NCBI GenBank assembly: GCA_003024175.1
Contig: MDYQ01000464.1
Location: 1-64,000, forward strand
Reading direction: 5' to 3'
From: Planoprotostelium fungivorum
Lineage: Eukaryota; Evosea; Variosea; Cavosteliida; Cavosteliaceae
DNA: 64,000 nt
This document shows positions 1 through 64,000 of the stretch, piece after piece. Within the stretch, counting starts at the first letter, position 1; each line of letters begins with the position of its first letter. Under the pieces are notes generated by a model. It searched no databases, was not told the DNA's origin, and was given only the letters and a program-made list of their open reading frames with translations. The position numbers were made by a program, and so were the translations under genes.

Positions 1-1
1 A

Positions 2-109
2 GATGTATTGCTCGAATGGGATCCATACACAGGAGAGATAGAACATTATGAGCTGTACAAAAAAAAGGTGATGTCTGATGGAATAGACCGCCTGTGGGTT
101 GGAAGGTGA
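2..109 (+). CDS. 3' end of an unidentified protein gene (partial)
   Basis: An open frame runs from the window edge to TGA at 107-109 and encodes 35 residues ending SDGIDRLWVGR. Codon choice and composition look like the other genes. The part upstream is outside the window, so no family can be named. It could be a final exon, since a splice acceptor may lie just before the edge. Nothing else is recognisable from 110 to 289, which is probably its 3' UTR and the 3' UTR of the gene converging from the other strand. Confidence 0.5.
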   Translation, partial: DVLLEWDPYTGEIEHYELYKKKVMSDGIDRLWVGR

Positions 110-289
110 AGACATATTGCATTGCTTGAATGAAGATAAAAATAATGGATGAACAGATGTTATCCTATGCAATCTAAGAGATGTTCTTTTCTCATAAAGA
201 AAACGGAGAGGGCGCACTATTATATTGAGGCAATCAATTACCAAAGGCTGATCGTTGCGACGGGAGAAATTGAATAGATGTCTATCACA

Positions 290-2630
290 TCATCGATGAA
301 TCCTTATCGTATCTACAGCCTTCTGTTCTGCTTGGGATTTCAATCTTAACTTCTCCAGCAACAAGATGTTATCTGTCCCATGTCTCAATATGTTTGCACC
401 CTCCGCTTGATTGATATCCAAGGGAATCTCTAACGCCTAACAGTAAAGTCAGAGCCTATCCATCCAGTGAAACTCACTCTAGTGTCCGGCTCAAAGTGAA
501 ATCTAGAACCGATGGTCAACGAATCCACGAAGGATCGATCTGTCGCCTGCTCGAACGTCTGGTAGATGTGCTTCAATACGAGCTCTTGATCTTTTCGGCT
601 GAGATTCTTCTCGATCTTTCTTCCTCTTAATTCGATTTGTACGTTCTGTCTCACCTCTGGTTCGATGATTGTCTTTCTGCATTTGAGTAGTCTCGATATC
701 TTCTTCAGCTTGTTCTCGATCAATCTCTGATACTGCCGCGTGTTTTTGTTTTCCCTGCCTCATTCGATCGAAAGATCCATCGATGTCTTCTCACTTTACG
801 AGCGGATCGACCACGATGTTGGCGAAGAATTCCACCAACTCTTCGTCTTTGAAATCGTAAGGTATCACGACGGCAAACGTAGACGGTAGATATTTGTACT
901 CTCTTCCGATCATGACATTCAACTCTTTTAGATTGTAAGAAGCGATCTTGGTTAACATCGCAGGTTGTGCGAGTCGCTTCATGCATCCTGCACTCTGTGA
1001 TCGTTCAGACCGATGAAAGGGAGACACTCACCAAGTGTGCGGGAACGATCTTGCTGATGCCGATCTCGTTCCACTCGAGAGACTCTAGGATCTTCCTCTC
1101 GTTCGCTGCGACATCCAATAGAGAATTTCGAATCTTATTCTCTTCAATTCTCCCATTCTGATCCTAAATATCTTATCCTCACCTGACTCCTTGCCGTTCT
1201 TATCTGAGCCACGTTCTCTTTGATGTATTTCGTCAGCTCCTCTGCACTGAATTCTAACGGAATGACTAACAGACTGTCCACTCCTGTTTCCATCAGCCTC
1301 CATTCAATGAAATCGTCTCATCATTTGATGTCTCTCGTTATGATGGATCACCTTTCAAGGCCCAGTCCTTTCTTACGATAACGATGGGTAGATCTAGCCA
1401 CAATTCGGTTGGTCCATCACCACTCTTATTGTAGTATCTGACCACGTTATCCAGTCGATCGAGTACCATCTGTACGGTTCAACGCTTGTCTCTCCTTCAA
1501 AACACGTGTCATCCACTCACCTTCTTCTCTTCTTCTGTGATACCTCGAATGAAATAGATCATGTCTCGATCGATCTTCATCTCTTCCCCCGACACATTGT
1601 GGTGATACTCTTTCGATAGATCCACATTCGAGTGATTCAAATGAGTCATGATCTGCTCTTGAAACAATTCGAGATCCTGATCGAGTCAAACTCCGTCAGA
1701 GACAAAGATTCACCAATGAAGTGTAGCGGACGCCTCCAGTCTTCCTCCTTTGGTCCTGAACTCTCTTCGATCCAGAGTCGAACCTTATTCGTCATTCTCT
1801 CATTCACTTGTTTGCTCACCGATCTGCCTCTGGTATCGTGATGCCAGTCATCTTGAACAGATGGTAGAGTCCATCGAATAAGCTTTGCCTGACGAGATCC
1901 AACTGTGTCGAGGTTAAGAAAGAGTAGAAGCATCTCACTCGCCTTTCCTTCCGGAGTGGATGCACCCCTGAGATCGAATGGAATGGAATGGTGGACCTGT
2001 ATCGTTGATTGAAGGATGGATGATATTCGCACCTCTTGGATCTTGCTTCGATCTTTGCTGTCGACCAGGTAGAAGAATCTGAGGGGAACCTATACCGTTC
2101 GTTCATCCTTCTACGATTTTTTCCCACCTTTGCGGGGAATCTCTGCAGTACGGCGGGGTCAGGTTTTCTCTTCAAGGTGTCGGATATGTTGTTCAACATC
2201 TGCAAATGCTGTTGATTGACTTGTCTCAACTGTTGATGGTCAGTTCAGAGCACTGTGTCTGTTGTCACGCACGTCCGTCTTCTCGTGGAACAGATCAGGG
2301 TGGATCTTGAGCAGAAATTGCTTCATGTATTTAGATAAGAATTTCCCACTCTTCTGTAATTCTGTCTCCTCTGCTTGTCCTGGTGCAATTGGTGGCTATT
2401 AATGCTCAGCAACATTGGGAGTGATGTCACACCTTCATGGTAGAAAATGATCGGTTTGATATGTTCGAAGGGCAGAAATTGGTCTTTGGTTCTTGTTGCA
2501 CAGGAGAAATCATTCTGACGCGCGGTATGAGCAGACCCATTGATGCAAGACTAGGTCTGAATACATGTGCAGTGCACTTTCTCTCTGATTGAGAGGCAAC
2601 ATGACTGAGAGTACGGCACCTTATCATCAT
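290..2630 (-). CDS. TCAIM-like mitochondrial protein (DUF4460/DUF4461 type)
   Basis: The first exon starts at ATG 2630 and gives a basic, serine-rich leader (MMIRCRTLSHVASQ..., later NISNRSFSTM) typical of mitochondrial targeting. A 37-nt intron follows. The next exon carries a J-domain-like helix ending in IHPDLF, the signature of the DUF4460 domain of TCAIM (T-cell activation inhibitor, mitochondrial). A 43-nt intron joins this to LRQVNQQHLQMLNNISDTL, matching the family's R..N...L..LN pattern. The C-terminal half reaches stop TGA at 290-292 after a clean 41-nt intron near 431-471. One join near 1880-1950 could not be placed in frame by eye. The family name rests on the IHPDLF region; the function in protists is unknown. 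The start lies 77 bp from the divergent helicase gene. Confidence 0.55.
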
Positions 2631-2707
2631 CGCGATTGAGCCGTGATCTGAATAAATTCCGCAGAATTTACAACGCGCCGTCCCAACTGGTTGATGTGAT
2701 CTTGGCC
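2631..2707. promoter_or_regulatory. Compact bidirectional promoter region
   Basis: Only 77 bp separate the start codons of two divergent genes, both with mitochondrial-type leaders. Any promoter and both 5' UTRs must lie here or inside the genes. No clear TATA box or shared motif was seen. That the two genes are co-regulated is inference. Confidence 0.4.
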
Positions 2708-4750
2708 ATGCATCGCCTTCGCCTACTGTCCACTCCCACCTTTCATGTAGATAAAAACAGATTTTCCACAACCCGTTTGTACAGCACCTCTGCCGAGGTG
2801 GGATAATGCTTGATCATGTGGATGTTGATCACCCTAGGATCCAAGGCTCAAATGGATAGAGAAGAACAGAGAGAGAGGTCCTACATCGTTATCGAAAAAA
2901 TTACAACAGCAAGCTGGTGCACCTCTACCACCTCGAGGATTCAACGCCATACCCGAGAAGAATCCTGTGGTGGACGATTTCTTTGTCAACCCTAGATTAG
3001 AACTCGAACGCCAGAGAGCGGCTTACATCAGCAGAAGAGAGAGGAGAGAACAAGCCAAGTTGATAGATGCAGAGGGCTTGATGACACACTTTGTTCCCCT
3101 CCCACCACCGAAAGCCACCATCAGAGACATCGAAGGAATGGATGACACGATCGACACTTTCGAAGGTCTCGATGTGCCTCCCTCAGTCATCCAACTTCTC
3201 AGCGAGAAATCCATTCTACGTCCAACTCCGGTGAGCATCGAAAGATCCACCATCTCTGATGGACTCAGATCCAAGTGCATGCGATACAGAGGATCCATCA
3301 GGGAAAGGATGTCATCTTCCAATCGCAGACTGGATCCGGAAAGACGTTAGCCTTTCTCCTGCCCATCGTCAGTCGTCTCATCCGTGGTTCATCCATCCAT
3401 CACAATGCCACCTCTCCCATCGACATCATCAAGCAGAATCGAAAGGCGAAGAATCGATCACGTGTGCAGTGAGTCAAGTCTCTGCATCCGCTTCTCATGA
3501 TGCGACAGACACCTCATCCTCCTCCCCACCCACGAGCTGGTGATCCAGACGGCCAACGTATTAGAGCACATGATAGGAGGCCACGATGAATCTGTTTTCT
3601 TCGTACCACCCGAGGACTCTGCAGAGATGAAACGAAAGATCGAAACAGAAAGACCTGCCATCATCTTATCTACACCCAAGAGAATCCAATCCTTCTTACA
3701 GGTGAAGTTGGTGTACGCGATCTACAATTGATCGCCACAGGCGGAGACAGGGATGAATCTACTGCTCCAGCTAGAGAGCGTCGTTGTAGATGAAGCGGAC
3801 GTCGCCGTACAACCGTTGGGACGTTATGCAGATCTGAAGGCGAAGAGGAACAGGATCCTCCACAAACCACCCACAGAGTCCATCTTGAGGTCTATCTCAA
3901 CCATCTCACCGTCAGCTCAATTAGTCTGTGCGTCTGCCACCATCAACACTCGATTCAGGAGATTCATCAAGAACATATGGAGGAAAGACATCGAGGTAAA
4001 GGACGTTCACAGGATGTTTCGATGTAGGGAAGAGACTGACCTGTTTAGGTGGTGGTACCCAACATAGAAGAGAGTTTCAGTATACCGAAGAGCATTCGAC
4101 ACGATGTCTATGTCATGAGAGAGTGTGAGTACGAAGACGATGGGTCCAGATACATGGGAGAATACGAGAGAGTGGGCAGATTGACGCCATTGGAGAGGAG
4201 AAGGGTAAACGAAAGAAGAGACGAGAGACTGACCGAGGCAGGGAGAGCTCGCTCTGGTTCATTTTGAGCAAGAGAAGATGAAATCGGCACTCGTCATCGT
4301 GGAAGACTCGAGGGATCTCAACTTTATGGAATATTTCAAAGAGGAGGGCATCCATGCGGCTGTTCTCATCGGCACAGAACCCACAGAGACAGAGGAGACG
4401 GTGGACATCCAACGAAAGAGGTAAATCGAGTGTGATCTCCATCTTCTGACGAAGGTAGAGAGGAAGTCATCTCTTCTTTCCATACGGGAGAGCTGCAGAT
4501 CTTGGTGGCCACGGAGAATGGAATAAGAGGATTAGACCTTCCGTTGACGAACGTGATGATCTTACTGGAAGCCAAAATCGCTAGCTCTTACATTCACATG
4601 GCCGGAAGATGTGGTAGAAACGGACAGAAGGGACGCGCTCTCTCTGTCTTAACGGAACAAGAGGTTTTCAACTTCCAGAAGATAGCGAGCGCCCTGGCGA
4701 TAGACCTCAATCGAGTCGAACAATTTCCAGAAGAGTCGAGTACTCAATAG
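2708..4750 (+). CDS. Mitochondrial DEAD-box RNA helicase
   Basis: The protein starts at ATG 2708 with a typical presequence (MHRLRLLSTPTF, then TTRLYSTSAE). A 40-nt intron at 2798-2837 follows. Helicase motifs appear in order: Q-like region LRPTP; Walker A QTGSGKT; motif Ia PTHELVIQ; motif Ib STPKR; motif II VVDEADV; motif III SAT; C-terminal RecA motif IV region SALVIVEDS; GLDLPL; motif VI YIHMAGRCGR. Motif VI is unusual, since the usual HRIGR is HMAGR. About six short introns interrupt the gene. It should unwind RNA or remodel RNPs in mitochondria, perhaps in ribosome assembly. Orthology to a particular mitochondrial DEAD protein is not assigned. Confidence 0.85.
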
Positions 4751-5349
4751 AATCGAGTGTTTCATCGTGTGAATCGATCGGTGGTCGCTCATGCTTGTTC
4801 ATGAGATGTTGGTTTGTGTGTGAAATGTGGGAAGAAAATTGAGGGGGAGATCCACAATTGGACAAAATCATAGTGTCACATCAGCCCTGGACACGGAGGC
4901 CTCAATTATTTATAATAAAGCGAAGTTGAGTGAGGCATTACGAGGGTATTTATTCCCCACATACGGGCGTGAAGTCAGAATTTAAGAGTGGACCGGGTAT
5001 CCACATTATTTCGATTCTTGACCTTCCTTTCACCATATTACTGCCGTGAATAGGCATAGGCTATACGCCGGCGGAAAAATATATTAGATAAATAGACCTT
5101 GTAGATATATATTTTCATTCACCACGAACACCGCTTCACTGAAACATAACATATTTTCTTCGAAAAGTTCATGTCGACTATAGAATGATGCTTCTTCACG
5201 GTTATTATCGAGAAATCATTTCGTTCTATATCGTACCATACAGCTACCATATCGAAAACGACGACATCATACGATTGCACACGATAGAAATCATAGTCGT
5301 TTTTCAATTCTAAGCGAGAGTTCATATATATATATATCTCTGTACATTA
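4751..5349. other. Intergenic region, no gene recognised
   Basis: This 600-bp stretch is AT-rich. It should hold the helicase 3' UTR and the promoter of the surface-protein gene, with a TA run near 5323-5336. The short open frames on either strand have no domain, no splice-consistent neighbours and poor codon bias. The missing first exon and signal peptide of the downstream gene may be here but could not be found. Confidence 0.4.
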
Positions 5350-8300
5350 GGGAAGAAATAACGAGGAACGACAACAGCCTTCTGTGTGGAAACGATCTCA
5401 ACAATGTCACAGTTGTCTTCTCGGTCACTGACGACGTCGTTGTTCAGAACCTCGCGACGGACGCCTCTCGGTCCATCATCTCCGGAGACGGGCAGTGGGT
5501 TGTAGTGGTCAAGAATGAGACCATCAACTTCTACATCCGTCAGGCACGCAGCTGGACTCTCTTTGTAAGTGTTACCCTTAAGCCCATTCTCATCATTGTA
5601 GACTTCTACACCTATACCCTTCAGTCAGAACTCGACTTTCTCTCTCTTCTTTGACACGACCGGCTCTCGCCTCGTATTGGCCACCAGGAAAACGAGATAC
5701 TTCTACTCCAAGTCTTCTACGTCCAAAGACTACACCCTTTGGTCGCAGTTGGTCCCTCAATTCGACATCACATTCATTCCAAAATTCAGTGGAGACCTCA
5801 GCACTGTGTTCGAGAAGAGAGACTCCTTACTGTTCGCGTCGACCGTCGACTGGGTCAACCAGAAGATGGGCGAGTCAGTGCGTTTCACCCTCACGAACGT
5901 GTCTGATCTTTCTACAGACCAATGTCACTGTGTCAGTCAATGATGGATCTATTCTAGCCACCAACTCTGCTGGAACTGCTTTCGTCTACTCGGATCACGA
6001 TGGCAGCCGTCTCTACAGAAAGAGGTGAGGGGTGACGTTGTCCTGTAACGCTCATCACCCACAGTTCTGACGGATGGATCGTAACGTATGTGGGACTCAA
6101 CTTGGACCGTTGGTCTTTCTCTGGCGACAATCAGTTCCTCTTGAGAGGTTCATTTGATGGAGAACTATATAAGTACTTCGTAGGTGATCTCACGAGGAGT
6201 TATCTTCCTCACCAATTGTGAGTGCTCCTCTTATCATCTACCTTCACTCCCCTCATCACATCTCTTCTCTTCCTTCGTCTCAACCGAGACAGCCTCTCGT
6301 CCGAACTTGGAGACGATAACTGGCTCATCCACTCCAACTATGACGGAAGTGGCGTCGTCTACAATGACAGTCCAGCTGGCGAGAATATTAAATCGGTCAC
6401 GCCCTCAACGTTGTGGTTCACCACTCCGTCTCACATGTACGGAGCAGGAGAGATGTGTCTGAACGACACTTGGTGTATAACCAGTCTCACGTGTGGTCCC
6501 GGTCACTACTGCCATCAACTCAATCGTAGGGCACAGCCTGACACGTACGACGTGAATTTCGTAGAACATACATGGAGATCGTCAGGAGGAGGTGAGACAC
6601 ATGTAGCATGCCCGGAAAATATTTTGGTTCCCCTTTTGGGCATAGGAGGTCCCAATGCATTTTACTATGGGCTATGCCCGAAAGTTTAACCGGCTCTACA
6701 AAGCCAACAGAAGGACACATCACACAGCCAACAGCAGCCCCGTCTCGTTTAACTCTATTGTGATATATCTCTTGCAGCAGAACATCGATCTGGTTGAGGT
6801 GAGTGATTTCGCATGGTCAATCACATGATCTGATTTCCAGCGTTATGATGATAACATTTTCTTCAGCAGATTGCTTCATACACAAAATTAATGGCTTGCG
6901 CTCGATCGAGTGGAATTGAATAACAAGGTGAGACTCAATATGATGATTGATAACAAGACATGGAGTCAACACACATAATAATCAGCGCCTATTCACGGGG
7001 ATGATTGTTTTGTTACGCTCTTCTCAGATGTAATCATTGGGCGATCCCATCACAACAAAAGAATAAAACACTTGTGATATACTTTTATTCTTATTCCCGC
7101 CACACCAACGGCTAAGTGAGGTTTGACAGTAGATAATTGAATCAACAGCCGTCATCTCAAGCTAAATCAGTTGCCGTCATGGACGATGATATCCTCACTC
7201 AGTTCATTCATGCAAAGAAGAACCCAGGACAGTCCCCTATCCTCTTCTCTGAGGATAGACAACAGATCATCAAGCAGCTTCGTTCCTACAGGCTGAAACC
7301 TATTGAAGCAGCTGAGTCTGCAGTTCTTGGACCCAACCGTGAAATTCTCCAAAGGAGAGTTCTTGTAAGACTGACACCCTAATGTTACCATCACTGACGC
7401 ATTACGCAGGTGAAGCAGAAGCACAAGATGGGGTACAAGAACCCAAATTCAAAGAAGAAACTTGATAATGGCTTCGATGTATTGTGGCTTGATGTGGTGC
7501 CGAAGTCCAAGGTGGCCTCTGTTGTCAGGTGGCTCCATCTAGAGTGTGGTCACGCTGGAATCAATAAGATCGTCAAGAGAGCACAGGCCGAGAAATTGTG
7601 GTGGCCGAGTGAGTCATACAAACACCTCATCTTGCATAACTCTTGTCTAACTTTGAGCAGAGTCAAAGGAAGACCTTGCTCAGGCATCCGTTGAATGTGC
7701 CAACTGCGCTGCAACCAGAGTCGATCATCGATACCGACCTCCGATGAAGACCATCAAGATCACACATCGGCGAGAGCGCCTTGTTTTTGACGTTACTTAT
7801 CTGCAGGCGAGTGACCAAACCGCTTGGATCTGACCGATCTGACAGGAGTCAAAACGCAGGGAACAAATATCTTGTCACTGGAGTGGACGCCTTTACAAAA
7901 AAGGCATGGGCTTACGCTACAGCACTGAAGGATGCAGACGCTGTTATCGCATTCTTAGAAAGCCTTGGTGATGAGAGCTGGGCCATCTATCACACCGACA
8001 ATGGGAAGGAGTTCATCAACAAGAAGGTGGAGGAGTACGTCAAATCTCGGACAGCTGTTGTTGTGCACACAGACGGCACGATCGAGGAGATTGCAGCCAA
8101 GCAGGTGCAAGGTCGTCCATATCACCCACAGAGTCAGGGCCACGTAGAGAAGTTCAACGGCACAATCAAAGATCTCATCAAGTGAGATCGGATCGCAGCC
8201 GTCAGATTCTGATCTATTTTAGGAAGCTCTGTCTTGACAGGGGCACGAAGGACTGGGAGGAGGTTCTGGAAGAAGCTCTTCGGATATACAACTCAAACTA

Positions 8301-10504
8301 TCATGCCACCACCAACTACTCGCCAGAGGAGCTCGATAGCATGATCCCTATGCCTGAGGAAGTCAGACTATTTGTGGCTGACCGCATCGAGAGGAAGGGA
8401 CGGAAGAACGCGGTGAACAAGAACAAGAATTTTGCGCCTGTTGTCATTAAGAGGTGAACTATGGCAACATTCAAGATCTAGAAGTGACACTTTGATAGAG
8501 GAGATCGGTTGGTGTATCGAGAGCCTTATCGCAAGAAGAAGCATGACTCTACTTCCCCTCCTCGATATGCATACAGTGGGATTGTTGTCGATGTAGTTGA
8601 GGAGAACGTGCCAAATAGCACCCAGAAGACCACCATGATGGTCAAGCTTTGCTGGGAAACTAACGGACCCAACGGCCAGCCAAAAGGAACCAACTCTTCT
8701 TGGATCAATGTGGTGTTCGTCAAGCATGCACCAAGTGCAAACGAAGGCGTCAGTGAGACAATTGGAACCCTCTTTGCACCACCTGCGGTCCCTATCCCAC
8801 AGCAGCAGCCTCTCCTTTGCCCAGATATCTCCATTGGAATCGTGCCTCCCTCTCAACCACTCACACCTCGTTCTGGCCGAAATCTTGTCCTGTCATGTCT
8901 TGAGCCTATAGGAGAACGCGTATCGCGCCTTCAGACTCGAGTGAACGGAATCACTGAAAGGTGAGCTGCTCAACGACAGGATGTCAATTGACACCTCCCA
9001 GGCTTGACTCCATTGATGCAACCCACCACAGTTCCAATGAGCACGCTCAACTCGAATCGCAGAACGAGACTGAAGAGGAGACGATGGAAGGTGAAGATAT
9101 ATTTATTCAGTATCATCAATTTGACAATCATCATCCAGATCTCCACTGGCATCCCTCTTCACCTTGTTCACTGGTTTATTCCACGCCTCCTTCTCCAATT
9201 CATGAATCAGCCCCTGACAGTGAGTGAAATCTGTCAGGATAATCGAGCTCATTCTGATCAGATTCTGTTGAAATCAGAGGAGAGAGCGTTGTTGATGACG
9301 ACGCTCTCTCCAATGACGTTGTCTCACCTGTTAGAGAAGTCTCCTCTCCATCTATTATTGAAGAGATACCATCTGAGGGGAGAAAGAGACCTCGACAGAA
9401 TGTAGAGGAGGAGTTGCCTGCAAGAAAGGTGAGATCTCGGTCCAATCCATATCAACTCACCCATATGTAGGTCTCAAAGAGGACAGTGTCCGTGAAGAAG
9501 GCAGCTCCAGTTAACAAGGTTGGGGAGATTACAACAGCTGCGACGCCTCTTCGCCCATCCACCATACCCACCCGAACATCCTCTAGAGGGAGGTCCATCG
9601 TATCTCCTTCCAAATCTCCCTCTCCTGCCAAGTCCCGCCCATTGAAACACTGGTCTACCCTCTCGCGCGGAGGAACCGAATGAGATATGATATGTGGCGA
9701 TCGCATCACAAACAATAAATTGCATTTTCCATACACGTGTTTATTCTAGTCATAACGTAGTGTAAACACCTGATTCGCAACTAGGGTGGCCATTGATCTA
9801 TGCGCTGTGTCGCTTCATGTGAACGATCATATCGTCCATCAACATCATCGTTGACGATGCAATCATTTGTGACCTATGACTCTGGAGTCCAATTACAAGA
9901 GTGATTTTTGTTCGGGGTAGCTGTTGGCTGTGTGATGTGTCCTTCTGTTGGCTTTGTAGAGCCGGTTAAACTTTCGGGCATAGCCCATAGTAAAATGCAT
10001 TGGGACCTCCTATGCCCAAAAGGGGAACCAAAATATTTTCCGGGCATGCTACACACATCGATCATCTCTCGATGACAAAGTGCAGTACAGCTCTATCTTC
10101 AGAGTGAATCTCCATTCACGTGTAACGCCGCCGGATCAAACCCCATCGGCACTGAGACAAGTACAGTAGACGTGTACAACAACACGAGAGTGCAAGTGGC
10201 TTACTACAACTCTGCCGGCCTATCTCGTCTCGTCGACGCAGGTTATCTTCCGTCAGGATATGTTCACGTGCAGCCGTTAGACACAGAGAACAGGATGGTT
10301 GAGTTCTGGCTGAGCTGTGTGTGTGTCGATGACTACGCATCATCCGCTTCTCCCACAAAATTGACCTTGGAGCTACCTGCGGCCACGTCGAGCAGCGCGA
10401 GTGACATCTATACTGCACCGCCCACTCAATCTCGACCCAGCACAGCTGCCGTGATGAGCGTCGGAACACTGGTCATCGTCTGTCTGGTCTTGATGACGAT
10501 GTAA
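5350..10504 (+). CDS. Novel cell-surface or secreted protein, interrupted by an intronic transposon
   Basis: Exons joined at 35-45-nt introns encode a Ser/Thr/Asn-rich, beta-strand-like protein with many N-glycosylation sequons. It has a Cys-containing segment near 6451-6520 (CLNDTWCITSLTCGPGHYC) and a hydrophobic C-terminus (VGTLVIVCLVLMTM), which could be a membrane anchor or GPI signal. The last intron opens GTGAGACACA at 6592 and closes TGCAG at 10085. It would be only about 38 nt without the transposon at 6602-10053, and the exons on both sides join in frame (phase 1). Stop is at 10502-10504. The true start and signal peptide were not located; 5350 is the first base of a supported open exon. 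No family was recognised. It is probably a membrane or extracellular protein. Confidence 0.6.
6602..6735 (+). repeat. Left terminal inverted repeat of the transposon
   Basis: The 134 bp are an exact reverse complement of 9920-10053. The repeat contains several copies of an ATGCCC/GGGCAT motif, including an internal pair (GGGCATAG near 6630 and CTATGCCC near 6675) that could form a hairpin or paired transposase sites. Confidence 0.95.
7179..9683 (+). CDS. Ginger-like transposase (rve integrase core)
   Basis: Eight or so exons joined at 42-50-nt introns give one open frame from ATG 7179 to TGA at 9681-9683. The N-terminal part has an H-x4-H...C-x2-C zinc-binding motif (HLECGH, then CANC). The integrase core follows: first Asp in RLVFDVTYL, second Asp in YHTDNGKEF, and Glu in HPQSQGHVEKFNG, the DDE set of retroviral-type integrases. 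After the core comes a GDRLVYRE segment like the SH3-type C-terminal part of Gypsy/Ginger integrases, then a Ser/Pro-rich basic tail. The introns resemble host introns. The enzyme should cut and join the element ends. It looks intact by eye. An in-frame TTG upstream at 7137 was not taken as the start. Confidence 0.8.
9714..9719 (+). terminator. Polyadenylation signal of the transposase gene
   Basis: AATAAA lies 31 bp after the transposase stop codon and upstream of the right inverted repeat. Confidence 0.5.
9920..10053 (-). repeat. Right terminal inverted repeat of the transposon
   Basis: Exact inverted copy of 6602-6735, ending in CTACA next to the target duplication CACA at 10054-10057. 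Just inside, the two sides diverge after CCAACAGC. Confidence 0.95.
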
Positions 10505-10523
10505 GAGTGAAGGATGTGAACGA

Positions 10524-10529
10524 AATAAA
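10524..10529 (+). terminator. Polyadenylation signal of the surface-protein gene
   Basis: AATAAA 20 bp after the stop codon at 10502-10504. Confidence 0.5.
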
Positions 10530-11053
10530 AAGTTCCATCACGGTGGGCTCTGTTATACTGTGTTGTTTTTGATGGCAATCACATCCGGGTGAAAATACCG
10601 AGCTATACATTTCATCTCTCTAGTGTAATACTGATTTCTTTGTCGTGTCCGTTTTCAGCCGGGCATCGGCGATCTGAAAACTCTAGACTCTACGCGATGC
10701 TGCCTGCCAACTCTCGCCTGCCAAACATCAACTATTGGTGGCTTCAGCAGAGGATACTGCCGGTGTACAATCAAGAGATCGTCCGCTGGCGGTGAAGCAC
10801 CATCAGAGGGCCCACAAGCGACGAAAAGTGTCTACCCAATAGTTGTGACCAGTGTCCAGCGGATATTAGGCCTACATCGAGTTTAGTATGCAGTAAATGC
10901 TACGTTGAGTGATCGCAGGTACGGGTGTCTATCTACATGGTGAGGCAAAGATGCAACCCGAACACAAAGAAATGCCTGTATTATTACTTGTGACTTAAAC
11001 GGAGGTGATTATACATCATATTCAGATACTCAATCAAATTTCACCGCTTCTAT
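10530..11053. other. Intergenic region, no gene recognised
   Basis: No supported coding exon, tRNA or repeat was found. An open frame at 10589-10795 begins with GTG and shows no domain, so it is not called. Confidence 0.4.
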
Positions 11054-11614
11054 TCATCTTTCTGCTCTTCTTCTCCTTTCTTTCGCTTCTGTCCGTTCTT
11101 CCGTTCCATAGTCCCACAGATGCTCCAGCCACTCTTTCGTCATGTCCTCATACTCTCTGTTGAACCATCTGCATTACTCCTTCGCTCCTCTTCTACCTTC
11201 GCTGCAGCCACTCCAGCACCTCGACATCATGCACATCGACACTGGGATAATATTTGTGCTCGGCCGACACAGTGTACACTTGCTCGTCACTCTTGCCGTA
11301 CGCTGTAAAACATCTATATGTCGTGCGATCGATTCCCTCACTCGTCATCAACCATTTGATCAGCTCGATCGATGCCACGTCGTCGGCTCGTCTATCACAA
11401 AATCGTCGATGGTATACCCCACGCACTTCGCCCACTGTACAATCTCGGCATCCTCCGTAGCTGTATTTGAACAGCTGAAGCAGTTAACCAATCATCGTAA
11501 TATCTTGAACTGACAAATCTGGGTGTAAGACTTCTCTCGCGCATTCACTGAATAATGGAAAGGTGATGGCTGACTGTAAGACCTGATCATCTTCAACTGT
11601 TGTTTATCTCGCAT
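11054..11614 (-). CDS. Small hypothetical protein
   Basis: Starting at ATG 11614, exons join in phase through introns of roughly 35, 28, 38 and 28 nt and end at TGA 11054-11056. They give about 143 residues: an acidic N-terminal half (VLHPDLSVQDI, QWAKCVGYTIDDF), a middle with YTVSAEHKYYPSVDV, and a highly charged C-terminus (KEWLEHLWDYGTEER, then ERRRRAER). No signal peptide, membrane segment or known domain was recognised. The two 28-nt introns are short even for this genome and should be verified. It starts 153 bp from the divergent F-box/MORN gene. Confidence 0.55.
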
Positions 11615-11767
11615 GTGGAGTGGTCGCTACAACGAGGAGGCAATTTCGGATTTTCACATCAGCAGAACAGACATACAAACAACAAGAGGCGAACAGAAGG
11701 GTGAGATCACGTTCCGATTCTGGTGGTCTTCTCTATTATCGATTGTTCTCGGCAGTACACTGACGAA

Positions 11768-13982
11768 ATGAAGAAGATGGAGGAGATTCAACCGGTTAAA
11801 AAACAGAAGACTGGATTGGAAACCTCACGTTTCAGCACGAGAGATTCAGATACGCCAGGGGTTCAAATAGAAGGAGTGACACAGAACAACAATCTGTCCT
11901 CCTCCTCATGCAGTAATCCCCCCGGCAGTCCGATGCGACCCCTCCACCAACCGTTTCGCTTCAACATTTCTTCCAGCTCAGGCAGATCACCTTTGGAGCC
12001 TCACGCTCCATTAGCCCCTCTGGAAGGTTCACGCATAGTCAGATCAGACCCTTTTCTATCCCCCCTTCACTACAACCCTTCTTTCAACGCCGTATCTCAA
12101 CTCCCACTGTCCATCACGAGAGATAACGAAGAAGCGAGAGAAGTTCAGAGGAGGCACAAGATGGTCTCATCTTTTAACGAAACAAGGAAGCCTCTCATTA
12201 TGGAGAGGTTGGGAGATATTCTCTCTGTTTTAAAGAGGAAGAGAGGTGCAGAGAGCAGCCACGTAAGGTAATCATGATCGGCACTTGAACTGATGCTTCG
12301 CAGGTGAACTCCCATAGCAATGAGGAATTGTTGTGGGACAATTTAATCACCCAAGCAGAGACTTTTGTACAAAACGTAGAGTCCATGTCTTCTTTCTGTC
12401 AATTTCTCACGGTGAATGAGAGTGTCCACGATACGAATCTCACACTCTCCAGAACAGAACTGCTTCGGGTAATATCAACAACGGATACTTTTGTATCTTG
12501 CCAAACGAGATCATCTATCAGATATTCTCCTATCTAGAAGTGAAAGATCTCTCGCTGTGCCGTTGCGTCAATCGAGAGTGGAACAAGATCATCGCAGATG
12601 ATGAGATCTACAAGCTGATCTGCATCAAGAAATCTTATCCACTCAAAAAACCAGACAATCGCTCGTGGAAGTGGATGGCCTTGGCTCAATCGGTGAACAT
12701 CTGTACACCACTTATCGCTCACGATGAATCAGAGGATATTTCCAGAGAATAATCCGGTGAAGAAGGGATGTGGAACTTTCCATTGGCCCGATCACAAGGG
12801 ATATTACATCGGTGAATGGGACAGTGATCAACGACATGGTTATGGAGTCCAGCAATGGTACATTCTTCGTTGATTCATGTACTGAAGAAGGACAGGTCGG
12901 ATGGGTCTCAGTATCACGGAGAGTGGTATCAAGACAATAAGCACGGACAAGGAACGATGACGTGGGCGGATGGACAGTGCTACACGGGAGAGTGGAGAAA
13001 CAATCGAAAGGAGGGAAGAGGTGTAGAGGTGAGAATGATTCTATGATGATGCCATCACGGAGACACCGACGATGGGAGATTGATGAGGTAGGTGTGGGCC
13101 GATGGAAGGCGATACGTGGGAGAATACAAGAATTCGAACATGGATGGAGAGGGAGTGTGAGTGGAAATGGTGAAGAGATGAACGTGACACGACCAGATAC
13201 TCGTGGCCGGGGGGAGATTATTACGAGGGAGAATGGAAGGATGATAACATGCACGGGCATGGGACGTACACATGGCCCAACGGTTCTACTTACTGTGGAA
13301 ATTGGGCGAATGACGAGCACAATGGCCAGGGGAGGTACACCTGCGGTCCAGAGTCTTATGAAGGGGAGTGGAGGAACAATCTACGCCACGGAAGGTGAGC
13401 ATTGTATCATGATATACACGCATCGTTACACATCCATCACACATCCATCACACGTACATCGAGACCAATCGGATACAGAGGCAGAGAGATGTGGGGTAAT
13501 GGAGTCCTGTACGAAGGAGGATGGAAAGACAACAAGAAGGACGGAGAAGGTGTCTTCACCTGGCCCGACGGCGATTATGTCAAGGGTGACAGACTTTTCA
13601 CACGAACAATGACTGAACGAACGTAGGGAGATGGGAGAATGGAAAGAGGATGGGTGTAGGAGGATTTGTAAAGAAGAACCAACAGAAAGTGTTCTACCAA
13701 CTGTGGAGAGACATCGACAGCGACGAATTAGACAAGGGAGAAGAGCGACTCATCGAACTCGGTGAGAAACATTATATCATTTATTATTTATTAAATCGAG
13801 GAGATCTTTTATTCATCCATACAGGGACCGTGGAAGAATACGGAGAGGGAGAAAACATCGATCTCGAGAGAGTGAGCAAGAGGAAGAGTGACATGGATCG
13901 TGCAAACGAAGAAGAGGAGACGAGAGATAGAAAGAAGACGAAACTGGTGGAGCCTCTGGCACACAAACCGGGGGAACTGTAG
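11768..13982 (+). CDS. F-box and MORN-repeat protein
   Basis: The start ATG 11768 (MKKMEEIQPVKKQK) follows a possible 5' UTR intron ending at 11755. Residues 1-160 are a Ser/Pro-rich, low-complexity region. Around 12495-12690 lies an F-box (LPNEIIYQIFSYLEVKD, CRCVNREWNKII), which binds SKP1 in SCF ubiquitin ligases. Then come at least eight MORN repeats from 12775 to 13650, each of the form Y.GEW....HG.G...W.DG (e.g. YHGEWYQDNKHGQGTMTW). The C-terminus is charged and lysine-rich and ends at TAG 13980-13982. Introns of 37-50 nt separate the repeats. MORN repeats usually bind membranes or act as spacers, so an SCF adaptor near membranes is a reasonable inference. Confidence 0.85.
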
Positions 13983-14009
13983 AGAGGAAGAGATATAAAG
14001 TGTCTTTAT

Positions 14010-16145
14010 AAGAGTCTCAGTCTCTTCGCCTGTGCGGAAGGTGACTGCGGTGAATTCATCGATAGGACGGGCATCGTTCGGCTCAGCTGTCTCCTCGCCT
14101 CCGGTGAATGTGGCTCGTTCTCCACCTTCTCTCTTCAGCGTTACCTCCGTGTCATTCTCTCACCCCCTCCGCTCTCTTCTCTTCTCCCTTGCATCTCGTG
14201 GGTGATCCCAGCGTGCACCCGTTGCTCAACACCGAGAGGCCTCGACTCTGCATCTTGACCACGCTGATCGCATTGTGATTCAACGTCTGGTGGAGGAGCG
14301 ATCTCGTCTTCGTGTTGAATACGGGGGAAGTGGGGATCGTCAGCTTGGCCGGTGGCATGATGGGTATACCAGACGGCTGCGATCGTCAGTCGATGTCTTG
14401 TCCCGTCTCACTCACGGGTCCGTGGAGGATGCTGGGTCTCAGCGGTCTCGCCTTGAACATCTTTGGGCTGTCCTTTGGCATTCTGGCCAGACAGTCTCTC
14501 GCTCTCTTCTCCACGTCGTTGGGATTCGTCAGCCCAGCGATGTGTGCCACGATCTTCGAGACGCTCTGATTCATGTCAACGAGAGAGACATCGAGTCTTC
14601 TTACCTTCTTCACCTCCCTAGATGAGCTGGATTTCTTCATGTTGACGTGGAGTCGGTTCGTCTGTCGATAGGAAGATCCCTTCACTCTGAACCTGCGTCT
14701 ACGTCACTATGATGTCAAGAAGGGTTAGGATGTCAAGAGGATTAGGATGTCAAGAGGATTAGGATGTCAAGAGGATTAGGACGTAAAGAGGGTGGCTCAC
14801 TTGTCCGAAGCCGTCGCATAAGCTTGACGCTTCTGTGGTTCCTCTTCGTCCGATTCAGACCATTCGTCTCCATCGCTGGGCAGTGGAGGTACCTCATTCA
14901 CGACGGGTCTGGGAGGTGAAGTGATTCCATCTGCATCCGAAATCACTACGCTCTTCGTCTTGTCCTTCGGTGGTTCGTCTGTCTTCATCAGCGACGATGA
15001 GTCGAGAGAGTACACACGGTTGACAGTTTTGAGGGTGGCCCTCTTTGTGGCTTTGGGTGAGACGAGTGTGGTACCTGATCTCTTACCAGACTTGAGATTG
15101 CGTAGAGCCCTTGTGGCCTCCATCTCCTTCAGCTGTCTCTCCTCCGTACTCTCTGCCGGAGCTCTCAACCTCCTGCGACTGTTCCAACATCAGCAGAGGC
15201 GATTGATTGGATCATTCGTACCTCGTGGCGAATTGAGGACTCTTTGGAACGGTGATGACTCTGTGTTTCGTGTCCTTGAGTGTGCTCCTCGCTCCTATCG
15301 TTGCCTTCTTCTCTACCTGCTTGACGTCCGTCTTTCTGAAGAGGGTCTTGCTGGTGGTGGTCGCTGTCTTGGTGATGATGGGGGCAGGTCGAATGGACGT
15401 CGATGTCTTGACGGTGTTCACTGCCACACGAGTCGTTGTCTTTGTCGTCGCTTGTGTGATCTGTGGAGATGAGAACCCATGAGGGACAACGGCTTACCTT
15501 TGTGCTCAACGTCTTCTGCATGGTTCTTAACTCTCCTGCAGGTCTTCTCGTCTCTACTTTGGGCTTAACGTTCTTCACGATGGAAGTTAGATTGCTGCTT
15601 GGGAGTTTGGCTGTCAGCGTGGTCGACCTGTTCATGTGAGTGATCGACAGGATGGATGACAGTACTTCTTGATGGCTGGGGGTTTCACGATGGTGGCGCT
15701 CTTCTTCACAGCGGGTTTAGAAGTCACTTCTTTCTTGGGTGGGGCCACCGGTGGTCTCGTGTTACTCTTCAATGTGGTTGGTTTGACTGCAGTTGCCTTC
15801 ACGGTGGTTGCTCTTGTGGTAGATGATTTCGTCGTGGTAGCCGATTTCATCGTAGTAGCCGAGGTCTTCGTAGTGACCTTACTCTCTTAGAAATGAAATC
15901 CGAATCAAACTCACTTTAGTCGCCGAGCGAGTGATTTGTGAAACGGGTCTTGGTTTCGGCCCTTGTGGGGTTTCATCTCGATTATTCAGCACGAGAGCTC
16001 TCTGCTCTATGACAAATTAATCAAGACAAAAAAGGATATACGCACCGAACCAATCATCGACGGGTAGCGATTCTGCATGAAGAGCATTGAAGTCACAGCT
16101 CATAGGCGCGTCGAACTCATACTCTGGTTCGATATTGTTCAGCAT
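14010..16145 (-). CDS. TPX2-like spindle/microtubule protein
   Basis: The first exon from ATG 16145 encodes YEFDAPMSCDF and then SLPVDDWFEQRA. This matches the N-terminal Aurora-A-binding motif of TPX2 (YxxDAP followed by WF). The middle is strongly basic and rich in Lys, Thr, Ser, Pro and Ala, as in microtubule-binding linkers. A later exon has FRVKGSSYRQTN and FKARPLRPSIL, resembling the FKAR segments of the TPX2 family. About eight short introns are present; the one at 14702-14796 contains a minisatellite. The C-terminal end is not certain: a stop at 14152 is possible, but open sequence continues to about 14010 and may be reached through one or two short introns. Expected role: Aurora kinase activation and spindle assembly. 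Confidence 0.55.
14711..14791. repeat. 17-bp minisatellite in an intron of the TPX2-like gene
   Basis: Tandem units GATGTCAAGAGGATTAG: one 18-bp variant, three perfect 17-bp copies and one decayed partial copy. They lie entirely within a single intron, which is longer than its neighbours because of them. Confidence 0.9.
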
Positions 16146-16302
16146 CTTCTTATCAAACTGAATCTGTGTGGCTATGACCACATCAACTGGCTTTTGAATC
16201 CGAATTTTAAAAACAAAAAGGCGGGAAAGTTTGAATGGAACTACAAATGGAAAATTGCAATTTTATTCTCTGATCAGATGCACCGATTGATCAACAGGAA
16301 CG

Positions 16303-18723
16303 ATGGCTGATGAAGACGTTCTCATCTTTGAGAATTCACCGTTGGCGCAATATATTGCAGGCAGGATACAAGCACCGATTGATTGCTGATTCGACTGTAG
16401 AGGTGAAGAATAAAGCAGAACACCTAGAAGGAGAGAGTCTTGCTGATATCTTTGGGAGTGACATTATCACACCAAGTGGTCCTCCCATCTCGACAGTAAG
16501 ACTATTCACATCCATTGCTTGCTCAACGCACTCTGCAAGGCTTTACAGGATTTTGAACCAGTATCATTAGAGCCGATCACATCGAATTACGACAGTCGAC
16601 TGCATGAAACAATTCCCTCCACTCGAAAACCAATTAAGGCGGTGAACAACTCCACTGGAGGTCTATACGCAACGTACTTTGGTGATCTACCACGGTTAAG
16701 ACACAGGGGGGACAGTATTTCGAGTGTTCTATCTAAATCAAAACTCATGGATGTCGATGAGAGTGATGAGGTCTTCAACACTTGTACTTGATGAAATCTG
16801 ACACTTGTAGGAGGATGAAACAGAAGATCTGACCACCCAAACTTTATATCCACCGATTTGGTTGCTCCCTCTCCTTCCCTCTCCATTCTTCGTCCTCTCA
16901 GCCCATTCCTCTTTGATCATCGTGTTCATCTTCGCCCTGTTTCTGTTCTTTCCTGAATTAGTGAGTTGGAATACCAATCGGCTCTGACCAAGTGTGAATA
17001 GAGAAGGAGGTGGATGATAAGAAGGTACGAGGAGAGCATCGATGTGTTGAACCAATACGTAACACTGTCGTATCAATCGGATCTATTAGTCAATAAGAGC
17101 CTGAGATGGATAAGGGAAGCCGATCTATTGTACAATGGTTATCGGATGTGAGCCACACGCCATCATATCCTCTGAACGACTCCAGTTCGCATCCACTCCA
17201 CCACATATCTAGATTAGAGAACGATTCGAGTAACAAGGCCACCTCTCGTCTACGCAGACAACTGCACGACTATCTCATTGCCCTCTTACACTGTCTATCT
17301 CCTTCCTCTCCCACAAGCCAAGTCAGTCAACATGAGATGACAATACGATTGATCGATGTTTCAGAACCATTCTTTAGTTGACATCAAGGAGAGCCAATAC
17401 GAGATGTTGAAAGAGAGGTGAGTCGTGAATGATGTCGTAGAGATGGAAGGTGAAGGATGCAGAGCTGCACTCACGAAGAAGTGGGCCGAATGGGATGAAG
17501 AAAACCAGACGAAAGCCTCTCGTGAAATCACGGGAATCGTCAGAGGTGATCGATCAGATCATCAGAGAGTGACGAACGATAGAGATGAACGAAATCATGT
17601 TCAGCGGCAACAGAAAGTTGATCGAAATCCTAGAGTACGGAGAAAAGAATCGAAAAGGTGAGGAGACTTCACATATCTACCTGAGAATTGCAGGTGAGAC
17701 GACGGAAGAGGGAGTCAAGGAGAGGAACAAAGTGTCGAGCCATCATCAGAGATTCTGTGATCAGACAGAATCATTGGTCAGGCACCTCGAGTCGATCTGC
17801 AGCAGGATACAGCTGTGTCAACAGCTTCTACCCACCACAGAAGATGGTGAGTGAATCTGCCCGTTCGATGGAATGACACACATCAGGAGAACAGATCGAC
17901 GAGTTGATCGTACAATACGGAATGGTGAGAAACGAGGTGACATCGACCCTACGATTGTGGGAGGCAGGCAATCACACTCTGTATCGCATGATAGAAGACC
18001 CTACAGGTGATCGACCACATCTTCTCGCGTCACTCATCTTATCAGGACTACCCACTGTACAGTGGGAGGAGAGGATGAGACAGAAGAGAGACACCAAAGA
18101 GAGAGAAGAGGGGCAGATCATCGACGTGGAAGCTCAAGCTGCCCTCCAGAGGAGTACGTTAGACGTACCCGAACAGGATTTTGAGGCGTACACCGGTCCG
18201 TTAGAAGAGGAGGAAGAATACACTTCGGAAGAGGAGGTGAGATGTTGATCTGATGACATCTCACTGTGGCAGAGTGAAGAAGAGACGATGGAAGGACCGA
18301 GCAGGATGCCATCTATTCTATCGATGATGAGCCTGCCCCTACCAGCCTTCAAACGAAGGGAAGAAGAGACTTTTGGAGAGGAAGAAGAGGTGAAGGAAGA
18401 AGAAAGAGAGGGTAAAAAAGAAGATAGAGGAGGAGAGATGAAGACACACATACTGCCAACTGCAAAGGTGACACGAATTGAAGAATGGTTCAGAATATGA
18501 CACAGAGCAGAAAGAGATCAAGAGAATGAAGGGCAGGAGGGTACCCAGCAGAAGAGATAGACCAACGACCAGCAGAAGAGACAGGATCGAGGAGAGGAGA
18601 AATGAGGAGAGAAAGAAGGAGAGGGATAGAGGAGAAGACATGGAAGCAGAGAGGATGCACGTCATACAAGAGCTGAGAGATGTTCTAGTCCATCGAAAGA
18701 GAAATAAGGAAGGAGATAAATGA
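16303..18723 (+). CDS. Vezatin-like membrane protein (myosin-binding domain)
   Basis: The start ATG 16303 lies 157 bp from the divergent TPX2-like gene. The N-terminal region (MADEDVLIFENSPLAQY) uses a GC-AG intron of about 40 nt. A strongly hydrophobic hairpin follows (LLPLLPSPFFVLSA, SLIIVFIFALFLFFPEL), then the helix LVNKSLRWIREADLLYNGY, which fits the vezatin/Inp2 myosin-binding domain. The long C-terminal part is helical with the ETFGEEEE motif seen in vezatins and ends in a Lys/Arg/Glu-rich tail with VIQELRDVLVHRK before TGA 18721-18723. In other organisms such proteins link membranes, peroxisomes or adherens junctions to myosins. The call rests on order and motifs, not on a search. Confidence 0.7.
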
Positions 18724-18741
18724 TTTTTATGATGGTTCACA

Positions 18742-19296
18742 TTAGTATCTTGAGTACTTGTCTCCTCTAGCGGCCGCTGCAGCCTTGGCCTTCTCTAAAT
18801 CTGACTTCTTTATCTCCTCCAAGCTCCTGGTTTTTTTTGCTGGCTCCTGATTGATCTTGAGTCATGCATCTTCTGAGTAAAACAATGGGACTCACAAAGG
18901 TTGAAGAGAAGAGAAAGAAGCCCAGGACTGAGGCAGCAGTGGCCGCGACCATGATCTGAGAAGGACCCCACTGGATGATTCAGTCTGCATGTGCCACGAT
19001 TGAACATGTTCTCTCACTGTAATCTTCTCGCTGAAGGCGTTGTCGAAGAAGGGGAAGAAGCTGGTGGAGTGATGTCCGTGGTGGTCGTGATGGTCGTGAC
19101 CGTGACCGTGCTCGTGACCGTGACCGTGAGCGTGGTTGTCATGTTGAGCGTGGCTATCGTGGTGTCCGCTCTTTCCGTGAGCTTCGCTCTCTTTAGCGTA
19201 ACCACGTCTGAATTGGTTCTCTCTTAACGACCTTGTGTAGGTGTTAGAGCATCTGTTCCTGATGGTTGGGACGGAGAAGCCTGTCAATCTCTGCAT
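18742..19296 (-). CDS. His-rich mitochondrial single-span membrane protein
   Basis: The start ATG 19296 gives a mitochondrial-type leader (MQRLTGFSVPTIRNR...LRENQFRRGYA). Next is a run of about 40 residues dominated by His with Gly and Asp (HGHGHEHGHGHDHHDHHGHH). Two introns of about 47-49 nt join this to WGPSQIMVAATAASVLGFF, a transmembrane segment, and a Lys/Ala-rich tail ending RGDKYSRY. Stop TAA is at 18742-18744. Total is about 150 residues. The single span and short tail resemble small subunits of respiratory complexes, but no family is claimed. The His tract could bind zinc, copper or nickel. It starts 97 bp from divergent XPC and ends 18 bp from convergent vezatin. Confidence 0.7.
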
Positions 19297-19393
19297 TTGT
19301 GCCGATGTGATGTCTTCACCTCATGTGTGGTTCGTTGTAATTTAATTGTAGAAAAGATACCAATTTTCCAGGAATCACCATTGCTGCATCAAC

Positions 19394-22300
19394 ATGTCAG
19401 GGCGTCGCTGGAATAGAAATGCTGCAGAGGGAGGTTCGAGGGGAACAAAGAGAAAGAAGGGCCAGGGGCTCTCTCTGGGACTACCAGCGGCCTCTGAAAT
19501 CCCTCTTCTTCCAGCAGACGAAAATGAGGAACCAGATGAGAACCAGGAAATTGACAGAGACATGATAAGTTCATTCACTGGTTCAACACTGTCCAAAGCA
19601 AAGAAGAATCGCATCACAAATCAGTTTCTCACGCAGTTGAATCAGCAGAAAGCTGACAAAGAAGCGAAACAAGTCAAAAGAAAACCATTGATAGAGAAGA
19701 AGCAGATCAATGGAGAGGTGAGCAATCGGACAATGGTCTGTGACTGAGAGAGCCACAGGCACCCCTGCCCCACCAGAGGAGACGAACAGTCCCCATCCCT
19801 TTTCTGGTCGATCAAGAGTTGGATTTACAAGTGGATGAAGAGGAGGAGGCCGATAAACGCAAACGTTTGGAAGAGAACGTAAGACACATCCACCACTCTG
19901 TGCCCTCTGACACGACGTAGCGTAAGGCAGACGAAGAGAATGCGAGGAGGCAGAGGGAGTTGTTCAACGAGAGTCAAATGGAAGAGATCGTAGAGGAAGA
20001 GGTAGAGAAGGAAGTAGAAGTGGAGGAGAAAGATGGTGCTGAATCGGTGAGAAGATAGATGATGATGATGATGTTGACGACGACAGGTGAGCCTGCAGAC
20101 CGTGCAGAACAGTTTTACTTTTCTCGATCCCGTGGAGAACGAGGCGAGGAAACAAGCTAAGCGAGGCAAACCAAAGAAAAAGACACCGAGTAAAACGACT
20201 AAGCCGAGAAAAACAAGAGAGACACCGTCCAGGAGAAGAGAATTCGAAGAGAAGATCAAATCGATGACCGAAGAAGAAGCGATCGAGCTGGCGAAGAATT
20301 ACGTCGATCAGGTGAACACGATAAAACCAACGAGAGCAACGGAAGACGAAGCCGATTGGATTGGACGATGACACAGAGCAGGGCAACGAACCGACGACAA
20401 AGATGGAGAAACCCAGGAAGAAGAGGAAGAGCCAAGGAATGATGGACGAATTCGAGGACGTACCCCTGCACACTTCATCGGACGCATCGATCACGAATCA
20501 CGATGAGACCGCATCGTCGATGGCGGACGATCATCACGTCTCACATCACGATGATATCGAATGTCACGATGGAAAGGAAGAAGAACCAGTGCAAAGACAA
20601 GCGGAGGAAGAATGGGAGGGTGAGCCAATGACAACGACTGCATCTGATCATACGATTCGATAGATATTCAAATCACAACGAATCATGCGGCGGCACCCCT
20701 TCAAGTGTGCACCAACGGTGACATCAACATCAATTTGAGGAGGTAAGGAAGACGATATGAGGAGAGACTGAGAAGAATAAGGAACGTCAAAGAGGAGAAG
20801 AAGGTGAAGAAGAAGGGAATCACGAAAGAAGATCGAGAAGACATCGCCGAATTGCACAAGGCACACTTGGTCACGTTGATCGCTCACGTAACGTGGGTCA
20901 ACAAGCAGATCGATGACGAAGAAGTGAAGGTGAGACATTCATCCAAGTGTGTGAACTGAAGGAAAAAGGGCCTCATGCTATCCACCGTACCGCAGGAGTT
21001 GGTGTGGGAGGGACAGAGTGATCTCGTCGATCGCAGTTTAGTCCGATCTGTCGTGCAGCATTTTCGAAGTCAATTCAGGGTGGTACAATTTGAGAAAGAG
21101 AAGAAGCCATCCAATCGCAATCCTCTATTACGGGTCATCAAGCGAAAGAGCGCCACACCGATTCAGGCCGTGCAGGTAGAGAACGTCACGATAGCGAAGC
21201 TGATCGATACAGTTGGTGGCTGCTCTATTCAGGAGCATTGGTATCAACGTGAGATACTGTGTAGCGATCGACCCTGTGCCCATCAAAGCTACGGTGAAGA
21301 CCACGGTGCACATCAAACAGTTGAAGGAAGCTCCCATCGATTGCGATTTCGATCCAGTGGCCAACGGTGCTACGAACCATCAAGGTGACTGTCTCTGCGT
21401 TGATGTGGAAGCTCATCGTGATCAGATCCGATTCGAAAGGTATGGATCGAATTTTATTCCACAACGGAGAATCGATGGTCCAGTGAGTCGAATTGAATGA
21501 CATCATTCCTGCATCCATCCACTCTAAATCGACTTATCATCTGGATGATGAGATGGTACAGCCTTGGACCTCTTCAACAAGAAATCGGCAGACAAACTAG
21601 TCCACGATGATCCCAGAGCTCTCATCGATCCACGCAGACCCTTCGGCTACGTCTTCGCCATCGAACACGACTACATCAAAGACATCACCAGGAGGTACCA
21701 TTCGAATTCAACGATCACACGATGACCCGTACGTCAGGTACTCCCTCCGTTGGTCCGTGACGAAGCAGTTCAGAGTATTTGAAGAGAGGTGGCTCTTCCA
21801 CATCTTCAGGCGGCTGTCTTCCAAGGCATTCAAGAACAGGGGCCCCGAGTTCAAGCGAAGGGAGATGGAAGACGAGAGGTCTCTCATGTTGTGTGAAGAG
21901 ATCGAAGAGTTTCCTACCTCTGCGGAAGGCTTCAGGAGACACCCAACGTGAGTCGACGCTTGCCAGACAATTGGATGATTTGGATGACAGTTACACTCTG
22001 GAGAAATTCATCACAAAGTATCAGATGTTGATGCCGGATGCACAACCGGTGGGAGAGTTCAAAGAGATGGCTGTGTACAAGAGAGAGGACGTGAAAGAGG
22101 TGAGAAGGAGAGAAGAGAGAAGAGAGACGAACGGACTAGTTACACTCGATGGATAAATGGTTACAAGAGGGAAGGGTGGTGAAAGAAGGAGAAGAACCAC
22201 TGAAAAAGGTACCGAAGAAGAAACAGAGAGAAGAAGAGAAACCACAGAAGATCCCAGCGCCACCTCAAGAGAGAGAACTGGTCAACATCAACGGACAAGA

Positions 22301-23080
22301 GTTCACCGCAGAAGAGATCGACATGGTGAGAAGAAGGAAACGAACACACGTTGAACCATTCAGGCCATGGAACAAGCGAGGATACAAAACGAAGAAGAGA
22401 GTGCACCGCTGACGAGTCTTTACGGCCTGTGGCAGACTCTACCCTACGAACCGCAAGTGGCCTCAGACGGAGTCGTCCCTAGAAATCGATACGGCAACGT
22501 GTACTTGTTCAAACCGGACATGTGTCCAATCGGTTGCGTTCACATCAGGAGTGAGGGAGACAACATTGAATGCACTGACTCGAACAGAGCCGGGGTTAGG
22601 AAAGATCTGTAAGACTCTGGGAATCGATTACGCTCCCGCCATGGTTGCCTGGGAGACCAAGATGGGGAGGAGCGTACCTCTGTTGGACGGTTACGTCGTC
22701 TGCGAGGAGCAATCTGAGATTTTAGTCGAGGCGTGGGAGCAGAACGAGCAGAGAGTGAGAGAAGAGAGACAGAAGAAGAAAGAAAAGTTGGTCTATGGCA
22801 GATGGAAGAGGATCCTCATCAAGATGATCACTCGAGCGAGGGTGGACGAAAAGTGAGGAGACAGAAATAGAAAGACGCTGACATAGACAGGTACGGAGAG
22901 AGAGAAGACAATGGATTGATCCACGGGACGAACGTAGAGGAGAAGAAGGAGAAGACAAAGAAGACAAAGAAGGGAGGACCTCACGAACACGAGTTTGAAG
23001 AAGTCATGATCGACGGGGAGAAGGGAGTCTATGAGAATCGCTGCACGTGTGGACTCAAGATACGATTCGAAAAGTTATAA
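19394..23080 (+). CDS. XPC: XPC/Rad4 DNA damage recognition protein
   Basis: From ATG 19394 the N-terminal third is charged and low-complexity, as in XPC. The transglutaminase-like fold follows: [36 protein letters not shown], and [13 protein letters not shown]. Then come beta-hairpin domains: BHD1 ([28 protein letters not shown]), BHD2 ([20 protein letters not shown]) and BHD3 ([35 protein letters not shown]). The C-terminus ([26 protein letters not shown]) and a final [15 protein letters not shown] match the family. Stop is TAA 23078-23080. Roughly 18 short introns are present. It recognises helix distortion in global-genome nucleotide excision repair, with RAD23. The stop lies 9 bp from that of the convergent dioxygenase gene. 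Confidence 0.92.
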
Positions 23081-23089
23081 ATAGATCGT

Positions 23090-24001
23090 TTAAGACACTG
23101 TACAAGAGGGGACGTTCCACGCTGCGGCCGCCGGGGCGTTCGGTGGGCTGTTTGTGAAGACGACATCTGTTCGTATGACGTACTTCTTTCCTTGTGTCAC
23201 CAGACACTCTTCGTAGGGTAGTCTCTGGTTCAATATCACCGCCATACCTGTCCATGTCATCAGACACATCTTCATACACACGTGTGTCGATGATGATGAT
23301 GGAACGGATCAAATGAGATGATGATGTCGATCATGGATCGTTATTTACCCTTTCGAGGAGTGATGGAGAATGCTTCTTTGCCGGTGGGGGCAAAGACTTG
23401 TGTCTTTCCTCCCTCGAAATCATCGGAGAGGTAGACCATGAGGGTCAATTTACTTCTGTACTGTGCCTCCTGTCCATCATATCGCATGCTACCGTAGTCA
23501 TATCCGTCGAGATGTCTTCCGAATTTCTGTCCTTCGGTGTATCTATCGTTTCGATCAGTCTGAGATGATGAAGGTGTGGAGGATGGGTCATCATCACCTG
23601 TAGTAGCTAAACTTGCGAGAGACACTGAGTAGATTTCAGATCGATGCATCTTCTTTTGAATTCACCTGACAGCTCTGAATCCATCCGGGGTCTGTGCGAA
23701 ATCATTCTTGAGGAAAGGCTTTAGACGGTCCCAGAGGTTGTCCGCCAAAGGCTGACTCTCTATCAGAGCCCTCTCGTTGTTTCGAACTTTCTGGAGTGCA
23801 GCCTGCATCGAGTGAGATCTTTGATGTATGAGATACGTACGTCGCTGGTGACTTTGTTCTTATCGTCCACTTTCATGGTGGCGGGTTTGAAACCACATTC
23901 TTCTCCCGTTTCTAGATGCTTCTGGCACTCATCTGCGGTGAAGAAATTGTCTAATACGAAGACGGCACCACGTGAGATTTCTCTGTACTGAATCGACATC
24001 C
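23090..24001 (-). CDS. Prolyl 4-hydroxylase-like 2OG-Fe(II) oxygenase with altered metal site
   Basis: Exons encode RGAVFVLDNFFTADECQKHL, FGRHLDGYDYGS, LTLMVYLSDDFEGGKTQVF and VTQGKKYVIRTDVVF, the double-stranded beta-helix of P4H-type dioxygenases. The HxD metal pair (H-L-D) and the terminal basic residues of the 2OG site are present. Where the family has LLHEG carrying the distal iron-binding His, this protein reads LPYEE, with Tyr (codon TAC) in that place. It may therefore be inactive or bind metal differently. The start was taken at ATG 24001 (MSIQYREISRG). An in-frame ATG at 24107 is also possible but would overlap the start codon of the divergent SerRS gene. Stop TAA 23090-23092. Confidence 0.75.
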
Positions 24002-24105
24002 TCTTTTCGCTATCACTGAGATCACTGACATCAACGGGGTGATGTGTCCGCTTGTAAAACGCGGTCAGTTTTACCACATTTCTTTGATGGCAAGCAACAA
24101 CAACC

Positions 24106-25686
24106 ATGAACAGTTTGACTGCGAGAAGAGCAGTATGGTACTGGAACAAAAATGGAAAGCCTGGTCGGATGCCCTTTCCTAATCCACCGAGAGCTTTCGA
24201 GCACAAATTTGTGCCAGACTTCCAAAAGCTGCAACAGAACAGAGACGCCATTGTGAGATCTTGTCAGCTCAGAGGAGATAAGCAAGCAGATGTTAACAAG
24301 GTTATGCAATTGCACGATCGCTGGACGACTTTGGATGCGGAGATCCAGAAACAGACTACCGCTAGAATGAAATCGGCTTCAGTAGACGAAGCTCGAGAGG
24401 TGAAAGTGAAGATCAATGCATTGACGGCGGAGCATAAGGAGGTGTGATCATCACTGAGATCGATAAGTCCTTGTGTCTGATCGAGACAACAGACAGAAAC
24501 AGAATTAATTCAAGAGGCTTCAAAGATTCCAAATGAGATCCATCCTGATGGTGTGCGCCACGTCACAAGCGCTGATTGACGATCGTATCAGCTCCAGAAT
24601 CAACACCTCGTCTAGTCTACACGTCCAACCATCCCATCTCGAATGACGTCGTCGATCACATCACATTGGGAAAAGAGCTCGATCTCTTCGACCTGCAGCA
24701 GTGCGCCAGCGTCACGGGAGACAAGTTCGTCTATCTGAAAAACGAGGCTTCTGTCTTAGAGTTGGCCCTCATCCACTGGAGTGTCAACTTCCTCATCGAG
24801 AGAGGCTTCACCGTCGTATCTCCCCCTGATCTCATCCGTCAGAGGGTGAGACGATCAACATCATCATGCCACCATCATCACCATGATCGACACTCCTGCC
24901 ACCTCGCACTCATACTCCCACCAGGTCGCCACCGCCTGCGGTTTCTCACCGAAAGGTGACAGAGGAATAAAATCCCACATCTACAACGTGGAAGACTCCG
25001 ACCTGTGTCTCACGGGCACGGCCGAGATCCCCCTTACGGCCCTTTACGCCAATCGAATCATACCCGACGAGATCATGCCCATCAAGATGGTCGGCTTCAG
25101 CCACTGCTTCAGAATGGAGCCTCCTTCGAACACGAACAAGGGCATCTATCGTCTGGTGATGATCATCACGATCGGATCGATGATTGACACGAACAGCATC
25201 AATTCAGCAAGGTGGAGATGGTGATGATATGTAAGCCGGAAGAGAGTGAGAGGAGACACCAGGAGATGCTGGAGATTCAGAAGGAGATGGTGGAGCAGCT
25301 GGACATACCTTATCAAGTCTTAGACATGCCAGTCCATGATTTAGGCGCCACAGCTTGCAGGAAGTACGACATAGAAGCGTGGATGCCACACAGAAAGGGA
25401 TACGGAGAGATCACGAGTCTGTCGAATTGTTTAGACTATCAATCGAGGAGGTTGGGTGAGAGGAGATGAAGAAGAAGATGAGGTTGACGGTGTGGAAGGC
25501 ATCAAGTATCGATACGAGAGTAAACCACACGAAGAATTCTACGCACACACGTTGAATGGAACGGCCGTGGCTGTGCCCAGAGTTCTGTGTGCCATTCTAG
25601 AAAACTGTCAGTCAGAGGGGAAGATTCACATTCCAAAAGCGTTGCACCCCCACTCGATGGGACTGAAGGAGATCGTCTTCAAATGA
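24106..25686 (+). CDS. Seryl-tRNA synthetase, probably mitochondrial
   Basis: From ATG 24106 a basic leader ([15 protein letters not shown]) precedes the N-terminal coiled-coil arm ([30 protein letters not shown]). The class II catalytic core includes [30 protein letters not shown], motif 2 [20 protein letters not shown] then HQFSKVEM, the [19 protein letters not shown] segment, and motif 3 [18 protein letters not shown]. It ends at TGA 25684-25686. About seven short introns are seen. It charges tRNA-Ser. The leader suggests import into mitochondria, and whether the same gene also serves the cytosol cannot be told here. Confidence 0.88.
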
Positions 25687-25824
25687 AAAGGTTTCTTCAT
25701 CAGCAGCATGTTCTAAAATGTGTAGAATTGTGGAATTTATTGTGTTTTTCGTGTTTCTGACACATCACCCCCATCATCGCAGATCATCGTCATCACAAAA
25801 ATCAACCTATGCTGAAACAACTTC

Positions 25825-28642
25825 ATGAACAATTCTAATATAAAACTCTTGGTTGGCAACCGATCATTGGAAGAGGAGATCGAGACATCACCAGTTACTT
25901 CACAACTTTTCTGGCAGAAGACATTGGATTTCGATATTACTATCTCACAGACTAATGACTTGCCCAAGATCGGTCTTACGACGTCTAATTGCATCGAGAT
26001 GGGTGAGTTTCTGCATACGATTCAGGACATCACCTGATGGCTCACAGTTCGCCACGATCGTTCTACAAAAAATCTTTTCTACTTGATCGAAGAGCAGAAG
26101 AGACTTTTGAGAGAAGCTCTACGATCAACAGCCACCATGCAGAAGGTGATCCATTGCCTTCTCACGTAACGACTCAACGATGTCAGACACCCAGTGCATC
26201 AAATCGTATCTTGACCAACTGCATCTTTCTCAGTCGAGTGTTCCTGCGAGCCATCATGCAACATGAGATCCCAGATAAAATCCCTCACCACTTCCAGAAG
26301 AACAACCTCCACGATGAGAGATTACCATTACAGCTCATCGAGCTCCTGATCGAATACCTCGTATCTCAGAAAGTCACGTGAGTCCTCTCATCAGATCCAT
26401 CTGATCCCCACAGTGAAGACAACTACACGATCCACGAGCAGATCATCGACGAGCTCATCTGTCTCCTCTCCTGTGAGGTCATCTCTCCCTACGGTAGTCA
26501 CCCCAATGGACTCTTTTTCTTCTACGATCTCTTTCTGGGCAAGAGATCCAAATGTGACGCGTTCGCACCGAGGTCAGACTTATTCTCATTTCTCCCCTGA
26601 CATCGTACAGATTTGTACAGACCTTGCTCGGTAATTTTATAGAGAGGAACAAGTGGATCAGGAAGGATGAATCCACCTCGATGCATCACCCCTCCGAAGA
26701 GAAGATGACATCATTCATAAGAAAAGCAGCGGGTGAAATGTTACGTTTCGCTCGTCTTCTCAATCGAACAGCTCTCTTCTTGTCTATTCCATGGAATGCA
26801 TACAAGTTACTGTGGGGGAAAGAGAAGAGACACTCGATGAGAGAGATGTCATCCTCCCCCCTCGCCGATCACAGTCTCTTCCTCTTGTTGGTCTTGAGCC
26901 ACCGTAACAGTGTACATAACCCGTTTCATGAAGTGCTGTCGACCATTCGAAACACTTCGTGTGAGTGGATTCAAGGATGATGTAAGGTAGAGGACGATCT
27001 GATGTGTACAGATGATCATTTGGATGCCGATGCAGTCATACCCAACAGCTCACAGGAGATATCCTATCTCAAATTGTATCAATCCATGTGTGATCGCATC
27101 CACCACGACGGAACCATCCTCTTATTGTACTATCTGCTCCACAGAAATTCTGAATTCCGAGCCTTCATTCTCTGCAGAACAGACATCGATATCATGGTGT
27201 GTTCATCCTCTTCTGATGATTCAATGCCGTATATATTTATTCTATATATCGATCACACGATGCATCGTCTACAACAGACATCGAATGACTCACACCTAAC
27301 GATAGGTCGTTCCTCTGCTTCGTCTACTTTACAAGACGATCGGACACAAGCCACAGTTGACCTACATGACTCTCATCTGCGTCTTCATCATGAGCGGTGA
27401 CTCTTTCTTCAACAAGAACATTCAAGATCTGGTGAATACTCCTCTCCTCTCATCCTCTGACCTCCACCAGAGAGTCGATTCCGTCCCTTGGATCAATTCT
27501 CTCCGCTCTGTCACCAGCGTCAGCGTGTCCGATTTGACCATCTTAGTCTTTGTGAAGATCATTCAAGTGAATATATCGACCATAAGGGTGAAGAATGAAT
27601 GTCCATTCATCGTTGATTCCCGTAGGATGCATATCTACACACCAACTGCCTGGCCACCCTGGCGAATCTGTCCCTTTACATCTGCGACATCCACTCGCAG
27701 GCTGCGAATCGCATCGTCAAGTTGTACGAGCTGCTCTGCAAGAAGTACATGAGAACGGCGGGGATTCCGTTTCAAAGAGATGGAACCACACTGTCCGTCG
27801 TTGTAGATGGAGTGGGAGGGGCTACACAGAACGGTCTACCCTCTCACGTGAACAGAGAAACCTCCGACGATGATTCGATCCACTCCGAAGAGGTGAATCA
27901 CATCTCTCGTTTCATATCTGAAAGAAATAGGGAACCGAATTAGCTACCTATTCCGATCTGTTGAATACGATGTTGCAGATACTGAACAACATCATCACTC
28001 ACAATTTAACGCGTAATCCGAACATGATGTACGCCATTTTATACCAGAAGGTGAGGGGATGGGTGTGAAGAGATGGATTGATCATGAATAGGAACTCTTT
28101 TGTTCTTCACCGTTGGAGCCACGATACAAAGAGTATTTGGATAACATTCAGACGGCCATTCGACACTTTGAAAAGTCACTGACCAGCCAACAAGAAGATC
28201 TCGAGTTGTCATCGGAGGACATCTTGGTGATCATCAAGAGGCAGTCTCTCTCTTGGACCGGGCAGGGATTGACTGTGAGTCATCACCATCTATCTGATGA
28301 CAATCCACCCACTCTGATCGTCTTCATCATCATCGTGATCCACCCGCTCTCGATGTCATCATCACGCTCACGATGCTCATCTCTTCACAGCCACAAGCCC
28401 AATCACAGTATCGATACGAAGATGAGAGCAATTCAGAAGAATTCTTCACACCCTACATATGGTCTCTGGTGGTATCACAGGTGAATCTAATTTGGGATCG
28501 ATCGCGCATGATGTGAGTCACCTCTTCATCTACAAGTGCTGACCTCACCCACAGGTTGTTTCCACAAGTGGAAGAAGAAGAGCCGGACGGATCAGACAGT
28601 GGAGAGCTCACAGACGTCGCGATCGATATAGAGGACGGATGA
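25825..28642 (+). CDS. DYM: Dymeclin
   Basis: From ATG 25825 the protein opens MNNSNIKLLVGNRSLEEEI and then SQLFWQKTLDFDI, matching the FW..LL.F opening of dymeclin. Further family signatures follow: ISPYGSHPNGLFFFYDLFLG, RFVQTLLGNFIERNKW, ADHSLFLLLVLSHR and NPFHEVLSTIRNT. The region coding MCTDDHLDADA...ISYLKLYQSMCDRI also fits. The C-terminus is acidic (GSDSGELTDVAIDIEDG) and ends at TGA 28640-28642. More than ten short introns split the gene. Dymeclin is a peripheral Golgi protein needed for Golgi organisation and trafficking. The stop is 23 bp from that of convergent SAMHD1. Confidence 0.88.
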
Positions 28643-28665
28643 TAAACGATCACACGTTGATGTAT

Positions 28666-30521
28666 TCAAAAGTGAAGTTGTCTCTGATGGATGACCCCTT
28701 CTCTTCCCTTTGTCACGGGGTCTGGCATCATTCTCAAAGGACTCGGGTTGCAGTTGCGAGATTCCAAGTATTTGTTGAAGGCTCTCTGTGCGGCCAGTCT
28801 CTGTCTACCGTGAACAAGACCCTTCGTCTCCTCTCTCACCTTCTTCTCGTCTCTCACAAAGATTCGAACGTAAGACTCTCTGAATTGGTTTGGAATGAGC
28901 AAGCTCACTTCTTCCTTCTGCATTAAGAATTTCTCTGCAGACGTGAGACGTATGATTTAGAGAGTCTCTCACGGTTAGGATTGTATTTCGAAAAGAAGTG
29001 TGTGTGATTGACTGGATTCTTATCTCTCATGGCTGAAGGGTGTCAATCACAAGAGATGAAAGAAGGAACGAAACTCACCGTAGTTCATGACGACATGATC
29101 GACGATGACATCGTTGGGTTGCAGTGATGAATCGTGTTGGATGATGTCCTCTACTCTCACGCTCGTGATGTCTTCGTGTTGATTGGGTGGGACGAGTACC
29201 TGAAACTCTCTCAACGTCTCCACATCCATTCCCACTCACCTCTCCGGCAGAACCGTACAATTGTCTCTTTCTGATCTTGCTGATGATGTCTCTCGATTCC
29301 TTCAGATTCGGATCTTTTGACGTCTCTATGGTCTTCAAGATGGAATCAGATAAGAGGGTGAACCTGATTCGATTGAGTCGATCGTCTTCACTTGTATTCA
29401 CTCTGCTGGATCTTCTATCGCGGAGGAGATGTTCAGATAGGGATCGGCGAGGGTGAGTGCGTCTGATATCATGAATTCGATGGATTTGACGACACGGTGG
29501 GTGTAGACCTGCATGGTTCAGATCGATCGATTCGATGGAATTTGGTTGAAATGTCGATGAGATGTATTCACTCTCTTGTGCATGGAGTATCGCGTGTGAA
29601 ACATCTCGTAGATGTTGTACACTTCTTTCTGTGCGTCCGTCATTCATCTACGTACACTGAATCATCTCACCGCGTTGAAACAGATCTCGTCTTCTATGAC
29701 ACGACAGTGGTGGACTAACCTATTCGAATGCTAAGAGTTCGAGAGGATTCGGTTTCAGAATACCTGGCCCAATCGTAGCTGCTCTTGATACCACTGAAGA
29801 GACAGTCTCTGGCGAGATAATCGAACTTGTCCACGTCGATGCTGTTTCTCATGTTGGCCACGATGTCGAACAGAAACTGTTTCTCTCTCGTGCTTCTGGG
29901 AGGTGGTGAGATATATTTGAAGATGGATGACCTCACTCTCTCTCTTTTCCGGTGATGAGTTGTTTGAGGAAGTTGATGTCTTCCTGCTCCATGTCGATTT
30001 GATTCTCATCGATCATGTGGGACAACATCGTCTTTGACATGTCCTCGTGATGCCATTTGATTCCCTTGTACATCAAAAGCCACTCCTCAAAGGCATGACT
30101 GAATGGACCGTGGCCGAGATCTGATTACGGTCATCGCGAGATCCCATCTCAAACTCACCGTGACAGAGTCCAGCCAGAGTCACTAGTTTTTCTTCTCTGT
30201 CTGTGACCTGCAGTTCGGGTTGCTTGTGTCGAATCTGCGAAATCATCTTGTTGGCGAGTCTAGCCACTCCCAAACAGTGCTCGAAACGATGATGAACAGC
30301 GCCAGGGAATACGTAGTAGCTGGTACCTGTGATCTTCAATCATGTGACGAATCTTCTAAACATTACCCAACTGTTTCAGATCCCTCAGACGTTGGAATTG
30401 AGGGGTGTCTATCATTTGAAAAGCGTAGTCAGGAAGCGTGTAGTGGCCATGTATGGGATCGTTGATTGTCTTTCCCCCACGCTCACCGAACACTTCAAAC
30501 GAGTCATCCATCTTTTATTTA
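28666..30521 (-). CDS. SAMHD1: SAMHD1-like HD-domain dNTP triphosphohydrolase
   Basis: From ATG 30521: [94 protein letters not shown]. The metal-binding residues of the HD site are all visible: the His of HHRFEH, the HD pair in CHDLGH, and the Asp in DVDKFDY. There is no SAM domain, as in most non-vertebrate homologues; the HD domain begins almost at the N-terminus. The C-terminus ends near 28666. Introns are 38-45 nt. It hydrolyses dNTPs to deoxynucleosides and triphosphate, controlling nucleotide pools. Confidence 0.92.
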
Positions 30522-30841
30522 CTGAATGGTGTTAATCTTCTCTGTTTTCGATCAATCAAATAGTTCATCGATGGATGACTTCAAGAGTGGTGACTTTCTC
30601 ACATTTGAAGAGAAGAATCGACGTGAGTTCGTAGAGCGAGTGAGACTGATGTGGATGGATTTGGATTGATCTGATTTGATGCGTGGTCAATTCGTATTTC
30701 CCGCCACACATTCAACAGACAAAATTAACTGGAAATCACCGAGCTACCATCATAGAACCTCATCGTGACATAAATGGGTTCGGTGCTGAGATGGCTCGGG
30801 ATATCGTACGACTTTGTCTGGACATGACCAGAAGATCATGC
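30522..30841. other. Intergenic region upstream of 5S rRNA
   Basis: A 32-codon open frame from ATG 30570 (MDDFKSGDFLTFEEKN) is visible on the + strand but has no further support. Otherwise nothing was recognised. The segment should hold the SAMHD1 promoter. Confidence 0.35.
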
Positions 30842-30960
30842 AGCTACGATCATACCTGATTGAAAACCCACGAACCCATTCCGAACTCGTAAGGTAAGCA
30901 ATCGTGGGCGATGCTAATACTGTGATGGGAGACCGCACGGGAATCCATCGTGTCGTAGCT
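30842..30960 (+). rRNA. 5S ribosomal RNA
   Basis: The 119-nt sequence has the universal 5S features: 5' AGCTACGATCATACC paired with 3' TCGTAGCT (helix I), CCGAACTCGTAAGGTAAGCA in the loop-B/C region, and GATGGGAGACCGCACGGGAA, which covers the internal box C promoter region. A T4 run at 30960-30963 is the likely RNA polymerase III terminator. It is a lone copy between protein-coding genes; no second copy lies in this window. Confidence 0.93.
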
Positions 30961-31067
30961 TTTGCCTCTCGCCGCTCAATCGATGTGAAGGCTAGTATCA
31001 TCTTGACGAATTTTGGACACGTTCACGATCAACGTCATCGACAATGTCTGTCTATGACGAATGATAA

Positions 31068-31277
31068 ATGATGATGTGTAAGACCGTGCAGCTCTCATCA
31101 GAAGAATTTCTTGCGAGTAAAAGACCTTCACCGTGTCATCCAATGACACTCAGATCAGTGGGATGGAACCAGAAGTCTACCTCTGTCATGATGAGTCATC
31201 TGGTCACGGAGCGAATCTTGGTAGAGAAGTGGAAGGAGAAACACGAAGACATCGTGAGGAGACAAGAGGGACTGTAG
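31068..31277 (+). CDS. Small hypothetical protein
   Basis: An unspliced frame from ATG 31068 to TAG 31275-31277 encodes 69 residues (MMMCKTVQLSSEEFLASKR... ending KHEDIVRRQEGL). A spliced version starting at ATG 31044 is also conceivable. No domain was recognised. It sits between 5S rRNA and the converging G8-domain gene, whose stop is at 31354. Low confidence. Confidence 0.35.
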   Translation: MMMCKTVQLSSEEFLASKRPSPCHPMTLRSVGWNQKSTSVMMSHLVTERILVEKWKEKHEDIVRRQEGL

Positions 31278-31353
31278 ATCTTCTATAATACGAACAAATC
31301 TTCATTCGATACCAATTCGCATTACGAAAGTCGAGTGTATTGTTTTCACATCA

Positions 31354-34300
31354 TCAGACGGAGACCGAGAGCCTGGACGATGCTCTATGGCTCTTCATGG
31401 CGCCCATGCGGTTGCCCTTGGGTCTGCCCATGATGTTCTCCTTCGGGAGATCGACCATATACTGTCTAAGAGGAGGAACGATGGGACTATCGTAAAATCC
31501 TTCTTCTACGGCTGGAATAATAATGAGAACGAGATTGAAATGCATGCACTGAGATCTCACCCAGAGAAGAGAAGCGAATGTTATCGATGAGGAAATCTGT
31601 GTGAGACCACCAGTGTAGGAAATCGAATCCAAGACAAGTTATGTTGGCACCGCCCAAGTCCTTCAGATTCACTCTCACTGTTTCGAATGAATCGTGCACG
31701 ACAAATTCTGAAGGATGGGATCTCACCTAACGTCCATCCCCTGCTGTTGACCACGGCGTTCGCAGTGTTAACCTGGCTGACGTAGGTCTGGATGGGTCAG
31801 AATCGAATTCTGATCGAGATTTTGCTCACGGAAGGAGAATTCTGGAACGAATTGTTCTTTCCATCGTAATAATTGGCAGAGACGGTGATATTGAGGTAGT
31901 TCATATTCTGGAAGGGCTGCACGAGCTTCACGTAGAACTCGATCGATTTATACTGCGAGGGAATGGGGTTTTTGGGTTTAATGTTACAACTGCAACGATG
32001 AATATGCATCGTCAGAATGAGAAGCTGACAAACTCACTTTTTGGTGGGGGTGAAGTAAAGTCTAGGTTTGGATGACGAATCGAAATAGAGGGAGTTGGAT
32101 CCACAGTAGCTATTTGTGCTCGTCTTCCAGACGACTGGGTTGACTGTATCGTTCGCAGAGAAGTGATCATCGAAGATGTTGTAGATCGCATGAGTCGGGT
32201 TGCATCCCGCCAGAGTCTTCTTCAGAGTAGGTGGCGACAACTTGATCTGGTTTGCCTCCAAGGTCAATCTTCCCCTCATCAACTGATTCGGTCAGAATGA
32301 ATCACTCGTAATGAATGTCATCGCTGATGACACGTATGGACATCGAGATATTTGCTTAGAAATGGATGTTTGAGATGATTCGATTGAATCACCTCCTTGC
32401 CAGTCTTCATATCACGTAGAGAGACGAAGACAGTCTGGCTGATCAATTTGGCCCAGAAGTCGATGGATACGGGAAATCTCGTCGTGTAAGTGGAGTGTCC
32501 GACCAAATTGTCAGTCAGGAGGTTGTCGTGCTCATCTACAATGGACACGTACAGATCTCTGGCATCTCCATAGATCGAATGCCAGATCTGCACGGTGAGA
32601 GAGGGCAGTTGGAAGTAACTGTACGGGTACAATTGGGCGAAGATCGTACCGACGTGGCCAGTTGTAGATGGGGCCACGGGGGTAAGTTCAGCACGGAAAT
32701 TGTTTCTCCTCAATACAATGGGAAGGGGATTTGGCATGGGAGGCACGACATATTTGTCCGTTCTACAATCGTGACAGCTCGCATTGATCTACCACGATGA
32801 GTCACCCAATACAATTCGAACACCTCACCTTGTACGTCCTGAAGCCGATGTAAGGAATGTCTCTCACGTAGCCTCCACCGGTACTGTTACTGGGTGCACC
32901 TCTGAAGTCATTCGTCACCAGCAGGTACAAGTGATTGTCCTTGGCATTCCAGAAGGGGGCCCACGGTGACAGATGCTCCATGGACTTTGCCATTCCCAAC
33001 GGAGCTCCACCGTCGGGCATCTCGATGTGGAAGGTGGTACCGTTGGGGTAAGGCATGGCAAAGACCAACCATTCTCCGAGAAGGAGGGCTCTCGGTGCGA
33101 CGGAGGAGTTGGTCTGCATTCCGGTGCGTCGGCCGAAATGGTTGAAAGGAAGGATGTGATAGAAGGTGTTACTGAAGATGTTCGTCTTGCTGTTAGAGAG
33201 GAAGAAGGGAGATGTGGGTGTAGATCCCAACTTTCTGAAGATGATGCCGTCCATCTTCCAGTGACCGTAGACGGTAGTGTCGGTTGTAATGTTGTACTTA
33301 TCCTGTGATAATGGGTCAGAATTGTGTGAGAATCGAAGGAAATTCACATTGGAGTTGACTTGTACGCTGGTGAGGGTACCACCCCACGGCTTGCAGATGT
33401 ATCCGTTGGATTCGTACTTTGGTGTACAACCTTCCGTAGCTCCGTAGATGGTCTGATTGCTGACTAGCCAAGCTCCTCCTTTGTATCCCAGTGACGTTCC
33501 GCTCGCATCTTGGTAGGCGAGACAGTTGGCAGAGCCGTTGAACATGAACTGTAGTCTCTGCACCATGGTGTAGTGAGACACAGAGTTGATGTACTGGACG
33601 TTGAACAGCTTCTGCAGAGCAGTGGTACCCCACTGACTGTTGTCGCTGTTGACTACAGCTCCTGCTCCTCTCAAAGCGTTGGCGGTGAAATTGACGAAAG
33701 TGCAGTTGATGAGAGTCTGAGAGCCTCCATTGTCGTAGCCACGATATCCACCGATGTACGTCAGCTGTCCGTTGGCATTGGGCATAGATCTACCAAACTG
33801 AGCAGACAGTGGAGTTGTGATGAGTCCGCTGATCACCAAATCAGTCGTTCGTAACGAAATCTCGGTGAAATCTCACGTGTTATCCGATTCTCCCACGAAC
33901 GTCGTGCGGATGATGAGCTGGGAATCAGACATCAAGATGTGTGCTTCACCAGAGTCCATCCATACGTTATCATAGTACGTTCCACTGGCGAAACGACTCC
34001 AAACTGAACCATGTCTCGTCTTGTAAGACACAAAGTTGGTCACGTTGAACGCCTGTCCTCCATCAGCCACCCCATCTCACACCACGGTGACTCACTTTGA
34101 ACCACGAACCGGTGGACATGGATTGATCGGCATTGGGCATGGAATCGATGTGAAAACCATCCTTGTAGAGAGAGTGAGCGATGTTGTTGTGGAAACCTCC
34201 GGGGCCGAATCCACTGTTACGAGGCTGCATGGTGGGTTTTCCAGGAACGTTCCACAACGTTTCGCCGAAAAGTCCGGTGGGGGCCAAGGGCATCGCCATC

Positions 34301-36144
34301 CAGTAGGCGATGAAAGCGGAAGAGGCGGCTTGTAGATGGTCAATAAATGTGTGATATCACGGGAATAACTCACAATTGTTGATGAATGTGTTGTTGGGGT
34401 TTGTGATCCAGAAGATAGAAGGCTGAACGTCGTGAGGTAAGAGAGGAGGGAACATGGGCTGTGCATAGATGCCAAGGTTGCCAATGAACTCGTTCAGTGT
34501 CTCTGCACCGTCTTCTCTGTCCTTCGTTCAGTCTGTCTCTTCTCTTTGTCTCTCATCTCACATGAAGTAACAGTGACCATGAGTCTTGTAAGCCACGTTG
34601 TTCTTCACAATGGCTCCATCAGTCTCTGTGCGGACGTCAATCTTCATCCCACGGAAAAACAATAAAAGATAAAATAAATTCATGAAGACTCACCGTGGAT
34701 GGTGATGCATCTCTGGTAGACGTGATGCACTGCACAGTTCTCGATGTTCTTGTTCTTTCCTACGACTGATCCCATGTTGTGGAAGTGCACTGGGTATCGA
34801 CTTATGAATCCCTTCTGTCCCATTCGAGTGAATTCCACGCCGTACAAACTGGTCACGGGGCCGTTTCTGAACAGAGTGTGGCCACCATAAGAGGTGACGT
34901 CAGAGCTCTCATCACCTCTCACGACGATCTTTCTGGTCAACCATCTGTCTTCTCATCAATTTCATGTCGTCAGGTGATCTGATGGTGATGAAAGGTTCTA
35001 TGTCAAAGCAGAGGAGAGATGTTCGAGACATACCCCACTTCAGCTCGCATGTAACCTTGGCCCCAGTGAGTGTAGCTGTCACATCATGTCAGGAGATCGT
35101 GATGATTGATGCATCGTGTATCTCACTTGAGAGGACGATTGAGGAGGATGGTTCTGCCTCCGTTCTTCACGGCGAGGATGGTGAATTCTTCGCTCTGCTC
35201 TGGAAAGGAATAGGTGTTGCTACCTCCTGATGTCATGGTGCCCATCGGACTCTGACCCCCAGCATTGGTAGTGTTATACTTTCCTCTTCCTGGGAACACC
35301 TATAATTCCTCGTCAGAGAAACTCCACAAGATGAGACAACATGATTCAACGTATGATTCACGAGACATCATTCATCATCTTCACCTCAGAGAAGTCGGTA
35401 GAGGCGATGACGATGCGATCGTTGACTGCCCACTGTACTGCATCTCTCAAGTTCAGAAGAGAGGAGCCGTTGACGGCAGTAGAAGACAGGAAGGTCCAAG
35501 TGGGTCCATTCACTCGACCATACATCTGCACTGAGCCGCCGGTGGCCACGATGATGGCTTTTCGAGAATGTCAGAGACATCTTCGATGTTGAAATGGAGG
35601 TGTGTGATCACCTTTGCCTCCAAAGACGGTAGTAGGAGCCTCGTTAACAGGGTCTCTTCCTGTGGAAGAGTCAGTCTCTAATAGGTGGGGTGAACGTAGT
35701 GACTTACCTAGATTGGTGAAATTGTTCGGATGTCCATACAGTGTGATATAGACCTTTCACCGTGTGAGAAGTTGGGAGGTGATATGCGATCCCACCTTGT
35801 TAGTGATCGGACAATCACTGGACCCAACGGTGAGAATTCCCCCGCTGTTGACGACGATACCGTTCGACTTAAAGTCCATGTTTGTGTTGCTGAAATACAA
35901 ATGGCCAGAGACCTTGATGACTCCTAAGACGGCAGAAGGAGCCACATCCAATAGAACGGACGTGCCGGCTGCAATGGTCACATCGGCTTTCGGCTGATTC
36001 CATTGCGGCACTGTCCATGTCAAACATCTCATACAGAAATACCTCCTTACCAGAGGACCACTTTTGAAAGCTAGATACATCCACACAAGCACCGAGGCCC
36101 ACAGACACCAAGCTGAAGAGGAAGAAGAGGACAACCTTCCTCAT
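31354..36144 (-). CDS. Secreted G8-domain protein of the CEMIP/TMEM2 type
   Basis: ATG 36144 begins a signal peptide (MRKVVLFFLFSLVSVGLGA). The first intron leads to a G8 domain: WNQPKADVTIAAGTSVLLDV, VLGVIKVSGHLYFSN, GGILTVGSSDCPITNK. Next come a GG-like segment and parallel-beta-helix repeats (RWLTRKIVVRGDE, MGQKGFISRYPVHFHNMG, IENCAVHHVYQRCITIHG), matching CEMIP, TMEM2 and fibrocystin-L. Further helix repeats run through IDSMPNADQSMSTGSW and a large exon at 32802-33839. The C-terminus (LPKENIMGRPKGNRMG) stops at TGA 31354-31356. About 20 introns, roughly 1,350 residues. In animals CEMIP and TMEM2 degrade hyaluronan. The substrate here is unknown, and no membrane anchor was seen. Confidence 0.82.
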
Positions 36145-36393
36145 GTTGGTTGTGTGAGAGAATGTTCTAACCGGCAGCGTCAACACCGATTGATAGCTGA
36201 CAAAAAGGAGCGGGGTATGAAGGGATGCGTCAGCAGGCAATCAGGCCCGCCAGAGGCATTTCGGGCTTGGGCAACAGGTGGAAAATGCTTCTTCTCCTGA
36301 CGCTAAAGCTTCACACGTCCCACTTATTGACACCACCACAACCTCTACTCAGCTGTCTTAAAGTGAAGACAAAGACAGAAAATAAAAGGTCTT

Positions 36394-39300
36394 CTATAAT
36401 ACAAACGGATCTTCATCCAAGTCCTCGTGCGAATTCGCAGACTCTTCGACCCACTCTCGGGTCACAACGAAGGGTGGTCGCCTCGCGAATTTCATCCTAT
36501 CTGATTCAGAGATGGTCTCTCTTCTCTCTTCACCTCTTGATGACCTTCTTGATGGTGTCTAGCCGGGTGATGTCTTCTCTGTCCATGATGATGTGGGTCG
36601 TGTCCGCTCCTATGCAATCTAAGATTGTCGCTCCGTAAAATTTGAGAACGTGCTCGGTCAACTCTAACGGACAATTGTCCATCGACGTCGTCGGATCACT
36701 GCCTCTCATCAACAAAAACGTGATGTGCATCTCATGCGAACACGATGTGATGTCGATGTGAAAGATGTCAAGTGAAAGATGGACATGATGATCGTCACCC
36801 CAGTACTGCGTATCGATCGAGGTAAACCTTAAACTGTCTGAAATGTGCCCACCAGCACTTTCCATCAAAGTACTTCTTCTCGAAGAGGAGGATGTCTTCC
36901 GACGTGTTCACTCCACCTCTCACCGTCTTCACTTCTCCTTCTTTCATCTGCTTCTCCACTTGCTCGAACGCTTCGTTCAGTGATTTTGTGGTCGCTGCGG
37001 TGGTAAAACTGTCACCGAATCGATCGATCTCCTTCAGAAAGTTGATCTTTGTCTGCGGCGTCGTGTACAGCATGTACCTGCGTCGTGTCAGGCGGTGCGA
37101 CGCCATTTGACCTCACTTGGGTTGCAGGGGAATGAGACTGCCTTGAGAAGACACGTCCGTCAGCCAAGTTTGATTTACGACGTCGACTGATCCACCATCG
37201 ATGAGATTCTGCACTTTGAGGCCTGGTGACGTCAGAACGATAGACATGACGTGTCATCTCACTTTTCTTTCCGGCTAGGATGATTCGCGTGTGTGTGTTG
37301 GGGTATTGTACCACCGTACCACCGTTCTGGACTACAATTGTCTCCAACTCTTGCTTCGTGACGTCACCTTCTCCGTTCATCACACAGAATTCCCATCCAT
37401 CAAACAGTCTGATGCAGGTCAATTCGATCCATCAGTATACACACAGTGTCATGGACATCATGGATATCTTTCACCTCGATGTCACTTCGACGTTGTTCGC
37501 GTCAATACCACGGAGACTACTCAGAACAGACTTGGCCTTGCGAACAGAAACGGTCTGTCGAATGTCATCTCAGTCATCACTGTCAACTCACCTTGACTTT
37601 CTTCGTCTTCTCTTTCGTCTCCGTCTCACTCGCTTTCCTCTTACCGAATCTCCCGCCAAATTCTTTTGTCAGCTCCTCGATCTCCTGTGATGAAATAAAC
37701 ACTCTTGCGTTGTAGATCGACTCACCGTAGTCGTGGTGCATTCACTCCACATCTTGTCCATGCGAATGTTCATCACTCTGGGAAATCTCAAGGTCACACC
37801 CGTACGGTACTTATCCGATGGGATGATCTGAGCTCCCTTCACTTGCAAGATCTTCGAACTGTCGACGTTCAGATGCATCTCTGTGTCTGCATCTCACTCT
37901 TTCGGTTGAATCCACAAGTCAGGTTTCTCTCTGAGAGGCTCGGCCAGCTGAAAGCAATTGGGAGGGTTCAGATTGTTGAATGGTCTCCAGTGTGGCTCCA
38001 ACACCTTCTGGAGCTGCTTCAACTGCTCGTCTGAGTATCCACTTCCCACTTTACAGAAGGAGTGGAGTCTGATGAAAATCTCAACATCTTCACATATGAA
38101 TCACACTCACGCTTTGATTCCACCGGCTCTCTCTTCGTCAGGCACGGCTACAGCGAGGAGAAAGTGAGACACGGTACCTCCTCTCCTTCCCACACCAGAT
38201 CCATAATATCCACCGACGATGAGTAAGTCCAGATTGTCACCCACGCCGTCGATGTATTCCGGTTTCAATTTGATCCAACGACCTTTCCTCTCGTTCGGAA
38301 CGTAAGTCGCGTTCAGATTCTTGATCATGATGCCCTCCTCTCTACCGAGATGAGATACGTACGCATACGTACGGTACGTACCTCTTCAGTATGGCCTGAT
38401 CGAGTGCCTCCGTGATGTCTTCCACCGTCTTCGCTTCCCTCTGCTCTACGACTTCTATAATCCTCGCCTTCGTTCGTATGCACCTCTTGAGAAGGACCAT
38501 ACGCTGTGAAAGAGTGAGATCCATCACAGATCGATTGTTGACGTAGAGGAGATCGAATGCGACATCTGTGAAACATCAGGGGATGGAGGGGAGAAGAGCT
38601 CACAGCACAACTGCTTGCCGGTGTTCTCTGAGGACTTGTTCAAGGGCATGTCCCTGGCGTTCGTGGCTGATGGACGATCAGATGATGATGTCAACTCTTC
38701 TGATCACCGAAAGTCTTCAATTTTCCAAATTCTTCGAATCGCTGTGTGATCTCATCCCAGACAACTAATTCTCCGTCGATGATGCATCTGTCATCATCTC
38801 ATCAGCATCTCATGTACATCATCATCATGTCTTCACCTCGATACGAGAACATGTCCCAGTATGACCGGAGTCAATATGGCACCATAAATGCCCGTCACAT
38901 CATTGGCATTCCTGGAAAACAATTTGATCTGATCTCATCATCAACTGGAACGCATCACGTCAACTTTCACCTCTCTTCCATTCTTATGGATCTGAACTCT
39001 CTCCCCGTCGAATTTCTCTTCAACGATGAAGGGATCACCGTTCATCGCTTTGATGACGTTCTCTGGTGCGTGACGACTGGCCAGCATAGGTTTGATCGGA
39101 TTGAAGAGGTTGATGGACTGGACGAGATCATGACCTGCGATCGTGATGTCTCTCACCTCAGATGAAGCGTTGCCGACCTTATATCCTGGTGTCTTCAGTT
39201 CTTGACACACGGCACGGAGATTTGAAGAGACATTGAAGAGCTGCAGCGCATCGGGGTGGAAGAACTGCAATATCGTCTTCTCTGACATTCCGATCTTCAG

Positions 39301-40027
39301 ATCTAATCGCATCGATCGATTAGATTAGAGGTGAAGTGCAACCGCAAGTCTTACCTTTAAGGATGATGCGAACGATCCATTTCTGCTCGGTGGCTGTCGT
39401 CTTTCGAAGGAGGTGCTTGAGGACTTTGATCCGATCGACTCGCTCGGTGGCTGCATTGAGCTGATCGAGCGTCTCATTCAATTGCATGACGGACATTGTA
39501 CCCGTGGCTGGGCATCTCGTTCTGAGCGACGTGTAAACGGCTGTTCCAAAGTCGCCAGAGACTTTGTCTTCGGTGCCCGCCGTCTTGCCTGGTCTCTTCC
39601 AGTGGATGAGTCGCTGAGCATCATCACTATTGGGAGCTATGTTGAGAATTTCGACGTAATGACGTCCTAAAACCGTCTCTTTCATGCCGTATGATTGACG
39701 CTCTTTATCCAGCTGCGAAGATTGACATCTTCATCGAGAATGATAACTTACCTGCGGGAGAAGGAGTCGCAATAAAGGAAAGAAATCATCGTCTTTGTAA
39801 TGTCCAAAGAAAGTCTGAAGAAGTTTTTGCCTACCGAGTGATTTTGTGTTGGATGTGCAACGTTCAAACAGTTGACATACGGCTGAGAAGGGAACTAAAG
39901 CAGCGAAGGATCCTCCCGTCCCCCTCTGATCTCCAGAGGAGAAGTTTGGATCGAAGGCGTCATCCAAACCGTGATACTCGTTTCGGTCTGCGCTGAAATT
40001 ACTCTCGTTGTCCTCTGAGTCCATCAT
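36394..40027 (-). CDS. LIG4: DNA ligase IV
   Basis: From ATG 40027 ([10 protein letters not shown]). The DNA-binding domain has [17 protein letters not shown] and a hydrophobic LLRLLLPQ stretch. The segment [20 protein letters not shown] precedes the nucleotidyltransferase core with the active-site motif [15 protein letters not shown] (K-x-D-G). Two BRCT domains follow: one near 37265-37425 ([28 protein letters not shown]) and one near 36430-36870 ([49 protein letters not shown]). It ends DLDEDPFVL with TAG 36394-36396. Short introns throughout. It joins double-strand breaks by non-homologous end joining with XRCC4. Confidence 0.92.
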
Positions 40028-40310
40028 CTTTGAGATGCATCGGTTGGGCAGCAGTTTACAGCCGACAATTTTAAATTCAAAAATGCGTTTTGGCCCCAAA
40101 ACTCAGACACTTGAACTTGAATCAGAAGAAGATGTACATATTCACCAACAATGGATCGTACTTTGTACTTAGGTAGATGCATCTCTGAGAATAACGAAAT
40201 AGACCTCCGTTGAGTCGCTCACTGTTTGTCACCAACTAGTCGTTATGCAAAAAGGTGTTTCTCTTCGAACACGGATTCGATAAATCGACAGACGAAAAGT
40301 AAAGTAACAT

Positions 40311-41330
40311 CTATCTTCTACCAGCGAACCAGTAGACCAAGAATCCAGCCAATCCCAACAACACCAGGACTCCGATCAACAGGAGGCAGCACAGCTTATT
40401 GCGGCTGGATCTGAACCACCGTCAACCTCGCTTCACCTCTAAAGTTGATGATGATGTCACCTCTGATATTCGGATGCCTTTCGGATGTCCATCAGACCCT
40501 CATCGGACTTGATAGTGGCGTCCTGAACGTTCGACTCTATCGTATCGATCATCGGTTGCTGTTCGTGAACCATCTTGGCGACATCTCCAAACACCTTCGA
40601 GTCTCACTCTTGGTTCACGACTCTCTCGCTCACCTCTGCAAGATCGGTAAAGTCTCTCTGCAGTTGGATGATCTCTTCATTCCTCTCTCGAATCAGGTCA
40701 TTTTCGACATCGTATGAGGAGTCATGTTCGACCTTCTTGAAACTGCTGCTGAGTTGATCGCTTCCTATTCGATTTGAGTGATCGTCCTCTCAAGTCCTGA
40801 TTTCACCTGTGGTGTCGGTGCCGAATTCATCAGAGTATCGGTGTGTGTCGATCGCCTCTGTCATGGGATATTGTCTCTCCTTCTGCAGGCCCTCTGACGT
40901 GAGGCGCTGGCAGCGATCCATAAGACTTCTCAACTGTTCGGCCAATTTCTCTGCCTGGTACTTATCGGCACCTTGTCCGTCTCTCTTCAAGAGAACGGAT
41001 GCCTCTTTACCCAAACTCATACATACTGCGGACTAACGTCAGAAAAATGATGGACCCGGGAGATCCTCACGAGCTCTCTTGTCCTTGAGTTGATTACGCA
41101 GGAGTCCATTGTCTTTCGATGTACCAATCTGTTGTGTGAGCCGATCCAACGCACCCACTTCATTATTGAGACGGCTAGTCTTCTCAACCACCCCACTTAA
41201 ATTGCCTCTGTGTTCCGTTCAGCAGATGTCACAGTTGGGAGGTTGGTGTGGTATCGGAAGAAGATGAAGATGTTATGCGTGAGACAATAGGGCATCTGAA
41301 TCACCTAAGAGGTGTTCTCTCGTCATTCAT
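40311..41330 (-). CDS. Syntaxin-type Qa-SNARE
   Basis: The start ATG 41330 (MNDERTPLR) joins in phase through a 97-nt intron to GNLSGVVEKTSRLNNEVGAL. The N-terminal helices include IGTSKDNGLLRNQLKDK and KYQAEKLAEQLRSLMDRCQR. The SNARE motif is RNEEIIQLQRDFTDLAEVS through EQQPMIDTIESNVQDA with a central Gln, followed by a basic NKL and a C-terminal anchor (CCLLLIGVLVLLGLAGFLVYWF) ending AGRR. Stop TAG 40311-40313. It drives membrane fusion in the endosomal/vacuolar or late secretory route (syntaxin-7/12 or Pep12-like by feel). The precise subtype is not settled. Confidence 0.85.
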
Positions 41331-41716
41331 GTTTTAGAGGACGGGTTGATCTCAAGGTTTCGCGAAGAATGACCGAATGAGGGACCTGATCTTGAATTTT
41401 TTGACAGGCTCCGAGGCGGGTTGTTTTAGGTTTTACCGCCTCGCAACACAGAACATTCTCCAACGTGACAAATGGATCCAATCTATCAGGTATCGCCACC
41501 ATGATAATGTGGAGTGAAGACGCTCCTGTACAAGTTCTGGAATGACACCGAGGTGCAATTCTCGATAGCGCGTTCATATCGTCGTTTAAACCTGGTCAAT
41601 TCTATTTAGCTATCGAACTGCTCAGTCCCAGTATTGATCAACAGCCTCTGTAAAACCATATCTACATCGTTGTAGCAGGGATCATATTATGTACATCCAC
41701 TAATTATTTTCCGCTC
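41331..41716. promoter_or_regulatory. Intergenic region between two divergent SNARE genes
   Basis: The 386 bp between the two SNARE start codons shows no gene. Open frames here are the shadow of neither exon nor intron with support. It may act as a shared promoter, which is inference. Confidence 0.35.
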
Positions 41717-42187
41717 ATGCGTCATACAGGAACAGCCGCACCGCGCAATGCGAACAAGGATAGAGCGTCTCTGCTCGGGCTCCCTTCACGAAATGACGCC
41801 TCTTCTTCTTCACAACTTGAGAGCGAGGAGTTACTGATGGGTCAGAATGATGCGGCGCTCGACGATTTGGCCAGAACAACATCAATGATAAGAGATATTT
41901 CCATCGATATGAGATCCAATTTGGATGAGCAACAGAAGTATCTCGATAGCATGGTGATTGGATCGCTTAATCATTGCAACTGATTTCCTCAGAACACATC
42001 GGCCACCGGTATACAAGGATTATTCAACACAACTATGGATCGTTTCACAACAATGCAGCAGACAGGAGGATTCAAGGCCATGGTCAAATTAGTTGGTGCA
42101 TTGGTTGTCGTGTTTCTTCTCCTCTATATCATCGTATCCTACATGTCTTCTCGAAACTCCCATGCAAAGGTATCCACAGCCAATTGA
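41717..42187 (+). CDS. BET1-like Qc-SNARE
   Basis: From ATG 41717: a polar N-terminus (MRHTGTAAPRNANKDRASLL), then a SNARE motif (LDDLARTTSMIRDISIDMRS, EQQKYLDSM, and after one intron GIQGLFNTTMDRFTTMQQ). A C-terminal anchor follows (MVKLVGALVVVFLLLYIIVSYM) and TGA 42185-42187. The length of about 145 residues and the order fit BET1/SFT1-type SNAREs of ER-Golgi or intra-Golgi transport. Confidence 0.8.
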
Positions 42188-42593
42188 GGCTTTTGAGGTG
42201 AGAGTGAGTCGACGTCTCTCCTACATCCTGACTCTCTTCATCGTCTGAACCGTTGTGACAGCCCTTTGTCTGGACCTCGCCACAATCTATTCACAAGGCC
42301 ATTCGCTCGTGCTCCATTCTCGTTGAATAGACATCCATTTGTACATCCGCTCTCGTCACGTTCGTGTCTCAAATGGTATAGATTAACGCCAGCAGAGCAC
42401 GACAGCGACGTATACATCCGATATTGTCTATAATTTGCTGGTGTCGTTGAAATCAATTTATATTCGAACGAAAAGAAATAACCGTTACGTACTGTGTAGA
42501 CGAATACGTTAGCGGAAAAGTGGGTGAGTATAACGGCAAGATCACTTCATCGCGAGATCATCAACCACACTCGCTTCAAAATTACACACAAAT
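42188..42593. other. Intergenic region, no gene recognised
   Basis: About 400 bp with no supported exon, tRNA or repeat. A frame on the - strand at 42238-42456 lacks domains and splice context. Confidence 0.4.
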
Positions 42594-43478
42594 ATGACCG
42601 AAGAGGAAGAACCGTGTCCAAAGTGCTCATTTAATTTCAACATTATAGAACTCATCTCTCACGTCGAGGCTTGCAATGGGATCCCAGTAGAGGTGATCGA
42701 TCACCCGCTGATATAATGATTGTTATCGAACCATCACGTAATCACGTAATCGTCTTCCATTCATTCATCGCGCCAGTCGTTGTTGGAACCTTCGACTCCT
42801 CCAGCAACGAAAAGAACCATCGAAGAAACGTACGAAGACACACCCCTCAATCGCACACAACGGTACCATCTTAGAAAGGCCATCAAACAGATCCCCGAAC
42901 ATCAGCTGCGATCTGTATTAATCGAACTATCCACCAGTGATCCTCTGTTTGAGAGAACTCTGGCGACCGAATTGACAAAGTACTATCAACAGGAACAAGT
43001 TGTCTGGGTCGAATGTGTTCACTGTGGAGGTGCATTCGACCCCGATGACGAGAGACAAGAGAATGAATGCATCTACCATCCCGGTGAGATCATTCGTCAT
43101 CCGACATCACGCCACCGTCAATCATTTCGAATAGTATTCTCAACACCACCAACTCTCACCATCACTATACCACCATCTCAACACCATCAATTAATCGCCC
43201 ACCATCGTTTCATCCCATCATCGTGGTCCCACCACATCATCACGAAATCACATGATCGTGACCTCCGTCTCATCCTTTCCACAGGTAAAATGGAATGTGA
43301 TTACGACTCGGAGGCTTGGGCAGATTGGGAGGAGAAGAACATCAACACAACACAAAGCAAGAGCGATAACCCCGCCGGCTTCCGCTGGACGTGTTGTCAG
43401 GAGCCAGGAGATCTCACCATGGGCTGTCGGTCAGACCGTCACGAGACGAGAGAGAAGAAGGCCAGAAATAGATATTGA
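42594..43478 (+). CDS. Zinc-finger protein (N-terminal CxxC, C-terminal Cys/His domain)
   Basis: From ATG 42594: EEPCPKCSFNFNIIELISHVEAC, a compact C-x2-C...H-x3-C finger like UBZ or C2HC fingers. After a long 82-nt intron come a helical region (RTQRYHLRKAIKQIPEHQLR) and a second cluster, VECVHCGGAFDPDDE, CIYHPG, CDYDSEAW, FRWTCCQEPG, GCRSDRHE. This cluster resembles the Cys/His domains of small zinc-binding proteins found across protists. An intron of about 200 nt, long for this genome, splits the second cluster between CIYHP and GKMECDYDS. It ends at TGA 43476-43478. The function is unknown; ubiquitin or protein binding is possible. Confidence 0.65.
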
Positions 43479-43958
43479 CGAAAAGACGTTCACCATCATC
43501 CACCATGGTTGTGTGTCAAGTGCAGCCGTGTGATGGAGTGATACATATGCATATGCTGTCTGTACTACATCGGTGAAGCCTCCACGAGCGTTGGAGTCAA
43601 ATCCACAGTCTCCATCCCTATCTCGCCCGCGGACAAACATTTCCGACGAAGCTCAAAACAAAAGATGACCAACAACGATTCTGAAGACAAGTTTTACTAC
43701 TTACAGAAACAGCTACAGAACAACCGCCTTGACTTGTTCTTTGTTTGTCGGGTTGAGGGGCTTCTGTTGCTAGCAAGCATAGGTCTGTCAAGAACTTGTT
43801 TCAGCTTCTCATAGCGGAACAATGTAACGGCTGTCGCAAGAATAAAAGGAAGGTGTGCAAAGTGAAGGGAGACAAAACAACAGACATCCGTCAGACCACA
43901 CAGAACGGATCCGATAGAGAGGGCGGCGATCAGAAGCTACAGAACACACACGTTCACG
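43479..43958. other. Intergenic region with a doubtful small open frame
   Basis: A possible small gene starts at ATG 43666 (MTNNDSEDKFYYLQKQLQ) and could splice to a frame with CNGCRKNKRKVCK. That frame then runs into the signal-peptide exon of the next gene in another phase, so it is not called. Confidence 0.3.
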
Positions 43959-46900
43959 ATGGTTCCTCTCTTTGTATTTTTAATATTGGCTTCGAGCATT
44001 GTGGAGGTAGATTCACAGTTAACAACTACCCTGGGGACACTCTATTCGAGTCTTGGAGGTGATATCTATGAATTCCGACTCTAGATTAACATTGTAGGGT
44101 CATCTTGGTATAATCGAACGAGATGGAACACAGGCGAAGATCCATGCACTTGGTATGGTATACACTGTAGCGGAGGAACCGTGTCCATCAACTTGTCCTC
44201 GAACAACCTCGCAGGTTCCATTCCTCGACAGATATCCCAAGTGGGTTGCGAGGATGATCTACATTCCTGATCTCTCGCAGTTGTCTAATTTGACTTCACT
44301 CGATCTGTCTTCCAACAGGATATTGGGTTTGTCCATTCCAACTTACAAACCATTCACCAACTACAGGCTCCGTCCCATCCAGTCTCACTCTCCTCCAACA
44401 GCTTACCTTCTTAAACTTATCTCACAACATGCTTCAAAAGATCCCATATTTTGATCAATCACCGCTGCAGACCATCGATCTCTCATACAACGCTATATCG
44501 GCATTGATCGATTCTTTTAACGGAATGGAAGATCTAACCAATCTCGTGCTGTCTTACAACATGGTACGTCCTAATCACTTGTCCAACGATCACGCTGATC
44601 CTTCGCAGATAACAGGAAACCTCACAGATCTGGGAGAGACCTCCACTCTGACAAGTAAGATCATCTTCATCATCGCACCCTCTAAAGACCTCAGGTCTCA
44701 TCGTCAACAATAACATGTTGGATGGAAGCCTCTATAACTTGCCCGTGTGGGAGAGCCTCAGATTCATGTCCATCAGCTTCAACGCGGTGAGATCACGTGA
44801 CGACCGTTTCCCATGTAACGATTGTAGATCGTCTCAGATATTCCGGAGACTTTATCCACCATGCAATTGGTCAGTCTGGTGAGAGGATTTGAATGTTAAC
44901 ACATCAAACGTCTGATTCTGAGGCAGGAGGCCAACAACAACATCTTGTATGGCCAACTACCCAATCGATGGAGTCCCATTTTGCAGAAATTGAATCTGGT
45001 GAGTCCGTCGTTGTAAAGCAGACTGAGACGTTGCAGGCGAACAATCAATTGGTCGGTGACATACCGGAAGGTATCTGGACTTCTTCTTCGTTGAAGGTTT
45101 TGTACCTGTACGGTGAGTCTACCTCTCTGTTAACTTTGTCTGACTCAGGGGAGGTAACAGACTGGAAGGCACGATATCTCCCTCCATCTCCAACATGAAG
45201 AATCTGAACGGTGTGTCACGGCCTCTTTCACTTTCTGACTCGTTGTAGTTCTACTTTTGGCGGGAAATTTTCTCCAGGGAACGATCCCCGAATCGATCGG
45301 GGCGTTGAGAAACTTGTTCTGGGTGAGATGACGTCATCCATTTACAACTCAATCGATGATCAGTTGGACGTTTCTTTCAACAGCCTCACCGGAAATATTC
45401 CAGAAGAAATGGTGAGTCCATTCTTCCGTTCATCCGTTCATCCGTCCCAGGCCGATCTCGTCAACCTCTCTACCCTGGACGTCAGGTGATGTCACATCAC
45501 GTGACCATCGTGCTGACGGCTCGCAGCTACAACGTATTAGAAGGAGAGATACCTGGTGGTCTGAGCCGTCTTCCCTTGCAACAACTGTCACTCGAGAACA
45601 ATAATTTCGTGGGCGATTTTCCAAGCAGCTTCGTCAACTCGAACGCTTCTTCTCAACTGCAGACCATCAACTTGGCCAACAACGCTCTATCGGGGGACGT
45701 GAGTGACGTCATCGTTGTAGACGGCTGAAGTCGTCGTCAGATCTTGTCCGTATTGTCGACGTGTAAGTCACTCGTCAGCATAAACCTACAGAACAACAAT
45801 TTCACCGGTGTCATCTCTCAGTCCTCCGTTGTCAGTCCCAATCTGGCCAGGTGAGTTCGGTGTGTGCGTGAGATGTCTCACTTGATGATAGTCTCATTCT
45901 ATCCAACAATCGATTCAGTGGATCTCTACCGTCTCAATTTTACATGCTGACCAACTTGGAGACTTTGGATTTATCTTACAACGATTTTTACGGTAAGGTT
46001 GACACCTTATGATATCGTTTGTGACGTCACAATCAGGTCCGATTTCGGTCAGATCGGGTGCACCCGCTTTCCGTTACATCGATCTGAGGTACACGTCATC
46101 GTAGTCGATGACGTCATCTGACGTCACGCAGTCACAATCGGTTCAATGGATCGTTTCCCAGCATCTCTCAGTTCAGTCAACTCACTCACCTTGATCTGTC
46201 TCACAATCAACTCGAATCGACTGATCTGGTGACCATCAGTGGATTACCTTTCCTCCAGTACATCGGTGATGAATATCTCATCGATGTCGACGTCTGATGA
46301 AATGTAGACATATCGTCCAACCTCATCAGTGGCACTCTTCCCATCATCGATGGTTTGAGACAGGTGATGTGACGTCATCGTGACGATGAATGACGTCATC
46401 AGTTACAATATCTGATCATGTCCAACAATTCGTTCTACGGAACGATCAATCCCGGTGGTAACGTGAGTCGATATATTCATCTACAACGAGTGACTCGCAC
46501 ACAGAGTTTAGACGGTCTCATTCATTTGGACCTATCCGACAACATATTCATAGGTGTGTCACTCTTACATTTCTTCGTAACTGAAGTAATCAGGGCCCCT
46601 GCCCTATTCTCTGGGCAGACTGACAAAACTGACTCGACTCGATATCTCCAACAACTATTTAACGGGAGAGGTACGTTGTATGACGTGTGATGACGTCATC
46701 TCACCGAAGGGTAGATACCAGGGACGATGGCCAGGTGTAATGCCCTCGAGATATTCGATGCGTCGAACAACTCTCTCCTTGGAGGACTCGATGCCTTGGC
46801 CGGTGAGACTTCGATCTCACTCTTACATGTGACGTCGCGACAGGCATTCGAAGCCTACAAGAGATCTACTTGGACAATAATTTCTTCAATTCATTTCCGG

Positions 46901-49900
46901 AGTCTTTCGTTACCCTCCCCAATCTGCAGATCGTATCGATCCGGTGGACTACACCGTTGTAGATGGATGAAACTGACACGAGACAGATCGAACGAGTTGA
47001 AGGGACAGCTTCCTCAGAGATTCAACAGAACCTGTGCACTGACCGGCATCGATGTTGTGAGTGGATGACGTGATGAATCGTCTGATGAACCATCCAGTCC
47101 GACAATCGCCTGAGTGGTAGCCCCAACAGCCTCCTTCAGAATTGTAGATCGCTGCGGCAGATCTATCTCAACGATAATCAGTGCGAATCATCGATTGTCG
47201 ATATTCATCATCGATTGATGTCTTCAGGTTCGGTGGTCCCATCGATTACATCATATCTGATCCTGATATCATCCAACTGCAGAACAACTATTTCTACGGC
47301 TCTCTCAGTTGGCTGTCCACTCTCGTCAGCATCAATCAGCTGGACATCAGACTCAACGAGTGAGTGTGACGTCACGTGACGTCATCACGGCTGATGGTAC
47401 CGTAGTTTCAGTGGAGTAGTGCCCCCTCTGAACAATAGACAGAAGCTACAATTCTTATTGCTCAGGTGATGTGACGTAATACATGCCATCAGTGTCTGAC
47501 GCATCACTAGCTATAACAACTTAACCGGAAATTTCACTGATCTCTCCAACTCGAACAATCTTTTGGTCATCGACGCAAAAAATAATTCTTTTACGGGCGA
47601 CGTGAGGCAGCATCTACAAAGATCGCATCGTTGATGTGTACAGATCCCTTACATCGATGCACCCATCTACGCCATCGATCTCAGCAACAACATGATCCAA
47701 TTCTTATCTGGTTTCGATACGAGCAGCATCGGCCTCGGCTTCTGTGATCTCAGTGGTAACCCCTTCCAGTGTCCTTTACCTTCCTTCTCCTTCTCAGGTC
47801 AGTCTCTACTCTTCTCGTCATAGAATGATGTCATCCGAATATCTATGAATGACGTGACCAGACTGCAATGCAAACTGTAAGGCTGTCGACGAGAATTCGG
47901 CCACTCTGCAGATGAGAATCGCTGGTTCTACTTCTTCCTTCTCTTCCTCCCAATTTGTAAACAGTTTAGCCAACATCGCAGAGATCAGTCCATCTCGTAT
48001 ACAAGTCACGGCCGTCAGGTCAGACGTCACGTGACGTACACCGTTGATCTATTTATAGATCCGGATCGGTCATCGTGGATATGAGTATGAGTGGGCCCAA
48101 CGGAGCTTTCAACGAAGGTTCGTCGAGCAGAGTCGTCAGCATCTTAAGAGGGACATCGGCGAGCGTGTACGCCCAACACAACATCACGGTGAGGTCATGG
48201 TTGATGACGTCATCTGACATCATCAGATCCTGGACTTTGTCTCCCCCATTCCCGTGAAGGACAACAGCCTCGACACGGGAGCTAAAATTGGAATCGCCGT
48301 GGGAATCATCATCGCCGTATTCACTCTCATCATCGTCGGCCTCGTCATCTTGTACATGAGGCTGAGGAGGAGTAGAAAGGTGAGCGACCTTGATGACGTG
48401 TGATGACGTCATACAGAGAGAGATGCTGGGAAGTGTGTTGGACGTAGATCTGTCCCACATCAATCTGGGTGCGGCAAAGAAATCTGTCGTAGATTTCGAC
48501 GAGTTAAAGAATCTCAAGCAGGTCGGAAGGTGAGGAGAAAAAGTGTGAAGGGAGAGTGACAGAAGTCAGTGGTGCCTTTGGTGTCGTTTACCGCGCAGAT
48601 TGGCGTAATTTGGCCGTGGCCGTGAAGATGGTGATTTATTCTATTTTATTTGCTTCGATCTCGTTGTGATCTGACGAGCGATGTAGATCAAGCACGGTAA
48701 CGTGACTCCCAATCAATTGGATGTGAGTCTGTGGTATTCGTACCCTTCTGACATTTCCAGGAATTTCTGAGAGAGGTGGCTATCCTGCAGGGTCTGAGAT
48801 CTCATCCTAATGTCGTTCTATTGTGAGTGGTTCTCGTTGGGTTTTCATTGAAATTTCGCAGCATGGGTCTAACCTTCCCACCCGATCCTCTCTCGCTCAT
48901 CACGGTGCGTGCGTTGTAGATGAACAAATCGACTCACGTTATTCCAGGAATTCTGCGAGGGTGGTAGTTTATACGGTGAACGAGATCTACAACGATCACG
49001 TGACTGACGATGACAGCCTTCTTGAGAGAGTCAGCTGTACCATGGTACCAGAAGTACAGATTCATCCAAGGTATTGCACTGGGAATGCTCCATCTACACT
49101 TGGAGAAGGTGATGACGTCATCACACGTCATCGATCACGCTGACACGTACCAGCTCGTACACAGAGATCTCGCCGTGAGGAACATCCTCTTATCCAAATT
49201 CTTGGAGCCAAAGGTGGGAGATATCATGGAAATTTCAGTTGACGAGTGATAGGTGTCAGATTTTGGTCTGAGTAGAGAACACGATTCGCAGGATGATGGA
49301 CCTTCACAGTGAGTGACCTCTCTGTCGTTCGAATTTTCATTGACATTCCATCCAGGACGACTTCCAACGTGGGACCCAGTGAGTGATTTATTTCCTTTTA
49401 TTTATGCAAGACTGACTCTTTCCTCTCTCAGTCAAGTGGATGGCACCAGAATGTGAGTCAACTCATCATCTCATGCGACTCATCGTCTATAGCTCTCAGA
49501 AACAGACAGTACTCCACCAAATCAGACGTCTTCTCTTTCGGTGTCGTCGTGTGGGAGATCATCACAGGTGATCGTCCTCATCATCCCCTCTGTGACTCAT
49601 CCTCTCAGTGAGAGAACCTTGGGAGAACGCTACACCCATCGAAGTGGCCGTCAACGTCAGCACGAAGAGAGCTCGTTTAGACGTCCCCGAATGTGAAGCC
49701 GGCATGGCTCAACTCATGAGGAGTGAGCTCTCCATCATCATCGTCGTCCATCAGCTCACGTTGTTCTTTAGAATGTTGGGAAGAAGATCCGAAAGACAGA
49801 CCCACCTTCAAAGACATCTGCAACTATCTCGGAGTGGGCTCCATCGTGCCCCAGGGCAATCTGACGCACATCTCTACGCCGGAAAACAGTGCAGGCTCTC

Positions 49901-50173
49901 TCGTGGATACCTTCAACGGCAGCAGCGACAACACCCTGTTGGATCACTATGGACAGAAACCGATCCAGCCCACCATTGGAAAGGGTATCAGTCCATCTCT
50001 GGCCCACACCAACAACAGGTAGAGACACGTCACATCATCATCTGACACGATGCATTAGAACGGCGAGTCAGATCGTCGATGGAACATCATCGGACAGCGC
50101 CATCTCTTCCGCTGAACCTTCCAACTACCACCTCTTTGAGATGAAGGAGGTCAACGGGAAGACCAGAGAATAA
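43959..50173 (+). CDS. LRR receptor-like protein kinase
   Basis: ATG 43959 starts a signal peptide (MVPLFVFLILASSIVEVDS). A cap segment (WYNRTRWNTGEDPCTWYGI) precedes about 25 leucine-rich repeats of the L..LDLS.N.l.G.iP type up to about 47780, often one per short exon. A membrane segment (IGIAVGIIIAVFTLIIVGLVI) lies near 48290-48360. The kinase domain has GSGAFGVVYRADW, VAVKMI, the C-helix EFLREVAIL, HPNVVLFMGL, catalytic loop VHRDLAVRNIL, DFGLS, and KWMAPESL. HRDLAVRN is like tyrosine kinases (HRDLAARN), while the rest resembles TKL kinases. The tail is Ser/Thr-rich and ends KTRE at TAA 50171-50173. About 30 short introns occur, many containing TGACGTCA. It likely senses an extracellular ligand; substrate specificity is unknown. 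Confidence 0.88.
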
Positions 50174-50252
50174 AGCAACAACGCACTTGACTTTCGTAAC
50201 GTGGAAACTGCGAATCACCTCTAGAAAAGAAATGAAATGGTTAAGGTGGAGT

Positions 50253-50531
50253 TCAAGTAAGTGAGTAAGGGGCGTTGTATCTCTGAGGTGGAGGTTCAAG
50301 TAAATGGATACGATTTGGGCCTTTGGCATAACTTTGATGAGAAATCGAGATGATTGCAGAAAGGATGGATCCATCTCGACAGAGAGAACAGGTGGCAATG
50401 ACATGCGGAGTAGAGCCTGTGCCGACGGGAGCATTACTGATACCGCTGTCGCGATCTGCAGAGAAGTTCGGATCTGAGAGAGAAAGTGTTCCAGTTGGCT
50501 TTGAAGCAGGATGGGTTGGTGTCTTCATCAT
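50253..50531 (-). CDS. Small hypothetical protein (doubtful)
   Basis: A single open frame from ATG 50531 encodes 92 residues (MMKTPTHPASKPTGTLSL...) with reasonable codon use and a CSLC pair. No domain was seen. A + strand frame over 50350-50547 competes. Either may be chance. Confidence 0.25.
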   Translation of the reverse strand: MMKTPTHPASKPTGTLSLSDPNFSADRDSGISNAPVGTGSTPHVIATCSLCRDGSILSAIISISHQSYAKGPNRIHLLEPPPQRYNAPYSLT

Positions 50532-50654
50532 CCAGGTGATGAATTGACCCGAGACAGAAAGTTGGGGAGATCACAGACAACCAAAAGCACCGAAGATACT
50601 GGCCGCCCTTCAATCGACCACCGAGGGGGGATCGTTGTGAGCCAGCACCCTCAA

Positions 50655-52332
50655 ATGTTCGACACGATTGATCTCCTAACAGGTTATTTTGATGTATCTA
50701 GAATCGGCGTCGACCAGTTGAGATCCATTCTCTCTTATACCATCGGCGCTCCTCATCAGTGTGTACAGCATCTCCCTGATGATCTCATCCACTTCAGATG
50801 GAACACGTCCTCCAGAGGTTACGAAACGACACCTTCGCAAGTTCAGATGCAGATGTTGAAGGACTGGAAATCAATTCAGCTCGTCTCAAAACAATGGAAG
50901 TCCACCTCTGACTTTCTTCTGTGCGCCAACATGAAAAGCAATTGGCCTATCCGAGAGGCCGCGAGGAGAGGTCTATCCATCGCTTTAGACAGGTGCACTT
51001 GTCATCCCACCATCGATCATCTCATCCGAATCAGATTACTGTCGATGCCATCGGTAGATCCAAAAGCAGAAGATCATTACACCGTACGGATCGCTTCTGC
51101 CTTAGGTCACACGGACATGGTTCGCATCCTCTTAAAACACACAGATCCCTCAGCACACAACCATTACGCCCTCCAATGGGCCTCGCACAACGGTCACATC
51201 GACATCGTCCAAGTGAGAACTCCACCTTTTATTTACATTTATTCTCTCAGATGCTGTGTGAAGACAAGAGAGTCAGCGTGAAGGCTTTGGACAACAAGGC
51301 CATCAGGTGCGATGTCGTCGATCTTTCTCATGATGAGCTGACGCGATGACAGGATAGCCAGTAGAATGGGTAGAACTGATGTCTTACGATATCTTCTGAG
51401 ATATCACGACATCAGTGTGTACGACTGTGACCACGAAGCTCTCCACAGCGCCGTAGCTTATCGCCATCACGGTGATTTTCCACCGTCTACAACGCGCCTG
51501 ACGCTGGTAGATGCGGCCCTTCTTCTGATGGAGAAGTATGTCAGTCAGAACGGATGCTCAGAACAAATGTTGAGAAACAATAAGACAGAAGGTGACATCA
51601 GGCAGACTCTATCCTGCGTTATTCGCTACGGTTGGAATGATGTCTTAACGCTCATGATGCGTTGTCACATGTTCTCTCCAGAAGGTGAGAAACTTGGATC
51701 CATACGATTTAAATTCAAATATATTGACGGTTATAGCCGTTACGGAATGTCTATGGACGGTACAACGGTGTGATACCTTATCCATCATGATTTCACGGGA
51801 TGATATCGACATCAATCACCGAATCGGAGGCATCACACCTCTCCTCCATTATATCGCGTTGAATCGCATCGATCTGGCCAAGGTGATGCCTGGATGCATC
51901 GTCGATGTCTCACATCATCAGATGCTGTTGAACGACGATCGAATCGTTCCTGATCAAAGAGGGAATACCACCGTGATCGCTGCATTGGAGAGTGTGAGTG
52001 GTTCTGTGCAATAGACACCTAACACGGAGTAGGAGGATAAGGACATATTGACCGTGTTACTGCGGCATCCGAATTTAATCGTTGAATCGATGGTGTGGAA
52101 CAAGAGACAGAAGGCCAGACTGAGACGGTGAGATGAGATCGGGTGGGATGATCGGCTGAAGGGTGTAGATTTCATTTCAGCGTGAAAGGAAACCGAATTA
52201 TCAACAGAAGGCGGACGGTGGTGAGTCGAGTTGAGATGAAGAGATCCTGATCCTGCGATAGATGTGCAGGGTGATGTGATGATGAGGAAAATGGGGACCA
52301 TCCATTTGTATAGACGTCGTGTACAGAAATAA
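50655..52332 (+). CDS. Ankyrin-repeat protein with degenerate F-box
   Basis: From ATG 50655 (MFDTIDLLTGYFDVS). A segment HLPDDLIHFRW ... SIQLVSKQWKSTSDFLLC resembles an F-box. Ankyrin-type repeats follow: DHYTVRIASALGHTDMVRIL, NHYALQWASHNGHIDIVQ, KALDNKAIRIASRMGRTDVL, GGITPLLHYIALNRIDLAK. The C-terminus is basic and ends RRRVQK at TAA 52330-52332. About eight short introns. F-box/ankyrin proteins are usually adaptors of SCF ubiquitin ligases, but the F-box here is weak. No orthologue is assigned. Confidence 0.7.
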
Positions 52333-52582
52333 AAAGTATCGAGGAGATGTTGCACATCATTCCTTCGTCCCTTTCGATCCGATCACCTCCCATACTCCGA
52401 GTCCAACGGTGACTCATCGGCGCGGTATCACGGAGCTAAATCGGCACGTGCTGCCGAGGTGAGTTGGTATCGGAAGGTCTGAGTCCCGCTGGCCTCCTTC
52501 CAGCACGCGGAAACTCGGAGATTCGGATGAACCCGAAATTTCTAGAAAGGTGGCAGACCAACACCAGCGCGACCCACTCATC

Positions 52583-54436
52583 ATGTCTCTCCGCTCTTCG
52601 AAGAAAAACAATTCGGCCAGCACACCTAAGGTGAGGAGCTGTTCGGAGGTGGTTGGAGCTCACGATTAATGAAATGGTAGGTCAGCAATGGCACCCCCGA
52701 ACACAAGGAGCCTGCCTCTCTATCGAATGGTGATTCTCCGTCGGATTCTGACCCTGCATCTCCCAATGAGAGCGAGGCCTCTAGACGTCGTCGTGAGGTA
52801 TTCAAGAGAAGGTATGAGGGTGCCAGACGCTGTATAGAGAGACCTGATTCACATCCAGAAACTCAGCCATGGATTCTCACGCTAATTCTGATTTCGCACA
52901 CAAGTGAGACCGTCAGAATCATCTTCTCCATTCCGTCTCGTTCACCTTCTGACACGACCTTCAGCGAGTACAGAGGATGGTTCAACTTGTTCGCCATCTG
53001 TCTAACTGTCTTCACTGTCTTCGCACAGTTCAACAACATCCTGAGCAAAGGTGATGTTCACTCCAACTCGCTCGCTCGCTGACCATCATTCCAGGAAGTC
53101 TTATCAACCTGAGAAGCATCTACGACATGTTTCTCGCCAGGTGAGATATCGATGATGATGGAGAGTGAATCGCACGTACGGATCCACTGAAGGAAACGAT
53201 AGGTCCGATATGTTCCCCGCTTGGTTGAGCTTGTGTGCCGCCTCATTCATCTCCCCCACATTCGAGATGATGATCGCCAGAAAGTCCGTTCCTTACTCCG
53301 TCATCAAGGTGAATGTCACATCATGATTCATCAAGAGTTTGCATCGTGACGGAGATCAGATCCTGCACATCATGTTACAGCTGCTCATCCTCATCGGAGG
53401 CACTTGTGTCGCCATCGTGGCACACTGGCCTCTCGTTCCCACCATCTTCTACTTGTCAGAGGTTCTGATCATTTCGATGAAAATCCACTCTTATTTCTGG
53501 GGTAACCGCGAACTACAACTCGCCGTCGAGAACAAAGAGCCTCCTTTCGGGTAAATTTCTCAGAAATTCTCGCGGAGCTGACTCGTTGTAGAAACACGAC
53601 GTGGCCTGAGAACGTGACGTACGGAAATTTCATCGATTTTCTCTTCGTTCCCACCGTGGTGTACGAACCAGAATACCCTCGCACAGAAAAGATCCGCATC
53701 CTCTATGTCATCGAGAAATTCTTCGCCTTCGCCGGACTCTGGACAGTGCTGGTGAGTCATCACGAGATCATCGACACCTCCGCGATGTCTAAAGATGCAC
53801 AGCACGTCGTCGTCAACACATACATCATCCCCGTCTTAGAGGTGCTGCCGAGCATCTCGATCGTCCAAGCCTTCTGTGATTTAGCCATTCCAATGTTGTT
53901 GTCCGGCATTCTCATCTTTTACATCGTGTTCGATGTCTCCTGCAATGGATTCGCAGAATTGACGCGATTCGCGGATCGCGAATTCTACCAAGACTGGTGG
54001 AACAGGTGTGTTATCCGACGAAATTTCGACTTACGTAGCGTAGTACCACCTTCGACGAATACGCCAGGAAGTGGAATCGACCGGTTCACATGTGGCTGCT
54101 GCGACACGTTTACATGGAGGGCCTCTCCACCTACAAATTAGACAAGAAGAAGGCCACCTTTGCAACTTTCCTCTTCTCGTCCATCATCCACGAATATTTC
54201 ATGTCGGTGTCGCTCCGTATGACCAGACCATGGTGAGACATGACGAGATGATGGAAGGTGATCGAGTCAGGTTGTTCATCCTACAGATGTCTCAGCTGCC
54301 TCTCGTTGCCATCTCTCGAACTCTTCACCTTCAGAACACGAGGGCGGGAAATGTTGTCTTCTGGTGCCAGATGCTGTTTGGATTACCCCTCCTGACCATC
54401 TTGTACTGCAGAGAGTACTACGCCTCCATTCAATAA
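52583..54436 (+). CDS. DGAT1/SOAT-type acyl-CoA O-acyltransferase (MBOAT)
   Basis: From ATG 52583 a Ser-rich soluble N-terminus (MSLRSSKKNNSASTP) leads to a series of membrane segments (LFAICLTVFTVFAQF, ILHIMLQLLILIGGTCVAIV, MLLSGILIFYIVFD). Family signatures are FYQDWWN, WNRPVHMWLLRHVY and SSIIHEYFMSVSLR, the last with the catalytic His. It ends EYYASIQ at TAA 54434-54436. About ten introns. The enzyme works in the ER and esterifies either diacylglycerol or a sterol with fatty acyl-CoA for lipid droplets. DGAT1 and sterol acyltransferase cannot be separated by eye. Confidence 0.85.
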
Positions 54437-54440
54437 TCTA

Positions 54441-54446
54441 AATAAA
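54441..54446 (+). terminator. Polyadenylation signal of the acyltransferase gene
   Basis: AATAAA five bases after the stop codon at 54434-54436. Confidence 0.45.
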
Positions 54447-54636
54447 TGTCCTCGTATCTCGTGCATCACGACCTTCGTCTCGGTATGGTAGGTGGAATGT
54501 CGTGTCATCATCGCAGATGCACGGTTCACGAGCGTCCCCGATCAGAGTTCTGTTCTGCAACGAATACATGTAGTCCAAAACTTGAAAGATCTCCCCTCTA
54601 GAATCTCTTTATGTTTGGCAGGATCTTTCCAAGATG

Positions 54637-56061
54637 TCATCGTAAGTGTTTGGCTGTGTCCGCATCATCCACGTCATCCTCAACGGCGAATTCTGGACAA
54701 TTCTCAAGTGCACCCACATCCAGATCTGCATCAACTTTCCTGGTGGTAGCTCTCTTGTGGATGATTTGAGGTGAGCTGACTTCCTGATCTTGCATCAGAC
54801 GAATTCTTTCCATCACACAGTCACCTCCTCTCTCATTCTGTACCGAATGTGCGCTGCCCATCTCTCTGCTTGTCGTACCTCCTTGTTTTGCTCCCATTCA
54901 TCATCGGACGTCACTTGGCTCTTCTTAAACTTCAACTCCTCTCGGTACCGTGCATTGCGGGCCCTCCTGTTGTCTTTTCCTCGTTTCGTCTCGGTGATGA
55001 ACCACCTCCTCTGTATCTCATCCGACAGCATCTTTAGAAACTCTCTCTCTGAATTCTTTGAACCAGTCGCGTGGCAGTAGGCGCTCCAGGCGTTGAACTG
55101 TGTGATCTTAAGAAGTGAGATCATCTGAGCTCGTCGGTGCGTGTGGTGTCTGTGCCTCGAGTCCCCGTCGCCGAGCGCTTCATTAAAATGATCAACGGTT
55201 CCCTTCATACTGTTATACATCTGTACATCGAGCGGAATCTATGCGTCATAAGTGAGGTACGATTGAGATCCTCACCTCTTTTTCATCGTTAGAGATGTCT
55301 GGGTGTGGTAACCATCCGTGAGTGAAGTTGTGTTGAAGACATCCCATGATGGCGAACATCACATCATCAGGGATTTGTCTTAAACTTTTCAAGACGGCAA
55401 ACCAACAATCTCGTGACAGCATCTTCTTGATTGTTGGATTTCCTCTGATCCCTGTGATGATGAGCTTGATCAGACGTCTCATTTTGCAACCACACCTGTG
55501 CTCCAATGTTCACAGACATCCTTCTGCGGTAGGAGACTCATCTCTATCCAAACAGCCCAACATGCCTCTAAAGCTGCACCTGTGAGTGGCCAGAATGAAG
55601 TGCAATCGTTAAATCTGCTTGGACCGACAATCTCCACAAGAATAGTGTTCAGATGTTCAACAAGGAAGAGATCGACTCCCTGCCAATAGTATCTCCATAA
55701 ATTGTATGGTGTCATCTTCACCCTGTCAGATGACATCAAGTGAGCTGTTCACCTCTCCGGTGAACAAAGTCCCAAATCTCGTCTGTTTGTTACTATTTTG
55801 GGGCTTCTTCGATGGTGTTTCCGTCCCTCCATCAGTCTTCCTCTTCTTAGAGTGCACGAGCTCGTCTTGATGTGATGTGATGTTTGAGATGAGATCGGGC
55901 TTGTTGCCAGAATGAGTCACTCCGCGTTCCACACAGGCGTTTCTCAAATCGGCCACCGTCATCTTCTTCAACTCATCGAGCAGAAAGACTGCTTCTGTTA
56001 CAAGAGCTGTTGCGATTGATAACGTCACCTCTGTACGGATATGACGCAGGTACTTTGTCAT
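54637..56061 (-). CDS. SAP-domain protein fused to a shortened piggyBac transposase
   Basis: From ATG 56061 the SAP domain reads LDELKKMTVADLRNACVERG, HSGNKPDLISNI, a DNA/chromatin-binding fold. A Lys-rich linker follows. Then come, in piggyBac order: LVEHLNTILVEIVGPSRFN, FWPLTGAALEACWAVWIEM (W..LT..E..AFLG type), CEHWST, NPTIKKMLSRDCWFAVLKSL (MSR.RF..ILR type), LPHPDISNDEKEIPLDVQ (LSIDE.MIPFKGR type), and at once MYNSMKGTVDHFNEA (YN..MGGVD..D type) with ITQFNAWSAYC. The stretch that in full transposases lies between the first and third catalytic Asp, with the second Asp, is absent although the exon reads through. Introns are 37-45 nt. It ends TAKHLR at TGA 54637-54639. Likely DNA-binding but not catalytic. 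Confidence 0.6.
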
Positions 56062-56308
56062 CGTCAGGAGAAGAGAACGACATCATATCAGATCGCAATG
56101 ACGATCTACTGGTTCAGAAACGATTCGAGTATGGGGAGAGAAACGACGAACGAAGACAGCGTATGGTTTTATCATAAAACCCGGCGTGGGCGCACATCTA
56201 CGTTTTTAAAACCCACATCAAGGAGTTAAGAGTTAATATGGTACGACATCTGCTTCAATTTCCGACTTGCCACGACTCAATCACATGATCATCTCGCGGC
56301 TGCATTAT

Positions 56309-59300
56309 CTATTTCTTCCCTTGTGTTCTTTTCAATTCGACGAGAAATCTCTTCAGCACTTCTTTGCCTTTGTATAAATTCTCCAATCGAATCCTCTCGT
56401 TCTCTAAATGAGCTCGATCTGATCCCTGCCCGATCGGCAGATGCAAAGCGGGGGCCACTGTCCTCGTGTCAATCATGTTGCATCATGTGATCTCGGTCGC
56501 ATCGAACTCGACTCACTCAACGTCTTCTCTAGAAACGGCGTCACTGGGATCGTTCCACCTTCGCGAACGAACATGGGTGCGATTCCCCACTCTTGTTGAA
56601 GACATTTCGCGGCCATCTGATAATATCGATTGCTCCTGTCTCCCAACCACATGTCTCCCGTGTGCAATGCTTCGATCTGTTTCGCTGTGAGCTTGATTCT
56701 GCATCTTCTCTTCTCACTTCGACTTGGTTGCATGAGTTGAGAGCCGCGAACTTGTCTTGGATGTATTCAGTCGTCAGTCGGATGATGTTACAGATGGACT
56801 GTGAAGGGACCAGACGGAGACAAATGCGTCCGGTTACCTGCGTGAAGGGTGAGATGAGAGATGATGAAAAGACTTGGTTGTACCCTGTTCGAGATTACAG
56901 ATGAGCCACCTCCACTGGAGCGGATGTGAACCACAGAGAGACTCGGGCTACACCATCTGATGATGCACATCAGATTAGATGATGAAGATGACCGATGACG
57001 TGATGGTGTCTTCACGATGCGATGATCAGCTTACCTCTTGCGGCAGAGATCTGAAACATTATCGGCCTTGAGATCTCTGACCCCCTTCGACGTCTTGTAC
57101 GCGTTCATGTCGAAGTCCAGCTGGGAGAACAACTTTTCCTCCTCCGTATCGATCTGCAGGACATCATCCATGAAACCTGAAGAATTCAACTTCTGTACGT
57201 CCCTCCTATCTTCTACTCACTCGGTATCTTTATGTTTCCGTGTCCATCTACTAATTGAGACAACAGATGTCTGTACGGTGTGAACGTCTTCCATGTCTAT
57301 ATCTCATGACTCACGTCAGCTCATGAAACGGCTCGTGAAAGGCACCACCATCGATTCCGGTGTGTAAATCTCGATTGGGACCGGAGATACTGATCTCCAT
57401 GTCTATGACACCACGCATTCCGTAGATGAGACAGGGTCGGCTGTCACCTAACCACAAGGTGTTCATGATGAGGACGACGCTCGTTCCTTCGAAGAGTTGC
57501 AAATTGTCCAGAACACTCTCCTTCATCGGTCATCAGTCTACATGATCAATGATGATCACGATCAGTTCGGGATGTGATGATCGTGACGAGATGATCGCGA
57601 TCGTGATCGCGTGATGATCATCGTGACGATCGAGATGATGCTCACTCGAAATCCCTCCGAATCCGCCTCCTCTTCTCCCTCATACAGAAAGATAACATTC
57701 ACGTTCAATAGATCCTCCATCTGCAACTCCTTCACCGCCGCGACCGTCGCCACGATCGGTCCCTTGTCATCTGTGACACCCCTCCCGTAGTAATATCCAT
57801 CTCTCCTGATCCATCATCAAATCTCACACGTTCAAGACGAATCATCATAAATCATCTCAACTTACCCGGTCAAAACGAAAGGATCCGTATCCCAGCCTTC
57901 CTTCTGGTTCGCGGGGACGACGTCGTAGTGTCCATAGATCGTAACCGTTGGATTGTCTGGGTTACTACCCAATCGACCGATGACGATGGGATTCTTACTT
58001 TCCTTGTCCTTCGCTGTGGATGGTTTCAACGGTGGAAGACGATCGTGTGACCACCTTGTACGAGCTTGACTTCTGCACCGATGTTCTGTAGGATGGAGTA
58101 GAGATATTTTGCTCCTTTCCAGCATTCTGACTTCAAATTGGGATCCGTGCTCACTGTTCTCCCTCAGACAAATATTCTGAAATTTCAGTCACTTCACCTG
58201 TCCGCATGGATATGAATGTCGACAAAACGTCCAACATATTTCCTGGACATTTNACCGATGTTCTGTAGGATGGAGTAGAGATATTTTGCTCCTTTCCAGC
58301 ATTCTGACTTTAAATTGGGATCCGTGCTCACTGTTCTCCCTCAGACGAAAATCCTCTGAAATTTCAGTCACTTCACCTGTCCGCATGGATATGAATGTCG
58401 ACAAAACGTCCAACATATTTCCTGGACATTTCGTGAGTCGATGTACAGTTGATGAGAGACTCACTCTGGCTCTGTATCTTGACTTCTTGTGCTGGCTCGC
58501 TGTGAATCTGTTGACCATCGTTGACTCTCCCGTTGCTCTTTGGTTGTGAATCATTCCAAAACTATTCCGAATTATTTCTCAGAAATATCTGGGAAATATG
58601 TTCACCTTGACGTGGGCACCTGATGAGAAGATGTATCCGTTGGTGTCTGCGTTGTAGATCATCGAATGACTGCTCTCTTCTTTCAACGCTCCCCTACAGA
58701 TCCAATTATCTCGATTCCATATCTGTACGCATTTAGATCTATGTATAGACATCACGGTAGACATATCACGTGACCCACCTTGATAGATCTCTCACTGGAT
58801 GTGATGAGAGAATCAGGAGACAGACACATCGACAACAGATGTGAATCGTGAGCTTTCAAAGTCCTCGTGCAATTCATCGTGTCGACGTCCCACACCTTCT
58901 TCACCGTCAGACGTGTAAATTTTCCCGCCAAAATTCTCGCCTTGACTGTACCGTTTGTATCGGCAGAGTAGAGAAAAGGAGAAGAAGGAGAAGAAGTGAT
59001 GCAAGTGATTCCAGCTTGATGACCATTCAAACTATGTGTGCAGATTTCCCTCGAGATATCGTGAGCTCGTATGGTGCGATCGCCGCTGCCGCTGAATAAG
59101 ATATCTTCTCCACGGCTGTTCTTGTGGACTAAGAGACTGAAAACGTAACCTCTGTGACCTTGTAGATGTGAGGATCTACAACCAGCCACAGATTCTCACC
59201 CGGTATCACTTTCACCTGAACATCGAATTAGCGACAATTACACGCGATCGATACGAAAATCAAAAAAAGGTTGGAATCACACCTTCTCTCGATCACCAAA

Positions 59301-59952
59301 GGGTCCTATATCTGTCCTCTACAAATGCATCAGAATGATCCCCCCACATCGAAACCACGCTCACCTTGATCGTCGTGTCTTGATGTCCGGTAAATAAGAA
59401 TCGACCGTGGACGGCCATAGAGAAGATACCTCCCTTACTCAGCCCCCCTCCCTGCTGAATCGTCGTGATCCACTCCAACTTGTCTAAATCCCAGACCTGA
59501 TACGTTCAATGTCATTGCTTGAAAATCGTCTTCACCTTGACGTCAGAATCGGAACCTGCCGAGAAGAGTAATTTGTCGTGGATGACGAGGGAGAAGATGG
59601 TGCCGGTGTGCTTGCAGAGCGTCTTGATGCATCGGTAAGACGTGATATCCCATACCTGATCGAGTCAGAAGAAAGACGATGATGATGATGATGTGGTGAT
59701 CGCGATCGTGAGATGTCGAGACGGTGATCTGATGATCGCGATCACCTTGATGGTGCGATCGGTCGATGCGGTGAACAAAAGTTGATTGTAGATCGTCATG
59801 GATACAACTCTGCCCGTGTGACCGGTCAGTTCATGCACGTAACTCAAGCTCCTCTCTTCATCTGCACTTCTCTCTCCATCTTCTTCTTGTTTTTCTTCTA
59901 CGTGGCCGGTTCTGTCGTTCGTCAGGCGTTGGAAAAATGGCGGGAAAATCAC
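56309..59952 (-). CDS. DUG2-like protein: WD40 repeats + M20 peptidase
   Basis: The upstream part (about 58579-59900) encodes six or seven WD40 repeats, e.g. LSYVHELTGHTGRVVSM, LLFTASTDRTIKVW, ILFSGSGDRTIRAHD. The downstream part is an M20 metallopeptidase: LSTFISMRTVSTDPNLKSEC, TIYGHYDVVPA, GYYYGRGVTDDKGPIVA, FLYEGEEEADSEGF, SRPCLIYGMRGVIDMEI and, near the end, GIAPMFVREGGTIPV. Zinc ligands H and D of YGHYD, the Asp in TDDKGP and the EE pair are all present. This WD40+M20 order is that of fungal Dug2, which cleaves glutathione with Dug3. No ATG precedes the first WD repeat in its frame, hinting at fusion with the DUG3 module upstream. The stop is TAG 56309-56311. A doubtful duplication lies at 58077-58431. 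Confidence 0.75.
58077..58431. repeat. Tandem 176/178-bp duplication joined at an N
   Basis: 58077-58252 and 58254-58431 are near-identical copies that differ by a few substitutions and 2 bp. They meet at the only ambiguous base in the window (58253). The copied segment covers an exon and intron of the M20 peptidase module, which needs only one copy. It is most likely an assembly join of two alleles. Confidence 0.85.
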
Positions 59953-61298
59953 TTCATGTCGATGTCGTTGTAGATGGATGAGAGGGCAGAGGAAGTAGAT
60001 TCAACTCGTATGGACAGTGATCCGTCTGAATCGTTGATGGGATGCAATAAGACAGTCATGTCGGGTCTGATCATGATGAGATGGTTCGTGGGTACAGGCT
60101 GTGAGAATCTCAATATCCATATCTTGAGGTGATGATCGCGAACATCATCGTGATCGTGATGATGTCCCAGATGGATGACCCACCATCCAATCTCCCGGGC
60201 TATCTGTGAGGGGTTCTGAAGATATGATGCCCGTTCGACTCTTCTTTTCCAAATGATACATGTGGTACTCTTGTTCACTATCGCTCATGAACCTGTCACC
60301 ATCAGCATCATCGGACATCATCATATCGACATCATCGTCTTGCACGTTCCATATGAAATCCATTTTGGGAACTCACTTTGTCCCCGACGAGTAGTAAAGG
60401 GTGGCCGGTGTGGCGTCTGGCTTGTCCACGTATCTCGTGGCCACGACTGACATTCCATCGGTGACGGCTAAATTGAGAAGGGATGGCTCTTGTGCAGAGA
60501 CTTCGCGGGTCAACTTGACGACGTGATCTAAAACACGAACGAGCTGATCGGATGTCAGATCATTCATCGCCGCCTGCATCATTACGAAATCACCTTCTCT
60601 GCCAATTCTTCGGGTGTATACTGTCTGTCCATGTTCTATGTGATGGTGAGAGATTGAAGAAAAGATGCACCTCACCTCGATTTGATTCAGAAACAGAGCG
60701 AACATCAATTCGCTGTCTGTATTCCCTTGTATATTGTTGTACACCTTTGCGATCGTCAATCACGAATCTTCGATGGTGGTCGTTTTCATACATCGTCACT
60801 GAGGCCCTCTCTGGCTTTTCTACTGATCTTTCGAAAATCGCTGATGTTTCCGTTGTGCATGAAGAGATACCTCCCTGATGTCGTCAACAAGTAAACTAAA
60901 TGAAGAACACGAATCACCATATTGAAACGGATGACAATTCGATTCGGTGACCATCATGCCAGGGATCGCAGCTCTAACGTGGGCGACGATCAGGCGGCTC
61001 GATATGGTCTTTGCCAATCGGCTTAGATTCATATTATTCCATGCCGGTGTCACGCTCGTGTATACACAAGGTGTTCCCGACTAAAATGTATTCAGATGGA
61101 AAATGGATGATGATATACCTGTTCTCCGCTTGCATCGTCAGGTGGGTACCAACCAACTCCAAAACCGTCACCGTTAGTATTTCCTTGCAGTCTTTCCCTC
61201 GAGGCATATGATTGTGTGATGATGGATCTCGTCGGGTATGTCAGGAGGTCGGCCATGATGATCTCATCATCGCCTTTGTATATCATCAGTCGGCACAT
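59949..61298 (-). CDS. DUG3-like class II glutamine amidotransferase
   Basis: From ATG 61298: MCRLMIYKGDDEIIMADLL, with the nucleophilic Cys at position 2, then YPTRSIITQSYASRE and NGDGFGVGWYP, as in Dug3 and EgtC. Later exons carry VHNGNISDFRKI-type sequence, NLAVTDGMSVVATRYVD, LYYSSGTK, GIISSEPLTDSPGDWM and PVPTNHLIMIRPD, the usual C-terminus of the fold. The last clear frame ends SIYNDIDMK with TGA at 59949-59951. A splice donor inside that codon could instead join to the WD40 exons in phase. Together with Dug2 it forms the cytosolic enzyme that splits gamma-glutamyl bonds of glutathione. Introns of about 84 and 85 nt are longer than the local norm. Confidence 0.82.
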
Positions 61299-61905
61299 CT
61301 TGCTGGCTGAACCGATCTAGAATCATCCGATGAATGTGATGACGCAACCAAAACAACGGCGAAATTGAGCCGAAAAAGAAACGAGCGAGAGACTATAGCC
61401 ACATCTACAGCCGTTTCTGTGTTGTGGCGGTTGGCACTTCAAGCTGTACAGCAGCGACAGCGCCTGCGGGGCATACGGAGTGGCGGGTGTCACTCGTTTG
61501 AGAATAGGTACAAGAAATATGAACCACACGCCACGCGACAAATCCGGGTTGCCTAACGATCCAATGCCCTGAGAGGTGGTGTGATACAAAGAGGACTATA
61601 CCGCGGGGCAGTAAAACACTTTATCGCTTGTTCTGGGTAAGGTCTGTAGCCAAGGCTCGTGTGAGGTTCTGCCTTGTAAGTGAAAAAAACATTTTTAAAT
61701 CGGATTTTTCCGAAACGGCAGACAGAGACCCCGACGCTTCTGATTCTGAAAGATGAAGGGAAGTATGAACGATATCCAGATGGCAAGGCTGGCAAACATC
61801 GCGGCGAAACGGACCACATCTCCCACAAGCCCGATTCGAAGTCCAGCGGGTGGGTGAAAGCAGTAGCGGTCTACCTCTTTGAGCGGCGACGCTATTTCAT
61901 CAGCC
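61299..61905. other. Region between DUG3 and PP2C, unresolved
   Basis: Several overlapping frames exist on both strands. None has a domain, and splice phases did not yield a single convincing gene apart from the small membrane-protein candidate listed separately. Confidence 0.35.
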
Positions 61906-61907
61906 AT
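61695..61907 (-). CDS. Possible small single-span membrane protein
   Basis: A 70-residue frame from ATG 61907 (MADEIASPLKEVDRYCF) contains one hydrophobic span (FAAMFASLAIWISFILPFIF) and a basic end, then TAA at 61695. The size and plan resemble small mitochondrial membrane subunits, but nothing specific was recognised. Its start codon overlaps that of the divergent PP2C gene by two bases. A competing + strand frame spans 61680-61913. Confidence 0.3.
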   Translation of the reverse strand: MADEIASPLKEVDRYCFHPPAGLRIGLVGDVVRFAAMFASLAIWISFILPFIFQNQKRRGLCLPFRKNPI

Positions 61908-63850
61908 GTCTAAATATCTTCTATCATACGTTAATGCAACGAGATTTTGGGATACATCATCTGATGTGTGGACGAATGTACTGAATTTTGCAGTGAGCCC
62001 GACTCTAGATCGTTCGGATAATACACACTCTATGCCCAATTCATACTCGAGCTACGATGGGGAGGAGGGGACATCATCCCTTGCCTCTCCTCAAATGTGT
62101 CCTCCAGCCGAGCCGGATAAGAGATTCAAAAAGCCTGGCATACCGGGGGATCTGAGAGAGAGGTGAAATCATTTTCCTCCATATCAACCCCTACCATATC
62201 TCATATCTGATCGTCTTTTCACGGCGGAATCAAGAAATAACGCTGAGATTCACTCCAGGTCTCTGGCCATGTATAAATCGATCAATAATCTGACCGCTGT
62301 GGTCGGCAAGACGGAACTCAACAGCCTGAGACGTGTTCCCTTGAATGGAGCCAGGGCTGTCGGCCTCGACTTCGCTTACAGTGATCTGTCTCTCAGCGGT
62401 TCTCTCACAGACGAAGAATATACAGACATTAGAGGCATCGTCGATGATCTCCTGTCCAACGACAACTTACAGAAACTCCTCTTGACTCGGGAACAAGTGA
62501 GTCCTCGACATCGCACCGACATCTCATCTTCTCAAGGTGGAAGCACAAGAGAAGGAGGAGAGGGCATCATCGACACCCGCCGGCCCGGCCGATGCAGCCG
62601 CGTCATCATCGAACGAGTCCATCACCTCCACGGCCAGCCCAGTTGTCCTCCCACCATCTCCATCCATCACGGTGACTCATTTCCATCATCATCTCTCACT
62701 CAAACCAACAACAGGAAGAGAAGAACGGCGCCGAATCTTCGACATCTTACATCGATTGCGTCTCTTTCAGAAGCCAAATCAAATCGAGAACAGACAAACT
62801 CAAATTAGAGAGGAAGGGTGTCCATCGAGACAGCGCGAAGCACGTCAACCCAGAATTATCCACCGAAGCCAACGCCTTCGCCACTCAGGGGATGAGACGA
62901 CACATGGAAGATCAGAACCTCATCTTGGCCAAGCCAAACTTGCTCTTCAATCTGAATCGAGCGCCCGTGCAGGCTTATTACGGAATATACGACGGACACT
63001 CTGGCAAATTGGCTGCTGAATACGCCAGGACACACCTTCACTCGAATATTTTCGACGAATTTTCCACCGGTCTCGCCGTGAGTACAGAGGTGGTCGACCG
63101 GAAAATTGACGGAAAAATAGTGGAGCGAGGAGAATTTGGTGGCGGCACTGCAGAAGGGCTACTTGAGGACGAACGTTGAGTTCAACCAGTTGGCAGGAAA
63201 AAATTCCATCAACTCTGGAACTACTGCGGCTTCCATCATCGTGTGGGGCGACAAGTTGTTCGTCGCCAACGTTGGAGACTCAGAGGTGACTCTCATCCAT
63301 GACATCATCATCATGTCTGATGGACGTGTCAGGTGGTCATCAGCCGAGGAGGTGTGGCGACCGTGTTGACGCACTCTCACCTGCCCGATAAGCCGGAAGA
63401 AAAGGAACGCATACAGCGATTGGGAGGTGAGCCATCTACAACGGTGTAGACCGCTGAGCGGGTTAGGTATCGTCGTTCACTACGGTACGTGGAGAGTGAA
63501 CGGACTCCTCTCCGTGTCTAGAAGTATAGGAGACAACGGTTTAGATAAGCTGGTCATAGCCGACCCATACGTCGCCGTTGTAGAGCGAACAAAAGAGGAC
63601 GAATTTCTCATCATGGCCACCGATGGTCTCTGGGACGTCATCAAGGTGAAGTCATCGTCTTCGTTTCCATCGTGACACATTGCAGTACCAAGAAGCCTGC
63701 GAGTTTGTTCGGAAGACGGTGCTGGAGAGTGGAAGAGAAGCGGCCAGCCGGGCCTTAGTTGACGAGGGCATCAGAAGGAAGACAACGGACAACATCACCG
63801 CCGTCATCATCTTCCTATCGGATGAGCCGCTGCAACCGTTACAAGAATAG
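61906..63850 (+). CDS. PP2C-type (PPM) serine/threonine phosphatase
   Basis: From ATG 61906 an N-terminal region of about 270 residues is Ser/Pro-rich and partly helical (LVGD-free; contains VGKTELNSLRRVPLNGARAV). The PP2C domain then shows MRRHMEDQNLI, YYGIYDGHSGKLAAEY, NSGTTAASIIVWGDKLFVAN, HYGTWRVNGLLSVSRSIGDN, EDEFLIMATDGLWDVI and TTDNITAVIIF. The metal-binding Asp residues (MED, YDGHSG, ATDG, TDN) are all present, so it should be active. It ends LQPLQE at TAG 63848-63850. About eight short introns. Confidence 0.88.
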
Positions 63851-63963
63851 TAGATATAGAAGGTGAGAAGAGTGGATGGATGCTGGCTGATCGAGAGACA
63901 GTGAAGGAGAACAGACAAGGAATCGTGGTTCAGAAGGGGGAAGGGATACATTCTGTAAGAGGC

Positions 63964-63969
63964 AATAAA
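63964..63969 (+). terminator. Polyadenylation signal of the PP2C gene
   Basis: AATAAA about 114 bp after the PP2C stop codon. The rest of 63851-64000 shows no other feature. Confidence 0.4.
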
Positions 63970-64000
63970 TCCCACTTTTTGTTGAAGCTTTCTCTCTTTC

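Follow-up and report, generated by a model that had tools for sequence, protein, structure and literature searches.

An integrase-type DNA transposon with Ginger-like features within a 38-nt intron of the variosean amoeba Planoprotostelium fungivorum

In the window, the 64,000-nt stretch of Planoprotostelium fungivorum contig MDYQ01000464.1 that we analysed, a host gene copy is interrupted by a DNA transposon (Table 1). The inverted ends of the transposon are 99% identical over 141 nt with mismatches solely at positions 135-136, hence the perfect 134-bp inverted repeats described in the initial annotation, and the left end contains GGGCAT once and ATGCCC twice. That annotation had also recorded TGTAG/CTACA ends and a 4-bp CACA duplication, both of which we find at the mapped boundaries of the element; its coordinates, 6592..10085, are those of the enlarged intron and not of the element itself (6602-10053). 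The 141-nt inverted repeat together with an exact empty site (see below) is beyond chance: the insertion is real, and the element is a structurally complete, structurally autonomous, integrase-type DNA transposon. Paired ends, duplication and empty site also support the earlier view of a complete, probably recent insertion; we infer its mobility, the copy in the window being the only complete one found.

Table 1. Features of the host gene copy and the inserted element (window coordinates)
Feature	Position	Strand	Remarks
Host gene copy, exons 5′ of the insertion	5349..6591	+	Open frame; no start codon or signal peptide identified
Host intron, donor side	6592..6601	+	GTGAGACACA; same intron in C362
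Target-site duplication CACA, left copy	6598..6601	.	Single CACA in C362
Ginger-like DNA transposon, whole	6602..10053	+	3,452 bp; inverted ends, target-site duplication, exact empty site in C362
Left terminal inverted repeat	6602..6742	.	141 nt, 134 perfect; starts TGTAG
Possible 5′-UTR intron of the element	6799..6840	+	GTGAGT...CAG, 42 nt; from sequence only
Second candidate 5′-UTR intron of the element	6928-6985	+	Likewise from sequence only
Integrase/transposase gene	7179..9683	+	715 aa; 9 exons separated by 8 introns (41-52 nt)
AATAAA, candidate poly(A) signal for the element	9714..9719	+	31 nt past the integrase stop
Right terminal inverted repeat	9913..10053	.	141 nt; finishes CTACA
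Target-site duplication CACA, right copy	10054..10057	.	Single CACA in C362
Duplicated CACA (10054-10057) and host intron, acceptor side	10054..10085	+	Acceptor side 28 nt, ends TGCAG
Host last exon	10086..10504	+	C-terminal 139 aa, hydrophobic tail

The integrase frame is open after removal of its eight GT-AG introns and runs in the sense of the host gene, in agreement with the initial annotation of an open DDE integrase gene with its own introns, oriented like the host. The protein carries an H2C2 finger (HLECGH...CANC) and the residues D172-D225-E275. A Pfam scan returned rve (6.5e-9) and Integrase_H2C2 (4.6e-7), both above the curated cut-off, and phmmer against the PDB matched the PFV integrase at 4.1e-14. 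No reverse transcriptase was found in the Pfam scan, OTU, Ulp1 and PHD domains were not among the five Pfam families that it listed with E ≤ 1, and the patterns GP[YF] and [YF]P are absent throughout the 715 residues. A second sense AATAAA within the element occurs at 7062.

Minus the element, the host intron (GTGAG...TGCAG) measures 38 nt, and the spliced host frame (phase 1) is open through to the stop ending at 10504. The placement of the element between this donor and this acceptor, with flanking exons that keep phase, had been proposed before and holds on both counts; the former is borne out by the empty site in a paralogue (C362:148276-148313), where a 38-nt intron, 36/38 bases identical, has one CACA and no element. 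Two further paralogues (C134, C326) carry an intron at the same site, and a third (C172) has one with a shifted donor. A protein search with the spliced host gene gave four matches, three paralogues at 55-59% and one partial match; the window's own host protein was absent from these four, in a search restricted to proteins of comparable length at 90% clustering. No allelic empty copy was detected: besides the window there are only diverged matches, none above 90% where longer than 100 bases, and one match of 74 bases at 96%. The host gene belongs to a small family whose products are predicted to be secreted and have a hydrophobic tail, and the insertion lies in the last intron of this copy. 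Landing in an intron is unremarkable, because introns make up 230 of the 1,700 bp of the host gene (13.5%). Targeting of introns was considered and rejected, as this content suffices for a single insertion and no common target is visible among the neighbouring 4-mers of ten element ends.

The initial annotation had proposed a genome search for further copies. Relatives and remnants of the element do exist in the Planoprotostelium fungivorum genome, and ends of the family occur on other contigs too; one other copy is two-ended (C421), with no target-site duplication seen, and a second complete copy was not recovered. Three related stretches of the same genome (C303, C20, C89) have no inverted ends of at least 20 nt, and two more (C315, C18) have only short ones, of 37 nt or less. 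Among viral contigs, 101 pattern matches yielded no confirmed relative, and of 78 matches in genome contigs two were prokaryotic and weak, at 26% and 37%.

The label “Ginger-type”, also given initially, holds in part. An integrase-type DDE core with H2C2 finger, TGTNR termini and long inverted ends, features of the superfamily, are all present; the 4-bp duplication is seen in the window copy alone, as C421, which also has both ends, shows none. In the passages cited from Bao, Kapitonov and Jurka (2010, PMC2836005), the superfamily has duplications of 4 bp, or 5 bp, and Ginger1 elements, from four animal species, are 2.6-7 kb long and begin with TGTNR; they have terminal inverted repeats of some 40-270 bp, duplications of 4 bp, an H2C2 finger, a Gypsy-like DDE core and a gene with 0-4 introns; their target is CCGG or CCGT/ACGG, and their protein has GPY/F and YPYY motifs. 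The element has in common with them its size, termini, long inverted ends, 4-bp duplication, finger and core, and introns in the gene. It differs from them, as there described, in a CACA duplication instead of CCGG or CCGT, in the absence of GP[YF] and [YF]P, in that OTU, Ulp1 and PHD domains were not found (one Ginger1 is listed without an OTU or Ulp1 (PHD) domain), in eight introns and in an amoebozoan host. Ginger2/Tdd elements are given in the same passages with target RTATAY, TGTNR ends, H2C2 and DDE but no GPY/F or YPYY, and inverted ends of 45-180 bp in animals; in Dictyostelium, those of TDD-4 measure 260 bp and those of TDD-5 297 bp, and both elements make 5-bp duplications. Compared by description, they share with the element the termini, long inverted ends, H2C2 and DDE, the lack of GPY/F and YPYY and an amoebozoan host, and differ from it in target and in the 5-bp duplication of TDD-4 and TDD-5 as against 4 bp. 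CCGG, CCGT or ACGG neighbours none of the ten element ends, of which only those of the window copy are paired with a duplication, and TATA adjoins none either.

A phylogeny of the integrase, likewise suggested at the outset, separates the window's protein and P0001 as a pair from the remaining 14 rows (100/99), among which there is no annotated Ginger reference; rows bearing a reverse transcriptase sit in a different part of the tree. Gypsy LTR retrotransposon integrases have a homologous core (21-29% identity), whereas the terminal repeats of the element are inverted, not direct, and no reverse transcriptase was found. The element may loosely be called Ginger-like on its H2C2 finger, DDE core, TGTNR ends and 4-bp duplication; judged by target and accessory motifs, it fits neither described Ginger subgroup in full. 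It adds an intact element of this kind from a variosean amoeba.

The element enlarges the host intron to 3,494 nt, as against 37-75 nt in all 27 introns measured. In a splice model trained on these 27, the host donor scores 9.8 (6/27 training donors are higher) and the native acceptor is weak at 5.5 (6/27 training acceptors are lower). Between the two lie 253 other AGs, 15 of which the model ranks higher than the native acceptor; the eight element introns in its training set favour the element's acceptors. Only two AGs fall within 37-75 nt of the host donor, with scores of -3.5 and -5.1. Two sense AATAAA also lie in this interval. The initial annotation had concluded that splicing can remove the insertion and so spare the host protein. 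The length of the intron speaks against this, as do the acceptor-like and poly(A)-like sequences within it that would compete, and a host copy without a recognisable start codon or signal peptide. Splicing out with production of the host protein is doubtful, and mis-splicing or retention of the enlarged intron would be likelier than removal.

We regard as the probable explanation that a cut-and-paste transposon of the Ginger kind has recently inserted into the last intron of one copy of a gene family, where it most likely disrupts splicing. By analogy with the family, the transposase would bind the inverted ends and excise the element, its 3′ ends would be joined to the target 4 bp apart, and gap repair would leave the two CACA copies. 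The last intron of one paralogue would have been hit by chance, so far as visible. A spliceosome used to short introns would most likely remove the enlarged intron poorly; transcripts may be retained, mis-spliced into the element or terminated at the poly(A)-like signals, and the host protein would end 139 residues early. That the gene has several paralogues, and that this copy may be without a working 5′ end, probably explains why the insertion persists. If simply mis-spliced, this would be a commonplace case of transposon mutagenesis in a redundant gene.

A serious contender, though we lean somewhat against it, is that the host copy was defective beforehand, by which the insertion would be neutral and its splicing irrelevant. 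Clear paralogue homology of the host copy stops near 5371, the ATG and signal peptide present in three paralogues were not recognised in it, and the nearest paralogue, C362, is itself frameshifted and matches the host copy only from 6330 on. Against a prior defect, the open frame extends over some 490 codons, and dN/dS is 0.30-0.33 versus three paralogues; the host exons were therefore long constrained, and an undetected first exon may exist.

Removal of the 3,494-nt intron as a single unit, with a normal host protein, as first annotated, we consider unlikely. The donor and the 28-nt acceptor region are intact, the frame is preserved over the splice and the exons were under past constraint; the uniformly short introns, the weak native acceptor and the 15 AGs that outscore it, the two AATAAA and the missing 5′ end of the host gene all weigh against it.

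More improbable still would be a variant in which the 141-nt ends pair in the transcript, so that donor and acceptor come to lie about 43 nt apart as measured along the backbone across the stem, near the native 38 nt, and the whole is treated as a short intron. In a predicted fold of 3,605 nt, 140 of the 141 left-end positions pair with the corresponding right-end base, and three controls with shuffled right ends are weaker by 190-196 kcal/mol; the donor-acceptor graph distance of 21, as against 6, 14 and 13 in the controls, is, however, not discriminating, and the element's own introns may be processed first, co-transcriptionally. Fungal stwintrons offer a partial precedent: in the passages cited (PMC8469720), they have terminal inverted repeats of 45-55 nt, whose predicted hairpin draws donor and acceptor close and is suggested to possibly aid removal as a single longer intron, and it is also stated there that the repeats are unnecessary for excision. 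As there described, stwintrons resemble the element in inverted repeats that may fold the intron and differ from it in being short and without target-site duplication. IStrons (PMC4227781) are likewise described as mobile elements made harmless through splicing, but they are bacterial and rely on a self-splicing group I ribozyme. Introners, in the part of PMC9860276 drawn upon, are DNA-transposon-like units, some with terminal inverted repeats and 4-bp duplications, that become intron sequence; they make new introns with splice sites of their own or from the target site, whereas here the intron pre-existed and retained its own. The small hairpin of the native 38-nt intron, considered as a special feature, was unremarkable (z 0.69). 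Were the ends to act as a bridge, a long-ended transposon would be harmless in tiny introns where kilobase introns may otherwise stay unspliced, and long inverted ends would be selected partly for host tolerance. With its 38-nt host intron and the exact empty site in a paralogue, the insertion offers a clean natural test of whether a short-intron spliceosome can excise a kilobase transposon and whether long inverted ends are of help.

An assembly artefact or a fragment of an LTR retrotransposon is very improbable: long inverted repeats may cause mis-assembly, the integrase resembles those of Gypsy and the genome has 43 rve matches, many of which may be retroelements, but no direct repeats of at least 20 nt occur at 6000-10700, the protein's Pfam scan is free of reverse transcriptase, the region is without N (the window's only one is at 58253), and the exact duplication, the empty site and the family's further ends on other contigs all weigh against it.

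The window element is a genuine, complete and recent insertion and adds a member to a known kind of transposon. It starts with TGTAGCATGC and ends with GCATGCTACA, and its inverted repeats extend over 141 nt with 99% identity. The initial annotation had described perfect inverted repeats of 134 bp and a CACA duplication, and both hold: positions 1–134 of the ends are perfect (the mismatches are at positions 135 and 136), and one CACA copy flanks each element end. We call the insertion recent because these first 134 positions are perfect and the target site duplication (TSD) is intact. The host intron minus the element and one CACA measures 38 nt, GTGAGACACATCGATCATCTCTCGATGACAAAGTGCAG.

Coordinates of the transposon, its integrase gene and a related copy in another contig (C421) of the same genome
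Feature	Position	Length	Description
Transposon	6602–10053	3,452 bp	Inverted ends, flanking CACA
Integrase gene	7179–9683	715 codons + stop	Open frame after removal of eight GT-AG introns
C421 copy	L037 548–2635 = C421:143447–145534	2,088 bp	123-nt inverted ends, one mismatch

The flanks of the element have matches elsewhere in the genome. In contig C362, one continuous stretch aligns to both of them over 773 positions (84%); it has the 38-nt intron, a single CACA and no element. In their deposited protein models, the paralogues in contigs C172, C326 and C134 also place an intron here (54, 39 and 38 nt, respectively); in C172, the model's donor is further upstream than the aligned donor. The intron therefore predates the element and its phase is right, as proposed initially for a small host intron around the insertion, and the location of the element in an intron is unremarkable. 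The 38-nt intron (window 6592–6601 plus 10058–10085) is identical to C362:148276–148313 at 36 of 38 bases; in the same pair, just 45/60 and 41/60 of the exon bases adjoining the intron are identical.

The eight introns of the integrase gene, predicted with a sequence-based gene model, are GT-AG introns of 41–52 nt, with D172, D225 and E275 forming the catalytic site of the product; in this model, the open DDE integrase gene with introns of its own, claimed earlier, is borne out. Integrase_H2C2 and rve exceed their cut-offs in a Pfam scan. The 5 families it gave at E ≤ 1 include no OTU, Ulp1, PHD or reverse transcriptase (RT), and neither a GP[YF] nor a [YF]P motif was found in the protein. By sequence, the nearest solved relative is PFV integrase (4.1e-14, over the first 442 residues). 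The catalytic E lies 14 residues further from the second D than in five aligned relatives (window ~8040–8110).

PMC2836005 describes Ginger1 elements with the 4-bp TSDs CCGG/CCGT, the GPY/F and YPYY motifs and, in all but one case, an OTU or Ulp1 domain; Ginger2/Tdd elements target RTATAY and are without GPY/F and YPYY. Compared with these descriptions, the window element has the features of the Ginger superfamily but the full feature set of neither subgroup; the earlier term “Ginger-type” fits loosely. The element should be called Ginger-like, without assignment to a subgroup.

Few relatives were found in a protein search with the integrase (6 proteins at E ≤ 1e-3); a three-sequence profile search yielded 18 at 1e-6 (7,992 candidates scored). 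They are a second Planoprotostelium fungivorum integrase (34%), a fragment in contig C22, two OTU-domain fusion proteins, Gypsy proteins, and a small number of integrases that carry no further domain. In a tree of 16 rows, comprising the window integrase and 15 of these 18 proteins and no annotated Ginger reference, the window integrase and its P. fungivorum relative split from the other 14 rows (100/99). A set of 11 rows (85/82) holds the RT-bearing rows plus proteins P0006, P0009, P0014 and P0016, with the OTU proteins and P0005 outside it. Four of the 13 inner branches are starred and seven are open, and the tree has seven long end branches. The whole genome contains 43 rve matches.

We recognised ten ends of the element family in the genome, with 0–1 mismatches over 18 bases; at up to 3 mismatches, the end pattern gave 14 matches and a reversed control pattern 9. 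Two ends are in the window and two in C421, and single ends occur in C22, C68, C90, C14, C334 and C342. The C421 copy, which has no TSD and no open stretch of >95 residues, is perhaps non-autonomous or recombinant. Five of the six single ends consist of just 39–105 bp (92–99% identity), and the one in C22 keeps 810 bp at 95%. No partner end was found within the stretches examined around the six. The 4-mers adjoining the ten ends are CACA/TGTG, GAAG, AGAT, AGAC, ACAG, ACTG, TGCC, GAGT and CGAG, with CCGG, CCGT, ACGG and TATA absent among them. Other stretches related to the element are 68–91% identical, and the genome search for further copies found the window's alone to be complete.

Sparing of the host protein by splicing is unproven. 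All 27 introns in our training set (four from the host copy, eight from the element and 15 from three paralogues) measure 37–75 nt, and the enlarged intron (6592–10085) 3,494 nt. The host donor scores 9.8, with six of the 27 training donors higher, and the native acceptor 5.5, with six of the 27 training acceptors lower. The native acceptor is outscored by 15 of 253 further AGs lying 28 nt or more from the donor, beginning with one at 7027, a distance of 436 nt; the scoring favours the element's acceptors because the element's own introns belong to the training set. Within 37–75 nt of the donor there are just two AGs, with scores of −3.5 (54 nt) and −5.1 (57 nt). Sense-strand AATAAA occurs twice in the element, at 7062 and at 9714, 31 nt past the integrase stop. 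Were the donor unused, the host frame would enter the left end and reach a stop at 6689, by which the host protein would probably lose its last 139 residues.

As a bold alternative, pairing of the inverted ends could loop the element out and bring donor and acceptor near. In a predicted 3,605-nt fold, 140 of the 141 left-end positions are paired with the mirror positions of the right end, which would leave ~43 nt (10 + 1 + 32) of backbone between donor and acceptor across the paired ends, and three shuffled-end controls are predicted to be 190–196 kcal/mol weaker than the native fold. However, the modelled donor–acceptor graph distance is 21, compared with 6, 14 and 13 in the controls, so the fold does not single out donor–acceptor proximity as special. 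Fungal stwintrons provide a partial precedent: according to PMC8469720, they carry terminal inverted repeats of 45–55 nt, the predicted hairpin of which draws donor and acceptor close and may aid excision as a single longer intron, but the repeats are stated not to be necessary for excision. Among the titles and abstracts that literature searches brought up, IStrons and stwintrons were related ideas, and none concerned a whole transposon bridged by its own ends.

If the element is taken out by splicing, the host gene copy has an open frame between 5349 and 10504. The gene is part of a small family in P. fungivorum, an amoebozoan of the class Variosea, with three deposited full-length members that, judging from their sequences, appear to have a hydrophobic signal-peptide-like start and a hydrophobic tail; a Pfam scan of the family gave nothing above cut-off. 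A protein search, length-limited and clustered at 90%, returned four matches (the three paralogues at 55–59% and one partial), none being a deposited protein for the spliced window gene. C362, the nearest paralogue, matches from window 6330 onward only and is frameshifted. Clear homology to the three paralogues ends near 5371, and their first 34 residues have no window match better than E 0.34. The dN/dS of the window copy versus these paralogues is 0.30–0.33, and 0.48–0.54 amongst the paralogues themselves (rough values, with dS near 1). The exons were thus constrained, and either there is a first exon beyond the present model or the loss of the 5′ end was recent. Window 5295–5371, the place of the start codon and signal-like peptide in the three paralogues, holds sequence unrelated to theirs that includes a TATATATATA run. 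Elsewhere in the window, a 5S rRNA gene is located at 30842–30961.
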